In this document: in pieces, positions 1-64,000 of the stretch
Layout: every line of letters starts with the position of its first letter
How positions within the stretch are numbered: position 1 is the stretch's first letter
Origin: an uncultured Acidobacteriota bacterium
GTDB lineage: Bacteria; Acidobacteriota; Vicinamibacteria; Fen-336
Direction of reading: 5' to 3'
DNA length: 64,000 nucleotides
Assembly (NCBI GenBank): GCA_902826455.1
Contig: CADEEV010000019.1
Location: forward strand, 1-64,000
Notes under the pieces: model-generated
What the model was told of the DNA's origin: nothing
Databases searched by the model: none
What the model saw: only the letters and a program-made list of their open reading frames with translations
Translations under genes and position numbers: made by a program

Positions 1-717
1 GTGCACAAGGGCAACATCATGAAGTTCACCGAGGGCGCCTTCCGCGACTGGGGCTACGCCCTGGCGCAGCGCGAGTTCCGCGCGGAGACCGTCACCGAGC
101 GCGAGACCTGGATCCTGGGCAACAAGGAAAAGGATGCGAGCCTCAGCGTCGAGGACAACGCGAAGGCGATCGAGCCCGGCTACTCGCTGATGACCGACGA
201 CCAGAAGGCCACGCTGCGTCAGGAGGTGGAGGCGGCCCTCGCGCTGCTGCCGACCCACGGCGACGGAAAGTGGAAGTCGAAGGTCCTGATGCGCGACTCG
301 ATCGCGGACATCACGCTGCAGCAGGTGCTGACGCGGCCGAAGGACTTCTCGGTGATCGCGACCCCGAACCTCAACGGCGACTACGTGTCCGATGCCCTCG
401 CGGCCCAGGTCGGCGGCATCGGCATCGCACCCGGCGGCAACATCAACTACGACACGGGCCACGCGATCTTCGAGGCCACCCACGGCACGGCGCCCAAGTA
501 CGCGGACCTCGACAAGGTGAACCCGGGCTCGGTCGTGCTCTCGGGCGCCATGATGTTCCAGTACCTCGGCTGGACCGAGGTCAGCGACGCGATCGAGTCC
601 GCGCTTGCGAAGACGATCGGCCAGAAGCGCGTGACCTACGACTTCGCCCGCCAGATGGAAGGGGCGAAGGAGATCAAGACCTCCGAGTTCGCCTCGGCGC
701 TCATCGAGAACCTCTGA
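1..717 (+). CDS. icd: NADP-type isocitrate dehydrogenase, C-terminal part (5' end outside window)
   Basis: This is the last 238 residues of isocitrate dehydrogenase, which oxidises isocitrate to 2-oxoglutarate in the TCA cycle. The frame is open from base 1 and the fragment opens with the family motif [13 protein letters not shown], so the start lies upstream. Further family blocks are [20 protein letters not shown] and the nucleotide-binding [12 protein letters not shown]. Compared with the E. coli enzyme there is an insertion of roughly 45 residues (about residues 35-85, with [14 protein letters not shown]), a form I recall from cyanobacterial Icd. The next gene starts one base after the stop, so the two are probably co-transcribed. 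Confidence 0.95.
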
Positions 718-718
718 C

Positions 719-2785
719 GTGACGGCCGGCCCGACCCGCCTGCCCTGGTGGGCCTGGGTCTTCGGCCTGGCTCTCGGCGCGCGCCTGCTCTGGCTCTTCG
801 GCGCCGACGAGCCCCTCGTCTACGCGCACCAGCAGCAGTACCTGCGCAGCGCACTCTCCATCGTCGAGCACCCGGAGCCCTGGCGCTTCGTGCTCACGAG
901 CGACGAGTGGCGGCGCTGGATCGGCACCTGGACGATCGCACCCCTCTACCAGCTCTTCGCGGCCGGCGTCTTCGACCTGTTCGGCCGCCACCTGCTGCCG
1001 TTGCAGCTCCTTCAGTGCGCGATGGAGGCCGGCAGCGCCCTCGGCGTCGCGTTCCTCGCGCGACGTCTCGCGGGTCCCGTCGGGACCTGGGCTGGCCTCG
1101 CGTACGCCGTCTACTGGCCGTCCGTCCAGATGCCCAGCGGCACGCTCACCGAGAACCTCCACACCCCTCTGCTCGTCCTCGCCTTCGCGCTGCTCGTGCG
1201 CGCCGAGTCCGGTCCGGCTCACTTCGGAGCCGGGCTGGCCCTGGGCGTGTCGGCCCTCGCGCGCTCGGTGGGGTCGGCCTTCGTCCCGGTGGTCGTCGTC
1301 CTCTTGATCATCACGAAGGGGCCGCGTGCCGCGTTCCGGCCGGCCGCCTGGTTCGTCGCGGGCGCCTGTCTCGCGATCCTTCCGTGGGCCGCGCGCAACG
1401 CCTTCCTGGTCGGCGACCCCGTGCTGATCGACTCGATCGGGGTCTACAACCTCTGGGAGGACAACGCGTTCCGCGACGGCCACGCGGTCGTGGCGGACCA
1501 CCGCCAGATGGACTCGTGGGTGTTCCGCGACCCGATCCCCGAGACAGAGCGCCGCGCCCGGGCGACGGCCGAGACGCTGGCGGGCCTCCAGGCCTATCCG
1601 GACCTGTTCCTGCGCAAGGCGCGCCTGAATTTCGCCCACTTCGTGCGTCCCGACATGCTGCACCAGCTCCTCGAGGTGGAGCTGCCCGAGACGCCGCTGC
1701 GCTACGTCCTCGGCATCGCCCTCGACGACCTGCTGCTGCTCGCGATGCTGCCGCTCTTCGTCGTGTTCCTCGTGGCGGCGCCGCGCTCGCCGGGCTGGTG
1801 GTTGATCGCGGTCTGGACCGCCTACTACCTGTTCCTGGTCGTGGTCGTGTTCCACAACGAGATCCGTTACCGCTCGCCCCTCGTGCCCTTCGCCCTGGCC
1901 GGAGCCGCGGGGGGCTGGGTGCTGCTGCGGACCTCCGAGACGCGGCGTCGGGTCCTGGTGCGCGTCGGCCTTCTCGCGGGGCTGGGGCTCGCCGCCTGGA
2001 CCGTCACGCCCGCGATGCGCTCCGGCGCGAAGGCGCTGCGCTCGGCCTGGGCGCTCCGGGGTCTCGAGGCCGACGTCGAGCGCGGCGACATCGGCGCCGC
2101 GAAGGAGCGCGCACGCCGCGCGTCCGAGGCCTGGCCGCGCAGCGCCCGCCCCTGGCTCGCCCTCGGTCGAGCCCTCGCCTGGCACGACCGGCCCGGCGCC
2201 GCGGTGGCCGCCTACCGGCGGGCGGCGACGCGGCGCGGCGACAACTGGATCCCGACGCTCGTGCTGCCCCAGCTCCTGCGCGACGCGGGCGACCTCGAGC
2301 CCGGCGCGCGCGTCGCGACGAAGCGCGCGGTTGAGTTCTCGAACGGCGTCGACCCCTGGCTCGCCCTCGAGATCGCCTGGCGCGAGCTGCCGCCGCCGCG
2401 CCTCGACCGGATCGAGGTGGGACGCCTCGACTACGGAGCGGTCCGGGGCTTCTTCGACCCGCGCGGCTTCGGGCGCTGGTCCCGCGGCGAGGCGAGGCTG
2501 CGTCTCGTGCCGACGGTCGCGGCGCCGGCGTACGACGTGACGCTGGTGATGGGCTCGCCCGGGCCGTCGCCGCTCGAAGCCCCGGAGGTCGAGATCTGGA
2601 CCAACGGCGGCGCGCGCACGCGCTTCCACCTGGGCCGCGAGTCGGCCACCTACACGTTCCGGACGCCCGCGCCCGAGGGCGGTGTCCTCGAGGTGGGTCT
2701 CGAGGCGCCGACCTGGATGCGCCTCGGGCAGCGCGCGGAGTCCGGGGTGCGCGTCGAACGGATGACGGTCGCGCCCGCGCGGTAG
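719..2785 (+). CDS. GT-C type membrane glycosyltransferase-like protein with TPR and beta-sandwich C-terminus
   Basis: A 688-residue protein starting with GTG one base after the icd stop. Residues 1 to about 420 hold many hydrophobic segments, with an early GADEPLVY stretch recalling the acidic-loop motif of ArnT/PMT-family lipid-linked-sugar transferases. Residues ~440-560 look like TPR helices ([21 protein letters not shown]). The last ~120 residues read as a beta-sandwich beginning DYGAVRGFF and [11 protein letters not shown]. By family knowledge such proteins transfer sugars from polyprenyl-phosphate donors on the outer face of the inner membrane; the substrate cannot be inferred. The link to icd is positional only. 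Confidence 0.7.
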
Positions 2786-2812
2786 TAGAATCCCGCCCCT
2801 CGGAACAAGGAG
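2762..2812 (+). promoter_or_regulatory. Putative promoter and ribosome binding site of mdh
   Basis: A -10 box TAGAAT lies at 2786-2791, with ATGACG as a 4/6 match to the -35 box at 2762-2767, 18 bases apart. The -35 sits inside the end of the preceding gene. A strong Shine-Dalgarno AAGGAG at 2807-2812 is four bases before the ATG and fixes the start. Seen by eye only. Confidence 0.5.
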
Positions 2813-2816
2813 CGGC

Positions 2817-3743
2817 ATGAACAGGAAAGTCACGGTCGTCGGCGGCGGGAACGTCGGAGCCACACTGGCGCAGCGCCTCGCGGACCGCGAGCTCGCGGAC
2901 GTGGTGCTGATCGACATCGTCGAGGGCATGCCCCAGGGCAAGGGCCTCGACATCATGGAGGCGACGCCCGTCGAGGGATCGGACGCCCGCGTGATCGGCA
3001 CCAACGACTACAAGGACACCGCGAACTCCGACGTCGTGGTGATCACGGCCGGCATCGCCCGCAAGCCCGGCATGAGCCGCGACGACCTCCTGAAGACGAA
3101 CTACGGCATCGTGAAGGAGTGCACCGAGAAGGTGCTCACGCATTCCCCGAACACGATCGTGATCGTGGTCTCGAACCCCCTCGACGTCATGTGCCAGGTG
3201 GCCTACAAGGTCTCGGGCCTGCCGAAGCACCGGGTGTTCGGCATGGCCGGCGTCCTGGACAGCGCCCGCATGCGCACGTTCATCGCGATGGAGCTGGGCG
3301 TGTCGGTGGAGAACACCCACGCCTTCGTCCTGGGCGGCCACGGCGACACCATGGTGCCGCTGCCGCGCTACTCGACGGTGTCGGGGGTTCCCATCACCGA
3401 GCTCATGTCGCCAGAGCGCGTCGAGGCGATCTGCAAGCGCACGGCGAACGGCGGCGCCGAGATCGTGGCGCTGCTCAAGACCGGCTCCGCGTACTACGCG
3501 CCCTCCGCGTCCTCGGCCGAGATGGTGGACGCCGTGCTCAAGGACAAGCACAAGATCCTGCCGTCGTGCTGCTATCTCGAGGGCGAGTTCGGCATCAAGG
3601 ATCTCTACGTCGGCGTGCCCGCCCAGCTCGGCGCCAAGGGCGTCGAGAAGATCTGGGAGATCAAGCTCACCGACTCCGAGCGCACGGCGCTCCACAAGTC
3701 GGCCGCCGCAGTCAAGGAGCTCGTCGACATCCTCAAGATCTGA
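2817..3743 (+). CDS. mdh: Malate dehydrogenase
   Basis: A 308-residue NAD-dependent malate dehydrogenase of the lactate-dehydrogenase-like type, converting malate to oxaloacetate in the cytosol. The Rossmann motif [14 protein letters not shown] is at residues 8-21, the substrate-binding loop [12 protein letters not shown] near residue 80, NPLD near 120, and the catalytic histidine is in GGHGDTMVP (about 175). Length is normal (~310). It has its own promoter-like sequence and a clear AAGGAG. It converges with the sdh operon, so three TCA-cycle loci (icd, mdh, sdhCAB) sit together. Confidence 0.96.
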
Positions 3744-3751
3744 GCGCCGGC

Positions 3752-3764
3752 GGCCCGAGCGGCC
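3752..3764. terminator. Short GC hairpin between convergent mdh and sdhB
   Basis: GGCC, a five-base loop, then GGCC, in the 20-base gap between the two convergent stop codons. There is no T-run, and a four-pair stem is weak. It is the only candidate for stopping transcription between the two operons. Confidence 0.25.
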
Positions 3765-4563
3765 TAACCGCCCGCGGAGTCGCCGGCCGTCGTCGTGCGC
3801 CGGCCCTCGGCGAGCTGCGCCCGCAGGTACTCGCGGTTGAGCCGCGCGATGTTCGAGACGCTGATCTGCTTCGGGCAGGCCGCCTCGCACTCGCCGTGGT
3901 TCGTGCAGCTGCCGAAGCCCGCGTCGTCCATGGCCTTCACCATGTTGAGGACGCGCTCGTCGCGCTCCGCCTGGCCCTGGGGCAGGAGCGCCAGGTGCGA
4001 GACCTTGGCCGACGTGAACAGCATGGCCGAGGCGTTGGGGCAGGCCGCGACACAGGCGCCGCAGCCGATGCAGGCGGCCGCGTCCATGGCCATGTCCGCG
4101 TTCTCCTTGCGGATGGGGATCGCGTTGCCGTCGGGGGCGCTGCCGGTCGAGACCGACACGAAGCCGCCGGCGGCGATGATGCCGTCGAAGGCCGAGCGGC
4201 TCACCACGAGGTCCTTGAGGACGGGGAAGGCCGAGGCGCGCCAGGGCTCGATCGTGATCTGGTCGCCGTCCTTGAAGCTGCGCATGTGGAGCTGGCAGGC
4301 CGTGGTCGCGCGGCGCGGACCGTGGGCGACGCCGTTGATCATCATGCCGCACATGCCGCAGATGCCCTCGCGGCAGTCGTGGTCGAAGGCGATGGGATCC
4401 TCGCCCTTCACGATGAGCCGCTCGTTCACCACGTCGAGCATCTCGAGGAACGACATCTCGGGGGAAATGTCCTTCGCGTCGTAGGTCACGAAGCGGCCGT
4501 CGCTCTTGCCGTCCTTCTGGCGCCAGACGTGGAGGGTGATGTTCATGCTCTTGGCCGTGGCGC

Positions 4564-4567
<4 letters not shown>
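3764..4567 (-). CDS. sdhB: Succinate dehydrogenase/fumarate reductase iron-sulfur subunit
   Basis: A 267-residue electron-transfer subunit of complex II. Three cysteine sets are visible: C65/C70/C73/C91 for the 2Fe-2S cluster, C166-C176 ([12 protein letters not shown]) and C221-C231 ([12 protein letters not shown]) for the 4Fe-4S and 3Fe-4S clusters. The start is taken as GTG at 4567, which overlaps the sdhA stop as GTGA; an ATG at 4546 is the alternative and would remove seven residues. It is the last gene of sdhCAB and passes electrons from FAD in SdhA to heme and quinone in SdhC. Confidence 0.95.
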
Positions 4568-6477
<1,910 letters not shown>

Positions 6478-6484
6478 GGTGTCG

Positions 6485-7189
6485 TTACCTCGGGAGGACC
6501 TGGGCGGCCTGGGGGCGCGCCGGCGCCTCGTCGATGATCCCGGCCAGCACGGCCACGGGCATCGAGATGTTGCCGATCACGACCACGGCGGCGACGAGCG
6601 TCGCGGCGCCATGGCGCAGCGCGTTGTAGCGCGGATGGCTGAGGCCCAGGGTCTGCAGCATGCTCCACACGCCGTGGTACAGGTGCAGCCCGAGCAGCAG
6701 CATCGCGAGGATGTAGAAGGCCGAGACGATCGGCACCTTAAAGCCCACGATGAAGTTGTGGTAGACGTCGCCCGGGACGAAGTCGGGGTGCACGCTGCCG
6801 ATCGTGAAGTGCAGCAGGTGATAGACGATGAAGGCCAGCAGGATGACGCCGCTCCAGCGCATGGTGCGCGAGGCGTAGGTGGACTCGTTCCACTGCTGCT
6901 TGCGATACCCCTGGGGCCGCGCGGCGCGGTTCTGCAGGGTGAGCGAGGTGGCCGACCAGATGTGGAGCGCCGCGGCCGCGAGCAGGCCGCCACGGGCGAT
7001 CCAGATGCCGGTGCCGTGGAGCACCAGGCGCAGGTTCTCGCCGTACTCGTTGATCGGCCCGGGGCCCAGGTAGACCTGCAGGTTGCCGATCATGTGGGCG
7101 ATCACGAAGCCGAAGAGCATCAGGCCCGTCACCGCCATGATGATCTTCCTGCCGATCGTGGACCGGAACAGACCTAGGACCGCGTTCAT
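6485..7189 (-). CDS. sdhC: Succinate dehydrogenase cytochrome b subunit, type B
   Basis: A 234-residue membrane anchor with about five transmembrane helices. Histidines suited to bind two b hemes occur in [28 protein letters not shown] and [10 protein letters not shown] single large anchor, with no SdhD, is the hallmark of type-B succinate:quinone reductases, often coupled to menaquinone; the quinone used here is inference. ATG at 7189 follows a GAGAGG ribosome site. It is the first gene of sdhCAB. Confidence 0.92.
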
Positions 7190-7237
7190 CGCTGCCTCTC
7201 GGATGGGGGTGTCGCCGGCGAGCGCGCCAGCAGCGGA

Positions 7238-7266
7238 AATCTACTCATTTCCCGAAGCCTCCGCAA
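7238..7266 (-). promoter_or_regulatory. Putative sdhCAB promoter
   Basis: On the minus strand TTGCGG (7261-7266) and TAGATT (7238-7243) are 17 bases apart, and transcription would begin about 40 bases before the sdhC ATG. The -10 box covers the stop codon of the upstream lipase-like gene, so the sdh operon may also be read through from it. Confidence 0.45.
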
Positions 7267-8626
7267 GAGTCGGATAGCGCACCGTCGCGGGCCTCAGCAG
7301 CGTCCGCAGCAGGATGCTCTGGAACGTCGGCTCGCGATAGATGCCGTGGTGGTCGGCGCTGCCGAAGACGATGCGCGACACCTCGGGGATGCCGCAGCCG
7401 GGCTCGTCCGCGTCGGCGTCGGGAAGGTGGGACGCGAGGACGCTCGCGCGGGTGACGCGGCCGTCGCCGGCCTCGAGCAGGAACTCCGACTCGTCGCGGG
7501 TCCAGGCCTCGAAGCGCGGCGCGACGCCGGGTCCCGCGACGATCGCGCGCGCCGGCGTCGCGAGACAATCGCCGCCCACGAGCAGCACGCGCGCGGGACA
7601 GCGCTCGAGGGCGGGCTGGGCGAGCGCGTCCTGGAACGCGCGGGCGCGGGCCAGGGCGGCGCTGAGGAACGCCTTCTCGGACTCGGGATCGGCCGGCCGC
7701 GGCTCCTCGCCGCGGCGCCGCCGCGTGCTGGCGGCCCACGGCCCCCAGCCGAGGGTCTCCCAGGTCGAGAGGTCGCGCACGTCGAGGGGAACGGGCGCGC
7801 CCGTGCCGTCGACGAGCGGGTGCGCCTCGGGCGCCGGCAGCAGCTGGTAGAGCGACGGCATGTGGGCGACGACCGAGGGCGCCAGGGTCGTGGACGAGAG
7901 TCCCACCCGGTTGCCGTTGAGCAGCGCGTCCAGGGCCGGGCTGCTGCCGCCGTTCGGCGGCGCCACGAGCACCAGGTTCTCGATCCTCCGCGCGCCGGCC
8001 CAGGTCACCGGGCCGCCGGGCTCGGCGCCGCCGTAGCGCAGGTAGTAACGCGCCACGAGGCCGCCCATGCTGTGCCCCACGACGTTGAAGCGGGCGGCCG
8101 GGTTGCCGCTCGCCTCCGTCAGGCGCTCGAGGGCCTCCCCGAGGCGGCGGGCCGACTCCACCAGGTCGCGCCGCCAGTCGTAGGTGAAGACGTGCTTCGT
8201 CGCGCCGTGGCCGTTCGTGCCGAAGCCGGCGTCGCCCAGGAGCTCGAGGAAGTCCGCGTACTCGGTGAAGCCGAACATGCGGGGGAGCGCCGCGTCCACG
8301 CCGAGCAGGCCGGCCGGCACGAGCTCGTCGCGGCTCTCCGAGAGCGGCAGGACCGCCGGCAGGCCCAGGTCGTAGGCGCCGACCGTCGTGCGCAGGTTGA
8401 GCCAGACCTGCGTGCCGTCGGGACGCACGAGCTCGCTGCCGAGGATCCCAGGGATCAGGATCGTGGGCGGCGTGCCCGGCGCGTCCCGCGGCAGGCCGCG
8501 CCGGAGCAGGCGCGCGTCGAGACCCGGCCGGGGCTTCAGGGCGTGGGCGAGCAGCAGCCCCGCCATGCCGGTGAGCACGCCCGCCGCGAAGGGCGCCCAG
8601 GAGCCCGGCCGCGCCTCGTCTTCCAT
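7241..8626 (-). CDS. Alpha/beta hydrolase, LCAT-like lipase/acyltransferase
   Basis: A 461-residue serine hydrolase. After an N-terminal membrane segment (WAPFAAGVLTGMAGLLLAHAL) comes the early-strand motif TILIPGILGSELV, then the nucleophile elbow GHSMGGLVARYYLR near residue 180, as in the lecithin:cholesterol acyltransferase family (PF02450). An aspartate and a histidine (SADHHG near the C-terminus) could complete the triad. Likely membrane-anchored and facing the periplasm, acting on lipid or ester substrates; the substrate is unknown. The frame stays open upstream, but ATG 8626 is chosen because the membrane segment follows it directly and the longer frame would overlap the divergent peptidase gene. 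Confidence 0.8.
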   Translation of the reverse strand: MEDEARPGSWAPFAAGVLTGMAGLLLAHALKPRPGLDARLLRRGLPRDAPGTPPTILIPGILGSELVRPDGTQVWLNLRTTVGAYDLGLPAVLPLSESRDELVPAGLLGVDAALPRMFGFTEYADFLELLGDAGFGTNGHGATKHVFTYDWRRDLVESARRLGEALERLTEASGNPAARFNVVGHSMGGLVARYYLRYGGAEPGGPVTWAGARRIENLVLVAPPNGGSSPALDALLNGNRVGLSSTTLAPSVVAHMPSLYQLLPAPEAHPLVDGTGAPVPLDVRDLSTWETLGWGPWAASTRRRRGEEPRPADPESEKAFLSAALARARAFQDALAQPALERCPARVLLVGGDCLATPARAIVAGPGVAPRFEAWTRDESEFLLEAGDGRVTRASVLASHLPDADADEPGCGIPEVSRIVFGSADHHGIYREPTFQSILLRTLLRPATVRYPTLAEASGNE

Positions 8627-8633
8627 TGACTTT

Positions 8634-8639
8634 ATTGTA
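8634..8639 (-). promoter_or_regulatory. TACAAT -10 box seven bases before the lipase-like start codon
   Basis: Reading the minus strand, TACAAT is followed by only seven bases and then the ATG at 8626, with no Shine-Dalgarno. Transcription would begin at or next to the start codon, giving a leaderless mRNA. I found no convincing -35. Confidence 0.4.
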
Positions 8640-8693
8640 CTGAGTCGCGGGGGGTTGACAGTCATCACGGCCTCCAAGACACTCCTCGCCGCT

Positions 8694-10301
8694 ATGCTCC
8701 CTATCGCGCCCTTCGCCCTCGCCCTGCTCGCCGCGTCCCCGGCTCCCGAGAGCGCCGCTCTCGCCTCCATCCGCCCGGAAGCGATCCGCGGCCACATCCG
8801 CTTCCTGGCCTCGGACCTGCTCGAGGGCCGTGGCAGCGGAACGCGCGGCTACGATCTCGCCGCGAGCTACGTCACGACCCAGTTCGAGTCGGTGGGCCTC
8901 GAGCCCGGCGCGGCCGACGGCAGCTGGCGCCAGACGGTCTCCTACCGGCGCGGCGTGCCCGACGCCTCGAAGTGCCGCGTGACGTTCACGCGCGGCGGCG
9001 TCGAGGCCGGCCTCGCGTCCGGGGAGGAGGCGATCTGCTGGGGCGACCCCGTGCGCACGAGCGGCTCCGCCTCCGGCGAGCTCGTGTTCGTGGGCTACGG
9101 CGTGTCGGCGCCCGAGCGCGGCTACGACGACTACGCGGGCGTCGACGTGAAGGGCAAGATCGTGGTGCTGGTGACCGGCGCGCCGCCGACGTTCCCGTCG
9201 GACGAGCGCGCCTTCTACGGCTCGCGGCTCGCGAAGCGCGAGGACGCGGCCGCTCGCGGCGCTCTCGCCGTCATCGGGATCATCACGCCCGAGGAGCGCG
9301 CGCGCTTCCCGTGGAAGAAGGAGCTGCTCTACTCGCGCCACGGCATCACCGGCTGGCTCGACGAGTCGGGCAAGCCCTTCGGCTTCGGCGGCGGCCTCGC
9401 GGGCGTCGTCTCCTTGAGTCCCTCGGGGATCGCGAAGCTGTTCGCGGGCAGCCCGCAGCCTCTCGAGGACGCCCTCAAGTCCATCGCGAGCGGCAAGCCC
9501 TCGTCCTTCGCGCTCGGCGCCTCGGCCCGCGTCGAGACGGCCTCGACCCACGAGGACTTCAAGGCCGACAACGTCGTCGGCGTGCTGCGCGGCTCCGACC
9601 CGAAGCTCGCCGCCGAGGCCGTGGTGCTCTCGGCCCACCTCGACCACATCGGCGCCGAGACCGAGGGCGAGGGCGACCGCATCAACAACGGCGCCTACGA
9701 CAACGCCTCGGGCATCGCGAACCTGATCGAGACGGCGCGGGCGTTCTCCCTCGCGAGGCGCCCCGCCCGCTCCGTGCTGTTCGTGGCGGTGGCCGGCGAG
9801 GAGATGGGCCTCCTGGGCTCCGACTACTTCGCGCGCCATCCCCCCATGAAGCTCGTGGCCGACGTGAACCTGGACATGGCGCTCACGCTGTTCCCGATCT
9901 CCGACATGATCGCCTTCGGCGCGGAGCACTCGAGCCTTGGCGACGTGGTGGCCGCGGCCACGAAGGAGGTCGGGCTCACGCTCTCGCCCGATCCCTTCCC
10001 GCAGGAGAGCCTGTTCGTCCGCAGCGACCACTACTGCTTCGTGAAGCAGGGCATCCCGGCCGTGATGCTCTCCACGGGCCTGAAGAGCGCCGACCCGAAG
10101 ATCGACGGCGCCAAGGCCTACATGGGCTGGCTGAAGAACGTGTACCACTCGCCGGCCGACGACATGAACCAGGTCTTCGTGTGGGACTCGGCGGTCAGGA
10201 TCGCCCGGGTCAACTTCATGATCGCGCTGCGGGTGGCGAACGCCGCCACGGTGCCGGCCTGGAAGAAGGACGACTTCTTCGGCAAGAAGTTCGGGAAGTG
10301 A
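8694..10301 (+). CDS. Secreted M28-family zinc peptidase with PA domain
   Basis: A 535-residue aminopeptidase-like protein with a signal peptide (LPIAPFALALLAASPAPESA). A protease-associated (PA) domain occupies roughly residues 130-280. The M28 metal ligands follow: H~315 in SAHLDHIG, D in NGAYDNASG, the catalytic Glu in GEEMGLLGS, D in DVNLDMA and H in RSDHYCF. It should bind two zinc ions and remove N-terminal residues from peptides outside the cytoplasm. A TTG at 8655 is an alternative start. It resembles the gene at 47890-49482, especially over IRPEAIR and DLLEGRG. Confidence 0.9.
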   Translation: MLPIAPFALALLAASPAPESAALASIRPEAIRGHIRFLASDLLEGRGSGTRGYDLAASYVTTQFESVGLEPGAADGSWRQTVSYRRGVPDASKCRVTFTRGGVEAGLASGEEAICWGDPVRTSGSASGELVFVGYGVSAPERGYDDYAGVDVKGKIVVLVTGAPPTFPSDERAFYGSRLAKREDAAARGALAVIGIITPEERARFPWKKELLYSRHGITGWLDESGKPFGFGGGLAGVVSLSPSGIAKLFAGSPQPLEDALKSIASGKPSSFALGASARVETASTHEDFKADNVVGVLRGSDPKLAAEAVVLSAHLDHIGAETEGEGDRINNGAYDNASGIANLIETARAFSLARRPARSVLFVAVAGEEMGLLGSDYFARHPPMKLVADVNLDMALTLFPISDMIAFGAEHSSLGDVVAAATKEVGLTLSPDPFPQESLFVRSDHYCFVKQGIPAVMLSTGLKSADPKIDGAKAYMGWLKNVYHSPADDMNQVFVWDSAVRIARVNFMIALRVANAATVPAWKKDDFFGKKFGK

Positions 10302-11341
10302 AGCTCGCCGAGGCGCTGCGACGCCTCGGCCTCGTCGTCTTCGCGCTGTTCCTCTTCATCCTCGCCCTCGAGCTCCTGAAGAAGGGAGCCGGGGGCATCG
10401 TGCCGATCCTGCGTGGCCTGGACGTGTCCGGCATCCCGGGGAGCGTCGGCTTCGGCTGGCTGATGGCTTGCATCGTCCTGTCGGGCTCGCCGGTCGCGGC
10501 GATCTCCCTCACGCTGCTCGCCTCGCGCACCCTCACGACCCCCGAGGCCTTCGCCATGATCGGCGGCTCGCGCCTGGGAGCCTCGTTCGTGGTGCTGGTC
10601 ATCGGGCTGCTCGACGACCTGCGCTCGCGCCGCACGGAAAAGCGGAGCGCCTACATCGGCGTGGCCGCCCTGGTCTCCACCGCCATCGTCTACGTTCCGG
10701 CGATGGCGGTCGGCCTGGTCGCCCTCGACCATGGCGCCTACGCCGGCCTCCGCATCGAAGGCCGCGAGCTCGCGTCCTTCGTGGCCGCCGTCTACGGACC
10801 CATCACCGGCGCCGTGGCAGCGGCGCTCCCGCGCTTCGTGGTCTTCGTGGCCGGCGTGCTGTGCCTGCTCGGGGCCTTCAAGGTCTTCGACGGGGTGCTG
10901 CCGGACCTGCAGAAGGGCGACGGTCCCGTGAGCCTCGCCGGCAGCGTGATCTACCGGCCCTGGGTCATGTTCCTGATCGGGGCCGGCGTCACCTCCCTCA
11001 CGATGTCCGTCTCCGTGTCGCTGTCGCTGCTCGTGCCCCTCGCGGCCAAGGGCTACGTGCGTCGCGAGAACGTGTGTCCCTACATCCTGGGCGCGAACAT
11101 CACGACGTTCATCGACACGCTGTTCGCGGGCGCCCTGGTCGGGCATCCGGACGCCGTGCGCATCGTCGCGATCCTGATGAGCAGCGTGACGCTGTTCTCC
11201 CTGCCGATCGTCTTCCTGGTGCCCCACCTGTTCGAGCGCACGGTCGACCGGGTGGCGCGCCTCGCCACGGGCAGCACGCGCTCCCTCGTGGTGTTCGTCG
11301 TGGTCCTGTTCCTGGTGCCGGCCCTCCTCATCGCGTGGTAG
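10298..11341 (+). CDS. Na/Pi-cotransporter-like membrane protein
   Basis: A 347-residue polytopic membrane protein with about eight to nine hydrophobic segments. Two inverted-repeat-like signatures are visible, GGSRLGASFVVLVIG and LGANITTFIDTLFAG; they resemble the GANIGTT repeats of the Na/Pi-cotransporter family (PF02690). It would move phosphate or another anion with sodium, but the residues differ enough that the substrate is open. GTG at 10298 overlaps the stop of the M28 gene as GTGA, so the two are translationally coupled. Confidence 0.6.
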   Translation: MKLAEALRRLGLVVFALFLFILALELLKKGAGGIVPILRGLDVSGIPGSVGFGWLMACIVLSGSPVAAISLTLLASRTLTTPEAFAMIGGSRLGASFVVLVIGLLDDLRSRRTEKRSAYIGVAALVSTAIVYVPAMAVGLVALDHGAYAGLRIEGRELASFVAAVYGPITGAVAAALPRFVVFVAGVLCLLGAFKVFDGVLPDLQKGDGPVSLAGSVIYRPWVMFLIGAGVTSLTMSVSVSLSLLVPLAAKGYVRRENVCPYILGANITTFIDTLFAGALVGHPDAVRIVAILMSSVTLFSLPIVFLVPHLFERTVDRVARLATGSTRSLVVFVVVLFLVPALLIAW

Positions 11342-11348
11342 GTGCAAG

Positions 11349-12113
11349 GTGAAGTGTCTCGTCTACGTCGATCCGTCGCAGCGCGGCGAGTGGGCCCTGG
11401 CCCTCGCCGCGCTTGTCCTGCCGGGCCTCGCGGACAGCGTCGTGCTGCTCGCCACGGAGGAGGACGTCGAGGCCCATCCGCAGCTCCTGACCGTGGCCCG
11501 CGCCCGCTTCGGAGGCCTGGGTGGCCTCGAAGAACGCACCGGCGCAGGCCCGGCGGAGAGGGCGATCGGCGCGGCGGTCGCCGCGGGCGGCTTCGGGCTG
11601 GTGGTGGTGCCGCCGGCCGGCCGCAACGCCTTGCAACGCATGCTCAGGGGCTCCCGGGTCGCGCGCGTGGTACGCGCCGTCGACGCGGCGGTGCTGGTCG
11701 CGCGCCGGCCGCCTGGGCGGCTCGAGCGCATCCTGGCGGTCGTCTCCGGGGGCGCCGGGACGCGCCTCGTGATCGAGGCGGCCCTGCGCCTCGAGCGGGC
11801 CACGGGCGCCGTCGCGACCTTCCTGCACGTGGCGTCGGAGGTGACCCTGCCCTACGCGCCGGAGGCCGCCGCGGCGCCGCAGGCGCCGCGCGTGTCGCCG
11901 GAGGCGGCGGCGCGCGCGCTCCTCGAGGGCCTCGGCCGGACGCCCCTCGTGCGCGAGGGTCTCGTGGTCGAGGAGGTGCTCGGCGAGCTGGAGAACGGCG
12001 CCTACGACCTGCTCGTCGTCGGCGCGCCTCCCGAGAGCGGCGGCTGGGCCCGCGAGGACGTGGCGGAGCGCCTGCTGCTCGCGAGCGGGGCCTCGGTGCT
12101 GATCGCGCGCTAG
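11349..12113 (+). CDS. Tandem universal stress protein (UspA-like)
   Basis: A 254-residue cytosolic protein built from two UspA-like units. The first ends with LVVVPPAGRNALQRMLRGSRVARVVR, matching the GxxG(9)GS nucleotide-loop region of the family; the second (from about residue 125) ends LLVVGAPPESGGW and VLIAR. The first loop is closer to the ATP-binding consensus than the second. The start is GTG 11349, seven bases after the membrane protein, so it probably belongs to that operon. Its stop shares CTAG with the stop of the convergent HD-domain gene. Confidence 0.75.
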   Translation: MKCLVYVDPSQRGEWALALAALVLPGLADSVVLLATEEDVEAHPQLLTVARARFGGLGGLEERTGAGPAERAIGAAVAAGGFGLVVVPPAGRNALQRMLRGSRVARVVRAVDAAVLVARRPPGRLERILAVVSGGAGTRLVIEAALRLERATGAVATFLHVASEVTLPYAPEAAAAPQAPRVSPEAAARALLEGLGRTPLVREGLVVEEVLGELENGAYDLLVVGAPPESGGWAREDVAERLLLASGASVLIAR

Positions 12114-13546
12114 GCCGGCGGCGGAGCGCCGTCCTGGGCCAGGAAGGCCCGCTCCAGGGCGGCCGTGATGTCGAGGCCCTTCGTGGCGGGGTTCAAGACC
12201 CGCTTCGGCCGCAGCCGGTAGCGCAGCTCGAACAGGTCGAGCTCCTCGCTCGTCACCGGCGCGGAGCCGTCGCTCTCCTGGATCACGGTCACGACCGGCC
12301 ACGCGAAGCGCTCCTGGTCCCGGCCGCCCGAGGTGCTCATGACCCAGCGGCCGTTCGAGAGCTCGAGCAGGCTCCCCGGCGGATAGGCGCCCATCAGCCG
12401 CACGAACAGCGCCATCAGGTCCGCGTCGTAGACCGGGCCCCGCGCGGCCCACATGGCGCCCTGGGCGGTGGGCGGCGGCATGCCGGCGAGCATCCCGTCG
12501 CGCGGCGCCGTCAGCATGTCGTAGTCGTCGGCGATGTGCAGGATGCGCGCGAACAGCGAGAGCTGCTGCGCGCCGTGGGGCAGGTGGTGCTCGAGGACCA
12601 CCCGCAGGCGCCGGATCTTGCCTTCGTGGAAGCCGCGCTGCCGCAGCAGCAGGCGCGCGCCGGCGGCGGCGTGGGTGTCCTTGTCGCCGCCGTGGGCGTA
12701 GCCGACGTCGTGGAGCATGGCCGCGACGCCGAGGTCGCCCAGGGCCGACTCCGACAGGCCCAGGGCCTGGCCGAGCAAGAGCGACAGGTTGCAGACCGAG
12801 AGCAGGTGCTGGTCGCCCGCGCTGCCCAGCCGCCGGCGCAGCGGGGTCGCCGCCGCCCGGCCCACGTTGTCGCGCACGCTGCCGACGAGGTCCACGACCG
12901 CGCGCCGCACCGGCAGCGGGTTCGGCAGGCGGTTCGACCCGAGGTTGGCGACGGCCTCCTTCACGACCGCGGCGCCGCGCCGCATCACGTCGTCGTGGCG
13001 CTGCTTCACGGTCGTGCGTTCGCCCGAGATCCGGAACCGGTAGCGCCCCGTGAGCTCGAGCTCGGGCACGGCCGTGAGGCGGTCGGCCAGGGCCGCCCGC
13101 GCGCGGCCTGCCTCGCCCGCGGGCTGGGACAAGGCGCGCGCCAGGAGCTTCACCTCGGGGGCGCCGATCGGGCCGTGGAACGCGACCCCGCCCACGTTGT
13201 GGCGATCGAGCTCCGCCACGATGCCGTCGATCACCACCTGCTCGGTGGGCCGCACCCGCAGCCGGACGTCGTTGACGTAGACGTTGTCCTCGACGCAGAA
13301 GATCGTCACGGCGCCCAGCAGGCCGATCAGGCCCCGCAGCACGCTGGCGAACTCCGCCGACGGACCCTCGAGGGCCGCGTTGTCGAGCTGGTAGAGGCGG
13401 CTCGTGCGCACGAGGCCGTTCAGCAGGAAGACGAGGCGGTGGCCTTCGTCGCGCACGCGCCCGGCGAGCTCCCGGTCGTCGGCCAGGCTCGCGCGCTGCA
13501 GCGCCTTCTCGAGCCCGCGCTGGACCGAGGCCACCTTCGTCGTCAC
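12110..13546 (-). CDS. HD-domain (degenerate HD-GYP) protein
   Basis: A 478-residue cytosolic protein. Residues ~30-140 form an N-terminal module (TSRLYQLDN, VYVNDVRLR, VAFHGPIGAPEVKLLARAL) that also appears in the upstream gene. The HD motif LHDVGYAHGG has H279-D280, followed by EHHLPHG and ADDYDMLT, laid out as in HD-GYP cyclic-di-GMP phosphodiesterases. The GYP signature itself is missing, so c-di-GMP hydrolysis is doubtful. GTG at 13546 overlaps the upstream stop (GTGA). I infer a signalling pair with the HEAT-repeat protein. Confidence 0.75.
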   Translation of the reverse strand: MTTKVASVQRGLEKALQRASLADDRELAGRVRDEGHRLVFLLNGLVRTSRLYQLDNAALEGPSAEFASVLRGLIGLLGAVTIFCVEDNVYVNDVRLRVRPTEQVVIDGIVAELDRHNVGGVAFHGPIGAPEVKLLARALSQPAGEAGRARAALADRLTAVPELELTGRYRFRISGERTTVKQRHDDVMRRGAAVVKEAVANLGSNRLPNPLPVRRAVVDLVGSVRDNVGRAAATPLRRRLGSAGDQHLLSVCNLSLLLGQALGLSESALGDLGVAAMLHDVGYAHGGDKDTHAAAGARLLLRQRGFHEGKIRRLRVVLEHHLPHGAQQLSLFARILHIADDYDMLTAPRDGMLAGMPPPTAQGAMWAARGPVYDADLMALFVRLMGAYPPGSLLELSNGRWVMSTSGGRDQERFAWPVVTVIQESDGSAPVTSEELDLFELRYRLRPKRVLNPATKGLDITAALERAFLAQDGAPPPA

Positions 13547-15294
13547 GGCTGCCTCGGCGCGTTGCGCTGGCGCTGGGCCAGGGCGCCCAGGATCCATTGC
13601 TGGACCTCGGGGTCGGCGGCGTCGAGGGCGCCTTCGAGGATCACGGCGGCCTCGTCGGCGCGGATCTCCGAGAGCGCGAGAGCCGCGGCGACCTGACGCG
13701 CGGGCGGCCCCGGCAGCGTCTTGCGGAAGAGCCCCGCGGGGGCGAGCCACTCGGCCCAGCGCGCGGAGGCGCCGTCGCCGCCGAGGTCGCCCAGCACCTG
13801 GCCGATCTGCGCGGCCTCGCCGTAGCTGAGCCCGTCGGCCTGGTTCGTGACGAAGCCCGCGAGCAGGTCGAGGAAGCGCTTGTCGCGGGTGCGGGCGATC
13901 ATGCCCAGCACGCGGGCGCGCCGCACCGGGTCGGTCCAGCGGAAGGCGTCGAAGAACGCGCGTCCCACGGCTCCCGAGTAGGGCATGTTCTCGAGGTGCC
14001 AGAGCGCCTCGTCTTGTACCGCGCGGTCGGGATGCGAGGCCTGGCGGGCGATGAGGTCGACCGCCTTGTCGCCGCCGATGTTCGCCATCACCCGGAGCAG
14101 GTCCGAGGCCATGGCGCCGGTGGCCGCGACGAAGCGCTCCTCGAGCAGCTCGAACTTCGCCTTCCCGTAGTGCTCGAGGATCTGGCGGCCCACGGCGCGC
14201 ACCGCGGCCCCGGTCTCTTCCTGGAGGGCGTCCGCCACGGCGGTGAACGGATCGGGACAGGCGCGGTCGAGGACGTCGATCAGCTCGGGGTTGAGCTTGC
14301 GCTCGTGGGCCGGCACCGAGCGCAGCAGGCGCCGCACGGCGCGCCGGTCGCCGCAGGTCTCGAGGAGCTCGTAGAGCGCCGCATGGCGGTCGGGATCCCA
14401 CTCCGGCGCGTCCTCGCCCGCGAGGCCCCACACGAAGCCGATGTAGCTCTTGAGGGCCGAGAGGTGGTCCTCGGAGAGCAGGAAGTCGCGCACCTCGGTG
14501 AAGAGGTGGGAGACCTCCTCGAAGGCGAGGTGCGAGGCCGGGTCGTTGAGGTCGTCGCGCAGGCGCAGCAGCAGCGCCACGCAGTCGGCCGGGACCTGGG
14601 CAGGCGACGCCTCGGCCCGCAGTCGCTCGAGGGTCTCGGCGGGGACGTGGACCCAGCTCGGCCCGACCGGCGTCGGCAGCGCCGGACGCGGCAGGTCCAC
14701 GTGGTCGGGCAGCGCCATGGCGTCGGTCCAGCGCGCGTCGGTGCCGGCGGTCTCGTCGTCGTCGGGCAGGATGCCCTCGACCGAGACCACCTCGAGGTTG
14801 CGGAAGCGCGCCTTCCAGAGGAGCGTCACGACGTCCTCCTCGCGCTGGTTCACGCCGGTGTAGCGGATCGACAGGATCTCGAGGAGCTTCGCGAGCTCCT
14901 CCCAGTCGAAGCCGGGGCGGAAGCGCAGCGAGCGCACGCCGTCGCGGTACAGCCGGAACGCCAGGCTGCGGTCGCGGTCGCGGTTCAGGTAGACGACCTC
15001 GCCCTCGAAGGCGATCTCGAAGGGCTGCACGAGCAGGGTGAGGGGGCCTTCGTCGGCCAAGAGCGACACGAACTGGTCGAGGAGCTGGGCGATGAACCGG
15101 GAGATGGCTTCGTTGTGGGCGTCGTAGAGGAGGAAGGAGCGGGCGGTGGCCGCGAGGCGGGTCAGCAGCGCGGAGACGCGTTGCTGACGGCGGCTGAGGC
15201 CCGCCCTCTGCTCCTGCTCCCCGCCCTCCTGGGGCGTCTCGGCCCCCTCCGGCTGCGGGAAGAGGTCCTCTGCGGTGCGCTCGTTCTCGGCCAT
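13543..15294 (-). CDS. HEAT-repeat protein with shared N-terminal module
   Basis: A 583-residue cytosolic protein. An acidic, disordered first 25 residues precede a module at ~38-150 (ARSFLLYDAHNEAISRFIAQLL, then LYRDGVRSLRFRPGFDWEELAKLLEIL). The C-terminal half is a series of helical HEAT-like repeats (SDLLRVMANIGGDKAVDLIA, VQDEALWHLENMP, VRRARVLGMIARTRDKRFLDLL). HEAT arrays bind other proteins; no catalytic motif is visible. It is coupled by GTGA overlap to the HD gene. I know the combination from Deltaproteobacteria and Acidobacteriota, without an assigned function. Confidence 0.7.
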   Translation of the reverse strand: MAENERTAEDLFPQPEGAETPQEGGEQEQRAGLSRRQQRVSALLTRLAATARSFLLYDAHNEAISRFIAQLLDQFVSLLADEGPLTLLVQPFEIAFEGEVVYLNRDRDRSLAFRLYRDGVRSLRFRPGFDWEELAKLLEILSIRYTGVNQREEDVVTLLWKARFRNLEVVSVEGILPDDDETAGTDARWTDAMALPDHVDLPRPALPTPVGPSWVHVPAETLERLRAEASPAQVPADCVALLLRLRDDLNDPASHLAFEEVSHLFTEVRDFLLSEDHLSALKSYIGFVWGLAGEDAPEWDPDRHAALYELLETCGDRRAVRRLLRSVPAHERKLNPELIDVLDRACPDPFTAVADALQEETGAAVRAVGRQILEHYGKAKFELLEERFVAATGAMASDLLRVMANIGGDKAVDLIARQASHPDRAVQDEALWHLENMPYSGAVGRAFFDAFRWTDPVRRARVLGMIARTRDKRFLDLLAGFVTNQADGLSYGEAAQIGQVLGDLGGDGASARWAEWLAPAGLFRKTLPGPPARQVAAALALSEIRADEAAVILEGALDAADPEVQQWILGALAQRQRNAPRQP

Positions 15295-15335
15295 GACCCC
15301 GCTGCAAGGGCCGCGTCGGGGGAAGCGGCCGCGAG

Positions 15336-17315
15336 ATGATAGCCGAACTGCCGTCGTGCTACTCTCTCGGCCGATCGGGGAAGCGCGTCGTCCCCCGAAA
15401 GCACTTGTCCACCCTGGCCAAACCCGACACGCCCGCCTCCGCCGGCCCGACCCCGCCCGAAGCCACCTGGCAGCACTGGCTCATCGGGCGTCCCCTGGCC
15501 ACGGCCGACGCCTCGGACGAGGCCATCGGCAAGACCGTCGGCCTCGCGGTGTTCGCCTCGGACGCCCTGTCGTCCACCGCCTACGCGACCCAGGAGATCC
15601 TGACCGTGCTGGGGGCCGCCGGCGTCGCCGCCTTCGCGTACACCCTGCCGATCGCCGCCGCCATCGTCGTGCTGCTCGCGATCGTGACGCTCTCGTACCA
15701 GCAGACGATCCACGCCTATCCCGGCGGCGGCGGCGCCTACATCGTGGCACGCGACAACCTGGGCGAGCTGCCGGCGCAGGTCGCGGGCGCGGCGCTCCTG
15801 ACCGACTACATCCTGACCGTGGCCGTGTCGGTGTCGTCCGGCGTCGCCCAGATCGCGTCGGCGTTCCCGGTGCTCCTCGGGCACCGCGTCGCCCTGGCCG
15901 TGTGCTTCGTCTTCCTGATCGCGATCATCAACCTGCGCGGCGTCAAGGAGTCGGGGGCGCTGTTCGCGATCCCCAGCTACTTCTTCGTCGGCATGATGGC
16001 CTCGACGATCGCGGTCGGCTTCTTCCGGCAGTTCGCGGGCGAGCTCGGCACGGTGCCGCATCCTCCGCACCTCGAGAACACCGGTCACGCCCTGTCGCTG
16101 TTCCTGATCCTCCACGCCTTCTCGAACGGCACCACGGCCCTCACGGGCGTCGAGGCGATCTCGAACGGCGTGACCGCGTTCAAGGAGCCGCGCAGCAAGA
16201 ACGCCGCCACGACCCTGCTCGTGATGTCGGGGATACTCGCGACGCTGTTCCTCTCGATCACGTACCTGGCCGTGCACATCGGGGCGATCCCGTCCGAGGG
16301 CGAGACGATCGTCTCGCAGATCGCGCGCACGGTCTTCGACGGCCGCGGCCCGCTCTACCTCGCGACGATCGGCGCCACCACCCTGATCCTCGTGATGGCC
16401 GCGAACACGGCGTTCAACGGCTTCCCGCGCCTGGGCGCGCTGCAGGCCGCCGACGGCTACCTGCCGCGCCAGCTCACCTACCGGGGCAGCCGCCTCGTCT
16501 ACTCCCGGGGTATCGGGGCCCTCGCGGTGCTGGCGTCGCTGCTGATCGCGATCTTCGACGCGAGCGTCACGGCCCTGATCCCGCTCTACGCCATCGGCGT
16601 CTTCCTGTCCTTCACGCTGTCCCAGTCGGGCATGACCCGGCGCTGGTGGAAGACCCGCACGGATCCCGCCTGGGCCGCGAAGGCGGCCCTGAACGGCGTC
16701 GGCGCGGTGCTGAGCGGCGCCGTGATGATGGTCTTCGCGGTCACGAAGTTCGAGGAAGGCGCCTGGTTCGTGGTGATCCTGATCCCGGCCCTGGTCGCGG
16801 TGCTGTTCGCGATCCGCCGTCACTACAAGGAGCTCGCGGCAGCCCTCTCCCTCGAGACCTACGGTGCCCCGGCCCGCATCCAGCGCCACCGCGTGATCCT
16901 CCCGATCAGCGGCGTGCACCGCGGCACGGTGGCGGCGCTGCGCTACGCCCGCGCGCTGTCCGAGGACATCACGGCCGTCCACGTCTCGATCGACCCGGAG
17001 TCCGCGGCGAACGTCCGCCGCAAGTGGGGCCTGTGGGGCAACGGCGTGCGCCTCGTGATCCTCGATTCGCCCTACCGCATGCTGCTCGAGCCGACCCTCG
17101 AGTACATCCGCAAGGTGGCCGACCGCAGGCAGCCGAACGAGACCATCACGATCGTGGTGCCGCAGTTCGTGCCCCACAAGACCTGGCACAACCTGCTCCA
17201 CGCCCAGACCGCCGTGACGCTGCGCCTCGCGCTGTTGTTCCGCCGCGGCATCGTGATCACCAACGTGCCCTATCATCTCGACACGCCGGGTCGGCCCGAG
17301 GGGGACCAGGACTAG
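15336..17315 (+). CDS. KimA-type potassium/proton symporter (APC superfamily)
   Basis: A 659-residue transporter with about 12 membrane helices up to residue ~500 and a cytosolic C-terminal domain (RHRVILPISGVHRGTVAALRYARAL), which resembles a universal stress protein fold. VGLAVFASDALSSTAYATQEIL is diagnostic of the KimA (YdaO) group, high-affinity K+ importers that c-di-AMP inhibits in Bacillus. The two TrkA genes that follow support a potassium role. The start is uncertain: ATG 15336 gives a long polar N-terminus, and a TTG at 15405 is an alternative. No c-di-AMP riboswitch is evident in the short upstream gap. Confidence 0.8.
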   Translation: MIAELPSCYSLGRSGKRVVPRKHLSTLAKPDTPASAGPTPPEATWQHWLIGRPLATADASDEAIGKTVGLAVFASDALSSTAYATQEILTVLGAAGVAAFAYTLPIAAAIVVLLAIVTLSYQQTIHAYPGGGGAYIVARDNLGELPAQVAGAALLTDYILTVAVSVSSGVAQIASAFPVLLGHRVALAVCFVFLIAIINLRGVKESGALFAIPSYFFVGMMASTIAVGFFRQFAGELGTVPHPPHLENTGHALSLFLILHAFSNGTTALTGVEAISNGVTAFKEPRSKNAATTLLVMSGILATLFLSITYLAVHIGAIPSEGETIVSQIARTVFDGRGPLYLATIGATTLILVMAANTAFNGFPRLGALQAADGYLPRQLTYRGSRLVYSRGIGALAVLASLLIAIFDASVTALIPLYAIGVFLSFTLSQSGMTRRWWKTRTDPAWAAKAALNGVGAVLSGAVMMVFAVTKFEEGAWFVVILIPALVAVLFAIRRHYKELAAALSLETYGAPARIQRHRVILPISGVHRGTVAALRYARALSEDITAVHVSIDPESAANVRRKWGLWGNGVRLVILDSPYRMLLEPTLEYIRKVADRRQPNETITIVVPQFVPHKTWHNLLHAQTAVTLRLALLFRRGIVITNVPYHLDTPGRPEGDQD

Positions 17316-17319
17316 CGCC

Positions 17320-17739
17320 ATGTTCATCGTCATCGTCGGTTGCGGCCGCGTCGGCTCCGAGCTCGCGGCCGGGCTGTACCGCAAGGGCCACCAGGTCACG
17401 ATCATCGACCACGTGGGCTCGTCCTTCGAGCATTTGCCGCCCGACTACCGGGGCCGCACGATCGAGGCGGAGGTGCTCTCCGAGGACGTGCTCAAGAACG
17501 CGGGGGTCGAGCAGGCCGGCGGCCTCGCCGCCGTCACCAACTCCGACCCCGTGAACGCCGTGGTGGGCCACGTGGCCCGCTCGATCTACGGCGTGCCCAA
17601 CGTCGTCGTGCGCAACTACGACCCTCGCTGGAAGCCGCTCTTCGAGGCTTTCGGCCTCGACATGGTGAGCTCGACGGCGTGGGGCGCCTCGCGCATCGAG
17701 GAGCTTCTCGAGCGGCCGGCGGCCGCGGGAGGCCGCTGA
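17320..17739 (+). CDS. TrkA-N (RCK N-terminal) domain protein
   Basis: A 139-residue cytosolic NAD(H)-binding regulator of potassium transport. The Rossmann motif VGCGRVGSELAAGL is at residues 6-19, with an acidic residue at the end of the second strand (IIDHVG). The RCK C-terminal (TrkA-C) half is absent, so this is a single-domain RCK protein. It starts four bases after the transporter stop. It probably pairs with the next gene product to form a gating ring or regulatory complex on the transporter. Confidence 0.88.
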   Translation: MFIVIVGCGRVGSELAAGLYRKGHQVTIIDHVGSSFEHLPPDYRGRTIEAEVLSEDVLKNAGVEQAGGLAAVTNSDPVNAVVGHVARSIYGVPNVVVRNYDPRWKPLFEAFGLDMVSSTAWGASRIEELLERPAAAGGR

Positions 17740-17741
17740 CC

Positions 17742-18413
17742 ATGTTCGTCGTGGTGGCCGGCGGCGGTCGTACCGGCGCGCAGCTCGCGCGCTACCTGCT
17801 CGAGCAGCGCCACGAGGTGCAGGTCATCGAGCACCGCAAGGACGTGCTCGCCCATCTCCACCGCGAGCTGCCGACCGAGGCGATCTACGAGGGCAACGCC
17901 ACCGACGCCCGGGTCCTGCAAGGCGCCGGCATCGAGCGCGCCCACGTCCTCACGGCCTGCACGGCCGAGGACGCGGAGAACCTGTCCTTGTGCTTCGTGG
18001 CCCGCGAGCGCTACAAGGTGCCGCGCACGATCGCCTGCATCAACAACCCGCGGAACGCCTGGCTCTTCGACGACAAGTTCCGCGTCGACGTCGCCTTGAA
18101 CCAGTCCGACATCCTCGCGAAGCTGATCGAGCAGGAGATGTCCCTCGGCGACATGATGACGCTGCTCAAGCTGCGCAAGGGACGCTTCTCGCTGGTGGGC
18201 GAGAAGATCCCCGCCGGCGCCCGCGCCGTGGGCGTCGCCCTGAAGGACCTGCCGCTGCCGAAGAACAGCGTGATCGCCGCGATCATCCGCGGCGGCGAGA
18301 TCGTGATCCCGCGCGGGCCCCTCGCCTTCGCCGCCGACGACGAGGTGCTCGCGATCGTGGACGCCGACGGGGCCGCGGAGCTTGCCCGCCTGTTCGGGCC
18401 CGGAGGATCCTAG
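17742..18413 (+). CDS. TrkA-N/TrkA-C potassium transport regulator
   Basis: A 223-residue two-domain RCK protein. Residues 1-130 form a Rossmann fold (VAGGGRTGAQLARYLLEQ, acid at VIEHRKD). Residues ~140-220 form a TrkA-C domain (VGVALKDLPLPKNSVIAAIIRGGEIVIPRG), which in the family binds ligands such as c-di-AMP or ATP. Two bases separate it from the preceding TrkA-N gene. In context it should regulate the KimA-like transporter upstream. The next gene's GTG overlaps its TAG stop. Confidence 0.9.
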   Translation: MFVVVAGGGRTGAQLARYLLEQRHEVQVIEHRKDVLAHLHRELPTEAIYEGNATDARVLQGAGIERAHVLTACTAEDAENLSLCFVARERYKVPRTIACINNPRNAWLFDDKFRVDVALNQSDILAKLIEQEMSLGDMMTLLKLRKGRFSLVGEKIPAGARAVGVALKDLPLPKNSVIAAIIRGGEIVIPRGPLAFAADDEVLAIVDADGAAELARLFGPGGS

Positions 18414-19654
18414 TGGGCGCCGAGGAGTGGTCGCGCCAGCCCGGCCTGTGGGCCTTCGTGGGCCTGATCGTCGGCGTGCTGATCGCCCTCGGCTTCGACC
18501 GCATCCAGCTCAAGAAGGCGCAACGCCTCCGGATGGAGGAGCGGGCGGAGGCGGACAGGGCCCTGGCCCGCGCCAAGGTGGACAACGAGGCGCTCGCGAA
18601 GCAGCTCTTCGAGCACACCGAGGTCTTCCAGTTCCTGCCCGAGCACCTGCGCGACCTGCTGCTCGCCCACGGGCAGCGCGCGGTGGGCCCGCTCGCCCTC
18701 GCCCTCGTCGAGCGCCTCTTCCACCCGGAGCAGGCCGCCGTCTTCGTGGCACGGCCCTCGCGGCGCAAGCTGGCGCTCGCCGTGGGAGCCGGCCTGCCTC
18801 CGGGCGTCGCCGTCGGCGCCGAGGTGGACTACGGCTACGGCCGGCTGGGCTGGGCCGCGGAGAGCCAGGTCGCGATCGACGAGGTGGATTTCCAGACGGC
18901 CCGAGGCGAGAAGGCCTCGAAGGCCCTCGCGCGCGCGAAGGCCCTCGAGGAGCCGGGGCTGCGCGGGCTGCGCGTCGACGCCGTGGCGCCGATCCTCGAG
19001 GGCCGCGAGCTCCTGGGCGTGCTGTGCATCGGCGGCGCCCGCACCCGCAAGGGCCAGGAGAAGAAGCTGCTGGCCCTCGCCGCCGGCCTCGCCGCGGTCT
19101 CCTTCACCCAGGCGACGCGCATCAAGGCCGCCGAGGAGGCCGAGGCCATGGACGGCCTCACCGGCGTCCACAACAAGCGCCACCTGCTCGAGCGCCTGCA
19201 GGAGGAGATGCGCAACGCGGCTCGCGACGAGAGGAACCTGTCGGTGCTGTTCCTCGACCTCGACCACTTCGAGCACTACAACCGCACGAACGGCCACCTG
19301 GCCGGGGACGAGGTGCTGCGCAAGCTGGCGCAGATGCTGAAGGGCGCCGTGCGCGACACCGACGTGGTGGGGCGCGTGGGCGGCGAGGAGTTCGCGATCG
19401 TCTACGTGGGCGCCAACAAGGAGCTCGCCATGCGCCTCGCGGAGAGCCTGCGCCAGTCCATCGAGGCGTTTCCGTTCCCGAACCGCCAGCACCAGCCCCT
19501 GGGGGCGATCACGATCTCGGGCGGCGTCGCGACGTTCCCGGACGACTCGAAGAAGGGCGAGGTGCTGCTGCGCTGCGCCGACCAGGCGCTCTACGAGGCG
19601 AAGGCCGCGGGCCGCAACCGCATCTTCCCGGGGGAGCCCGACTTCCTGGCCTGA
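18413..19654 (+). CDS. GAF-GGDEF diguanylate cyclase, membrane-anchored
   Basis: A 413-residue protein with one N-terminal transmembrane helix (WAFVGLIVGVLIALGF), a coiled-coil (~30-70), a GAF-like sensor domain (~80-235) and a GGDEF domain (~245-405). The active-site motif is GGEEF at 323-327 and the inhibitory site RDTD at 314-317 is intact, so it should make c-di-GMP with product feedback. Motif LDLDHFEHYN keeps the metal aspartates. The start is GTG 18413, overlapping the TrkA stop as TAGTG, so it is translated as part of the potassium operon. Confidence 0.9.
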   Translation: MGAEEWSRQPGLWAFVGLIVGVLIALGFDRIQLKKAQRLRMEERAEADRALARAKVDNEALAKQLFEHTEVFQFLPEHLRDLLLAHGQRAVGPLALALVERLFHPEQAAVFVARPSRRKLALAVGAGLPPGVAVGAEVDYGYGRLGWAAESQVAIDEVDFQTARGEKASKALARAKALEEPGLRGLRVDAVAPILEGRELLGVLCIGGARTRKGQEKKLLALAAGLAAVSFTQATRIKAAEEAEAMDGLTGVHNKRHLLERLQEEMRNAARDERNLSVLFLDLDHFEHYNRTNGHLAGDEVLRKLAQMLKGAVRDTDVVGRVGGEEFAIVYVGANKELAMRLAESLRQSIEAFPFPNRQHQPLGAITISGGVATFPDDSKKGEVLLRCADQALYEAKAAGRNRIFPGEPDFLA

Positions 19655-19678
19655 CGCGTACGTCACGCCGCGCTTTGT

Positions 19679-19721
19679 TATGATCTGGCGCTGTTCTCGA
19701 CGTCACACCCCGCAAGGAAGG
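19679..19721 (+). promoter_or_regulatory. Putative sucCD-ndk promoter -10 and ribosome site
   Basis: TATGAT at 19679-19684 matches the -10 consensus in 5 of 6 positions; no -35 at good spacing is clear. AAGGAAGG at 19714-19721 is a strong Shine-Dalgarno but 15 bases from the GTG start, and AAAGG at 19730-19734 is closer. Confidence 0.4.
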
Positions 19722-19736
19722 AAGATCTAAAAGGCT

Positions 19737-20912
19737 GTGAAGATCCACGAGTATCAAGGCAAGGCCGTGCTCGCCGGGTTCGGCGTGCCGGTCCCGAAGG
19801 GCAAGGTCGCCTACACCGCGGCCGAGGCCGTCGCGGCCGGCCGCGAGCTGGGTTTCCCGGTGGTCGTGAAGGCCCAGATCCACGCCGGCGGCCGCGGCAA
19901 GGGCGGCGGCGTGAAGCTCGCGAAGTCGGCCGAGGAGTGCGAGGCCCTCGCGAAGGCGATGCTGGGCATGAAGCTCGTCACGCACCAGACCGGTCCCGAG
20001 GGCCGGATCGTGCGGCGGCTGCTGATCGAGCAGGGGATGGACCTCCAGGGCTCGAAGGAGATGTACCTCGCGATCGTCGTGGACCGCGCCACCGGCTCGC
20101 CGGTGTTCATGGCCTCCGCCCAGGGCGGCATGGACATCGAAGAGGTCGCGGCGAAGGACCCGAAGGCGATCCAGAAAGAGGTCATCAATCCTGCCGCCGG
20201 CTTCCAGCCCTTCCAGGCCCGCAAGCTGGCCTTCGGCCTGGGCCTGCCGGCGGCCGTGCTGCCGAAGGCCGTCTCCTTCATGCAGGCGCTCTACAAGGCG
20301 TTCGAGGGCAGCGACGCGTCCCTGCTCGAGATCAACCCGTTCCTGCTCACGCGGGCGGGGGAGCTCTACGCCCTCGACGCGAAGATCCAGCTCGACGACA
20401 ACGCGCTCTACCGCCACGCGGAGCTCAAGGAGCTGCGCGATCTCGACGAGGAGGATCCCCTCGAGGTCGAGGCCTCGAAGTTCAGCCTGAACTACATCAA
20501 GCTCGAGGGCGGCAACGTGGGCTGCATGGTGAACGGGGCCGGCCTCGCCATGGCCACGATGGACATCATCAAGCTGGCCGGCGGCGCGCCCGCGAACTTC
20601 CTCGACGTGGGCGGCGGCGCCAACGCGGAGCAGATCCGCAACGCGTTCCGCATCCTGATGGCCGACAAGGAAGTGAAGGCCGTCCTCATCAACATCTTCG
20701 GCGGCATCCTGCGCTGCGACGTGCTGGCCGAGGGCGTGATCGCGGCGGTCCGCGACCTGAACGTCCAGATCCCGGTGGTGGTGCGCATGAAGGGCAACAA
20801 CGAGGAGCGCGGCAAGGAGATGCTGCGGGCCTCCGGCCTCAACTTCGGCGCCGCCGACAACATGACCCAGGCCGCGAAGCAAGTGGTCGCGGCGGCGGGA
20901 GGTGCCCGGTGA
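19737..20912 (+). CDS. sucC: Succinyl-CoA synthetase (ADP-forming) beta subunit
   Basis: A 391-residue ATP-grasp subunit of the TCA-cycle enzyme that makes ATP from succinyl-CoA. It begins [11 protein letters not shown] and carries [25 protein letters not shown] and the C-terminal block [19 protein letters not shown]. Length matches the usual ~388. The GTG start at 19737 is supported by the conserved N-terminus. Its stop overlaps the GTG of sucD, and ndk follows, so the three nucleotide-producing activities share a transcript. Confidence 0.96.
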
Positions 20913-21784
20913 GCGTGCTGGTCGGACGCGAGACCCGCCTGCTCGTCCAGGGCATGGGCAAGCACGGCACCTTCCACGCGATCGGCTGCCGCGACTACGG
21001 CACCAACGTCGTGGGCGGCGTGACCCCCGGCAAGGGCGGCACCAAGGTCGAGGGCTTCCCGCTCTTCGACTCGGTCGAGCAGGCCGTGCGCAAGACCGGC
21101 GCCAACGTCTCCGTGATCTTCGTACCGCCGCCGGGCGCGGCCGACGCGATCATGGAGGCCGCCGACGCCGGCATCCCCCTGGTCGTCTGCATCACCGAGG
21201 GCGTCCCGACCCTCGACATGGTGAAGGCCGCGGCGTACCTCGCGAGCAAGGGCACGACGCGCCTCATCGGCCCGAACTGTCCCGGCATCATCTCGCCGGC
21301 CGAGAAGTGCAAGGTCGGCATCATGCCCGGCCACATCCACAAGGGCGGCTCGGTGGGCGTCGTGAGCCGCAGCGGCACCCTCACCTACGAGGCCGTCGGC
21401 CAGCTCACGGCCCTCGGCATCGGGCAGTCCACCTGCATCGGCATCGGCGGCGACCCGATCATCGGTACCAACCACACCGACGCCCTCGAGCTCTTCAACA
21501 AGGACCGCGGCACCAAGGCGATCATCATGATCGGCGAGATCGGCGGCAATGCCGAGGAGGAAGCCGCGGCCTACGTGAAGAAGCACGTGAAGAAGCCGGT
21601 GGTCGGCTTCATCGCGGGCCAGACGGCGCCCCCGGGCCGCCGCATGGGACACGCCGGCGCGATCATCTCCGGCGGCAAGGGCACCGCCGCCGAGAAGATG
21701 AAGGCCATGAAGGCCGCCGGCATCCACGTCGTGAAGTCGCCCGCGGACCTGGGCGCCGCCGTGGCGAAGCTTCTGAAGAAGTAG
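20909..21784 (+). CDS. sucD: Succinyl-CoA synthetase alpha subunit
   Basis: A 291-residue subunit that binds CoA and carries the phosphorylated histidine, in [14 protein letters not shown] near residue 245. The CoA-binding N-terminus ([14 protein letters not shown]) and SRSGTLTYE are standard. GTG at 20909 overlaps the sucC stop (GTGA). Length is typical. Confidence 0.96.
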
Positions 21785-21797
21785 ATAGAGAGGAATC

Positions 21798-22214
21798 TTG
21801 AAGCAGAGAACGTTTTCGATCATCAAGCCGGACGCGGTGAAGGGCAAGAAGGCCGGCGGCATCCTCGACCGCATCGAGAAGGCCGGCTTCAGCATCGTGG
21901 GCGCGCGGCTGCGCCACCTGACCCTCGAGGAAGCCGAGGGCTTCTACCACGTCCACAAGGCCCGGCCGTTCTTCGGCAGCCTGTGCGAGTTCATGTCGTC
22001 GGGCCCCTGCATCACCCTCGTGCTCGAGCGCGACAACGCGATCCTGCACCTGCGCGAGATCATGGGCGCCACCGACCCGGCCAAGGCGGCCGCCGGGACG
22101 ATCCGCAAGGACTTCGCCGAGTCGATCGAGGCGAACGCGATCCACGGCTCCGACGCCCCGGAGACCGCCGCCTTCGAGATCGGCTACTTCTTCGCGGGCA
22201 TCGAGCTCACCTAG
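21798..22214 (+). CDS. ndk: Nucleoside diphosphate kinase
   Basis: A 138-residue enzyme balancing NTP pools by ping-pong phosphate transfer through His116 in NAIHGSD. The N-terminal FSIIKPDAV is the family signature. The start is TTG at 21798, with GAGAGGAA upstream as ribosome site; no ATG lies near the conserved N-terminus. It is 13 bases downstream of sucD, so GTP/ATP made there can be exchanged by this enzyme. Confidence 0.95.
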
Positions 22215-22226
22215 ACGTTCCGCGCT

Positions 22227-22232
22227 TAGAAT
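22227..22232 (+). promoter_or_regulatory. TAGAAT box six bases before the DUF4388 gene
   Basis: TAGAAT is followed by CCCGCC and then ATG 22239. The same TAGAATCCCGCC string occurs upstream of mdh at 2786. With no Shine-Dalgarno between box and ATG, a leaderless transcript is likely if this promoter is used. Confidence 0.4.
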
Positions 22233-22238
22233 CCCGCC

Positions 22239-23753
22239 ATGCGGCCACTGGCGGGGGAGCTGGCGGAGGGCGTCCTTCCGGGCGTCCTCCGCACGCTCTA
22301 CGTCGAGCGCCGCACGGGCCTGCTCCACGCCAGCCGCGGCGAGGAGCGCGGCAGCGTCTGCTTCATCAAGGGCAACATCGTCTACGGCTCGACGAACATC
22401 GTCGAGTGCCAGCTGGGCGAGGTGCTCGTGCGCCACGGCCTCATCTCCGAGTGGGACCGCGAGCGCGCCTTCGAGATGGTCACGGTCACCGGCCGCCGCC
22501 TCGGCCAGATCCTGCTCGACCTGGGCTGTCTCGACGCCGACGGCCTCGAGGACGCCCTGGCGCTGCAGGTGCGCGAGGTGCTGCTCGCCGTGTTCTCGTG
22601 GCCCGACGGAGGCTTCTCCTTCGAGGAGCAGGACGCCGGGAATTTCCGGGGCTACGACAAGCCGCTGCGGCTCTCGACGGGCGAGGTGATCCTCGACGCT
22701 GTCTGGAGCATCGCCGACCCCGACGTGATCCACTTCGCCCTGGGCGACCTCGAGCGCGTGCTGACCCCGGCCAGCGACCCGCTGCTGCGCTTCCAGCGCA
22801 TCACTCTCAACCCCACCGACGGCTTCATCCTGTCGCGGGTCGACGGGGCCCTCACGGCCCGCGAGATCCTCGCGACCGCGCCCGTGGACGGGCCCGAGGC
22901 GGAGCGCAGCCTGTGCGGGCTGCTCTACACCGGCATGGTGGAGTTCCAGAAGCCGGTGAAGCGCGAGCCGTTGCCGAGCCCGCTGGCGCTGCGCCGCACG
23001 ATCATGGAGGCCCACGCCGCGCTGCCACGGCAGAACCACTTCGAGGTGCTGGGAGTCGGTCGCGACGTCACCTCGAGCGAGCTGCTCGAGCCCTACTTCC
23101 GCCTCGCGAAGCTCTACCATCCGGACCAGCACCACCTGGCCGAGCTGCGCGACCAGAAGGAGGCCCTCGAAGGGCTGTTCGCGCGGGTGGGCGAGGCCCA
23201 CCGCGTGCTCTCGGGCGGAGCCACGCGCCAGGCCTACGAGCGGATCCTCGACATGGCCGCCGGGGCCGCGGCGGCGCCATCGGCCTCGTCGTCGACGCAG
23301 CCCGTGATCCCGTCCGAGACCCAGCCGATCGCCGATCTTCAGGGCGTCGACGAGACCCTCGCGAAGGCCGAGGAGCTCCTGGCGGCCGGCCGCGGGTGGG
23401 AGGCGATCGGCGCGGTGGACTCCATCCTCGACGCGGCGAAGGGACGCTCCCGGCGTCGCGCCCGCTACCTGAAGGCGCAGGCCCACCTCGCGCGGCCCGA
23501 CGGTCGCAAGGCCGCGGAAGAGGAGCTGAAGGCGGCGCTCGCCGAGGACGCCGCGCACCCGGAGGCCCACTACCTGCTGGGCACGTTGTACAAGGCCGGC
23601 GGCGCGTCGGCCCTCGCGATGGGCGAGTTCCGCAAGGCCCTCGCCCTGAAGCCGCGCTATCTCGAGGCGCAGGAGGAGCTCGCGAGCCTCGAGCCCGCGG
23701 CGCCGGCCGCCTCCGAGACCGGCAAGCTGTTCCGCCGCCTCATCGGCCGCTAG
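22239..23753 (+). CDS. DUF4388 - DnaJ - TPR fusion protein
   Basis: A 504-residue cytosolic protein. The N-terminal ~110 residues ([34 protein letters not shown]) are a DUF4388/PATAN-type domain. Near residue 270 a DnaJ domain has the HPD motif ([13 protein letters not shown]), so it should stimulate a DnaK-type Hsp70. A low-complexity Ala/Ser linker leads to TPR repeats at ~370-490 ([26 protein letters not shown]). DUF4388 is found in delta-proteobacterial and Acidobacteriota two-component signalling. The fusion suggests a chaperone-linked regulator, but its partner is unknown. Confidence 0.8.
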
Positions 23754-23815
23754 GAGCCTTGCCTCTCCGGCGGTTCTCTGAAATCCTTGGGCCCGTTTCA
23801 CGAGGGGAGAGCCCG

Positions 23816-24370
23816 ATGTCCGTCAAGTCCGACAAGTGGATCCGCAAGATGGCGCTCGAGCACAAGATGATCGAGCCGTTCACGGACAAGCAGGTGCGCG
23901 CCGGCGTGATCTCCTACGGTCTCTCGTCGTACGGATACGACATCCGCATCGCCGACGAGTTCAAGATCTTCACCAACATCAATTCGTCGATCGTGGACCC
24001 GAAGAACTTCGACCCCAGGTCCTTCGTGGACTTCAAGGGCGACGTCTGCATCATCCCGCCCAACTCGTTCGCCCTGGCCCGGACGATCGAGTACTTCCGG
24101 ATCCCGCGCAGCGTGATCACGGTCTGCGTGGGGAAGTCGACCTACGCGCGCTGCGGGATCATCGTGAACGTGACGCCCTTCGAGCCCGAGTGGGAGGGCA
24201 TCGTGACCCTCGAGGTCTCGAACACCACGCCGCTGCCCGCGAAGATCTACGCGAACGAGGGCATCGCCCAGGTGCTCTTCTTCGAGAGCGACGAGCAGTG
24301 CGAGACCTCGTACGCGGACAAGAAGGGCAAGTACCAGGCGCAGCAGAACCTCACGCTGCCGCGGCTCTAG
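23816..24370 (+). CDS. dcd: dCTP deaminase
   Basis: A 184-residue enzyme converting dCTP to dUTP, the first step of dTTP synthesis by this route. The trimeric-dUTPase-like fold motifs are present: [43 protein letters not shown] with the catalytic Glu, and the C-terminal [11 protein letters not shown] that closes over nucleotide. ATG 23816 follows GAGGGGAGA. A separate dUTPase is not seen nearby. Confidence 0.95.
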
Positions 24371-24379
24371 TCCCCGAAA

Positions 24380-24391
24380 AGTCGATCGACT
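24380..24391. repeat. 12-bp perfect palindrome upstream of tetR
   Basis: AGTCGATCGACT reads the same on both strands, between dcd and the tetR promoter. It could be a short dcd terminator stem or a protein site; a nearby A-rich stretch gives it no clear terminator shape. Confidence 0.3.
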
Positions 24392-24403
24392 CGAAGAAAA
24401 CCC

Positions 24404-24432
24404 TTGACGGATCCGCTTTGGATAACTAACTT
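24404..24432 (+). promoter_or_regulatory. Promoter of the tetR-ABC exporter operon
   Basis: TTGACG (24404-24409) and TAACTT (24427-24432) are exactly 17 bases apart. The -10 lies inside the left arm of the palindromic operator at 24424-24456, as expected for an autorepressed promoter. Confidence 0.65.
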
Positions 24433-24456
24433 GTCGGTTGAACTGACTGGTTAGTT
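24424..24456. promoter_or_regulatory. 33-bp dyad operator, probable TetR binding site
   Basis: Left arm AACTAACTTGTCGGTT (24424-24439), one central G, and a right arm whose reverse complement is AACTAACCAGTCAGTT; 13 of 16 positions pair. It covers the -10 and the expected transcription start, six bases before the tetR ATG. Repressor occupancy would block the whole exporter operon. Confidence 0.7.
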
Positions 24457-24461
24457 GTTCC

Positions 24462-25070
24462 ATGGCCACCGACGAAACCCGAGACAAGCTGTTGGCCGCC
24501 GCCACCGACGCCTTCGTCGAGACCGGCTTCAGCGGCGCCCGCGTGGACCTGATCGCGCGCGCGGCGAAGGCCAACAAGGCCATGATCTACTATCACTTCC
24601 GGGACAAGGAGGGGCTCTACCAGGCGGTCCTCCTCGACCTCCTCGCGCCCGTCCACGAGCACGTCGCCCGGCTGGACACCATCGGCGATCCCTGGGCCCG
24701 GCTGAAGGGCTTCTACGAGGGGATGATCCAGCGCTTCCTGCAACGGCCCGCTCTCGCCCGGATCATGCTCCACGAGGTCCTGGCCGGCGGCAAGAACATG
24801 CAGCCCGAGACCGCCCGGGCCTTCTCGAGCATCATCGGCTTCGTCAGCCGGGCGCTCGCGGACGGCCATGCGGCCGGCCGCTTCAAGGCCGTGCATCCGA
24901 TGCTGTTCCACCTCTCCGTCCTCGCGCCGATCCTCATCTTCTTCGCCGGGGCCGACTTCCGCGAGCGCGTCCTCGCCGAAGTGATCCCGGCCCTGCCTCA
25001 ACCCAGCCTTCCGAACCTGTCCGAGCACGTGGCGGACGTCCTCGCCCGGCTCGTCGTCTCTCACCCGTAG
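24462..25070 (+). CDS. TetR-family repressor of the downstream exporter
   Basis: A 202-residue repressor with an N-terminal helix-turn-helix (FVETGFSGARVDLIARAAKANKAMIYYHF, residues ~18-47). The C-terminal ligand/dimer domain is hydrophobic with no recognisable ligand motif. Position and order resemble E. coli CecR with ybhGFSR, a drug-efflux locus. It should bind the dyad over its own promoter and release it when an exporter substrate binds. ATG 24462 follows the operator with almost no leader; 11 bases separate it from hlyD. Confidence 0.9.
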   Translation: MATDETRDKLLAAATDAFVETGFSGARVDLIARAAKANKAMIYYHFRDKEGLYQAVLLDLLAPVHEHVARLDTIGDPWARLKGFYEGMIQRFLQRPALARIMLHEVLAGGKNMQPETARAFSSIIGFVSRALADGHAAGRFKAVHPMLFHLSVLAPILIFFAGADFRERVLAEVIPALPQPSLPNLSEHVADVLARLVVSHP

Positions 25071-25081
25071 AAGGAGCTGCC

Positions 25082-26050
25082 ATGCCTCGAACCCTTCCGC
25101 TCGCCGCCGCCGTCCTTCTGTTCGCATCCATCGCCTGCAAGCGCGGCGGCCACGACGGCGCGATCGTGACGTCCGGCCACGTGGAGGCGACCGACGTACG
25201 CCTCTCGGCCAAGGTGCCCGGCCGCGTCGCGCGCTTCGCGCTGCAGGAGGGCTCGGCTGTCACGGCCCGGCAGGAGCTGGTCGCGATCGAGACCACGGAC
25301 ATCGACCTCTCGCTGGCGCGGGCCCGGGCCGATCGCGGCGCGGCCGACGCCGACCTGCGGCTGCGGGTCGCGGGCTCGCGCGCGGAGGACGTGGCGCAGC
25401 TCGAGGCCCAGGCCCAGAGCGCCGCGGCCGACCTCGACGGGGCCGAGCGCGACCTCGCCCGCATGCAGGCCCTGCTCGAGAAGGGCTCGGGCACGGCCCA
25501 GTCGCGCGACCAGGCCAACACGCGCCGCGACGTCGCGAAGGGCCGACTCGAGTCGGCGCGGCAGTCCCTGCAGCGCGCCCAGCGCGGCAGCCGCAGCGAG
25601 GAGATCGACGCCGCGCGCTCCCGCCTCGCCGCGGCCGACGCGCAGATCGCCCAGCTCGAACAGCAGAGATCCGACACGGTCCTGCTGAGCCCGGTGGCCG
25701 GCATCCTCACGGAGCGCCTGGTCGAGCCGGGGGAGCTGGTGCAGGCCGGCACGCCCCTGGCCGTTGTCACGAACCTGGCCGACGCCTGGCTCACGGTCTA
25801 CGTGGCCGAGCCCGACCTCGGCCGCATCCGCCTCGGCCAGGACGTCGAGGTGCGCACGGACGACGGCCAGACCCGCAAGGGGCGCGTCACGTTCATCGCC
25901 TCGAAGGCGGAGTTCACGCCCAAGAACGTGCAGACCCGCGACGAGCGCGTGAAGCTGGTGTTCAAGGTGAAGGTCGGCCTCGACAACGCCGACGGCCTCT
26001 TCAAGCCCGGCATGCCGTCCGAGGCGACCCTGGCCGCGGCCGCGCGATGA
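25082..26050 (+). CDS. HlyD/YbhG-like membrane fusion protein (probable lipoprotein)
   Basis: A 322-residue periplasmic adaptor linking inner-membrane ABC permeases to TolC. The N-terminus has a hydrophobic segment ending ASIAC, a possible lipobox. A lipoyl/barrel-sandwich half (VEATDVRLSAKVPGRVARFAL) is followed by a long helical hairpin (~75-195, heptad-rich) and the second half (SPVAGILTERLVEPGELV), then a beta-barrel. AAGGAG precedes ATG 25082. The stop overlaps the ATPase start. Confidence 0.88.
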   Translation: MPRTLPLAAAVLLFASIACKRGGHDGAIVTSGHVEATDVRLSAKVPGRVARFALQEGSAVTARQELVAIETTDIDLSLARARADRGAADADLRLRVAGSRAEDVAQLEAQAQSAAADLDGAERDLARMQALLEKGSGTAQSRDQANTRRDVAKGRLESARQSLQRAQRGSRSEEIDAARSRLAAADAQIAQLEQQRSDTVLLSPVAGILTERLVEPGELVQAGTPLAVVTNLADAWLTVYVAEPDLGRIRLGQDVEVRTDDGQTRKGRVTFIASKAEFTPKNVQTRDERVKLVFKVKVGLDNADGLFKPGMPSEATLAAAAR

Positions 26051-27000
26051 GCCCGCTCGTCGACTTCCAGTCCATGACCCGGCGCTACGGCGCGGTCGTG
26101 GCCGCGGAAAAGGTCACGTTCGCGGTCGAGCAGGGCGAGATGTTCGGCCTGATCGGTCCCGACGGCGCCGGCAAGACCACCTCGCTGCGCGTGGCCCTGG
26201 GCCTGCTCGCTCCGAGCGAGGGCGCCGTCCGTACCTGCGGCCTCGACCCGTGGCGCGAGAGGGACGAGCTCGCGAAGCGCATCGGCTATCTCTCCCAGCG
26301 CTTCTCGCTCTACGGAGACCTCTCCGTCGACGAGAACATCGCGTTCTTCGCCGAGATCCACGGCGTCGCCGGCTGGCGCCCGCGCCGCGACGAGCTGCTC
26401 GACATGCTGCGCATGACGCCGTTCCGCAGGCGCCTCGCGGCGCGTCTCTCCGGCGGCATGAAGCAGAAGCTGGCCCTCGCCTGTACGCTCATCCACACCC
26501 CGCAGCTCCTGATCCTCGACGAGCCCACGACCGGCGTCGACCCGGTCTCGCGCCGCGACTTCTGGCGCATCCTCGCGCGCCTGCAGCGCGAGGGCCTGAC
26601 GCTGCTGCTCACGACGCCGTACCTCGACGAGGCCGAGCGCTGCCAGCGCGTCGCGCTCATGGACCACGGCCGCATCCTGAACGTCAGCACCCCCGAGGCG
26701 CTGCGCGCGTCCTGGGGAGGCGCGATCGTCGAGGTGCTGGCCTGGCCGCGCCGCGAGGCCCTCGAGATCGTCTCGTCGGCTCCCGAGGTGGCCGACGCGC
26801 AGTCCTTCGGCGAGCGGTTGCACCTGACGTTGAAGCCCGAGGCCGCGGGGCGCGCCGAGGCCGTGGCCCAGGACCTGCGCGCGCGGCTCCAGGCCCGCGG
26901 CCTCACGGTCGAGTCGGCCCGCGCCATCCCGCCGGGCCTCGAGGACATGTTCATCGCCCGCATCAGCGCCGAGCGTCCGGATTCCGAGGTGAACGCATGA
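26047..27000 (+). CDS. ABC transporter ATPase, first of two (YbhF N-half-like)
   Basis: A 317-residue ATP-binding subunit. Walker A is GPDGAGKTTS (Asp where Asn is usual), the signature is LSGGMKQK, and Walker B is LLILDEPTTGVDP. The Q-loop region GYLSQRFSLYGDLSV is typical of ABC-2 drug exporters. It is translated with hlyD (ATGA overlap) and tolC (ATGA). In E. coli the two ATPases are fused as YbhF; here they are separate genes with tolC between them, and may form a heterodimer. Confidence 0.9.
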   Translation: MSPLVDFQSMTRRYGAVVAAEKVTFAVEQGEMFGLIGPDGAGKTTSLRVALGLLAPSEGAVRTCGLDPWRERDELAKRIGYLSQRFSLYGDLSVDENIAFFAEIHGVAGWRPRRDELLDMLRMTPFRRRLAARLSGGMKQKLALACTLIHTPQLLILDEPTTGVDPVSRRDFWRILARLQREGLTLLLTTPYLDEAERCQRVALMDHGRILNVSTPEALRASWGGAIVEVLAWPRREALEIVSSAPEVADAQSFGERLHLTLKPEAAGRAEAVAQDLRARLQARGLTVESARAIPPGLEDMFIARISAERPDSEVNA

Positions 27001-28304
27001 CGCGACGTCGACTGGCCCTTCTCCTCCTCCTGCTGGCGCCGTTGGCGTCGGCCGAAACCGTCTCCTTGACCCTCGCCGAGGCCCTCGAGCGCGCCCGTGC
27101 CGCCTCCGCCCGTCTCGGCGAGCTGCGCGCCCTCGAACAGGGCGCCGCCGCGGCCGTGAGCGGCGCCCGCGCCCAGCGCCTGCCGAGCCTCGGCATCGCC
27201 GCCGGCTACAGCCGCAACTCGAACGTGCCCGAGTTCGTGGCCGCCTTCCCGGGCGAGGGGCCGCGCACGATCTTCCCGAACCTCCCGAACCAGGCCTACG
27301 CCCGCGCGACGGCCAACCTGCCGCTCTACACGGGCGGCCGCATCGAGGGCCAGATCGCGGCGACGCGCCGCCAGTCCGACGCGGCGCGCCTCGACCTCGC
27401 GGCGGGGGAGTCGGACCTCGTCTACGAGACGACGAGCGCCTACTGGAGCCTCGTCGCGCAGCGCGCCTCGGAGCGCGCGCTGCGCGAGGGGATCGCCGCG
27501 TACGAGTCGCACCTCAAGGACAGCCAGAACCGCTTCGACACGGGGGTCGCCGCCCGCAACGACGTGCTCTCGGTCCAGGTGGAGCGCGATCGCGCCGAGC
27601 TCTCGAGGCTCGAGGCCGAGAGCGCCGCGTCCCTCGCCGAGGCGAACCTGGTGCGGCTCCTCGATCTTCCGGCCGACGCCCGCATCGAGCCGACGTCGGC
27701 CCGCAGCGACGAGGCGGCGGCGCCCGTCGAGCTGGCGCCCCTCGTGGCCCAGGCCCTCGAGAAGCGGCCCGAGCTCGCGGCGCTGCGGGCCCGCGCCGAG
27801 GCGGCCGAGGCCGCCGTCGCCACGGCGCGCGCCGGCGCCCGCCCCCAGGCCGGGCTCCAGGGCAGCTACGAGTACTCGAACCCGAACACCCGCATCTTCC
27901 CCCTCGAGGGCGACTGGCGCGACACGTGGAGCGTCGGCGTGTCGGTCTCGATCACGGCCTTCGACGGCGGCCGCACGAAGGCCGCGACGGCCCAGGCCCG
28001 GGCCCAGGCCGACGCGGCGCGCCAGGCCATCGCCGACCTCGAGCGGCGCGTGCGCTTCGAGGTGACCGCGCGCCTGCTCGACATCCGGACGGCCCGGGCC
28101 AGCCTCGCCGTGGCCGAGCGCAACCTCGAGGCCGCCCGCGAGAACGTCAAGGTGAACCGCGACCGCTATCAGGAAGGCGTCAGCCTGTCGTCGGACCTCC
28201 TCGATGCCGAGAGCCAGCTGCTGCGGGCGAGCCTCGACGAGACCCGCAGCACGACCGCGCTGCTCGTGGCGCGCGCCGGCCTCGAGCGCGCCGTGGGACG
28301 CTGA
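26997..28304 (+). CDS. TolC-family outer-membrane efflux protein
   Basis: A 435-residue outer-membrane channel with a signal peptide cleaved after LASA. Two repeats of the outer membrane efflux domain are visible as long helical stretches (SLTLAEALERARAASARLGEL, and in the second half RPQAGLQGSYEYSNP). NRFDTGVAARNDVLSVQVERD and NRDRYQEGVSLSSDLLDAESQLL are conserved repeat blocks. ATG 26997 overlaps the ATPase stop. It gives the exporter its exit through the outer membrane. Confidence 0.9.
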   Translation: MTRRRLALLLLLLAPLASAETVSLTLAEALERARAASARLGELRALEQGAAAAVSGARAQRLPSLGIAAGYSRNSNVPEFVAAFPGEGPRTIFPNLPNQAYARATANLPLYTGGRIEGQIAATRRQSDAARLDLAAGESDLVYETTSAYWSLVAQRASERALREGIAAYESHLKDSQNRFDTGVAARNDVLSVQVERDRAELSRLEAESAASLAEANLVRLLDLPADARIEPTSARSDEAAAPVELAPLVAQALEKRPELAALRARAEAAEAAVATARAGARPQAGLQGSYEYSNPNTRIFPLEGDWRDTWSVGVSVSITAFDGGRTKAATAQARAQADAARQAIADLERRVRFEVTARLLDIRTARASLAVAERNLEAARENVKVNRDRYQEGVSLSSDLLDAESQLLRASLDETRSTTALLVARAGLERAVGR

Positions 28305-28306
28305 GC

Positions 28307-29269
28307 GTGGCCGCCAACGTCATCGAGGTCGCGAACCTGGTGAAGCGCTTCGGCGCCTTCACCTCGGTCGACGACCTCACCCTCACGGTCGGCGAGGGCG
28401 AGGTGTTCGGCCTGCTCGGCAGCAACGGCGCCGGCAAGTCGACCACGATCCGCATGCTGTGCGGGCTGCTCACGCCGAGCGCGGGGCGGGCCACGGTGCT
28501 CGGCCTCGACGTCGGCCGCGATCCCGAGGGCGTCAAGCGCCGCATCGGCTACATGACCCAGCGCTTCAGCCTGTACGAGGACCTGTCCGTCGACCAGAAC
28601 CTGCGCTTCTTCGGCGGCGTCTACGGCCTCGACGGCGCGGTCTACGAGGAGCGCCGGCGCTGGGCGATCGACATGTCGGGCCTCGGCGGCAAGGAGAGCC
28701 TCCTGACGGGCGACCTGCCGGGCGGCTGGAAGCAGCGCCTCGCCCTCGCCTGTGCCGTGCTGCACCGGCCGAAGGTCGTGTTCCTCGACGAGCCCACGGG
28801 CGGCGTCGACCCGCTCTCGCGGCGGCGCTTCTGGAAGCTGATCGACGCCATGGCCGGGGAGGGCGTGACGATCATCGTCACGACCCACTACCTCGACGAG
28901 GCCGAGCGCTGCGACCGGATCGCGCTCATGCACGCGGGCCGCCTGGTCGCCCTCGGCACGGTGCGCGAGCTCAAGGAGGTGTTCGCGGGCCGCACGCTGC
29001 TCGAGGTCTCCTGCCCGCGCTTCCTCGAGGCCCAGGAGCGTCTCGAGCAGGAGGAGTTCGTCCTCGAGGCGTCGCTGTTCGGGACGCGCCTGCACCTGGT
29101 CGTGGAGCACGCGGCCACGGCGGTCGCTCGCGTGCGTGGGGTCCTCGAGGCGGACGGCAACGTGCCCGTGGCCATCGAGCACATCGTGCCGTCCCTCGAG
29201 GACGTCTTCATCCACTGCATCGAGGCCGAGGACGCGAAGCGCGCCGCGGCCGGGGTCGCCGAGGCATGA
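28307..29269 (+). CDS. ABC transporter ATPase, second of two (YbhF C-half-like)
   Basis: A 320-residue ATP-binding subunit. Walker A is GSNGAGKSTT and Walker B VVFLDEPTGGVDP; the signature is LPGGWKQR, where Pro replaces Ser and Trp replaces Gln, so the opposing ATP site may be weakened. GTG at 28307 starts two bases after tolC. It is probably the partner of the ATPase at 26047, one site being more active than the other. Confidence 0.9.
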   Translation: MAANVIEVANLVKRFGAFTSVDDLTLTVGEGEVFGLLGSNGAGKSTTIRMLCGLLTPSAGRATVLGLDVGRDPEGVKRRIGYMTQRFSLYEDLSVDQNLRFFGGVYGLDGAVYEERRRWAIDMSGLGGKESLLTGDLPGGWKQRLALACAVLHRPKVVFLDEPTGGVDPLSRRRFWKLIDAMAGEGVTIIVTTHYLDEAERCDRIALMHAGRLVALGTVRELKEVFAGRTLLEVSCPRFLEAQERLEQEEFVLEASLFGTRLHLVVEHAATAVARVRGVLEADGNVPVAIEHIVPSLEDVFIHCIEAEDAKRAAAGVAEA

Positions 29270-30387
29270 GCCCGCGCAAGATCTGGGCGATCGCGCGCAA
29301 GGAGCTGCGCCAGTCCTCGCGCGATCCCCTGAGCCTCGCCATGCTGCTGGGCGTGCCCACGATGATGCTGCTCATGTACGGCTTCGCCCTCAACTTCGAC
29401 GTGCGCCACGTGAGCCTCGCGGTGGTCGACCGCGACAAGACCGCGGAGAGCCGCGACCTCGTGGCGGCCTTCGTGAACTCGACCTACTTCGACCAGGTGG
29501 CCGACCTGCCGGCGGACGCGGACCTCGGCGCCGTGACCGAGCGCCGCGTCGCGAAGGCCGTGCTCACGATCCCGGAGGGCTACGCCCGCGATCTCGCCGA
29601 AGGCCGCACGGCCCCGGTGCAGTTCGTCCTCGACGGCGCGGACGCCAACACGGCCACGACCGCCCTCGGCTACGCGAACTCCCTCGTGTCCGACCGCAAC
29701 GCCGCCGTCCGCGCCGAGGCCACGGGGGAGGCCCTGACCGCCCCCATCGACTACGAGCCCCGGGTCTTCTACAACCCGGAGCTCAAGTCGACCCAGTTCC
29801 TCGTCCCCGGCCTGATCGGCTTCATCCTCATGCTCACGGCGGTCCTCTCCACGGCGCTCTCGGTCGTGCGCGAGAAGGAGCGCGGCACGATGGAGCAGCT
29901 GCGCGTGACGTCGCTGCGGCCCGGCGAGCTGATCGTGGGGAAGACGCTCCCGTACCTCGGCATCTCGCTCACGGCGACGGTCATCATCCTGATCGCGGCG
30001 CGCTTCCTGTTCGGGGTCTCGGTGCGCGGCCCGTACCTCGACCTGTTCGTCGCGACGTTCGTCTACCTGGTCGGCGCCCTCGGCTTCGGCCTGCTCGTCT
30101 CGAGCATGGCCGACACCCAGGCGCTCGCCTTCCAGGCCGGCAGCGTCGCCTCGATGCTCCCGGCCATCTTCCTGTCGGGCTTCATCTTCCCGATCCGCGC
30201 CATGCCCGAGATCCTGCAGGCGATCACGTACGCGGTCCCGGCGCGCTACTTCAACGTGATCCTGCGCGGCATCATCCTGAAAGGCGCCGGCCTCGACTCG
30301 TACCTGCAGGACCTCGCGTTCCTCGTGCTCTACGCGGCCGTCGTGATGGGCATCGCGTTCTTCCGGCTGACCCGGCGGGAGGCCTGA
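29266..30387 (+). CDS. ABC-2 type permease, YbhS-like
   Basis: A 373-residue inner-membrane permease. One helix near the N-terminus (LAMLLGVPTMMLLMYGFAL), a periplasmic domain of ~140 residues (VDRDKTAESRDLV...VFYNPELKSTQFLVPGL) and five C-terminal helices form the ABC-2 plan. VVREKERGTMEQLRVTSLRPGELIVGK is the cytoplasmic coupling region. ATGA overlap with the ATPase and TGATG with the next permease. Confidence 0.92.
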   Translation: MSPRKIWAIARKELRQSSRDPLSLAMLLGVPTMMLLMYGFALNFDVRHVSLAVVDRDKTAESRDLVAAFVNSTYFDQVADLPADADLGAVTERRVAKAVLTIPEGYARDLAEGRTAPVQFVLDGADANTATTALGYANSLVSDRNAAVRAEATGEALTAPIDYEPRVFYNPELKSTQFLVPGLIGFILMLTAVLSTALSVVREKERGTMEQLRVTSLRPGELIVGKTLPYLGISLTATVIILIAARFLFGVSVRGPYLDLFVATFVYLVGALGFGLLVSSMADTQALAFQAGSVASMLPAIFLSGFIFPIRAMPEILQAITYAVPARYFNVILRGIILKGAGLDSYLQDLAFLVLYAAVVMGIAFFRLTRREA

Positions 30388-31514
30388 TGCGCGTCCTGTG
30401 GCGCATGATCGTGAAGGAGTTCCTGCAGCTCCGCCACGACAAGAAGATGGTGCCGGTGCTGCTCGTGGGGCCGATCGCGCAGCTCATCGCCCTGGGCTAC
30501 GCCGCGAACCTCGACATCTCGCGCATCCCGACCGTGCTCGTGGACCAGGACCGCTCGGTCGCGAGCCGCGACTTCGTGGAGCGCTTCACGGGCTCGGGCT
30601 ACTTCGACGTCCAGGGCAGCGCGGACACCGTCGAGCAGGTCGAGCCCTGGCTGGTCTCCGGCCGGGCCCAGGTGGCGCTGGTGCTGGCCGACGGCTTCGG
30701 CGAGGCCGTGGCCTCGGGCCGCGTGCCCCGCGTCCAGGTGATCGCGGACGGCACCGATTCCAACTCGGCCGTGGTGGGCCTGGGCTACGCGAGCCGCATC
30801 GTGCAGGCCACGGGCGCCGAGCTCACGGCCTCGCGCCTCGATCCGAGGACGCGCCGAGTGGTCGTCGGGCGTGTTGAGCTCGTGCCTCGCGTCTGGTACA
30901 ACCCCGACCTGCTGAGCCGCTGGTTCTACGTGCCCGCGGTGCTCGCCATGGTGCTCATGCTCGTGACCATGATCCTGCCGTCGATGGCCGTGGTGAGGGA
31001 GAAGGAGATCGGGACCCTGGAGCAGATCATCGTGACGCCGCTCCAGTCCTGGCAGCTCATCGTCGGCAAGCTGGCCCCGTTCGTGGTGATCGGCATCTTC
31101 GACATGCTGCTCATCACGGGCCTCGCGCGGTACCTCTTCGGCGTGCCGCTGCGCGGCTCGCTGCTGCTGCTCACGTTCCTGACGCTCCTGTTCCTGCTCA
31201 ACACCCTGGGCTTCGGGCTCCTGGTCTCGACCCTCGTCGAGACCCAGCAGCAGGCGATGATGACGTGCATCTACCTGCTGATGGTGCCGATGATCTACCT
31301 CTCGGGCCTCATCTTCCCGATCGAGAACATGCCCGTCGGCTTCCAGTACGTGACCTACGTGATCCCGGTGCGCTACTACGCCAACGTGCTGCGCGGCGTG
31401 TTCCTCCGAGGCTCGGGCCTGGACGTGCTCTGGCCTGAGGCCGTGACGCTCGCGGGCATGGGGCTCTTCGTCCTCGGCCTCGCGGCGCTGCGGCTGCGCA
31501 AGAGCCTCGATTGA
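30387..31514 (+). CDS. ABC-2 type permease, YbhR-like
   Basis: A 375-residue paralogue of the previous permease with the same layout: N-terminal helix (VPVLLVGPIAQLIALGYA), periplasmic region, then five helices after VVREKEIGTLEQIIVTPLQSWQLIVGK. The two permeases should form the exporter's heterodimeric channel. ATG 30387 overlaps the preceding TGA. Last clear exporter gene; the next gene's TTG overlaps its stop, so transcription probably continues. Confidence 0.92.
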   Translation: MRVLWRMIVKEFLQLRHDKKMVPVLLVGPIAQLIALGYAANLDISRIPTVLVDQDRSVASRDFVERFTGSGYFDVQGSADTVEQVEPWLVSGRAQVALVLADGFGEAVASGRVPRVQVIADGTDSNSAVVGLGYASRIVQATGAELTASRLDPRTRRVVVGRVELVPRVWYNPDLLSRWFYVPAVLAMVLMLVTMILPSMAVVREKEIGTLEQIIVTPLQSWQLIVGKLAPFVVIGIFDMLLITGLARYLFGVPLRGSLLLLTFLTLLFLLNTLGFGLLVSTLVETQQQAMMTCIYLLMVPMIYLSGLIFPIENMPVGFQYVTYVIPVRYYANVLRGVFLRGSGLDVLWPEAVTLAGMGLFVLGLAALRLRKSLD

Positions 31515-32653
31515 GGCGCGCGCCGCGCTGGGAGACGCCGTTCTGGGCCCTGACGCTGTTCTTCCTCGCGTGCACGGGCCTCTTCTACTTCTGCCCGGCC
31601 GACGTGCGCTGGCTGCGCAAGGGCGTCCACTTCCTGTCCTTCGAGTTCGAGCAGAACCTCGCCACCTGGTACGAAGGCACCTGCTTCTTCCTGGTGGGGA
31701 TCCTCGCCTTCGAGCGCTCCCTCGGCCCCGGGCCCAAGTGGGCGTGGCGCGGGCTCTCGGCGCTCGGCGTGGGCCTCGCCCTCGACGAGCTGTGCTCGAT
31801 CCACGAGCGCTCCGACCTGCTGTTCAAGCCCATCGGCCTCGACGACCAGAGCCTGGCGCTGCTGCCCTTCGCGATCCCCGCCGGCATCATCGCCCTCGTC
31901 TCCCTGGCCGGCTTCTGGCGCGGCGGCGAGAAGCTGCGGGCGCGCCAGCTCTTCATCGCCTTCGCGCTGCTGGGCTCGGTCGTGTTCCAGGAGAAGCTCG
32001 AGCACAAGCTCCACCTCGAGATCCCCGCCGACCTGGCGCCGGTGCGCGGCGTGATCGAAGAGGGCACCGAGCTCGTGGGCGTCTACTTCCTGCTCAAGAT
32101 CGTCCTGGGAGCGGGAGCCTCGGTGCTCGACGCGCTGCCGGGCCTCGCGGCCCAGCGCCGCTTCATGGCGCCGGTCGCCGTGGTCGGCGCCCTGGCCGTT
32201 CCCACGCTGCTGTACGTCGGCTGGGCCACGCGCGTGATGCAGTACGGCCGCGGCATCCCCATGGCCTTCGTCTCCTACGTGCTGCTCGTGCTGATCGGGC
32301 TCATCGCGCTGCGCGCCGCGCGCAACGGCTTCGAGCGGCGCGGCCTGCTGATCGGCCTGGGCCTCGCGGCGCTGTTCTTCTCCCTCGACGAGATCGCGAT
32401 CCTCGAGCGCGGCGAGAACGTGCGCCTGATGCGCAGCGCGCTGCAGATATGGGCGCTGCCGGTCCTCGGCGGGCTGATCCTCCTGCTGCCGCGGCTGCGC
32501 ACGCGGATGGCCGCGCTGCTCCTGGGCAGCCTCTTCGTCGTGGGCTACCCGGTCCTCGACCAGGGCGGACGGCAATGGCCGTGGATCGTCGCGCCGGTGC
32601 AGATCTTCGCCGTGTACGTGGTGGTCGCGGGCCTGGCCCCGCGCGAGACGTGA
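31511..32653 (+). CDS. Polytopic membrane protein of unknown function with duplicated DE-x-x-I-x-ER motif
   Basis: A 380-residue protein with about ten hydrophobic segments. Two halves look related: RGLSALGVGLALDELCSIHERSD (D92, E93, H98) in the first and LIGLGLAALFFSLDEIAILERGEN (D293, E294) in the second. Each motif sits at the end of a membrane helix, a layout compatible with a metal or catalytic site. I do not recognise the family. TTG at 31511 overlaps the permease stop, and the next gene overlaps its stop (GTGA), so it may be co-expressed with the exporter. Confidence 0.6.
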   Translation: MRRAPRWETPFWALTLFFLACTGLFYFCPADVRWLRKGVHFLSFEFEQNLATWYEGTCFFLVGILAFERSLGPGPKWAWRGLSALGVGLALDELCSIHERSDLLFKPIGLDDQSLALLPFAIPAGIIALVSLAGFWRGGEKLRARQLFIAFALLGSVVFQEKLEHKLHLEIPADLAPVRGVIEEGTELVGVYFLLKIVLGAGASVLDALPGLAAQRRFMAPVAVVGALAVPTLLYVGWATRVMQYGRGIPMAFVSYVLLVLIGLIALRAARNGFERRGLLIGLGLAALFFSLDEIAILERGENVRLMRSALQIWALPVLGGLILLLPRLRTRMAALLLGSLFVVGYPVLDQGGRQWPWIVAPVQIFAVYVVVAGLAPRET

Positions 32654-34260
32654 GCCGGCGCTGGGTTCGGGCCCTCGCGGCCGTCGCGCTGTGGGCCGCC
32701 GTCGGTCTGGTCGCGAGCCAGCTCGGCCGCGCGGCCTGGCGCTCGGTCGCGGGCTACGTCTCGCCCTACCGCTTCTCCGAGAACACGGTCGGCGGCGAGC
32801 GCCTCGCGCACCGCACGATCCTGGTCGTCGTCGACGGCCTGCGTCTCGACCGCTCGCGCCGCATGCCGAACCTCGACCGGCTGCGGCTGAAGGGTGCCGA
32901 CATCGAGAGCGTCGCCGGCATCCCTTCCTACTCGCGGCCCGGCCGGGCCAACCTCGTGACCGGCGCGCCCCCCGAGATCCACGGCGCGACCACGAACCTG
33001 CACAAGGCGCCGGTCGGCTTCGACAACCTGTTCCGCGGCGCCGCCCGCCAGGGTTTCTCCGTGGCGATCGCCGGCTCGGACCTGTGGCGGAGCCTGTTCG
33101 GCGCCGACCTCGCGAGCGCGACCTTCTTCGGTCCCGAGATCCCCGACACGCGCGGCGCCTTCGCGAGCGTCGCGCCCCGCATGATGCGCGCGGACGTCCA
33201 GGCGGTTGAGTTCGTGCTGGAGCGGCAGGCGCAGCTGAGCGTCCTGGACTTTCTCAGCCTCGACTACGCCGCCCACGAGTACGGCGCCGGCTCGGGGGAG
33301 TACGGTCGGGCCGCGAACGAGGCCGACCGGATGATCGGCGTGCTGCTCGACCGCGTCGACCTGTTCCGGACGCTGCTGGTGGTGACCGCGGACCACGGCC
33401 ACCTCGACGAGGGCGGCCACGGCGCCGACGAGCCCGAGGTCACGGCGATCCCCCTGGTGCTCGCGGGTCGCGGGGTCCGGGAGGCCGTGACGGGACGCGG
33501 AAGGCAGATCGACGTGGCGGCCACCCTCGCGGCCCTGACCGGCCTGCCGATTCCCGGGGCGAGCGAGGGCCACGTCTTGCGCGACGTGCTCGACCTCGAG
33601 CCCGACTTCGCGGCCGCCCTGGAGGCCCGCGAAGCCGCCCACGCGGCCACGTTCCGGAAGGAGTTCGCCGCGAGCCTCGGAGTGCCGGGGGCCCCCGGCG
33701 TCGACGAGGCGCGGGCCGTGCGGGCGGCGGCCGATCGACGACGCCGGCTGCCCGTGGCTCTCGCCCTCGGCGCCCTCGTGCTCGCGGTCTGCGTCTGGGT
33801 CGGCGGCGCGCGACCCGGCGAGGCCCTCGCGGCCGCGGTCGCCGGTCTGGCGCTGAACGAAGGCGTCTTCCGCCTCCTCGCAGCCCGGGAGCACCTGCGT
33901 CTGTCCCTGAGCGCCATCAACCACGAGGAAGACCTGCGGCCGTACTTCTCCCACCTCGGGCTGCTCTCGGCGTGCGCCTCCGGCGCGGCGCTGCTGATCG
34001 TCTTCGTGGCCGCGCGCCTCCTGCGCCGCGACGCCGCGCGCCTGGCGCCGGCCGCCCTGTGCGGCATCGGGCTCGCGACCCTGGCTCCCGTCCTGAGCGT
34101 CCACGTGGCCCAGGGACTGCTCGCGACCTGGCGCATCGGCGACATCCAGCAGGGCTTCTCCGCCTACGTGGGACCGCTGCGGCTCAACGCCCTCGTGCCC
34201 TCCGCCCTCGGAGTCCTCCTGCTTCTTCTGGTAGACTCGCGGTTTTCGCGCGAGGCCTGA
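32650..34260 (+). CDS. Membrane-bound alkaline-phosphatase-superfamily phosphodiesterase/phosphotransferase
   Basis: A 536-residue protein: one N-terminal helix, an extracytoplasmic alkaline-phosphatase-like domain (~55-340) and a C-terminal membrane domain of about six helices. Metal and active-site motifs are VVVDGLR (D62), IPSYSRPGRANLVTG (probable nucleophile S95), DYAAHEYG and VTADHGHLDEGGHG. The plan resembles type I phosphodiesterases and ethanolamine-phosphate transferases. Likely acts on lipid or glycan head groups in the periplasm; substrate unknown. GTGA overlap with the preceding gene. Confidence 0.75.
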   Translation: MSRRWVRALAAVALWAAVGLVASQLGRAAWRSVAGYVSPYRFSENTVGGERLAHRTILVVVDGLRLDRSRRMPNLDRLRLKGADIESVAGIPSYSRPGRANLVTGAPPEIHGATTNLHKAPVGFDNLFRGAARQGFSVAIAGSDLWRSLFGADLASATFFGPEIPDTRGAFASVAPRMMRADVQAVEFVLERQAQLSVLDFLSLDYAAHEYGAGSGEYGRAANEADRMIGVLLDRVDLFRTLLVVTADHGHLDEGGHGADEPEVTAIPLVLAGRGVREAVTGRGRQIDVAATLAALTGLPIPGASEGHVLRDVLDLEPDFAAALEAREAAHAATFRKEFAASLGVPGAPGVDEARAVRAAADRRRRLPVALALGALVLAVCVWVGGARPGEALAAAVAGLALNEGVFRLLAAREHLRLSLSAINHEEDLRPYFSHLGLLSACASGAALLIVFVAARLLRRDAARLAPAALCGIGLATLAPVLSVHVAQGLLATWRIGDIQQGFSAYVGPLRLNALVPSALGVLLLLLVDSRFSREA

Positions 34261-34785
34261 ATGCTGCGGCCGTACAAGGGGATCTGGCCGAAACTGGGGG
34301 AGCGGGTCTACGTCGACCCCTCGGCCCAGGTGATCGGCGACGTGGAGCTGGGGGATCACGCGAGCGTCTGGATGAACGCCGTGATCCGTGGCGACGTCCA
34401 CTCCATCCGGATCGGCGCCTACACGAACATCCAGGACTGCTGCGTCGTCCACGTCTTCAAGGAGCTGCACACGACGGTCCTCGCCGACCACATCACGGTC
34501 GGCCACTCGGCCACCATCCACGGCTGCCGGATCGATTCCTACTGCCTGATCGGCATGGGCGCCACGGTCCTGAACGACGCCCACGTGGGCGCCGAGTCCA
34601 TCGTCGCGGCCCAGAGCCTCGTGCCCGAGGGCATGGTCATCCCGCCCCGCAGCCTGGTGATGGGCGTGCCGGCGAAGATCCGGCGCACCCTGACGGCCGA
34701 GGAGCTCCAGGGCCTGCGCACTTCGGCCGAGAGCTACTACGGCTACAAGGAGACGTACCTCCAGGAGCAGGGCGGCACGAAGTGA
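34261..34785 (+). CDS. Gamma-class carbonic anhydrase-like hexapeptide protein
   Basis: A 174-residue left-handed beta-helix protein with hexapeptide repeats (VIGDVELGDHASVWMNAVIRGD, IGMGATVLNDAHVG). Histidines H64, H82 and H87 are placed as the zinc ligands of the Cam/YrdA group. It may hydrate CO2; many YrdA-type relatives have no proven activity. ATG follows the preceding stop directly, and hisS overlaps its stop (GTGA). Confidence 0.88.
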   Translation: MLRPYKGIWPKLGERVYVDPSAQVIGDVELGDHASVWMNAVIRGDVHSIRIGAYTNIQDCCVVHVFKELHTTVLADHITVGHSATIHGCRIDSYCLIGMGATVLNDAHVGAESIVAAQSLVPEGMVIPPRSLVMGVPAKIRRTLTAEELQGLRTSAESYYGYKETYLQEQGGTK

Positions 34786-36032
34786 TCCGGGCGATCAAGG
34801 GCACGAAGGACATCCTCCCGGAGGAAGTCGGCGCCTGGCAGCGCGTCGAGAGCGCCGCCCGCGCCCTCTTCGCGCGCTACGGCTGCCGCGAGATCCGCAC
34901 GCCGATCTTCGAGGAGACCCAGCTCTTCGCCCGCGGCATCGGCGCCGAGACCGACATCGTCTCGAAGGAGATGTACACCTTCGCCGACCGCGACGAGAGC
35001 TCGCTCACGCTGCGGCCCGAGGCCACGGCCGGCATCGTGCGGGCCGTGATCGAGCACAACCTGATGAACGAGGACCCGGCGCTGCGCGTCTACGCCCTCG
35101 GGCCGATGTTCCGGCGCGAGCGCCCGCAGAAGGGCCGTTACCGGCAGTTCCACCAGGTCGACGTCGAGATCTTCGGCGTCGCCGCCCCCTCGGTCGACGT
35201 CGAGGTGATCCAGATCGCCCTGGGCTTCCTCGAGGCCGCCGGGCTCCCGGACTACGAGCTCGTCCTCAACTCCGTGGGCGACGCCGCCTGCCGCCCCGCC
35301 TACGTCGAGACCCTGCGGGCCGCGCTGCGCGCGAACCTCGCGACGCTCGGGCCCGACAGCCAGCGCCGCGCCGAGACGAACCCGCTGCGCGTGCTGGACT
35401 CCAAGGCTCCCGAGGAGCAGGCGCTCATCGAGTCGCTCCCGAAGATCTCCGAGCACCTGTGCGACGCGTGCCGCGAGCACTTCGCCGAGGTGCGCCGGCA
35501 GCTCGACCTCTTCGCGATCCCGTACCGGGTCGACCACCGCCTGGTCCGCGGCCTCGACTACTACACGCGCACGACGTTCGAGGTCACGAGCGGCGCCCTG
35601 GGCGCCCAGAACAGCGTCCTGGGCGGCGGCCGCTACGACGGCCTCGTCAAGGATCTGGGGGGGCCCGACCTCACGGGCATCGGTTTCGCCCTGGGCCTCG
35701 AGCGGCTCGTGATGATCCTCGGCGCGCCGAAGGCCGAGCGCCGCTGCGACGTGTTCCTGGCGCTGCTGGCCCCGGCCGGGCGCGACAAGGCCCTGCTGCT
35801 GCAGCGCGAGCTGCGCGCGGCCGGCCTCGCGGTGCTGACGGACCACGAGGGCCGCGGCCTCAAGTCCCAGATGAAGCGCGCCGACAAGCTGCAGTCCCGT
35901 TTCGTGGCGCTGCTCGGCGACGACGAGCTCGCGAAGAACGTGTGGACGGTGCGCGACATGGCGGGCTCGTCCCAGGAAACGATCGAAGACGCGCGCATCG
36001 CGGCGTACCTCAAGGAGAAGGCGAATGGCTGA
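34782..36032 (+). CDS. hisS: Histidyl-tRNA synthetase
   Basis: A 416-residue class II synthetase charging tRNA-His. It begins IRAIKGTKDILPEE and shows motif 2 (GPMFRRERPQKGRYRQFHQVDVEIFG), the His-A motif LVRGLDYYTRTTFEV and motif 3 (GIGFALGLERLVM), then an anticodon-binding domain (~325-416). GTG start at 34782 overlaps the previous stop. It overlaps aspS by eight bases. Confidence 0.96.
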   Translation: MIRAIKGTKDILPEEVGAWQRVESAARALFARYGCREIRTPIFEETQLFARGIGAETDIVSKEMYTFADRDESSLTLRPEATAGIVRAVIEHNLMNEDPALRVYALGPMFRRERPQKGRYRQFHQVDVEIFGVAAPSVDVEVIQIALGFLEAAGLPDYELVLNSVGDAACRPAYVETLRAALRANLATLGPDSQRRAETNPLRVLDSKAPEEQALIESLPKISEHLCDACREHFAEVRRQLDLFAIPYRVDHRLVRGLDYYTRTTFEVTSGALGAQNSVLGGGRYDGLVKDLGGPDLTGIGFALGLERLVMILGAPKAERRCDVFLALLAPAGRDKALLLQRELRAAGLAVLTDHEGRGLKSQMKRADKLQSRFVALLGDDELAKNVWTVRDMAGSSQETIEDARIAAYLKEKANG

Positions 36033-37827
36033 GACGCTCGGAGACCTGACCCGCACGCACTACTGCGGGCAGCTGGGCGAGGGCGACGTGGGCAAGGCCG
36101 TCGTCCTCATGGGCTGGGCGGCGACCCGGCGCGACCTGGGCGGCGTCGTCTTCGTGGACCTGCGCGACCGCGAGGGTCTCTGCCAGGTCGTGGCGCGGCC
36201 CGAGGTCTCGAAGGACGCCCACGCCGCGGCCGACCGCGTGCGCGGCGAGTACGTGCTGGCCGTCGTCGGGGAAGTCGCCGCGCGCTCGGGCGAGACGGTC
36301 AATCCCAACCTCGCCACCGGCAAGGTCGAGGTGCTCGCCAGGGAGATCCGCGTCCTCTCCGAGGCCCGCACGCCGCCCTTCGCGATCGAGGACGACATCC
36401 AGACCTCCGAGGACATCCGGCTCAAGTACCGCTACCTCGACCTGCGCCGGCCGAAGCTGCAGCGCAACATCCGCCTGCGCCACCAGATCACGATGGAAGT
36501 GCGCCGCTACATGGACGAGCAGGGCTTCTACGAGATCGAGACGCCGATGCTCACGAAGTCGACGCCCGAGGGCGCCCGCGACTACCTCGTGCCGTCGCGC
36601 GTCCACCACGGCCACTTCTACGCGCTGCCGCAGTCGCCGCAGATCTTCAAGCAGCTCCTGATGGTCTCGGGCATGGACAAGTACTTCCAGATCGTGCGCT
36701 GCTTCCGCGACGAGGACCTGCGCGCCGACCGCCAGCCCGAGTTCACCCAGGTCGACGTCGAGATGTCGTTCCCGCGGGTGCAGTCGATCGTGGACCTGAT
36801 CGAGCCGCTGTTCGCCCGGGTGTTCCGCCTGATCGGCGTCGACGTCGCGCGGCCGTTCCCGCGCATGAGCTACGCCGAGGCCATGGAGCGCTACGGCAGC
36901 GACAAGCCCGACCTGCGCTTCGGGATGCCGATCACCGACGTGACCGACGAGATGAAGGCCCTCGGCCTCGACACGTTCCCGGGCCTGATCGAGGCGGGCG
37001 CCCGCGCCCGCGCCCTCGTGATCCCGGCGAGCGGCGGGATCTCGGGCACGCGCCTGCGCAAGATCAACGAGGAGCTGTGGCTGGGCCGCATCGTGCCCGA
37101 CGCCCACGCCTCGAAGCGCAACCTGTTCACGCTCAAGGCCACCGACGAGGCCGTCGCGAACCTCGCCAAGAAGGGCGCGAGCGAGACGGTCGCCCGCGCC
37201 CTGCTCGCGAAGGTCGGCGCCCGGAAGGACGACGTCGTGCTGATCGGCGTCGACGAGGCCGATGCCCTCGCCATGGCTCTCGGCATCCTGCGCCTCGAGC
37301 TGGGCAAGGAGCTCCAGCTCGTCGACCCGAAGGCGTTCCGCTTCCTGTGGGTGACGGACTTCCCGCTCATGGAGTACGACAAGGGCGCCAAGCGCTACGT
37401 GAGCCTGCACCACCCGTTCACGGCGCCCCTCGACGAGGACGCCCACCTGCTCGAGAGCGATCCCGGCGCGGTGCGGGCGAAGGCCTACGACCTGGTGCTG
37501 AACGGCAGCGAGGTCGGCGGCGGCAGCATCCGCATCCACGACTCCGCCATGCAGGCGCAGATCTTCAAGCTGCTGTCGCTCTCCGACGACGAGGCGAAGG
37601 AGCGCTTCGGCTTCTTCATCGAGGCGCTGCAGTACGGCACGCCGCCCCACGGCGGCATCGCCCTGGGCCTCGACCGCATGACGATGATCCTCTCGGGCGA
37701 GAGCTCGATCCGCGACGTGATCGCGTTCCCGAAGACGGCCAGCGCCGCCGACATGATGGCGGGCTCGCCCTCCCCGGTGCGCGACGAGCAGGTCAAGGAC
37801 CTGGGGATCGTCGTCGTCCGGAAGTAG
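36025..37827 (+). CDS. aspS: Aspartyl-tRNA synthetase, bacterial type
   Basis: A 600-residue class IIb synthetase. An N-terminal OB-fold binds the anticodon (VVLMGWAATRRDLGGVVFVDLRDREG), motif 2 is FRDEDLRADRQPEFTQVD, a GAD insertion domain lies at ~290-420, and motif 3 is GGIALGLDRMTMIL. Length matches bacterial AspS. hisS-aspS adjacency is conserved in many bacteria. It may charge tRNA-Asn too if Asn is made by the amidotransferase route; this cannot be told here. Confidence 0.96.
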   Translation: MAETLGDLTRTHYCGQLGEGDVGKAVVLMGWAATRRDLGGVVFVDLRDREGLCQVVARPEVSKDAHAAADRVRGEYVLAVVGEVAARSGETVNPNLATGKVEVLAREIRVLSEARTPPFAIEDDIQTSEDIRLKYRYLDLRRPKLQRNIRLRHQITMEVRRYMDEQGFYEIETPMLTKSTPEGARDYLVPSRVHHGHFYALPQSPQIFKQLLMVSGMDKYFQIVRCFRDEDLRADRQPEFTQVDVEMSFPRVQSIVDLIEPLFARVFRLIGVDVARPFPRMSYAEAMERYGSDKPDLRFGMPITDVTDEMKALGLDTFPGLIEAGARARALVIPASGGISGTRLRKINEELWLGRIVPDAHASKRNLFTLKATDEAVANLAKKGASETVARALLAKVGARKDDVVLIGVDEADALAMALGILRLELGKELQLVDPKAFRFLWVTDFPLMEYDKGAKRYVSLHHPFTAPLDEDAHLLESDPGAVRAKAYDLVLNGSEVGGGSIRIHDSAMQAQIFKLLSLSDDEAKERFGFFIEALQYGTPPHGGIALGLDRMTMILSGESSIRDVIAFPKTASAADMMAGSPSPVRDEQVKDLGIVVVRK

Positions 37828-38784
37828 CTACTGCACCGCCGGCAGGAAGCGCGGCGCCGGCGCGTAGACGTGGGTGGTGCGCGCGGTGCGCCCGTCGATC
37901 AGCTCGAGCGTCGGCACGATGCCGTAGCACGGGTTCGGCGGAACGTCGGGCGGTCCGGGCTGGACCCCGGCGATCACCGCGGCCCGGACGAACGCCTGGT
38001 GGGCGCCGTTCACGAGGAGGTCGTCCGCCACGGCGTCGATGGCCGTGGCCCCTCCCGGCCGCAGGTCGCGCACCGCGATCAGCGGCTGCCGGTTCCGGTC
38101 GTAGAGGAGCTGGGCCTTGTCGTCCAGGAAGGCGAGGCCCACGCGGCACGTGGCAGGCGTGTCGGCGGCCGTCACGGTGGGCCCCGGAGGCAGCGCGTCC
38201 CAGGCCAGGTTGAGGCGCGCGGTCTGACCCTGCACCAGGGTCATGACGCCGAACGTGGCGGGTCGCACCGGATCGGGCGGGATCTGCTGGCCGGGGGAGG
38301 GTGCCTGCTCCGCGGCCGGCGCGTAGAAGGCCTCCGTCCGCAGCGACTCGTCCTCGTACAGCTCGAGGGTCGGCACGAGAGACTTGCAGGGGTTGGGCGG
38401 GGCGTGGGGGTCGCCGCTCGCCGAGACGCCCGTGACGAGCGCGCGGAAGGCGCGGCGGCCGCGAGTGCCCAGCAGGTCGGCGCCGGGCACGTCGAGCCGG
38501 AACGCCTCGCCGGGCCGCACGCTGCCGTCGCCGGCGATCGCTGCGCCGCGGGGGTCGAGGAGCGGCGCGCCGGTGGCATCGACGAGGGCCACGCTGACGT
38601 GGCAGGGGTTCGGCGGCAGGTGCGGGTCGCCCCAGAGCACGTGGACGCGGGCCGACTGGCCCCGGCTGAGGCCGACCAGGCCGAAGGTGGGCCGGATGGG
38701 ATCGGGAGGGGTGGTGCCCTGCGCGGCGAGCGGCAGGGCCGCCACGCAGAGCGCGAGGCCGGTCACGAGGGAGGCGGTCTTCAT
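37828..38784 (-). CDS. Secreted protein made of two tandem ~125-residue repeats
   Basis: A 318-residue protein with a signal peptide (LVTGLALCVAALPLAAQ). Repeat 1 (~25-155) and repeat 2 (~165-315) share DPIRPTFGLVGLSRGQSAR / DPVRPATFGVMTLVQGQTAR, PPNPC near an internal position, and the end LVPTLELYEDESLRTEAFYAPA / IVPTLELIDGRTARTTHVYAPA. Each repeat looks like a beta-sandwich with conserved Cys. I do not recognise a named family. AAGGAG precedes ATG 38784. Likely periplasmic or outer-surface. Confidence 0.7.
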   Translation of the reverse strand: MKTASLVTGLALCVAALPLAAQGTTPPDPIRPTFGLVGLSRGQSARVHVLWGDPHLPPNPCHVSVALVDATGAPLLDPRGAAIAGDGSVRPGEAFRLDVPGADLLGTRGRRAFRALVTGVSASGDPHAPPNPCKSLVPTLELYEDESLRTEAFYAPAAEQAPSPGQQIPPDPVRPATFGVMTLVQGQTARLNLAWDALPPGPTVTAADTPATCRVGLAFLDDKAQLLYDRNRQPLIAVRDLRPGGATAIDAVADDLLVNGAHQAFVRAAVIAGVQPGPPDVPPNPCYGIVPTLELIDGRTARTTHVYAPAPRFLPAVQ

Positions 38785-38806
38785 AGGGTCTCCTTCCGCG
38801 GGGACG

Positions 38807-39160
38807 TCAAGCGTCGAAGGGATCGTGCAGGGACGGGCCCAGCACGGGAGCGGAATGCTTCAGCAAGGCCTCGATCGCTTCGCGGTCGGGCCGGTCGAGG
38901 CGGGGCAGGCGCACGCCGAAGCCCGGCGGCAGCTCGTCGACGCGCTGGCCGACGTGGCCGTTGATCCACGAGACCTGGCCGACCACGCGGCAACTCTCGC
39001 GGTGGGGAAGCCGCAGCTCGATGACCAGGACCTGGCCGAGCTGCGGGGGCCGGTCGGTCTCGGCGAAGAAGCCGCCGGTGCCGAGGTTGGCGACGCGGTG
39101 GGAGCGGCCGTCGACGACGCAGGAGACGCCGTCGACGAAATAGCGGTCCCTCGGTTTCAT
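38807..39160 (-). CDS. PilZ-domain protein
   Basis: A 117-residue single-domain protein. Near the N-terminus KPRDRYFVDG could supply the arginines of the PilZ RxxxR motif, and NLGTGGFFAE matches the (D/N)xSxxG position with Thr in place of Ser. The tail PPGFGVRLPRLDRPDREAIEALL is typical of PilZ proteins in Deltaproteobacteria. It would bind c-di-GMP and pass the signal to a partner. It is 22 bases upstream of the secreted protein gene on the same strand and divergent from the phoH leader. Confidence 0.78.
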   Translation of the reverse strand: MKPRDRYFVDGVSCVVDGRSHRVANLGTGGFFAETDRPPQLGQVLVIELRLPHRESCRVVGQVSWINGHVGQRVDELPPGFGVRLPRLDRPDREAIEALLKHSAPVLGPSLHDPFDA

Positions 39161-39211
39161 ACGGTCATCGTCGGTGTGGAACGCGTACAGCCTTGCACAC
39201 TTCTCCGGGAC

Positions 39212-39238
39212 TTGTCACCATTTTTCCTGTGCTAGAGT
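39212..39238 (+). promoter_or_regulatory. Putative extended -10 promoter for the phoH operon
   Basis: TGC immediately before TAGAGT (39233-39238) forms an extended -10 element; TTGTCA at 39212-39217 is a possible -35 at 15 bases. The leader ORF's ATG lies nine bases after the -10, so transcription would begin almost at that ATG. Confidence 0.5.
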
Positions 39239-39247
39239 GGCGGGTCT

Positions 39248-39310
39248 ATGACTATGGACGTCGCCGCCGGGGCCCTCCACAGCCACCCCGCGCCCCCCTG
39301 CTGTTGCTGA
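39248..39310 (+). CDS. 20-codon leader ORF ending in three cysteine codons
   Basis: ATG 39248 to TGA 39310 encodes a 20-residue peptide whose last three codons are TGC TGT TGC, preceded by Pro-Pro. It begins nine bases after a -10 box and has no Shine-Dalgarno, so it looks leaderless. Its stop is four bases before the phoH ATG, which itself lacks a clear ribosome site, suggesting translational coupling. In mycobacteria leaderless poly-Cys leader ORFs act as cysteine-responsive attenuators. Whether this one is translated is unproven. Confidence 0.4.
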
Positions 39311-39314
39311 GCGC

Positions 39315-40274
39315 ATGAGACGGATCGCCCTGCCGGACAAGGGAGCCGAGGCCCTGTTCGGAAACCACGACGAGAACCTGCGGTTCCTCGAAGGCAGCCT
39401 GAAGGTGCGCCTGCGCAACCACGGGCAGGACCTGACGGTCGAGGGCGACGAGAAGGGCGAGGCCGTGGTGGCCGAGGTCTTCGAGCAGCTCGGCCAGCTC
39501 ATGAAGGACGGCTACTCGATCTCGCCGGGCGACGTGCGGCTCGCGGCCCAGCTCCTGGTCGAGGACGGCGGCACGCGCCTGCGCGACTACCTGATGAAGT
39601 CGGCGGTGCGCGGCGGCAAGAAGGTCGTGATTCCCCGCAGCCTCAACCAGCGCGCCTACCTCGAGCAGATCGAGACCCACGACATGGTGTTCGGGATCGG
39701 CCCCGCCGGCACCGGCAAGACCTACCTGGCCGTGGCCCAGGCCGTCTCGAGCCTGCTGTCGAAGCAGGTCGCCCGCATCATCCTCGCGCGGCCCGCGGTC
39801 GAGGCCGGCGAGAAGCTCGGCTTCCTGCCCGGCGACCTGCAGGACAAGGTCGACCCCTACCTGCGGCCGCTGTACGACGCGCTCTACGACCTGCTCGACT
39901 ACGAGAAGGTCGCGCGCATGCTCGAGCGCAACGCGATCGAGGTGGCGCCGATCGCCTTCATGCGCGGCCGCACCCTGAACGACGCCTTCGTGATCATCGA
40001 CGAGGCCCAGAACACCACCACCGAGCAGATGAAGATGGTGCTCACCCGCATCGGCTTCGGCTCGAAGGTCGTGATCAACGGCGACATCACCCAGATCGAC
40101 CTGCCGGCCGGGCGCACCTCGGGCCTGGTCGAGGCGATGCAGGTGCTGGCCGGCGTCAAGGGCATCTCGTTCACCTACTTCGACGAGAAGGACGTGGTCC
40201 GCCACAAGCTGGTGCAGGCCGTCATCAAGGCCTACGACGCCTTCGGCGCCGACAAGGCCGCGGCGAAGCCGTAG
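39315..40274 (+). CDS. phoH: PhoH-family ATPase
   Basis: A 319-residue P-loop protein. An N-terminal KH-like region (~15-100) precedes the ATPase with Walker A GPAGTGKT (129-136) and Walker [12 protein letters not shown]. Family knowledge ties PhoH with YbeY to RNA processing and ribosome maturation. ybeY follows two bases later, then corC and era, an order conserved in many bacteria. Start ATG 39315 has no good Shine-Dalgarno and may depend on the leader ORF upstream. Confidence 0.95.
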
Positions 40275-40276
40275 CC

Positions 40277-40705
40277 ATGCCTCCCGGAGAACTAGGCGTC
40301 GTCCTCCTCAACCGGCAGCGCCGTCGGCGGCTCGACGCCGGCCGCCTGCGCCGCGTGCTGCGCGGCGCCGCGCGGCGCCTCAAGGTCGGGGGCGAGGTGG
40401 CCCTGGTGTTCGCCGGGGACCGCACGCTGCGGACGCTGAACGCCCGCTATCGCGGCAAGGACAAGCCGACCGACGTGCTCTCCTTTCCCGGCCCGGGCGG
40501 GGCCGAGGGGCTGGGGGACATCGTGATCAGCGTCGCGACGGCGGAGCGCAACGCGCGCGCCCTGGGCCGCAGCCTGTCCCAGGAGCTCGACGTGCTGGCG
40601 CTCCACGGCTTCCTCCACGTGCTCGGCTACGACCACGAGACGGACCAGGGCCAGATGGACCGCCTCGAGGGCCGCCTGCGCAAGACGCTGCTGGGGCACG
40701 CATGA
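40277..40705 (+). CDS. ybeY: Endoribonuclease YbeY (rRNA maturation factor)
   Basis: A 142-residue zinc endoribonuclease for 16S rRNA 3'-end maturation and ribosome quality control. The zinc motif H110-x3-H114-x5-H120 (HGFLHVLGYDH) is intact, as is KDKPTDVLSFP. The N-terminus is Arg-rich. ATG 40277 is three bases after phoH; its stop overlaps the next start (ATGA). Confidence 0.95.
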   Translation: MPPGELGVVLLNRQRRRRLDAGRLRRVLRGAARRLKVGGEVALVFAGDRTLRTLNARYRGKDKPTDVLSFPGPGGAEGLGDIVISVATAERNARALGRSLSQELDVLALHGFLHVLGYDHETDQGQMDRLEGRLRKTLLGHA

Positions 40706-41922
40706 TCGTCGGCCTCGTCGTCTCCTTCGTCGTGCTCGCGGCGGTGTCGATCGGCCTCGCGGCCGTCGAGGCCGCGTTCTACCTCGTGAGGCGGCGCCGG
40801 CTCTCCCACGTGGCGGCCCAGAACCCGCGGGCCGAGGTGGTGAACCGCTATCTCGAAGACCCGCCCACGATGCTGATGCCGATCCACATCGGCACGTTCA
40901 CGGCCCACGCCGGCATGACCGTGATCCTGGCGGCCCTGTGCCTCGACTACCTGCAGCAGTGGGCGATGCTCGTCGCCTTCCTGTCGATGGTCATCTACCT
41001 GCTGCTGTTCCGCCTGACGCTGCCCTACGCGCTCGTGCGGCGCCAGCCGGAGAAGTCGCTGCTGCTGCTGATCCCGTTCTTCCACCTCTACGCCCAGGCC
41101 ATGGGCCCGCTGGTCACGGCGCTGCGCAAGCGCGCGGCCGGCCAGGAGGGCGACGAGGCCGACGAGCCGCCGCCGGCCCCGGCCGTGCCCGAGGTGCCGC
41201 CGCCGCCCGTCCTCGACAAGGACGAGGACCGGCTGGTGGACTCCCTCGAGCGCTTCACCGAGACGCCGGTGCGCGACGTGATGACGCCGCGGCCCGACAT
41301 CGTCGCGATCGCCGGCACCGCCAGCATCGCCGACCTGCGCAAGCGCATGCGCGAGACGAAGTACAGCCGGCTCGCGGTGTTCGGCGAGAACCTCGACGAC
41401 ATCGTGGGCGTCGTGGACGTGCGCGACCTGCTCGACTTCGAGGGCGACCCCTCGGAGCCCCTGCGGCCCATGGCGCGCACCGTGTTCCTCGTGCCCGAGA
41501 GCAAGAAGATCGCGGAGCTGCTGAAGGACATGCAGGCCCAGCGCACCACCTTCGCGGTCGTGATCGACGAGTACGGCGGCACCGCCGGCATCGTCTCGAT
41601 CGAGGACATCCTCGAGGAGCTGGTGGGCGAGATCAAGGATCCCTACGACGTGGAGGCCGAGCCGATCTCGGTCGACCCCGACGGCTCGCTCATCGTCGCG
41701 GGCCGCGTCAGCATCGACCGGCTGGAGCAGGCCCTCGAGGTGGACTTCGCCGACGAGCGCAACGTCGGCACCGTGGGCGGCCTGGCCGCGAGCGTGTTCG
41801 GCCGCATCCCGCGCCCCGGCGAGACGGTGGAGCATCGCGGCTTCTCGATCGAGGTGCTCGACGCCGAGCGCAAGCGCGTGAACCGCGTGCGCTTCCGCCG
41901 CCTCGTCGAGGCCGAGGCGTGA
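40702..41922 (+). CDS. CorC/HlyC-type transporter-associated protein with CBS domains
   Basis: A 406-residue inner-membrane protein: a DUF21 (CNNM-like) membrane domain over residues ~1-130, a proline-rich linker (~150-170), a CBS pair (RDVMTPRPDIVAIAG at ~190, then VFLVPESKKIAELLKDMQ) and a C-terminal CorC_HlyC domain (~320-406). Relatives act in Mg2+/Co2+ export or homeostasis. Position between ybeY and era is a conserved arrangement. ATGA overlap with ybeY, GTGA overlap with era. Confidence 0.9.
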   Translation: MIVGLVVSFVVLAAVSIGLAAVEAAFYLVRRRRLSHVAAQNPRAEVVNRYLEDPPTMLMPIHIGTFTAHAGMTVILAALCLDYLQQWAMLVAFLSMVIYLLLFRLTLPYALVRRQPEKSLLLLIPFFHLYAQAMGPLVTALRKRAAGQEGDEADEPPPAPAVPEVPPPPVLDKDEDRLVDSLERFTETPVRDVMTPRPDIVAIAGTASIADLRKRMRETKYSRLAVFGENLDDIVGVVDVRDLLDFEGDPSEPLRPMARTVFLVPESKKIAELLKDMQAQRTTFAVVIDEYGGTAGIVSIEDILEELVGEIKDPYDVEAEPISVDPDGSLIVAGRVSIDRLEQALEVDFADERNVGTVGGLAASVFGRIPRPGETVEHRGFSIEVLDAERKRVNRVRFRRLVEAEA

Positions 41923-42809
41923 GCCGCTCGGGCTTCGTCGCGATCGTCGGCCGCCCCAACGTCGGCAAGTCGACGCTCCTCAACCACATCGTCGGCCAGA
42001 AGGTGTCGATCGTCTCGGACAAGCCCCAGACGACCCGCAACCGCATCCTCGCCGTGGTGAACCGTCCCGAAGGCCAGATGGTGCTGTTCGACACCCCGGG
42101 CATCCACAAGCCCATGCACAAGATGAACGAGCGCATGGTGGACGCCGCGGTGCAGAGCCTGGCCCAGGTCGACGTCGCGCTGTGGGTGGTGGACGCGTCC
42201 GAAGGCTATGGCCCCGGCGACCGCCACGTGCGCGAGGTGCTGAAGCGCGCCGGCCATCCCGTCGTGCTCGGCATCAACAAGATCGACAAGATCCCCAAGC
42301 CCAAGCTGTTGCCCGTGATCGAGAACTACCGCCACCAGCTCGACTTCGCCGAGGTGATCCCGTTCTCGGCCCTGAAGGGCGAGAACGTCCCGCTCTTGTC
42401 CGAGCGGCTGATCGGCCTGCTTCCGGAGGGCGAGCCGCTCTATCCCGAGGACTTCCTGACGGACCAGCCCGAGCGCTTCTTCGTGGCCGAGATGGTGCGC
42501 GAGCAGATCCTGCGCGAGATGCGCGAGGAGCTGCCGTACACGACCGGCGTCGTGGTCGAGCGCTTCGTCGAGGAGGAGGGCCTGGTGCGCATCGAGGCCA
42601 GCATCCTGGTCGAGCGCGAGAACCAGAAGGGCATCCTGATCGGCAAGAAGGGCTCGATGCTCAAGCAGGTCGGCACCGCCGCCCGCCACGAGGTCGAGAA
42701 GTTCCTGGGCACGAAGATCTTCCTCGGCCTGTTCGTGAAGGTGCGGCCCAACTGGCGCGAGGACCCGCGCGTCCTGGACGAGATGGGGATGGGCCGCCGG
42801 GACGAGTAG
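41919..42809 (+). CDS. era: GTPase Era
   Basis: A 296-residue GTPase that binds the 3' end of 16S rRNA during small-subunit assembly. G1 GRPNVGKST, G3 DTPG, G4 NKID and G5 SALKGENV are present, with a C-terminal KH domain (ILIGKKGSMLKQVGTAARHEVE). GTG start 41919 overlaps the corC stop. Last gene of phoH-ybeY-corC-era. Confidence 0.96.
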   Translation: MSRSGFVAIVGRPNVGKSTLLNHIVGQKVSIVSDKPQTTRNRILAVVNRPEGQMVLFDTPGIHKPMHKMNERMVDAAVQSLAQVDVALWVVDASEGYGPGDRHVREVLKRAGHPVVLGINKIDKIPKPKLLPVIENYRHQLDFAEVIPFSALKGENVPLLSERLIGLLPEGEPLYPEDFLTDQPERFFVAEMVREQILREMREELPYTTGVVVERFVEEEGLVRIEASILVERENQKGILIGKKGSMLKQVGTAARHEVEKFLGTKIFLGLFVKVRPNWREDPRVLDEMGMGRRDE

Positions 42810-42849
42810 TCGGCTGGAACCTCGGCACCGGGTCGTGCGTTCCTGGGGC

Positions 42850-43737
42850 ATGACCCTGACGACCGCCGTACTGCTGATGCTCCTGTCGACCCCGGGGGCC
42901 TATCCGTACACGTTCCCGGCCTACGACACCGTGAAGGGCATCGATGTCTACGCCGATCCGGCCGAGTACGACGCCGCCGTCCACGATGCCGCGTTCGTCT
43001 TCGAGAAGCTGCGGGCCCCGAGCGACGGCCTCAGCATCGTCACGTACCTCTACCGGCCGGCCGACGTGGCGGGGAAGAAGCTGCCGCTGATCGTGTTCCT
43101 GCGCGGGAGCACGACCATGGGGGACCAGGCGCCGCAGCTCGTGACCTTCTTCCACCGCCTGGCGTCCAGGGGCTTCGTGGTGCTGGCCCCGCAGTATCGC
43201 GGCAGCGACGGGGGCGAAGGGCGTGATGAAGTCGGCGGCGCCGACCTCGCCGACGTGACGAGCATGCTGCCCCTCGCGCGCTCGCTCGGCTATGTCGACG
43301 AGGCCAACGTCTTCCTCTACGGCGAGTCCCGCGGCGGGATGATGACGTACCAGTCGATCCGCGACCGTTTCCCGGCGCGGGCCGCGGCGGTGTTCGGCGC
43401 CTTCACCGACCTCGACGTGATGACGCAGCCGCCGCAGCTGCAAAAGGTCGTTCAGCAGCTGTGGCCCGACTACGCGCAGAACCGCAAGGCGATCGTCGAG
43501 CGGCGCTCGGCGGAGTACTGGCCCGAGAAGCTCGACGTGCCGCTGCTGATCATGAACGGCACGGCGGATCCGCAGGTCGACGCGAGCCAGCCGCTCGGTC
43601 TCGCGCTGCAGCTCCAGGCCCTGAAGAAGGAGTACTCGCTGGTGCTCTACGCCGGCGGCAGCCACGTGCTGACGAAGGACCGCCTGGACCGCGACGACCG
43701 CGCGGTCCGGTGGTTCGAGGCGCACATGAAGCGCTGA
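42850..43737 (+). CDS. Secreted alpha/beta hydrolase, prolyl-oligopeptidase-like
   Basis: A 295-residue serine hydrolase with a signal peptide (TLTTAVLLMLLSTPGAYP). The nucleophile is in GESRGGMMTYQ, the acid in NGTADPQVDASQ and the histidine in GGSHVLTKD, spaced as in the S9 peptidase catalytic domain; the oxyanion region is PLIVFLRGS. There is no beta-propeller. It may cleave short peptides or esters in the periplasm. A GTG at 42835 would add five residues. It is 40 bases after era and may be transcribed separately. Confidence 0.8.
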   Translation: MTLTTAVLLMLLSTPGAYPYTFPAYDTVKGIDVYADPAEYDAAVHDAAFVFEKLRAPSDGLSIVTYLYRPADVAGKKLPLIVFLRGSTTMGDQAPQLVTFFHRLASRGFVVLAPQYRGSDGGEGRDEVGGADLADVTSMLPLARSLGYVDEANVFLYGESRGGMMTYQSIRDRFPARAAAVFGAFTDLDVMTQPPQLQKVVQQLWPDYAQNRKAIVERRSAEYWPEKLDVPLLIMNGTADPQVDASQPLGLALQLQALKKEYSLVLYAGGSHVLTKDRLDRDDRAVRWFEAHMKR

Positions 43738-43773
43738 GCGGCGGGTGCCTGGCTCGGCGGTCCGCGCGCTGGG

Positions 43774-43797
43774 TATGGTGATAGTATGGCATCCATA
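43774..43797. promoter_or_regulatory. vapBC operator and -10 region
   Basis: TATGG occurs at 43774 and again at 43785, 11 bases apart, and pairs with CCATA (43793-43797) as the inverted repeat TATGG-CAT-CCATA. TAGTAT (43782-43787) is a likely -10 box. The start codon of the antitoxin shares its A with the last base of the repeat. Binding by VapB or VapBC would block both transcription start and the ATG. Confidence 0.5.
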
Positions 43798-44087
43798 TGG
43801 CCACGACGAAGGTCACATTCACGCTCGACGACGCGACCCTCGAGAGGTTGAGCGCGGCATCCGAACGCCTCGCCCGACCCAAGAGTGAAGTCGTTCGCCT
43901 GGCGATCCAGGAGTTCAGCGAGCGTGCGGGTCGTCTGAACGACGAAGAGAGACGGCGGATGCTGGCCATCTTCGACCGAGTCGTTCCGGCAATTCCCAAG
44001 GGCTCTTCCGCCGACGTCGCACGGGAACTGGCCGAGCTGCGGCGCGCGCGCTCGGTCTCCGGTCGAGCGACACCGACCCGGCGGTGA
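43797..44087 (+). CDS. Ribbon-helix-helix antitoxin (VapB-like)
   Basis: A 96-residue protein with an N-terminal ribbon-helix-helix (KVTFTLDDATLERLSAASERLARPKSEVVRLAIQEF). Such proteins bind DNA as dimers and neutralise the partner toxin with the C-terminal tail, here Arg-rich after residue 60. It overlaps vapC as GTGA. Probably leaderless: the -10 is nine bases upstream. The local GC content is slightly lower than in neighbouring genes, consistent with an acquired module. Confidence 0.85.
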   Translation: MATTKVTFTLDDATLERLSAASERLARPKSEVVRLAIQEFSERAGRLNDEERRRMLAIFDRVVPAIPKGSSADVARELAELRRARSVSGRATPTRR

Positions 44088-44464
44088 TCGTCCTCGACAC
44101 CTCCGTGCTCGTGGACGCCTTTTCCGGGGATCAGAGGAGCGCTCCAGCCTTGCGGCGCACGCTCGCGGACGGCGAGCGGCTGCTGGTTCCGAGCCTGGTC
44201 CTCTACGAATGGCTTCGAGGTCCGCGACGCCCGGTCGAAGTCGACGCGCTCGAGGCTCTTTTTCCGGCGTCGGTCGCGCTGCCCTTCGGTCCCGCCGAAG
44301 CCTCGCTGGCTGCTCGGCTTTTCCTGCGAAGTTCAAAGGCGAGAGCGAGGCAGATGGATCTCGCTATCGCTGCAACGGCCATTCTGGCCCAAGCGGAGTT
44401 GTGGACTTTGAACGCCCGCGACTTCCGCGACATTCCGGGACTGACGCTGTATGTGCCGCGGTAG
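44084..44464 (+). CDS. PIN-domain toxin VapC
   Basis: A 126-residue ribonuclease toxin. The PIN acidic residues are D5 (VLDTSVLVD), E42 (LYEWLRG), D92 (MDLAIAA) and D113 (NARDFRDI), which bind Mg2+ and cut tRNA or rRNA. GTG start overlaps the antitoxin stop, so toxin translation depends on antitoxin translation. Complete and apparently functional. Confidence 0.9.
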   Translation: MIVLDTSVLVDAFSGDQRSAPALRRTLADGERLLVPSLVLYEWLRGPRRPVEVDALEALFPASVALPFGPAEASLAARLFLRSSKARARQMDLAIAATAILAQAELWTLNARDFRDIPGLTLYVPR

Positions 44465-44467
44465 CCG

Positions 44468-45058
44468 CTAGCGCGGCAGCCAGGGCCGCACGTCGACGAC
44501 ATGCATGCCGGCGGTGCGCGCGGACTGCAGGCCCGCCTCGCCGTCCTCGAACGCGACGCAGGCGGTCGGCGGCACGCCGATGCGCGCGGCCGCGATGAGG
44601 AAAACGTCAGGGGCCGGCTTCGGAGGGCACAGGCCGCGCGAGCTCACGACCGCGTCGAACCAGTCCTCGACGCCGATGGCGCGCAGGGACGCTCGGGCCG
44701 ACGGTTCGGTGCTACCCGTGGCGACGGCCATCGGCAGAACGCCGCGGTGGTTCCGCGCGATCTCGATGACGGCCGGCACTCCCCGCAGGTCGCTCTCGGG
44801 AAGGCTGTGGAAGAGCGCGTCGCGCTCGGTCGCGACCGCAGCGGCATCGACCTCTCGCCCTTGCTCCTGCGCCAGCCTGCGGACGATCTCGTCGGTCGGC
44901 ACGCCGGCCCATGCGTAGAACAGCGGCTCCGGGAACCGAATGCCGTGGTGGTTCAAGGCCTCGACCCACACCTTGTAGTGAAGGGGCATCGAGTCGACCA
45001 GCGTGCCGTCGCAGTCGAACACGAGGCCGCGGCATCCGGCCGGCGGGGTCCAGGTCAT
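44468..45058 (-). CDS. HAD-family hydrolase (beta-phosphoglucomutase-like)
   Basis: A 196-residue cytosolic phosphatase. Motif I is FDCDGTLVDS (D15, D17), a cap domain follows, motif II is ATGSTE, the Lys is in PPKPAPDVF and motif III is FEDGEAGLQSA. The group includes sugar-phosphate phosphatases and phosphomutases. Its ATG overlaps the stop of the upstream gene (TGATG). It is the last gene of the minus-strand run. Confidence 0.9.
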   Translation of the reverse strand: MTWTPPAGCRGLVFDCDGTLVDSMPLHYKVWVEALNHHGIRFPEPLFYAWAGVPTDEIVRRLAQEQGREVDAAAVATERDALFHSLPESDLRGVPAVIEIARNHRGVLPMAVATGSTEPSARASLRAIGVEDWFDAVVSSRGLCPPKPAPDVFLIAAARIGVPPTACVAFEDGEAGLQSARTAGMHVVDVRPWLPR

Positions 45059-45549
45059 CAGATGTCGGCCGGCTTGAGGAGGAAGACGGCGTCTTGCGGT
45101 CGCGCATGACCCGTGAGCGGCTCGAAGGCACCGTCAGGCCGACGCGAGAGGAACAGGAGATACGTCGAGTGGGGCTGGAGCTCGAGGTAGGCGCCGCCGT
45201 TGACGATGCCGAGAGGCGGTTCCCCCGGATGCTTGGGTTGCTGGGCGCGCTGCACGTCGAGCCGGTAGTGGAGCAACTCGAACGTGGAGTCTGACAAAAG
45301 TGCGTTGGAGCCTCCCTTGAGGACGGACTGCACACGGAAGGTGCTTCGCATCTCGAAGACAGGCAGGAACGGCTTGAGGTCCGGATGTGCGGTCGTGCGG
45401 CCCGTGTCGACCACCCTCTCGCATTCGGCGATCACGACGACGTCGGCCTTGTCGCGGAGCTGGTCGAAGCTCCAGATGGTGCCGACCTGTGCCTGTGCCA
45501 ACGTCGGCGCGATGAGAGTCGCGAGCAAAGCCAACGCTCGGCGTTTCAT
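45058..45549 (-). CDS. Small secreted protein of unknown function
   Basis: A 163-residue protein with a clear signal peptide (RALALLATLIAPTLAQAQ). The mature part starts IWSFDQLRDKADVVVIAECERVV and contains LQPHSTYLLFLSRRPDG, a pattern I associate with small NTR/OB-like extracytoplasmic proteins. No catalytic or metal motif is visible. It starts 21 bases after the tiny ORF at 45571-45663. Confidence 0.6.
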   Translation of the reverse strand: MKRRALALLATLIAPTLAQAQVGTIWSFDQLRDKADVVVIAECERVVDTGRTTAHPDLKPFLPVFEMRSTFRVQSVLKGGSNALLSDSTFELLHYRLDVQRAQQPKHPGEPPLGIVNGGAYLELQPHSTYLLFLSRRPDGAFEPLTGHARPQDAVFLLKPADI

Positions 45550-45570
45550 CGGCCGTGGGAGCTCAAAGGG

Positions 45571-45663
45571 CTAGCCCTGGACCTGCACGGTGATGACGCC
45601 GCCACGCTCGACCGATAGCGGTACGCCAAGCCAGGACAGCGCGACGACTAGCCAGCGCTTCAT
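45571..45663 (-). CDS. 30-residue ORF overlapping the Cys-rich gene stop
   Basis: ATG at 45663 overlaps the TGA of the cysteine-repeat gene as ATGA. The peptide begins MKRWLVVALSWLGVPL, a hydrophobic stretch long enough to enter a membrane, and ends after VITVQVQG. The ATGA overlap matches how other genes in this run are joined, which is the main reason to list it. It could equally be the remnant of a longer gene. Two CTA codons are unusual for the region. Confidence 0.35.
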   Translation of the reverse strand: MKRWLVVALSWLGVPLSVERGGVITVQVQG

Positions 45664-46061
45664 GGCTTCGTCTCCTTCGGCTTCGACTTCTCGCGGGCCT
45701 TGGCGTGCTCGATCTTGAGAGGGACTTCGCAGCCGCCCTTGCCCTTGCAGCTGTTCTTGCCGGCGCAGCCGTTGTCGCCCGAGGCGCAACCGCCGATCGC
45801 CTTGCAGTCGTTCTTCCCGGCACAGCCGTGGTGGGCGGCCTCGGCGGCGCAGCCGCCCTTGCCCTTGCAGTCGTTCTTGCCCGCGCAGCCGTGGCCACTG
45901 CAGCCATGCTTGCAGTTGCCGCGACCCTTGCACTCGTTGAGGCCCTTGCAGAGGTGCTTGTCGACCGTCGCAGGCTCGTCGGCGAAGGCAGGCAGGCGCG
46001 TTCCGGCCATCAGCCCAGCGACGGCAGCGGTCATGAGGACACCGGCATCGCGGCGCTTCAT
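45660..46061 (-). CDS. Secreted cysteine-rich repeat protein (13 Cys)
   Basis: A 133-residue protein: a signal peptide (MTAAVAGLMAGTRLPAFA), then from residue ~30 a run of 13 cysteines in short units such as CAGKNDCKGKGGC, CAGKNDCKAIGGC and CAGKNSCKGKGGC, and a Lys/Glu-rich tail. The pattern recalls copper-buffering Cys-rich peptides (bufferin/HvfA-like RiPP precursors), but the modifying enzyme (DUF692/MNIO) is not in the window. Possible roles are metal binding or a structural surface protein. ATGA overlaps join it to genes on both sides. Confidence 0.7.
   Translation of the reverse strand: MKRRDAGVLMTAAVAGLMAGTRLPAFADEPATVDKHLCKGLNECKGRGNCKHGCSGHGCAGKNDCKGKGGCAAEAAHHGCAGKNDCKAIGGCASGDNGCAGKNSCKGKGGCEVPLKIEHAKAREKSKPKETKP
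45736..45893 (-). repeat. Imperfect tandem repeat inside the Cys-rich gene
   Basis: Three copies of a unit encoding GCAGKN(D/S)CK and GGC, separated by short Ala- or Gly-rich spacers. The repeat length varies (about 54-60 bases) and all copies stay in frame, so it expanded as coding sequence. Confidence 0.7.
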
Positions 46062-46612
46062 GGGCGCCCCGGAGTGGCCAGCGATGCCACGCCCATGAGC
46101 GCACGCAGGTCGTCGCGCACGACTCCGTCGACCGGATGGAGGTGCGTGCCTGTGCCGTCCACCCGGTACTGCGTTCCGTACCGCTGCGGCCGACCCAGCT
46201 TCACGAGGAAGCGGTCCTCGGCCGCGGCGGCAAGCGACGCGCTCGCCACGTCGTTCTTCCCGAGGCGCATCGCGGCGACGCAGAACTCGTGGGCCAGCAG
46301 ATAGTCGTCGGCAGTCTCCCCGTGCTGGAGGATCAACGCGGCTCGGTAGAAGTCGGTGCCGGTGCGGATGGCGCCACCCGAGTAGAGCGCCTTGACCCTG
46401 GCGAGCCGAAGGCGATCTCGAGGCGTGACGACGCTCCAATCGATCGTCGCTGGTTGACGATCGCGCTGGTCCGCGTCGGCGAGGGTCAGGAGCTCAGAGT
46501 TATCGGGGCCAGCCTCTTGAGCCCACACGGGAGCGTAGCGGGCTCCCAGCGCCACGAGAGTCACGAGTCCGAGCGACATCAGCGACATGCCCATCGTCGC
46601 CCTGGAGTTCAT
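46058..46612 (-). CDS. Secreted protein of unknown function, DUF6624-like
   Basis: A 184-residue protein with a signal peptide (MSLGLVTLVALGARYAPVWAQ). Conserved-looking blocks are LADADQRDRQ, DRLRLARVKALYSGGAIRTGTDFYRAALILQHG, DYLLAHEFCVAAMRLG and EDRFLVKLGRPQRYGTQ. I recall this pattern from small uncharacterised proteins near DUF6624; function unknown. ATG 46612 overlaps the stop of the DUF1801 gene and its own stop overlaps the Cys-rich start. An ATG at 46594 is an alternative start. Confidence 0.65.
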   Translation of the reverse strand: MNSRATMGMSLMSLGLVTLVALGARYAPVWAQEAGPDNSELLTLADADQRDRQPATIDWSVVTPRDRLRLARVKALYSGGAIRTGTDFYRAALILQHGETADDYLLAHEFCVAAMRLGKNDVASASLAAAAEDRFLVKLGRPQRYGTQYRVDGTGTHLHPVDGVVRDDLRALMGVASLATPGRP

Positions 46613-46971
46613 GCCTTGCGTTCGGCGTTCTCGGCGATACGCGTCTTCACCAGCTTCTTCACGAGGGTCACGGGCAGCGGTGCATCGGGCTGGAAGCGGA
46701 TCGTCCCCTTGCTCGTGCTGTAGCGCGCGATCAGCGCCTTGTGCTTCGCGAGGGTCGTGCCGCTCAGGACGTAGAACGCGCAGTGGTTCGTGGTCGCGCC
46801 GTAGCCGACCAGCATTCCGTTCAGGTGGAAGATCGGGATGCCGTAGCTGATGCGTTCCTCGGCCTTGGGGGCGACGGCCTTGATGGTGCGGCGCAGGCTC
46901 TGCAGCGCCTTGCGGTGCGCCGGCGGGAGGGCGTCGAAGTACTCGGGGATGGTCTTCGCCTTCACCCTCAT
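46609..46971 (-). CDS. DUF1801/YdhG-like protein
   Basis: A 120-residue cytosolic protein beginning KTIPEYFDALPPAHRKALQSLRRTIKAVAPKAEERISYGIPIFH and containing FYVLSGTTLAKHKALIARYSTSKGTIRF, diagnostic of the DUF1801 family with a frataxin-like fold. B. subtilis Fra (YdhG) is an iron chaperone; whether this one binds iron is unproven. Linked by four-base overlaps to the small membrane protein before it and the secreted protein after it. Confidence 0.88.
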   Translation of the reverse strand: MRVKAKTIPEYFDALPPAHRKALQSLRRTIKAVAPKAEERISYGIPIFHLNGMLVGYGATTNHCAFYVLSGTTLAKHKALIARYSTSKGTIRFQPDAPLPVTLVKKLVKTRIAENAERKA

Positions 46972-47150
46972 CGTCGAGAGGATACGCCTGGATCAGGCCC
47001 CAGGCCCAGCGTCAGTTGTTTCCGGCGCCGACGCAGCCACCAGAAGATCAGAGGGATCAGAGGCAGCGCGGTGACGAGCATGAACAGGGCCGCCGCCGCC
47101 AGGATGGAACCTGTGGGGTCCCCACAGTCACTGCAGATGTCGAACTGCAT
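46968..47150 (-). CDS. Small single-span membrane protein (60 residues)
   Basis: Residues 1-12 hold two Cys close together (DICSDCGDPTG), followed by one membrane helix (AAAALFMLVTALPLIPLIFWWL), a basic stretch RRRRK and a short tail, so the C-terminus should be cytoplasmic and the two Cys outside. GGGAG precedes ATG 47150, and its stop overlaps the DUF1801 start (ATGA). It is the probable first gene of the operon that includes the Cys-rich protein. Confidence 0.6.
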   Translation of the reverse strand: MQFDICSDCGDPTGSILAAAALFMLVTALPLIPLIFWWLRRRRKQLTLGLGPDPGVSSRR

Positions 47151-47181
47151 GGAACTCCCGCCCTTGAGCCTTGGACACCGG

Positions 47182-47193
47182 CCGGCGCGCCGG
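47182..47193. terminator. 12-bp GC palindrome between SIMPL gene and small-protein operon
   Basis: CCGGCGCGCCGG lies four bases past the SIMPL stop on the minus strand. It may fold into a short hairpin ending that transcript; there is no T-run. Confidence 0.3.
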
Positions 47194-47197
47194 GTTC

Positions 47198-47893
47198 CTA
47201 CCGCGCCTTGAGCTCGAACGTGGCCTGGACGCCGTAGTTCAGGAACTCGCTGCCCGCCTCGATCGGAGCCGAGAACATCGCCTTGTTGAAAGCGAGGGTG
47301 TTCATGGGACCGGGCTGCATGCCGTAGCTCTCGCTCACGCAGATCGCGTCCCCGACCTTGGCGCCCGCTGCGCTGGCGAGCGTCTCGGCCTTGGACCGCG
47401 CGTCCTGGAACGCGAGCTCGAGGCCTCGGGCCTGATTCTTGGAGGTATCGGCCACCGAGAAGGAGAGGCCGCCCGCGTTGTTGGCGCCGGCCTCGACTGC
47501 CGCCTGCAGGAGCTGGCCGACCGACTCCGTGTCGTTGCGCGTGACGGTGACCTGGTTCGAGACGCGGTACGCCACGGTCTTGCGCCCGTCGTCGCTCAGG
47601 ACGGGCTGCACGTCGAGGTTCGAGGTCTGGATCTCCTTGGACGAGGCGCCCTTCGACTTCAGGGCGGAGATCACGGCCTGCACCCGAGCGGCGTTCGACG
47701 CGAACGCCTGGGCCACGGCCGGGGCTTCCGTCGACACGCCGACGGTGAAGGTCGCCCGGTCCGGTGTCGCACGGATCTGGGCGGAGCCGGAGACCTGGAC
47801 GCGGCGGCCGGTGCTGGAGGCGCAAGGGTCGATCTGGGCGTGTGCGACGGACGCGAAGGCGCTGACGGCGAGGACGACGAAGGCGAGTCTCAT
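47198..47893 (-). CDS. SIMPL-domain (DUF541) periplasmic protein
   Basis: A 231-residue protein with a signal peptide (LAFVVLAVSAFASVAHAQ). The body matches SIMPL proteins: VSGSAQIRATPDRATFTVGV, IQTSNLDVQPVLSDDGRKTVAYRVSNQVTV, GLSFSVADTSKNQARGLELAFQDARSKAE. Relatives are 26-kDa periplasmic immunogenic proteins implicated in oxidative-stress tolerance. Its ATG overlaps the stop of the M28 gene. Confidence 0.88.
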   Translation of the reverse strand: MRLAFVVLAVSAFASVAHAQIDPCASSTGRRVQVSGSAQIRATPDRATFTVGVSTEAPAVAQAFASNAARVQAVISALKSKGASSKEIQTSNLDVQPVLSDDGRKTVAYRVSNQVTVTRNDTESVGQLLQAAVEAGANNAGGLSFSVADTSKNQARGLELAFQDARSKAETLASAAGAKVGDAICVSESYGMQPGPMNTLAFNKAMFSAPIEAGSEFLNYGVQATFELKAR

Positions 47894-49482
47894 TTCTTGG
47901 CTCCAAAGGTTTTCCCGAAGAAGTCGCCGTCGTTCCAGGTCGGCCGGGCGTCGCCCTGGGCCGTGAAGTACCCGAGCAGAAACGCGTAGCGCGCGGCCTT
48001 GGCACCGGCGTTCCAGTCGAGGGGCTGGTTGAAGTCGTCGTTCGGCAGGTGATAGCGCAAGCGATAGCGGTCGGCGCGGAGCTGGGCCCCGTCGAGCTTC
48101 GGGTCGACGGCCTTGGTGCCGATCATCGGGAACAGGGCGGGGATGCCGCGGCGCACGAACGAGTAGTGGTCGCTGCGGATGAAGAACATCTGTTCCGGTG
48201 TGGGGTCGGGCGTGACCTCCACGCCCAGGCGCGCCGCGGCGCGCGTCACGGCGCTGCCCATGGTCGAGTGGTCGCCGCCGATGTCGATCACGTTCTTGAA
48301 CTCGAACAGCAGGTTGGTGCCGTCCATGTTGACGTTCGCGACCATGCGCTCGCGGGGCACGGTGGGGTACTCGACGAAGTAGTCGGAGCCCAGCAGGCCC
48401 TTCTCTTCGCCGGCGACGCCGATGAACAGCAGCGAGCGCCGCGGTGGCTTCGGGAGGCTCGCGAAGGCCCGCGCCACCTCGATCAGGGCCGCGACGCTGC
48501 CGGCGTTGTCGGTGGCCCCGTTGTAGATCGCGTCGCCGTTCACGGGCTCGCCGACGCCGAGGTGGTCGACGTGGGCCGTGTACACGACGATCTCGTCGCG
48601 GAGCTTCGGGTCGGACCCCGGAAGTCGCGCGATCACGTTCGAGCTCGTGACGTCCGAGTGGGTCGACTCGATGCGCGACACGAGGCTCACGGGTAGCGCG
48701 GCCGCCTGGTCCGGCGCGGCACCGCCGAGCAGCTTCCGGCTGCCGGCCTCGCTCAGCACGGCCACGATGCGGATGTCGGTCTTGCGTCCGTTCGGGAAGC
48801 CGTCGCGGTCGAGCCAGGCCATGGAGGGCTGCGTGGCCTGGCGCAGGGCCCGGGCGAAGGGCGAGATCTGCTCGGTCGCGGCCTCGCGCAGGTGGAGGGC
48901 GGCGACGGCGCCTCGGGCCGCCGCCTCGTCGAGCTTCAGGCGGGTGCTGCTGTAGTGGCCCCGCTCGGCCGTGGGCAGCGTATTCGGCGCGCCGGTGATG
49001 AACGCGACGACCTTGCCGCGCACGTCGATGCCCTTGTAGTCGTCGATGCCGAAGTCCGGCGCCACGATGCCGTGGCGGACGAACACGATGGGGGCGTTCA
49101 CCGTGGACGCGGCCTCGCGCACGTCGCCCACCGCGTAGTAGTCCGTGCCCCAGGTCAGCGTCTCGTCGCCGTTGGGCCCGCTGATCCGTACGGAGCTGCG
49201 GTCCGGGACGATCACGGCGCTGCGATAGCGCACGGGCTGGAAGAAGCCGTCGACGCCCGCGGGCTCGAGGCCGAGGGCCTCGAAGCGGCCGGCCAGGTAC
49301 TGCGCGGCGAGGTCGTAGCCGCGTGTTCCGGTGCCGCGGCCCTCGAGCAGGTCGTCGGCCAGGAGCCGCACGTGGGCACGGATCGCCTCGGGCCGGATCG
49401 TCCGTGCGGCCGCGTCTTCGGGGCGCGCGGTCGTGGTGGTTGCCGCCGCGAGCGCGAGCGAGAAGGCCAGGGCTGGGATCAT
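47890..49482 (-). CDS. Secreted M28-family zinc peptidase with PA domain (second copy)
   Basis: A 530-residue paralogue of the gene at 8694. The signal peptide is ALAFSLALAAATTTTA. Motifs: VYTAHVDHLG, NGATDNAGS, GEEKGLLGSDYFVEYP, NVNMDGTNL and RSDHYSFVRRGIPALF give the M28 metal and catalytic residues. A PA domain lies at ~130-270. A predicted extracytoplasmic aminopeptidase. Nine bases separate it from the cysteine synthase gene upstream. Confidence 0.9.
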   Translation of the reverse strand: MIPALAFSLALAAATTTTARPEDAAARTIRPEAIRAHVRLLADDLLEGRGTGTRGYDLAAQYLAGRFEALGLEPAGVDGFFQPVRYRSAVIVPDRSSVRISGPNGDETLTWGTDYYAVGDVREAASTVNAPIVFVRHGIVAPDFGIDDYKGIDVRGKVVAFITGAPNTLPTAERGHYSSTRLKLDEAAARGAVAALHLREAATEQISPFARALRQATQPSMAWLDRDGFPNGRKTDIRIVAVLSEAGSRKLLGGAAPDQAAALPVSLVSRIESTHSDVTSSNVIARLPGSDPKLRDEIVVYTAHVDHLGVGEPVNGDAIYNGATDNAGSVAALIEVARAFASLPKPPRRSLLFIGVAGEEKGLLGSDYFVEYPTVPRERMVANVNMDGTNLLFEFKNVIDIGGDHSTMGSAVTRAAARLGVEVTPDPTPEQMFFIRSDHYSFVRRGIPALFPMIGTKAVDPKLDGAQLRADRYRLRYHLPNDDFNQPLDWNAGAKAARYAFLLGYFTAQGDARPTWNDGDFFGKTFGAKK

Positions 49483-49491
49483 GGGTGTCTC

Positions 49492-50412
49492 CTAGCGGCG
49501 ATAGACGTCGGTGCTCAGATATTTGAGCCCGTGGTCGATCATCAGCGTCGCCACGGTGGCGTCGGGTCCGAGCTTCTCGGCCACACGCAGCGCCGCGACG
49601 ACGTTCGCGCCGGAGGACGTGCCCGCGAAGAGCGCCTCCTCGCGCGCGAGCCGGCGTGCCATCGCTTCGGCGTCGCTGGAGCTCACGGCCACCACCTCGT
49701 CGACCAGCGACGGGTCGTACAGCGGGGGCGTGCGGCCGATGCCCGTCCCCTCGATCTTGTGAGCACCGGCGGCGCCGCCGAGCAGCACCGAGGATTCGCC
49801 CGGCTCGACCACAACGCGCCGCACGTTGGGGTTGTGGCGCTTCAGGACGGAGCCGATGCCCCGCGACGAGGCCGCGGCACCGGCGCCCTGGACGAACGCG
49901 TCGACCCGGCCGCCGCTCTGCGTCCAGATCTCCTCGCCGAGCCCGTGATAGCCGGCGATGCTGTCGTGGTTGTTGAGCTGATCGACCCAGAACGTGTTGG
50001 GCTCCAGGCTCATCTGCCGCGCGGTCTCGATCATCTCCAGGATCAGCGTGCGGGTCGTGAGGCCGCCCTCGCTGGGGACGATCGTGAGCTCGGCGCCGAG
50101 CGCCGCCATGTGGTCGCGCTTCTCCTTGCTGAACGCGTCGGACGTCACGATCTTGATCTTGTAGCCCTTGGCCGCGCAGACGAGAGCGAGCGAGGAGCCG
50201 GTGCTGCCGCCGGTGTACTCGACGACGGTGTGGCCCGGCTTGAGCCGGCCGTCGGCCTCGGCGGCCCCGATCACGGCCAGCGCCATGCGGTCCTTCATGC
50301 TGCCGGTGGGGTTCTCCCACTCGAGCTTCACGAGGATGCGCGCGCTGCCGGGCGGGACGATCCTGCGCAGCTGGACCATCGAGGTGTTCCCGATGGCCTC
50401 GAGGACGTTCAT
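49492..50412 (-). CDS. Cysteine synthase-like PLP enzyme
   Basis: A 306-residue fold-type II PLP enzyme of the CysK/CysM/CBS family. The PLP lysine is K40 in NPTGSMKDR, with the phosphate-binding and substrate loops in EYTGGSTGSSLA and GTSSGANVVAAL. GAGAAASSRGIGSVLKRHNP is the conserved middle. It could make cysteine from O-acetylserine or act in cystathionine metabolism. The start ATG 50412 is set by the conserved NVLEAIGNTSMVQL. Two bases separate it from the small gene upstream. Confidence 0.88.
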   Translation of the reverse strand: MNVLEAIGNTSMVQLRRIVPPGSARILVKLEWENPTGSMKDRMALAVIGAAEADGRLKPGHTVVEYTGGSTGSSLALVCAAKGYKIKIVTSDAFSKEKRDHMAALGAELTIVPSEGGLTTRTLILEMIETARQMSLEPNTFWVDQLNNHDSIAGYHGLGEEIWTQSGGRVDAFVQGAGAAASSRGIGSVLKRHNPNVRRVVVEPGESSVLLGGAAGAHKIEGTGIGRTPPLYDPSLVDEVVAVSSSDAEAMARRLAREEALFAGTSSGANVVAALRVAEKLGPDATVATLMIDHGLKYLSTDVYRR

Positions 50413-50414
50413 GG

Positions 50415-50639
50415 TCAACGCTTCTTCTTGGTACTGCGGGCGCGCGCCTTCGGCTTTGCCTTGGCCTTCGTCGTTCGCTTCCGCGTCGCCTTCTTCTTGG
50501 CTGCCTTCGGCCGAACGTGTTCCGGCAGCTCCTTGGCCCCGGCCTCCCGATTCCACCTCTCGTAGACCTCGGGGGTGATCTTGCCCTCGACCAGCAGTTC
50601 GGCGAACTTGCGGCGCTGCGCCTGGCTCTTGATCGGCAT
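50415..50639 (-). CDS. Small basic protein with Lys/Arg-rich tail
   Basis: A 74-residue protein. The first half (KSQAQRRKFAELLVEGKITPEVYERWNREAG) matches a widespread small uncharacterised family of the DUF3008 kind. The last ~30 residues are almost entirely Lys, Arg, Ala and Thr, resembling histone-H1-like tails, and may bind nucleic acid. Probably cytosolic. Confidence 0.7.
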   Translation of the reverse strand: MPIKSQAQRRKFAELLVEGKITPEVYERWNREAGAKELPEHVRPKAAKKKATRKRTTKAKAKPKARARSTKKKR

Positions 50640-50663
50640 CGCGTCCAGTTTAACGCGACGTCT

Positions 50664-51227
50664 TCAGGCGGTCGCGACCGTGCTCTCCGTTCGCGAGGCT
50701 CCGGCGCGCAGGAACAACAGCGCCGATCCCAGCCACAAGGCCACGAAGAACACCGTGACTCCCAGCACCTCGAGCAGATCGACCGTCGCAGGCACGCTCC
50801 CGATGGCCAGCCCGACGACGGGCACCATGGCCTGGGCGATGGCGGCCCCGAACAGGGCGCGCGCCACCCCCCGCGGCTCGAGCCGCGCCGCGATCGAGCC
50901 GATGAAGGCCACGGCCAGCACGCCGAGGTACAGCCCGTTGACCGGATCCTTCTCGCTGCCGATGAGGCCCACGGCCAGGTTCACCCAAACCAGGAGCAGC
51001 GCGGTGAGGAGGGCCGCCGCGACCGCCAGCCGGTAGGCCGTCGCCGCGACACGGCCCACGGCGAGCTCGTAGATCAGTCCGGTGCCGGCCAGGAGACCCC
51101 CCGCGACGACAAAGTCGAACAGGGTCCAGTTCACCTCGCCGCTGAACTGCATGGCGACCAGGGGGATCAGGAGCAGGGTTCCCGTCACCAGCCCGACGCG
51201 GATCAGGCTCTTGGCTCGCAACTCCAT
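50664..51227 (-). CDS. Membrane protein of unknown function (about six helices)
   Basis: A 187-residue inner-membrane protein with five to six hydrophobic helices (LVTGTLLLIPLVAMQF, FDFVVAGGLLAGTGLIYELA, RLAVAAALLTALLLVWVNLAVGLIG, LYLGVLAVAFIGSIAA, ALFGAAIAQAMVPVVGLAI, VFFVALWLGSALLFL). FTFLDFxxA-type sequences are common in small membrane proteins with no assigned role. ATG 51227 is chosen because GGAGG sits eight bases before it; the frame is open for 29 more codons upstream. Confidence 0.75.
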   Translation of the reverse strand: MELRAKSLIRVGLVTGTLLLIPLVAMQFSGEVNWTLFDFVVAGGLLAGTGLIYELAVGRVAATAYRLAVAAALLTALLLVWVNLAVGLIGSEKDPVNGLYLGVLAVAFIGSIAARLEPRGVARALFGAAIAQAMVPVVGLAIGSVPATVDLLEVLGVTVFFVALWLGSALLFLRAGASRTESTVATA

Positions 51228-51308
51228 GAAGTCAGCCTCCTTCGGCGCACGACGGCGCCTTCCGAAAGCTAGGGCGTGTCCTCCCTGAAGACATGACCGA
51301 GTTGTGAG

Positions 51309-51326
51309 GGCCACTGGGCGGTGGCC
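51309..51326. terminator. Hairpin next to the restored stop of the lipoprotein gene
   Basis: GGCCAC, a six-base loop and GTGGCC form a six-pair stem one base past a TGA (51328-51330) that would be the natural end of the lipoprotein gene if its frameshift is corrected. There is no T-run. Confidence 0.45.
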
Positions 51327-51327
51327 T

Positions 51328-51841
51328 TCAGCTCACTACATCGGCCAGCCACTCCACCAAAACCTTGAACTCCTCGGGCTTCTGCTGGGATGGATCGCTA
51401 GAGACGCTATAGCCCGTGCGCCTCGCACCACTTCCAGAGCGCGCCGCTTGGGTCTGAAATCTCAAGATTCGTTTCGAGACCTCGGATCGCAAGCGTCGTT
51501 ACGCTGTGACTGCCGCGTCGGCAGCGCTCGACGGCTGATGGGGGAATCGACAGAGCGCGATTGACGATGTTTTCGATTGCGCGAGGCTCAAGGTGGACTG
51601 TCGCTTCACTGAGGCGCAGAGACACATTCATGAGGGTTGTGATGTCTCTTACGCTCGGCCCCGAGAGGACGAGCGTCACCCTTTGGGCGGGGCCGGCGGC
51701 GGTCGCGTCGGTTGACGAAGCTGAAAAGCGCTCCTGCAGCTTCTGCCAGGGTTCGATTGCGCATGACGATGAAACAAGAGCCCCGAGGAGGGTGAGCAAG
51801 GTGAGACGCCGGATGCGAATGCCCGGGGCTGCTCGCTTCAT
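51328..51841 (-). pseudogene. Small lipoprotein gene, probably frameshifted near its 3' end
   Basis: From ATG 51841 (ATGA overlap with the cytochrome gene) the frame runs to a stop at 51407, giving 144 residues with a lipoprotein signal (LLTLLGALVSSSCA). Just before that stop a GGG run (51413-51415) breaks an otherwise continuous protein: removing one G continues as AHGYSVSSDPSQQKPEEFK to a TGA at 51328, with normal GC-rich third positions and a hairpin behind it. So it is either a real frameshift or a one-base sequencing error. No function recognised. Local GC is lower than in neighbouring genes. Confidence 0.6.
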
Positions 51842-52857
51842 CTCTGCACAGGCGCGTTCAGTTCTCCCAGGCCATGCCGCCGGCCGCAGAGCGGGCAATA
51901 GGTGGGCGGTTCGGTGTTGTTGACGCGATGCCGGACCCCGGGAACCGTGCTCAGGTACGCGAAGACCGCCTTCAGGTCGTCGTCGGTCATCTCTTTGAAG
52001 AACACCCAGGGCATCGCGGAGCTCAGCGCGCGGACGCCGGCGACGCGGCCCGTCCGGATCGTCTGGAGGAACACGCCCTCGGTGTAAAAGGCGATGCCCG
52101 ACGGGTCCTGCGTGATGTTCGCCGAGGCGACCAGCTTGGTCTCGTCAGGGGAGGCGAGCTTGGCGCTCGGCGTGAACGACGGATCCGGCGCGTACTCGAA
52201 CCCGAAGCCCTTCTCGAGACGGAATCGTCGACCGCCGCCAAACGCGAGCTCGCGGAATGGCGTGCCCTGTCTCGTGGTCGTCGTATGACACCCCAGGCAC
52301 TCGCCGAGCTGCACGAGGTACCGCCCGCGCTCGAGCGGCGTGCGAATCGAAGTCGCCTTCGCCGGGGACGTCGGCGGCTGGACCGTTTCGGTCCTGCTCT
52401 TGGCGGGCGTGCTGCGTGGCAGCGACCGACGCACGGGCCGCAGGGACCGCAAGTAGGCCACCACCGCGAGGGCGTCCTCGTCGGTCATCACGCTGTAGTA
52501 GGCCGACGGGTGGTCGCCACGGAGCGCGCGGCCATCGCGGCCGACGCCTTCGCGGATCGCCCGCACGACCTCGGTTTCGCTCCAACGTCCCAGGCCCGTC
52601 TCCGCGTCCGGCGTCAGGTTCGGAGCCACGACCGGTGTCTCGGGATCAAGCACGTCGCCCGTGCCCAGCGTTTCCGGGCGCGGCGTCGCCGGGTCGCCGT
52701 CGTTCAATGGCGAGTGACACCAGAAGCACCGGCCGACTCCGTTGGCGAGATAGCGGCCGCGCGCCAGCCGGTCATCGGCCTGGCTCGCCAGCGCTGGCAA
52801 GGCCACGAAGAAGAACGCGCCCAAGAACAGGAACAGACGGCTCGAGGCGTGGGTCAT
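51838..52857 (-). CDS. Diheme c-type cytochrome
   Basis: A 339-residue exported protein with a signal peptide (LFLFLGAFFFVALPALASQ). Heme-binding motifs are CFWCH (44-48) and CLGCH (187-191), each followed by a cytochrome c fold with a distal Met candidate (SVMTDEDALAVVAYLRSL; EMTDDDLKAVFAYLSTV). A third pair, CPLCGRRHG near the C-terminus, is not a heme motif and may bind metal. Relatives act as electron carriers with alcohol or aldehyde dehydrogenases; no such partner is adjacent. Confidence 0.88.
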   Translation of the reverse strand: MTHASSRLFLFLGAFFFVALPALASQADDRLARGRYLANGVGRCFWCHSPLNDGDPATPRPETLGTGDVLDPETPVVAPNLTPDAETGLGRWSETEVVRAIREGVGRDGRALRGDHPSAYYSVMTDEDALAVVAYLRSLRPVRRSLPRSTPAKSRTETVQPPTSPAKATSIRTPLERGRYLVQLGECLGCHTTTTRQGTPFRELAFGGGRRFRLEKGFGFEYAPDPSFTPSAKLASPDETKLVASANITQDPSGIAFYTEGVFLQTIRTGRVAGVRALSSAMPWVFFKEMTDDDLKAVFAYLSTVPGVRHRVNNTEPPTYCPLCGRRHGLGELNAPVQR

Positions 52858-52972
52858 TGGTTCATTGCACGTGTCCCATCGGGTCCGAGCGATGTTCGGG
52901 ACATGGGCGACTCCGCTGGCGACGGCGATGGGTTGCGCGCAAACGGTAGCCCAGGTCTCGGATTCTGCATAG
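52858..52972. other. Non-coding gap upstream of the cytochrome gene
   Basis: About 115 bases with no supported gene on either strand. It should hold the promoter for the minus-strand cytochrome gene; I could not pick a convincing -35/-10 pair. Confidence 0.4.
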
Positions 52973-52994
52973 CCATCGGCCTTGTGGCCGATGG
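52973..52994. terminator. Nine-pair hairpin downstream of the ICMT-like gene
   Basis: CCATCGGCC, loop TTGT, GGCCGATGG: a perfect nine-pair stem 25 bases past the minus-strand stop at 53020. No T-run follows. It is the clearest hairpin in the window and probably ends the four-gene operon from 56264. Confidence 0.6.
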
Positions 52995-53019
52995 GATCGG
53001 CTGATGGCTGGGTCCCGAG

Positions 53020-53469
53020 CTAGAACCAGCGGCCGACGCGCTGCCGGTACGCGTCGTACTCGCTGCCGAAGACCTCGAGCAGCCGCGCTTCCTCGACCGG
53101 GATCACCCTCCAGTTGAGGTAGGCGAGCACGAGCAGCAGCAGCGGGATCGGCCACAGGTGCTTGAGCAGTCCGGCTTCGCCGAGGTAGCCGAGGCTCAGG
53201 CCGATGTACATCGGGTTGCGCGTGAAGCGATAGGGACCTGACGTCACCAGCGTCGTTGAGGCGCGCCCCGGGATCGTCGTGGTCCGGGCGCGATGGAAGA
53301 GTCCCCAGCCCCAGCCCGCCACGAGCACGCCGAGAAGGAACAGCACGATGCCGGCGACGAAGAAGCGCTGCTGCGTCTCGGCGCTGAGACCCGTCGGGAA
53401 GGCGTACTCGAGACAAAGGCCGACCAGGTACATCAGGACGAACACCCACGGCACCGGGATGCGTAGCAA
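53020..53469 (-). CDS. Isoprenylcysteine carboxyl methyltransferase-family membrane protein
   Basis: A 149-residue membrane protein with about four helices. TLVTSGPYRFTRNPMYIGLSLGYLG and the C-terminal VIPVEEARLLEVFGSEYDAYRQRVGRWF are the ICMT/PEMT family signature, in which the basic and Glu residues bind S-adenosylmethionine. Bacterial members methylate lipids or unknown small acceptors. It starts three bases after the beta-barrel gene. Confidence 0.88.
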   Translation of the reverse strand: MLRIPVPWVFVLMYLVGLCLEYAFPTGLSAETQQRFFVAGIVLFLLGVLVAGWGWGLFHRARTTTIPGRASTTLVTSGPYRFTRNPMYIGLSLGYLGEAGLLKHLWPIPLLLLVLAYLNWRVIPVEEARLLEVFGSEYDAYRQRVGRWF

Positions 53470-53472
53470 CCG

Positions 53473-54111
53473 CTAGTGCCCGAACCGGAAGCGCACCTTG
53501 CCCACCGCGGAGAAGCCGCCGATGTCGTTCTCGTCGTACACGGCCGAGACGCCGCCGAAGCCGGCCGTGTCCTTGGCCGAGAGGTACATGGCCTCGGCGC
53601 CGAAGCTCAGGGAGCCGCGGCCGATCACGACGCCGACGAGCGCGTGGAACGAGCCCTTGGTCTGGCGGCTCTTGTCCGTGACGCCGCCCACCGTGCTCGA
53701 CTCTTCGACGCGCGTGACGCCGCCGCCGCCGCCGATGTACGGCGACACTGCGCTGCCGCTCGCGAAGCGGTAGCCGACCGTGGCCTGCAGCGGCTGAACC
53801 TTGAGGTTCAACGGATGGCCGAGCCGGAACACGGGGCCGCCCGGGTTCTCGACGAACACGCGCTCGCCGTCCTTGCTGAAGTTACGGAACCAGGCCGAGA
53901 CGAACAGGCCGTTGCCGAGCTCGAAGCCGAGGCCGCCGCCGTACGTCAGGCCGCCCGACTTGCCGTCGAAGATCGCCTTGGCGGAGTTCCGGGAACGCGT
54001 CAGGTCCTGGTAGCCCGCGACGCCGTCGATGACGAGGCCCTGGGCCGCGGCCGAGGTCGCGGCGCTGCCGACGACGCTGGCGAGCAGGAGCGAACGGACG
54101 AGCGTCTTCAA
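53473..54111 (-). CDS. Outer-membrane beta-barrel protein
   Basis: A 212-residue protein with a signal peptide (LVRSLLLASVVGSAATSAAAQ) and alternating beta-strands typical of an eight-stranded barrel (GLTYGGGLGFELGNGLFVSAWFRNF, VSPYIGGGGGVTRVEE, HALVGVVIGRGSLSFGAEAMYLS), ending in KVRFRFGH with aromatic residues spaced as in OMP C-termini. The start is TTG at 54111, overlapping the subtilase stop. Likely surface or transport function; unknown ligand. Confidence 0.78.
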   Translation of the reverse strand: MKTLVRSLLLASVVGSAATSAAAQGLVIDGVAGYQDLTRSRNSAKAIFDGKSGGLTYGGGLGFELGNGLFVSAWFRNFSKDGERVFVENPGGPVFRLGHPLNLKVQPLQATVGYRFASGSAVSPYIGGGGGVTRVEESSTVGGVTDKSRQTKGSFHALVGVVIGRGSLSFGAEAMYLSAKDTAGFGGVSAVYDENDIGGFSAVGKVRFRFGH

Positions 54112-55430
54112 TGGTTGAACCCCAGGCCCTTCAGGGCCTCTGCCGGCCGCACCAGGCCGAAGCCGTACCGGTCGTCCCGGCCGCCCGCGCCCAGGTCCTG
54201 CGCCGAGTCGTAGAGCGCCTTGCGCACCGCCGAAGGCGACGTGATGCCCTGGCTGATCAGCATCGCCGCGGCGGCGGCCACGTGGGGCGCCGCCTGGCTC
54301 GTGCCTTCGAAGTAGAAGTACCCGAAGTCGTCGTAGCGGCCTTCGCGCACGGCGGTGTTGTGGGAGAAGGTCTGCTGGAGAATCATGTCGGGGTCGCCGT
54401 CGTTGTTGTCGTCGCGGCTGAAGTCGCCGCCGGGCGCCACCAGGTCGAGCTCTGGACCCCAATTGGAGTAAGGCGTCTTGATCCGGCGCTGGTCCACGGC
54501 GCCCACGCCGATCACCGTGGGGAAGGCCGCGGGATAGTCGACGCGGCTCTCGCCGTCGTTGCCCGAGGCCGCCACCACCACCACGCCCGCCGCCTCGGCC
54601 CGCTCCACCGCGCGCCGCAGCGTCTCGCTCGGGGCGTTCGAGCCCAGGCTCATGTTGATGACCTTCACGGGGTGCGTGCCGTTCTGGGTGAAGTTGATCG
54701 CGTAGTCGATGCCCGCGGCCACGTCCGAGAGGAAGCCCAGGCCGTTGCTGTCGAGGACCTTCACCGGCATCAGCGCGCAGTCGAAGGCGAGGCCCGCGAC
54801 GCCCTCGCCGTTGTCGGTGGCCTCGCCGATCGTGGACGCCACGTGGGTGCCGTGGTTGTCGTCGTCGTTCGCGTGGTCGTCGCCGTTCACGAAGTCGTGG
54901 CCCTGCAGGAACGCGCGGTTGCCCCAGTCGGGAGCGCGGCGGTACACGCCGAAATCCTCGTAGGCGATGCCCGTGTCGACCACCGCGATCGCGACGTCGG
55001 TCTTGCCCTTCTGGATGTCCCAGCTGCGCGGCGCCCCGATCAGCTCGAGGTTCCACTGGAAGCGGTAGAGGTTGTCGTTGGGGTTGAAGGCCGCGTGGAA
55101 GACCGCGTTGGGCTCCGCGTACTCGACCTCGGGCATCGAGCGGAAGCGCGCCACCGCGTCCTCCACCGCGACGCCCGCGTCGAGGCTGACGACGTAGTGG
55201 CCTCCGTAAGGCGCCTGGCGCGCGCGCAGGCCGCCGGCGTCGCGCAGCATGCGCTCCTCGTGGCTCTGGCTGGCCGTCGTCTGGAACTTCACGATCACCT
55301 CGCCCGCCTTGTAGGACGCGAGGGGCGAGGGGGCGCGGAGCTGGACGGCGCGCAGGCCCGCGTCGTCGGCGCGAGAGACGGACGGCAGCAGGACGGCGCT
55401 CAAGGCGAGCGCGAGTGGCAGACGCTTCAT
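54108..55430 (-). CDS. Secreted subtilisin-like serine protease (S8)
   Basis: A 440-residue protease with signal peptide (LALALSAVLLPSVSRA), an I9-like propeptide (~40-110, VIVKFQ...YVVSLDAGVAVEDAV) and a catalytic domain with D152 (VVDTGIAYED), H193 (DNHGTHVAS), N291 (AASGNDGES) and S378 (GTSQAAPH). It should mature by cutting off its propeptide and degrade proteins outside the cell. It sits between the CPBP protease and a beta-barrel that overlaps its stop. Confidence 0.95.
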   Translation of the reverse strand: MKRLPLALALSAVLLPSVSRADDAGLRAVQLRAPSPLASYKAGEVIVKFQTTASQSHEERMLRDAGGLRARQAPYGGHYVVSLDAGVAVEDAVARFRSMPEVEYAEPNAVFHAAFNPNDNLYRFQWNLELIGAPRSWDIQKGKTDVAIAVVDTGIAYEDFGVYRRAPDWGNRAFLQGHDFVNGDDHANDDDNHGTHVASTIGEATDNGEGVAGLAFDCALMPVKVLDSNGLGFLSDVAAGIDYAINFTQNGTHPVKVINMSLGSNAPSETLRRAVERAEAAGVVVVAASGNDGESRVDYPAAFPTVIGVGAVDQRRIKTPYSNWGPELDLVAPGGDFSRDDNNDGDPDMILQQTFSHNTAVREGRYDDFGYFYFEGTSQAAPHVAAAAAMLISQGITSPSAVRKALYDSAQDLGAGGRDDRYGFGLVRPAEALKGLGFNH

Positions 55431-55439
55431 CAGGCGAGT

Positions 55440-56264
55440 CTAGGTGGCGGGCCGTTCGGGAGTCAAAACCGGGAGGAAGCGGAACAGGAACGCCGAGCCC
55501 AGCACGCCGCCGAGGAAGAGCGCCGCGCCGAGCAGCGGCTCGGCGTCGGGCAGCGTTCCCGCCGTCGGCTCGGCGAGGGGCGCCGCGAAGAACGTGATGC
55601 CGTTGAGCGTCGCGTGGGCCAGGATCGTGGACCACAAGCTGCCGGTGCGCAGCCGCAGCAGCGCCAACCCCAGGCCGATCGTGAACGCGAAGGGCACGCG
55701 ATAGAACGAGCGCGTTCCGCCCCACTCGACGTGGATGAGACCGAACAGCAGCGAGGTCAGGAAGACGGCCCACGCCGGCCCGAGCCGCCGCAGGAAGGCC
55801 GGCAGCGCGGCGCCGCGGAACACGATCTCCTCGCAGAACGCCGGCACGAACGCGATCGTCATCAGCGAGACGAGGGCGTCGGCGGGTCCGTCGGGCTTGA
55901 GGGCCTCGTGGAGCCGCTCGAAGGTTTCGAGGAAGCCAGGGGGCGGCTTCCACACGGCGTACTGCAGCTCGAAGAGACCGAGGCTCACGGCCCACAGCGT
56001 GGCGCCGAGCCCGATGCAGAGGGCCACGGCTCGCCCCGGCAGCGCGCGGAAGGCGAGGCCCGCGCCGAGCGGGATGCGCCAGGCGACCAGCGCGAGGAGC
56101 GCCGGGATCATCAGGAACGTCTCGGCGGCGGTCAGCAACGGCCGCAGGCCGAAGCCCATGAACAGCAGCTGGGCGACGCCCATCGCGAGGACCCCGGCCA
56201 ACACCGTGAGGGGAGGCATCCAGGCAGGGAGGGACGTCGGGACGCCGGACCGGGGCTTGCTCAC
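55440..56264 (-). CDS. CPBP-family intramembrane metalloprotease (Abi/CAAX-like)
   Basis: A 274-residue protein with about seven membrane helices. The CPBP motifs are FCEEIVFRGAALPAFLRR (EExxxR), FLTSLLFGLIHVEWGG (FxxxH) and LAHATLNGITFFAA (HxxxN). These enzymes cut prenylated or membrane-bound substrates, or act as immunity or anchoring factors. Start GTG 56264 follows a consensus TATAAT nine bases upstream. First gene of the subtilase operon. Confidence 0.9.
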   Translation of the reverse strand: MSKPRSGVPTSLPAWMPPLTVLAGVLAMGVAQLLFMGFGLRPLLTAAETFLMIPALLALVAWRIPLGAGLAFRALPGRAVALCIGLGATLWAVSLGLFELQYAVWKPPPGFLETFERLHEALKPDGPADALVSLMTIAFVPAFCEEIVFRGAALPAFLRRLGPAWAVFLTSLLFGLIHVEWGGTRSFYRVPFAFTIGLGLALLRLRTGSLWSTILAHATLNGITFFAAPLAEPTAGTLPDAEPLLGAALFLGGVLGSAFLFRFLPVLTPERPAT

Positions 56265-56273
56265 GGGGCTGGC

Positions 56274-56279
56274 ATTATA
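56274..56279 (-). promoter_or_regulatory. Consensus TATAAT nine bases before the CPBP start
   Basis: On the minus strand TATAAT is followed by nine bases and the GTG at 56264, with no Shine-Dalgarno, again a leaderless arrangement. No -35 match at normal spacing. Confidence 0.5.
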
Positions 56280-56292
56280 GGTGCTAGCTTTC

Positions 56293-56322
56293 TTGACGCC
56301 GCGGAGAGCCCACGAATAAGCT
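56293..56322 (+). promoter_or_regulatory. Putative larC-metG promoter
   Basis: TTGACG (56293-56298) and TAAGCT (56317-56322) are 18 bases apart, divergent from the CPBP promoter. GGAGAAAG follows before the GTG at 56346. Confidence 0.45.
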
Positions 56323-56345
56323 GGTGTTTTGGAGAAAGAACCGCT

Positions 56346-57521
56346 GTGAGCCGTCTGGTCTACTTCGACTGCGCGTCGGGAGCCTCGGGCGACATGCTGC
56401 TCGGCGCCCTGGTGGACCTCGGCCTGCCGATCGAGGCGCTGCGCGAGGAGCTCGGCAAGCTTCCCGTGGGGGGCTACAGCCTCGAGGCCCGGCGCGTCCA
56501 CCGCTCCGGGCTCCACGCGACGAAGGTCGACGTCGTGATCCCCGAGGCCCACCACCACCATCGCGGGCTCAAGGACATCCTCGGGCTGCTCGAGAAGAGC
56601 GCCCTCGAGGCCGAGGTGAAGGCGAAGGCGGCCGAGCTGTTCCAGCGCCTGGCCGTCGCCGAGGCCACGGTCCACGGCACGACGCCGGACCACGTCCACT
56701 TCCACGAGGTCGGGGCCGTCGATTCGATCGTCGACATCGTCGGCGGCGTGATCGGGCTGCGCTGGCTCAAGGCCGACCGCTTCGTGGCGTCGGCGCTCAA
56801 CGTCGGCACCGGCACCGTCAGCATGTCCCACGGCACGTACCCCGTGCCGCCGCCGGCCACGGCCCAGCTCGTGAAGGGCGTGCCGACCTACGGCGCCGGC
56901 GAGGGCGAGCTGCTGACGCCGACGGGCGCGCTGCTCGTGACCGGCCACGCGACGTCCTACGGCCACCTGCCGCTGCTCAAGCCCGGCCACATCGGCCACG
57001 GCGCCGGCTCGCGCGATACCCACGGCCGGCCCAACGTGCTGCGGCTGATCGTGGGCGAGGAGGAAGCCACGGCGTCCGAGACGGTGCTGGTGCTCGAGGC
57101 CGAGATCGACGACATGTCGCCGCAGCTCTTCGGCCCGCTGATCGAGCGGCTGCTGGGCGTCGGGGCTCTCGACGCCTACCTGACGCCCGTACAGATGAAG
57201 AAGGGCCGGCCGGGCGTCCTCGTGACGGTGCTGGCGCCGGCCGACGCGCGCGCCGCGGTCGAAGACCTGCTGTTCCGCGAGACCACGACCCTCGGCGTGC
57301 GCTGGCAGGAATGGAACCGCACCGTGCTCGAGCGCGAGCGGGTGGCGGTCGCAACACCCTACGGGCTCGTCGCCGTGAAGCTGGGGAAGCGCGGCCCGGA
57401 GGTGCTCAACGTGCAGCCCGAGTTCGACGACTGCCAGAAGGCGGCGTCGGCCCACGGCGTCGCCGTGAAGGAAGTGTGGGCCGCCGCCCTCGCCGCGGCG
57501 CGGAGCCTGCCGCGCGCATGA
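56346..57521 (+). CDS. larC: LarC, pyridinium dithiocarboxylate nickel insertion protein
   Basis: A 391-residue enzyme that inserts nickel into the NPN cofactor of lactate racemase and related enzymes. YFDCASGASGDMLLGALVDLG at the N-terminus and EIDDMSPQLFGPLIERLL in the second half are the family signature. A His-rich stretch (EAHHHHRG, residues ~60-65) may bind Ni. HVHFHEVGAVDSIVDIVG is conserved. larA, larB and larE are not in the window. GTG 56346 start; metG overlaps its stop. Confidence 0.94.
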   Translation: MSRLVYFDCASGASGDMLLGALVDLGLPIEALREELGKLPVGGYSLEARRVHRSGLHATKVDVVIPEAHHHHRGLKDILGLLEKSALEAEVKAKAAELFQRLAVAEATVHGTTPDHVHFHEVGAVDSIVDIVGGVIGLRWLKADRFVASALNVGTGTVSMSHGTYPVPPPATAQLVKGVPTYGAGEGELLTPTGALLVTGHATSYGHLPLLKPGHIGHGAGSRDTHGRPNVLRLIVGEEEATASETVLVLEAEIDDMSPQLFGPLIERLLGVGALDAYLTPVQMKKGRPGVLVTVLAPADARAAVEDLLFRETTTLGVRWQEWNRTVLERERVAVATPYGLVAVKLGKRGPEVLNVQPEFDDCQKAASAHGVAVKEVWAAALAAARSLPRA

Positions 57522-59491
57522 CGCTCCCGAAGACCTACGTGCTCACCACACCGATCTACTACGTGAACGACGTGCCCCACGTGGGCCACGCGTACACGAC
57601 GATCGCGGCCGACGTCGTCACGCGGGCGCGCAGGCTGCAGGGCCACGATGCGTACTTCCTGACCGGCACCGACGAGCACGGCCAGAACATCGAGCGGATC
57701 GCCCGCGAGAAGGGCATCCCCGAGATCCAGCACTGCGACGCGATCGCGGCGAAGTTCCAGGAGCTCTGGGCCCGCTACGACATCCGCTACGACCGCTTCA
57801 TCCGCACCACGGAGGAGATCCACCGGCGCGGCGTCCTCGCCCTGTGGGCCAGGCTCTGCGGCGCGAAGACGCCCGACGGTCGCGATGCGATCTACCTCGA
57901 CACGTACGCCGGCTGGTACTGCCCGCGCTGCGAGGCGTTCTACGACGAAGAGGAGCTGAAGCAGCCCGGCAACGTCTGCCCCGACCACGAGCGGCCCTGC
58001 GAATGGACCGAGGAGGAGAACTTCTTCTTCCGGCTCTCCGCGTACGAGGCGTGGCTGCGCGAGGAGATCGAGACCGATCGCCTGAAGATCGAGCCGCCGG
58101 TGCGCCGCAACGAGGTGCTGGGCGTCATCACCCAGGGCCTGCGCGATTTCAGCGTGAGCCGCGCGCGGGTGAAGTGGGGGATCCCGGTCCCGCAGCAGCC
58201 CGACCACGTCCTCTACGTGTGGGTCGACGCGCTCTCGAACTACATCACGGCCCTCGGCTTCGGCGAGACGGGCGACGCCCGCAAGCCCTACGAGCACTAC
58301 TGGGATGCGCCGGGCGCCGAGCGCGCGCACCTGATCGGCAAGGACATCCTGCGCTTCCACTGCCTGTACTGGCCCGCGATCCTCCACGCGGCGGGCGTGC
58401 CGGTGCCGACTCGGGAGTTCGTCCAGGGCCACATCACGAAGAACGGCAAGAAGCTCAGCAAGACCACGGGCAACGTCATCGATCCCGTCGCCCTCGTCGA
58501 CACCTACGGCCCCGACGCCGTGCGCTACTTCCTGCTGCGCGAGGGCATCTACGGCCAGGACTGGGACTTCACCGACCAGGCCTTCGTGACGCGCTACAAC
58601 GCCGACCTCGCGAACGACCTCGGCAACCTCGTGTCGCGCGCCCTCACGATGGTGCAGAAGTACTGCGACGGGAAGGTGCCGCCTCGGCCCGAAGCGCCCG
58701 AGACCGCCGACCTCACGAGCGCCGTGCTCGCGCGCTACGAGGCCCTCGACTTCAGCGGCGCCCTGACCGACATCGGCGCGCAGATCAGCACGGCGAACCT
58801 CGCCATCGTCGGGTTCGCACCCTGGGTGGTCGCGAAGGACCCGGCCCTCAAGGCCGAGCTCGACGCGTTCCTGTACCGGCTGCTCGAGGACGTGCGGCGC
58901 ATCGCGATCCTCGTCTCGCCCGTCACCACCCGCGCCTCGGCCCGCATCTTCACGATGCTCGGCCTGGCCCAGGCCGCCATCGGCCCCGCCGACCTCGCGT
59001 GGGGCCGCCTCGTGCCCGGCACGCCGCTCGGCGCCGTCGAGCCGCTCTTCCCCCGCATCGAGAAGGACAAGAAGGAGACCTCCGTGTCCGATCAGCCCGA
59101 AACGCCCGCACCTGCCGTGACTCCCGCCGCTCCCGTGGCGCCGGCGCCCGCCGTCGCACCGGCCGGCGACAAGATCGACATCGCCGACTTCGCCAAGGTG
59201 GAGCTGCGGGTCGCGAAGATCCTCGCGGCCGAGAAGATCGCGGGCTCGAAGAAGCTGATCAAGCTGCAGGTCGACCTCGGCACCGAGCAGCGCCAGGTCG
59301 TGGCCGGCATCGCCGAGGCTTACGCGCCCGAGGCGCTGGTGGGGAAGACGATCGCCGTGGTCGCGAACCTCAAGCCCGCGAAGCTCATGGGCCAGGAGTC
59401 GAACGGCATGGTGCTGGCCGCGTCCCTCGACGGCAAGGCCGTGCTGATCACGTTCGACGGCGACGTGCCTCCCGGGACGAAGATCAAGTAG
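57518..59491 (+). CDS. metG: Methionyl-tRNA synthetase with C-terminal tRNA-binding domain
   Basis: A 657-residue synthetase. The HIGH equivalent is HVGH (21-24), a Zn knuckle CPRC...CPDH lies near ~135-165, and the KMSKS equivalent is KLSKT near 310. An anticodon domain is followed by a linker rich in Pro and Ala (~520-560) and a Trbp111/EMAP-like OB domain (~550-657) that holds tRNA and dimerises. ATG 57518 overlaps the larC stop. An internal ribosome site and GTG at 59084 could release the OB domain as a separate protein. Confidence 0.95.
   Translation: MTLPKTYVLTTPIYYVNDVPHVGHAYTTIAADVVTRARRLQGHDAYFLTGTDEHGQNIERIAREKGIPEIQHCDAIAAKFQELWARYDIRYDRFIRTTEEIHRRGVLALWARLCGAKTPDGRDAIYLDTYAGWYCPRCEAFYDEEELKQPGNVCPDHERPCEWTEEENFFFRLSAYEAWLREEIETDRLKIEPPVRRNEVLGVITQGLRDFSVSRARVKWGIPVPQQPDHVLYVWVDALSNYITALGFGETGDARKPYEHYWDAPGAERAHLIGKDILRFHCLYWPAILHAAGVPVPTREFVQGHITKNGKKLSKTTGNVIDPVALVDTYGPDAVRYFLLREGIYGQDWDFTDQAFVTRYNADLANDLGNLVSRALTMVQKYCDGKVPPRPEAPETADLTSAVLARYEALDFSGALTDIGAQISTANLAIVGFAPWVVAKDPALKAELDAFLYRLLEDVRRIAILVSPVTTRASARIFTMLGLAQAAIGPADLAWGRLVPGTPLGAVEPLFPRIEKDKKETSVSDQPETPAPAVTPAAPVAPAPAVAPAGDKIDIADFAKVELRVAKILAAEKIAGSKKLIKLQVDLGTEQRQVVAGIAEAYAPEALVGKTIAVVANLKPAKLMGQESNGMVLAASLDGKAVLITFDGDVPPGTKIK
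59072..59086 (+). promoter_or_regulatory. Internal Shine-Dalgarno and GTG inside metG
   Basis: AAGGAG (59072-59077) followed by six bases and an in-frame GTG (59084), exactly where the catalytic part ends and the Pro/Ala linker to the tRNA-binding domain begins. It would produce a ~135-residue free domain. Confidence 0.4.
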
Positions 59492-59496
59492 GCCGT

Positions 59497-61827
59497 TTGA
59501 AACGACTCGGGCTCGGCGTCGCGACGGCGGTCCTCGTCGCGTGGGGTCCGTTCGCCTGCACTCCGAAGCCGAAGCTGGTGGTCCTGGACCTGGCGCAGCG
59601 CGTGGGCGTCGCCGAGCGCTGGTCGGGCCGCGACATGATCCTGTTCGGCAGCCCCGCGGCCGAGCCGAACCTGGTCGCGGGCTTCTTCCGCGAGGCCAAC
59701 GTGGATCCCGGCAGCCCGTTCGTGTGGGCCGGAGCGCAGGCCGAGGTCTCGATGACGTGGGCCCAGGTGGCGCCGCGCCAGGTGCTGCTCGACGTGGCAC
59801 CGTACAAGGGCGTCGTGGGGCAGTCGGCCGAGATCCGTCTCAACGGCACGCTCGTCACGTCCCTCAAGCTCAACGACACGCGCTACCGGTACGCGTTCGG
59901 CCTTCCCGTCCCGGCGCAGAAGGCGGGTGAGAACCGCCTGGCCTTCACGTTCAAGGCCACCTCGTCGCCGAGCCGCCTCGACCCCCACAACCCCGACACC
60001 CGGGAGCTGGCCGCGGCGTTCTACAGCCTGACGATCGGCGCCGGCAGCGATCCGGGCCTCGAGGACCTCCTCGGCCGCGACGCGCCCCGGGCCTTCGCGG
60101 TGACCCAGACCGCCGGCGTGCCGCGCCTCGACGTGGTGGGCCCGAGCGTCGTGCGCTACGCGCTCCGCGTCCCGAAGGACGCCGAGCTGCGCTTCACGCC
60201 GGCCCTCGATCCCGCCGCCCGCGCCGCGGCGTCGAGCGTGTCGTTCTCCGTGAGCGTCGAGGCGGACGGTCAGGCCGAGCGCGAGCTCTGGAGCCGCACG
60301 ATCGGCGTCAAGGATCCGCCCGCGGGCGAAGTGACGGTCGACCTGGGCTCCGAGGCCGGCCGCATCGTGCGCCTCGGCCTGCACGTGGGCGGCGGCCTCG
60401 GCGGCCGCTTCGCCTGGGGCTCTTGGACGGCGCCGCGCATCCTCGCGCGCGAGCCGGGCCCGGCCCTCGAGAGGCCGACGTTCACGGCGAGCGAGAACGC
60501 CCGCGGCGACGCCCTGCGCGGCGGCCTGCGCGGCAAGAACGTCGTGCTGATCATCCTGGACGCCGCCCGCGCCCAGTCCTTCGGCGCCTACGGCTACGCG
60601 CGACCCACGACGCCGGAGATCGACCGCATCGCGAAGGAGGGCGTCGTCTTCGAGCGCGCGTTCACGCCGGCCGTGTACACCCTCGGCGCCATGTCGTCGG
60701 TGTGGACGTCCCAGCCGCCCGACCGCCACCACAGCGCCGTCGCCTTCTCGGCGCGGCTGCCGAAGGATCGCCTCACGCTCGCGGAGGTGCTGAGCGCCCG
60801 CGGCGTCGCGACGGGCGGCTTCGTGGCCAACGCCGTGGCCGGCACGGCGTTCGGCTTCGAGCGCGGCTTCGGCGACTTCCGCGAGACCTTCAAGGACCTC
60901 GGCAGCGGCGCCGCGGGCTTCGCGACGGTGGTGCCGCCGTGGCTCGACGGCAAGAAGGGCCAGCCCTTCTTCCTGTACGTCCACTATCGCGAGCCCCACT
61001 TCCCGTACGACCCGCCGGCGCCCTTCGACACCCGCTTCGGGCCCGACGGCCCCATCGCGAAGAAGACCCGCGGCGAGTCGGACTGGATCGAGGACCTGAA
61101 CCAGGCACGGCGCGCGCCGCGGCCCGGCGAGATCGAGCACCTGGTGCGGCTGTACGACGGCAACCTCGCCTACGTCGACCAGGCCGTGGGCCGCCTGCGC
61201 CAGGCCCTCGAGGAGCGCAAGCTCTGGGACGAGAGCCTCGTGATCGTGGCGGCCGACCACGGCGAGGGGATGTTCGAGCACGGCTGGATCGGCCACAACG
61301 TGCAGCTCTACGAGCCGAGCGTCCACGTGCCGCTGATCGTGCGCTTCCCGAAAGGGGCCGCGGCCGGCCAGCGCGTGGGCTCCCTCGTGGACCTCACCGA
61401 CCTGGCGCCGACGATCGCGGAGGCGTTCGGAGCCCTGGGCCAGGGCGGCACCGAGCGCGAGTTCGAGGGCCGCAGCCTGCTGCCGGTGGTCGGCGGCGCG
61501 CCGGGCCGCACGGCGGTGCTGTCGCGCACCGTGTGGGACCGGCCGATCTACGCGCTGCGCGACCAGCGCTTCAAGTTCGTCTACGACACGCGCACGGGCG
61601 CCGAGCAGCTGTTCGACCTCGAGGCCGACCCGGGCGAGACGAAGAGCCTCGCCGCGGCCCAGGCCGTGCGCTCCGCCTACTACCGCCAGGCGCTGCACCA
61701 CTGGACGTTCGTGCTCGCGCGGCGCGGCGCCGCGGGCCCGGCCGACCAGGCGAAGCCGACGCCGGAGCAGTGCGAGAACCTGCGCGCCCTCGGCTACGTC
61801 AACCCCGACTGCGATCCCTTGCCGTAG
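59497..61827 (+). CDS. Sulfatase-fold lipoprotein with N-terminal beta-sandwich
   Basis: A 776-residue exported protein. TTG 59497 begins a signal segment ending in GPFAC, a possible lipobox. Residues ~45-330 hold one or two beta-sandwich domains; the sulfatase-like domain starts at ~349 (VVLIILDAARAQSFGAYGYARPTTPEIDRIA) and includes VAADHGEGMFEHGWIGH. The position of the sulfatase formylglycine motif reads YTLGAMSSV (T395), without CxPxR, so a sulfatase reaction is unlikely; a phospho-transferase or phosphodiesterase fits better. Five bases after metG. Confidence 0.75.
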   Translation: MKRLGLGVATAVLVAWGPFACTPKPKLVVLDLAQRVGVAERWSGRDMILFGSPAAEPNLVAGFFREANVDPGSPFVWAGAQAEVSMTWAQVAPRQVLLDVAPYKGVVGQSAEIRLNGTLVTSLKLNDTRYRYAFGLPVPAQKAGENRLAFTFKATSSPSRLDPHNPDTRELAAAFYSLTIGAGSDPGLEDLLGRDAPRAFAVTQTAGVPRLDVVGPSVVRYALRVPKDAELRFTPALDPAARAAASSVSFSVSVEADGQAERELWSRTIGVKDPPAGEVTVDLGSEAGRIVRLGLHVGGGLGGRFAWGSWTAPRILAREPGPALERPTFTASENARGDALRGGLRGKNVVLIILDAARAQSFGAYGYARPTTPEIDRIAKEGVVFERAFTPAVYTLGAMSSVWTSQPPDRHHSAVAFSARLPKDRLTLAEVLSARGVATGGFVANAVAGTAFGFERGFGDFRETFKDLGSGAAGFATVVPPWLDGKKGQPFFLYVHYREPHFPYDPPAPFDTRFGPDGPIAKKTRGESDWIEDLNQARRAPRPGEIEHLVRLYDGNLAYVDQAVGRLRQALEERKLWDESLVIVAADHGEGMFEHGWIGHNVQLYEPSVHVPLIVRFPKGAAAGQRVGSLVDLTDLAPTIAEAFGALGQGGTEREFEGRSLLPVVGGAPGRTAVLSRTVWDRPIYALRDQRFKFVYDTRTGAEQLFDLEADPGETKSLAAAQAVRSAYYRQALHHWTFVLARRGAAGPADQAKPTPEQCENLRALGYVNPDCDPLP

Positions 61828-61850
61828 ACTGCGCGGCCAGGAGGCCGCCC

Positions 61851-63842
61851 ATGTCCCGAGTCGCCGTCCTGGCCGTCGTGCTCCTGGCTCCGCCGCTCCT
61901 CGCCGCCGAGCGCGCGGTGCCGTTCTGGCCCGACGCCGTGCCCGACGCGATCCACCGCGCCGTGAACGGGAACGAGGCCCTCGAGACGGTCCGCAGCCTC
62001 GGCCGGTTCCATCGCGTCCACGGCTCGCCGGGCTTCGCGGCCGCGGCCGCGTTCATGCGCGACAAGGCGGCGGCCGCGGGCCTGAGCGACGCCAGCGTCG
62101 AGCACCTGCCGGCCGACGGCGAGACGCGCTACGCCCACTTCCGTAGCTACTACGGCTGGGACGGCCGCGAGGCGCGCCTCGACGAGGTGTCGCCGCGGCC
62201 CGCGCCGATCGCGCGCTTTCCCGAGCTGCCGGTGGCCCTCGCCGACTACAGCCAGGACGCCGACGTCACGGCCGGGCTCGTGAGCGTCGGCGCCGGCACG
62301 AGCCCGAAGGACTACGAAGGCAAGGACGTGAAGGGCCAGCTCGTGCTCGCCAGCGGCGCGCTGCCGGCGGTGCACCGGATGGCCGTCGAGGAGCGCGGCG
62401 CCCTCGGCTTCCTCTCCGACTTCCCGAACCAGACCACGGCCTGGTCGGGCGACGATCGCGACCTCGTGCGCTGGGGGCACCTCTCGCCTTACCAGCTGAA
62501 GAACACGTTCGCGTTCATGCTGTCGAAGCGCCAGGCGGACGGCCTGCGCGCGCGCCTCGCCGCCGGGGAAGCCATCACGCTCCACGCCGTCGTCAAGGCG
62601 AAGATGGTGAAGGCCAGCTACGACATCGTCTCCGCGACGATTCCCGGCTCCGATCCCGCGGCCGGCGAGGTGGTGCTCACGGCGCACCTGTGCCACCAGT
62701 CCGCGGGCGCCAACGACAACGCCTCGGGCAGCGCCGCGATCCTCGAGGTCGCCCGCTCGTTGAGCGAAGCGATCCGCAATGGGGCGATCCCGAAGCCGCG
62801 CCTCACGATCCGCTTCCTGTGGGTGCCCGAGATCGCCGGCTCCCAGGCCTGGCTCGCGCGCCATCCCGAGATCGCGGCCCGCATCGTCGGCGGCATCCAC
62901 ATGGACATGGTGGGCGGCCTGCTCTCGACCACGAAGGGGACGTTCCACCTGTCGCGCACGGCGGAGTCCCTTCCGCACGTGCTCAACGACATCGGCCGCG
63001 CCTTCTTCGATCAGGTCGTTGCCGCCTCAGCGCGCCATGCCGAGCGCGGCGGTGAGCCGTATGCCGGCTTCGTGACGCCCGGCGCGTCGCGCGAGCTGTT
63101 CCTCGGCGACATCCGCGCCCTCGAGCTCGGCAGCGACCACGAGGTGTTCGAGGCCGCGGGCTGGGGCATCCCGATGCTGTACTTCCACGACTGGCCCGAC
63201 GTCACGATCCACACCAGCAAGGACCAGCCCGAGAACCTCGACGCCACCAAGCTCGGCCGCGTCGCGTACCTGGGCGCCGGCATCGCGTACACGCTGGCGG
63301 CTTTACCCGACGCCGAGGCCCCGAAGCTCGGAACCCTCGTCCGCGAGTCCGCGGATATCGCGCTCGCGCGCGCTCGCCGCGAGCAGGCTCTCGCCTCGGA
63401 TGCCCGCGACGGCGCGCTGCGTCTGCGCGAAGCGCGTGCCGAAGTCGAAGCCACGGTCGTCTCGTGCGTGCGGCGCTGGCCGTCCACGAGCGACCTGAAC
63501 GGCCTTCTTCCGAGCCTCCGATCTGCGTTGGCCGAGGTGCCCGCGCTCCGCGGCCGCGATGCCCGGGTCCCGGTGCGCAACCCGGAGATCCGGGGGCCGC
63601 TCGGCGTCTACTACTTCGACTACCTGCAGGAGAAGCTCGCGGGCAGCGCCGCCAACGACACGACCTCGATGGGCGACCACGAGGACCTGCTCACCTACGA
63701 GGCGCTGAACCTGGCCGACGGCCGGCGCTCGGTGGCCGAGATCCGCGACGTGCTCGTGGGGCGCTACGTGCCGGTCGAGGTGGCGGCACTCACGGCCTAC
63801 TTCGATCGCCTGGCCCAGGCCGGCGTCGTCACCTGGAAGTAG
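61851..63842 (+). CDS. Secreted M28/DUF4910-like aminopeptidase
   Basis: A 663-residue protein with a signal peptide (VAVLAVVLLAPPLLAA). Metal motifs are LTAHLCHQSAGANDNASGSA (His and Asp), VPEIAGSQAWL (Glu), GGIHMDMVGG (Asp) and TIHTSKDQPENLD (His), arranged as in M28-type aminopeptidase-like (DUF4910) proteins. A PA-like region is at ~140-270 and a ~170-residue C-terminal extension is helical. GAGG is near the ATG at 61851. It is the third M28-type peptidase in the window. Confidence 0.82.
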   Translation: MSRVAVLAVVLLAPPLLAAERAVPFWPDAVPDAIHRAVNGNEALETVRSLGRFHRVHGSPGFAAAAAFMRDKAAAAGLSDASVEHLPADGETRYAHFRSYYGWDGREARLDEVSPRPAPIARFPELPVALADYSQDADVTAGLVSVGAGTSPKDYEGKDVKGQLVLASGALPAVHRMAVEERGALGFLSDFPNQTTAWSGDDRDLVRWGHLSPYQLKNTFAFMLSKRQADGLRARLAAGEAITLHAVVKAKMVKASYDIVSATIPGSDPAAGEVVLTAHLCHQSAGANDNASGSAAILEVARSLSEAIRNGAIPKPRLTIRFLWVPEIAGSQAWLARHPEIAARIVGGIHMDMVGGLLSTTKGTFHLSRTAESLPHVLNDIGRAFFDQVVAASARHAERGGEPYAGFVTPGASRELFLGDIRALELGSDHEVFEAAGWGIPMLYFHDWPDVTIHTSKDQPENLDATKLGRVAYLGAGIAYTLAALPDAEAPKLGTLVRESADIALARARREQALASDARDGALRLREARAEVEATVVSCVRRWPSTSDLNGLLPSLRSALAEVPALRGRDARVPVRNPEIRGPLGVYYFDYLQEKLAGSAANDTTSMGDHEDLLTYEALNLADGRRSVAEIRDVLVGRYVPVEVAALTAYFDRLAQAGVVTWK

Positions 63843-63843
63843 A

Positions 63844-63857
63844 TCCAGCCGGCTGGA
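63844..63857. terminator. 14-bp palindrome after the last peptidase gene
   Basis: TCCAGCCGGCTGGA starts two bases after the stop codon. A short stem without a T-run; probable transcription end. Confidence 0.4.
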
Positions 63858-63964
63858 CGCGTCCGCAAATGGAACGCGGCGTCGCGGGAACGAACGGCCG
63901 AAGCCGCGAGGGCCCTATCGAGAGCGTGACTTAGCCGGGGCACGATTCCTGCTCTGCGCTGGCC

Positions 63965-64000
63965 ATGCTCTCCCAGACCTGGCGCAGCCTGAGCCGCCGC
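63965..64000 (+). CDS. Possible 5' end of a gene running off the window
   Basis: ATG 63965 opens a frame of 12 codons (MLSQTWRSLSRR) that is still open at the window end. The short basic N-terminus resembles that of FtsX/MacB-type permeases, but twelve codons are far too few to decide. No ribosome site is convincing. Confidence 0.25.
   Translation, partial: MLSQTWRSLSRR

Follow-up and report, generated by a model that had tools for sequence, protein, structure and literature searches.

The captophorins comprise the bufferins and other thiooxazole metallophores, and BufA2 belongs to the Cys-Lys type (PMC13097082). The residue beside the catalytic Asp, a guide to MNIO substrate specificity in PMC13097082, was set aside here because its numbering does not transfer safely to the sequences analysed. 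Among Buf2 (Buf_6/12Cys) precursors, sizeable shares of the genes have no associated MNIO gene, yet none of 864 Buf2-bearing genomes lacks an MNIO (PMC12452194). That study does not decide between modification of stand-alone precursors in trans and no modification, nor whether one BufBC enzyme pair modifies several precursors.

The window considered here, the whole stretch of 64,000 nucleotides that was analysed, derives from an uncultured Acidobacteriota bacterium related to Vicinamibacteria and carries a gene for a Cys-repeat protein that can be compared with these systems. In common with Bufferin-2/BufA2 (Buf_6/12Cys, NF050166) the product has a signal peptide, four units providing 12 Cys, CK motifs and homology to MNIO-linked precursors. 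It differs in that the gene lies away from bufB and bufC, and in having an extra Cys, a sub-cut-off score and a diverged leader. The precursor lies apart from any MNIO gene, with MNIO encoded elsewhere in the genome, as for the stand-alone Buf2 genes already reported in PMC12452194, and the gene is a further case of that published kind, although it sits, with ATGA overlaps, among unrelated small genes. The protein is Cys-rich and likely metal-binding, as are metallothionein-like proteins. Unlike metallothioneins it is secreted, and its repeats are homologous instead to RiPP precursors.

The gene run

Five minus-strand ORFs of 60, 120, 184, 133 and 30 aa run from 47150 down to 45571, each consecutive pair overlapping by four bases, ATGA, to give four overlaps. 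The ORF coordinates and the Cys count thus bear out the description in an earlier, sequence-only reading of five ATGA-joined genes, one encoding a secreted protein with 13 Cys. The run and its flanking genes are as follows.

47890-49482, minus strand: M28 peptidase gene, upstream of the run, overlapping the SIMPL gene
47198-47893, minus strand: SIMPL gene, upstream of the run, overlapping the M28 peptidase gene
46968-47150, minus strand: 60-aa single-pass membrane protein with N-terminal CSDC (sub-threshold CcmD-like match)
46609-46971, minus strand: DUF1801 (YdhG-like) protein, 120 aa (PF08818, E 6e-17)
46058-46612, minus strand: secreted 184-aa protein, weakly DUF6624-like (PF20329, sub-threshold)
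45660-46061, minus strand: stand-alone bufferin-2 (BufA2-type) precursor, 133 aa, 13 Cys (NF050166 match)
45571-45663, minus strand: 30-aa hydrophobic peptide without detectable family
45058-45549, minus strand: gene for a secreted 163-aa protein, downstream of the run, overlapping the HAD gene
44468-45058, minus strand: HAD hydrolase gene, downstream of the run, overlapping the 163-aa gene

The five-gene limits are arbitrary: the flanking M28 peptidase, SIMPL, 163-aa and HAD genes share the strand of the run and are separated from it by short gaps. Values of GC3 from 0.72 to 0.93 across all five ORFs are consistent with coding, the signal being least clear for the 60-aa ORF (0.72). The 60-, 184-, 133- and 30-aa proteins have no Pfam match above cut-off. 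The DUF1801 assignment of the 120-aa protein holds and it is a genuine member of that family, with BH2032 and YdhG as PDB matches. An iron-chaperone role has been proposed for a Bacillus homologue of YdhG; we found no evidence of a link between the 120-aa protein and bufferins. The DUF6624-like label given to the 184-aa protein survives as a sub-threshold resemblance (E 0.021) but fails as a family assignment, with 14.8 bits against a gathering cut-off of 27. The 60-aa protein has no convincing homologue in 20 relatives, and its ORF represents a lineage-specific or doubtful gene. The ORF for the 30-aa hydrophobic peptide is likewise a doubtful gene.

Identity of the Cys-repeat protein

The sole NCBIfam match of the 133-aa protein is to NF050166 (E 2.9e-12, 46.6 bits), the model for BufA2 of the periplasmic bufferin-type metallophores. 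The score is under the equivalog cut-off of 60 bits, as is that of an MNIO-linked precursor from a relative (58.8 bits). Four CxGxNxCKxxGxC units contribute 12 Cys, to which one extra Cys is added; the family copies have four units too, as does the one that this genome carries on contig C1. One CKG is altered to CKA and one GGC to GNC. Inspection of the sequence and an alignment with 15 relatives identify a signal peptide, MKRRDAGVLMTAAVAGLMAGTRLPAFA, with a basic n-region, a hydrophobic core and an AFA site, the features of an export signal. Identity to MNIO-linked copies is about 48-69%, and 61% to the C1 copy. On sequence grounds the protein is a homologue of the bufferin-2 (BufA2/Buf_6-12Cys) RiPP precursors, and the likeness of its Cys units to metal-buffering RiPP precursors, noticed before any database search, reflects real homology, as the NF050166 match and the 61% identity to the C1 BufA2 indicate. 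The canonical bufABC context is absent at this gene; downstream are the 30-aa ORF and the 163-aa gene, without an MNIO signature.

Bufferin genes elsewhere in the genome

Neither an MNIO nor a BufC gene was found within the window. The claim that no MNIO/DUF692 enzyme is present is thus correct for the window and wrong for the genome, where the search proposed as a check returned three MNIO genes, on contigs C1, C56 and C13. On C1 a bufA2 gene (L028:5939-6304) is directly followed by genes for an MNIO (BufB) and then a DUF2063 protein (BufC), the MNIO scoring 341 bits against NF050167 BufB (cut-off 310). Besides this close paralogue on C1, a whole-genome search identified two BufA2-type genes on C56 that are more distant.

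The C56 locus (L045:5823-8030) consists of a second MNIO-DUF2063 pair and then two tandem BufA2-type precursor genes, an enzyme-first order unlike the published bufABC. The third MNIO, on C13 (L046, approximately 6700-7400), is divergent and a Buf2 precursor was not detected nearby.

Comparison with other genomes

Among 100 genomes, the window's own included, homologues of the Cys-repeat protein occur in 14 others, all of the same family or order. Thirteen of these have a copy with MNIO and DUF2063 genes after it. The only copy detected in the 14th (G009, same family, 78% complete) is truncated at the contig start, and its 3.9 kb of downstream sequence contain no MNIO; an MNIO fragment lies on another contig. 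This is probably a further stand-alone bufA2, but outside the context seen in the window. The ORFs downstream of it (L044:1-4105) are methyltransferase-like, ArsR/rhodanese-like and MFS-like, names that were read by eye. Two order-level genomes possess a stand-alone copy besides the cluster copy, and these two form a well-supported pair in the tree.

A wider scan of genome contigs gave 80 homologous loci in other genomes, mostly Acidobacteriota, Planctomycetota and Pseudomonadota, a sample that partly overlaps the family and order relatives. An MNIO gene is beside bufA2 in 68 of the 80, directly downstream in all but one of them. No MNIO was detected at the other 12; some loci of the sample are short, and a few of these 12 may be contig-end effects. 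When genomes with stand-alone copies were searched, 10 of 11 had an MNIO elsewhere, the exception being a Kuenenia-labelled MAG.

The idea that stand-alone Buf2 genes share a conserved context was considered and rejected. Their neighbours vary (an RND efflux pump, an FAD oxidoreductase, a LOG/lysine-decarboxylase-like gene at three loci, an ECF sigma factor) with no common partner. At L123:2859-6396 the Buf2 gene comes directly after, and shares the strand of, the RND (AcrB-type) efflux pump gene. At L140, L141 and L145 (approximately 5000-6500) Buf2-type genes are directly downstream of the LOG/lysine-decarboxylase-like gene, and two of these three loci are labelled Eremiobacterota.

The neighbours of the Cys-repeat gene do not travel with it. 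Homologues of the DUF1801, DUF6624-like, 60-aa, 30-aa, SIMPL, M28 and 163-aa proteins are absent from all 80 bufA2 loci, and the DUF1801 and SIMPL homologues of the relatives are on contigs other than that of bufA2. Searches of family and order relatives gave no homologue of the DUF6624-like 184-aa protein. Across 396 genomes sampled in the phylum, 18 besides the window's own encode one (best 51% identity), and at nine such loci checked no bufA2 is near. Co-occurrence in relatives had been named as the test of the five genes as a set, and it was found nowhere, neither in the relatives nor at the 80 loci, and a conserved five-gene metal module was rejected on this ground. The proposal of an unmodified metal-binding or metal-handling set is unsupported, given this result and the complete bufA2-bufB-bufC on C1. 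The "operon" is largely an ordinary, lineage-specific gene run whose other members are not conserved with the Cys-repeat protein.

Signal peptides

The signals of Buf2 are described as Sec in PMC12452194, where the question of how premature export is avoided is raised and Tat is not mentioned in the main text. We examined 84 distinct Buf2 N-termini, including those of L069-L148 and of the C1 copy. RRxF is present within the first 14 residues of 41 (shuffled mean 0.7), an approximate count, since the simple assignment of start codons used here leans towards M..RR, and 32 of the 84 match RRxFx[KRQH]. The RRxF(xK) signal on about half of the sampled precursors resembles the twin-arginine signature, and this genome encodes TatC. 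In the window copy the RR of RRxF is retained but the F is not. Many Planctomycetota copies carry lipoprotein-like signals instead.

A second motif, [AVST]G[LMIVF]xxG, is located in the hydrophobic region of 57 of 76 Buf2 signal peptides (shuffled mean 2.6) across signal types, and corresponds to residues 15-20 of the 133-aa protein. It is a candidate recognition motif for BufBC; preliminary evidence makes the signal peptide part of BufBC recognition in Buf1 (PMC12452194).

Evolution of the stand-alone copy

Comparison of the window and C1 copies gives a dN/dS of about 0.43 with dN 0.33, where dS is a rough estimate for such short, repetitive and GC-rich sequences. Canonical copies from other genera of the family differ less from the C1 copy, with dN 0.14-0.22. 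The window and C1 copies diverge at other positions, but all 12 unit Cys of the window copy align with Cys of the C1 copy. Judging by these estimates the window copy is still under purifying selection but evolving faster than the canonical copies. In a maximum-likelihood tree it occupies a long branch and is not beside the C1 copy. The tree does not show the window copy as a recent duplicate of the C1 copy, yet an AU test does not reject grouping the two (p 0.09). The window copy may be a stand-alone paralogue or a horizontally acquired copy.

Is the precursor modified?

The reading that we favour, and consider likely, is of a stand-alone bufferin precursor that would be modified in trans by BufBC of C1, exported, and act to buffer copper. 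The precursor would be made in the cytoplasm and its signal-peptide or leader region recognised by the BufB (MNIO)-BufC (DUF2063) pair of C1. By analogy with published bufferins, the source of what we infer here about modification, binding of copper and buffering in the periplasm, CK-type cysteines would be converted to thiooxazole-type groups and the product, once in the periplasm, would sequester excess copper alongside the C1 bufferin. What was observed directly is the homology, the repeats, the signal peptide, the enzyme pair and the non-conserved neighbours. In favour of maturation in trans are the cognate BufBC pair in the genome, the retention of all four units, the identity to the C1 BufA2 and an intact AGLMAG, the motif of most Buf2 signal peptides. 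Against it, the leader diverges (RRDAGV compared to a local consensus of RRxFxK), MNIO and BufC are missing from the window, the NF050166 score is sub-cut-off, and there are the altered repeats, the extra Cys, the high dN and the placement in the tree.

Several of these same points suit the main rival, that a bufferin-derived precursor is no longer modified and acts in the periplasm as an ordinary Cys-rich protein that buffers metals or thiols. The absence of a linked MNIO, the RRDAGV leader, the altered repeats and the faster evolution relative to canonical copies would all be accommodated, and PMC12452194 explicitly allows for unmodified stand-alone precursors. We nevertheless judge it unlikely in a genome that encodes a cognate BufBC, for a protein that has kept its 12 unit Cys and most CK motifs, and with Buf2 genomes devoid of MNIO essentially absent (0 of 864 in the published survey, 1 of 11 here).

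A lineage-specific position, the lack of conserved context and the long tree branch could also mark a non-functional duplicate or acquired copy that is drifting and has no present role. This is very unlikely, as the ORF and signal peptide are intact, all unit Cys are present, dN/dS is below 1 and the gene has ATGA overlaps with both neighbours. That the five genes constitute a functional metal-handling module, with a frataxin-fold chaperone and a secreted Cys protein, is hardly credible: the four ATGA overlaps suggest coupled translation and DUF1801 is related to YdhG, but the genes co-occur neither in any relative nor at any of the 80 loci, the DUF1801 family is broad, and relatives have their DUF1801 or SIMPL genes away from bufA2.

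Implications

The locus illustrates how a RiPP precursor can pass for an unmodified metal binder when the maturase sits on another contig. With two buf-type clusters and one stand-alone precursor, this genome offers a convenient case in which to ask if one BufBC can serve several precursors. A broader proposal, speculative and on balance rather improbable, is that stand-alone Buf2 proteins form a second, MNIO-unlinked bufferin class with its own role in Acidobacteriota, possibly unmodified or differently exported, and that many Buf2 precursors exit by the twin-arginine pathway after modification. The twin-arginine-like signals offer a testable answer to how Sec export ahead of modification is avoided, and this side observation could prove more valuable than the stand-alone precursor itself.
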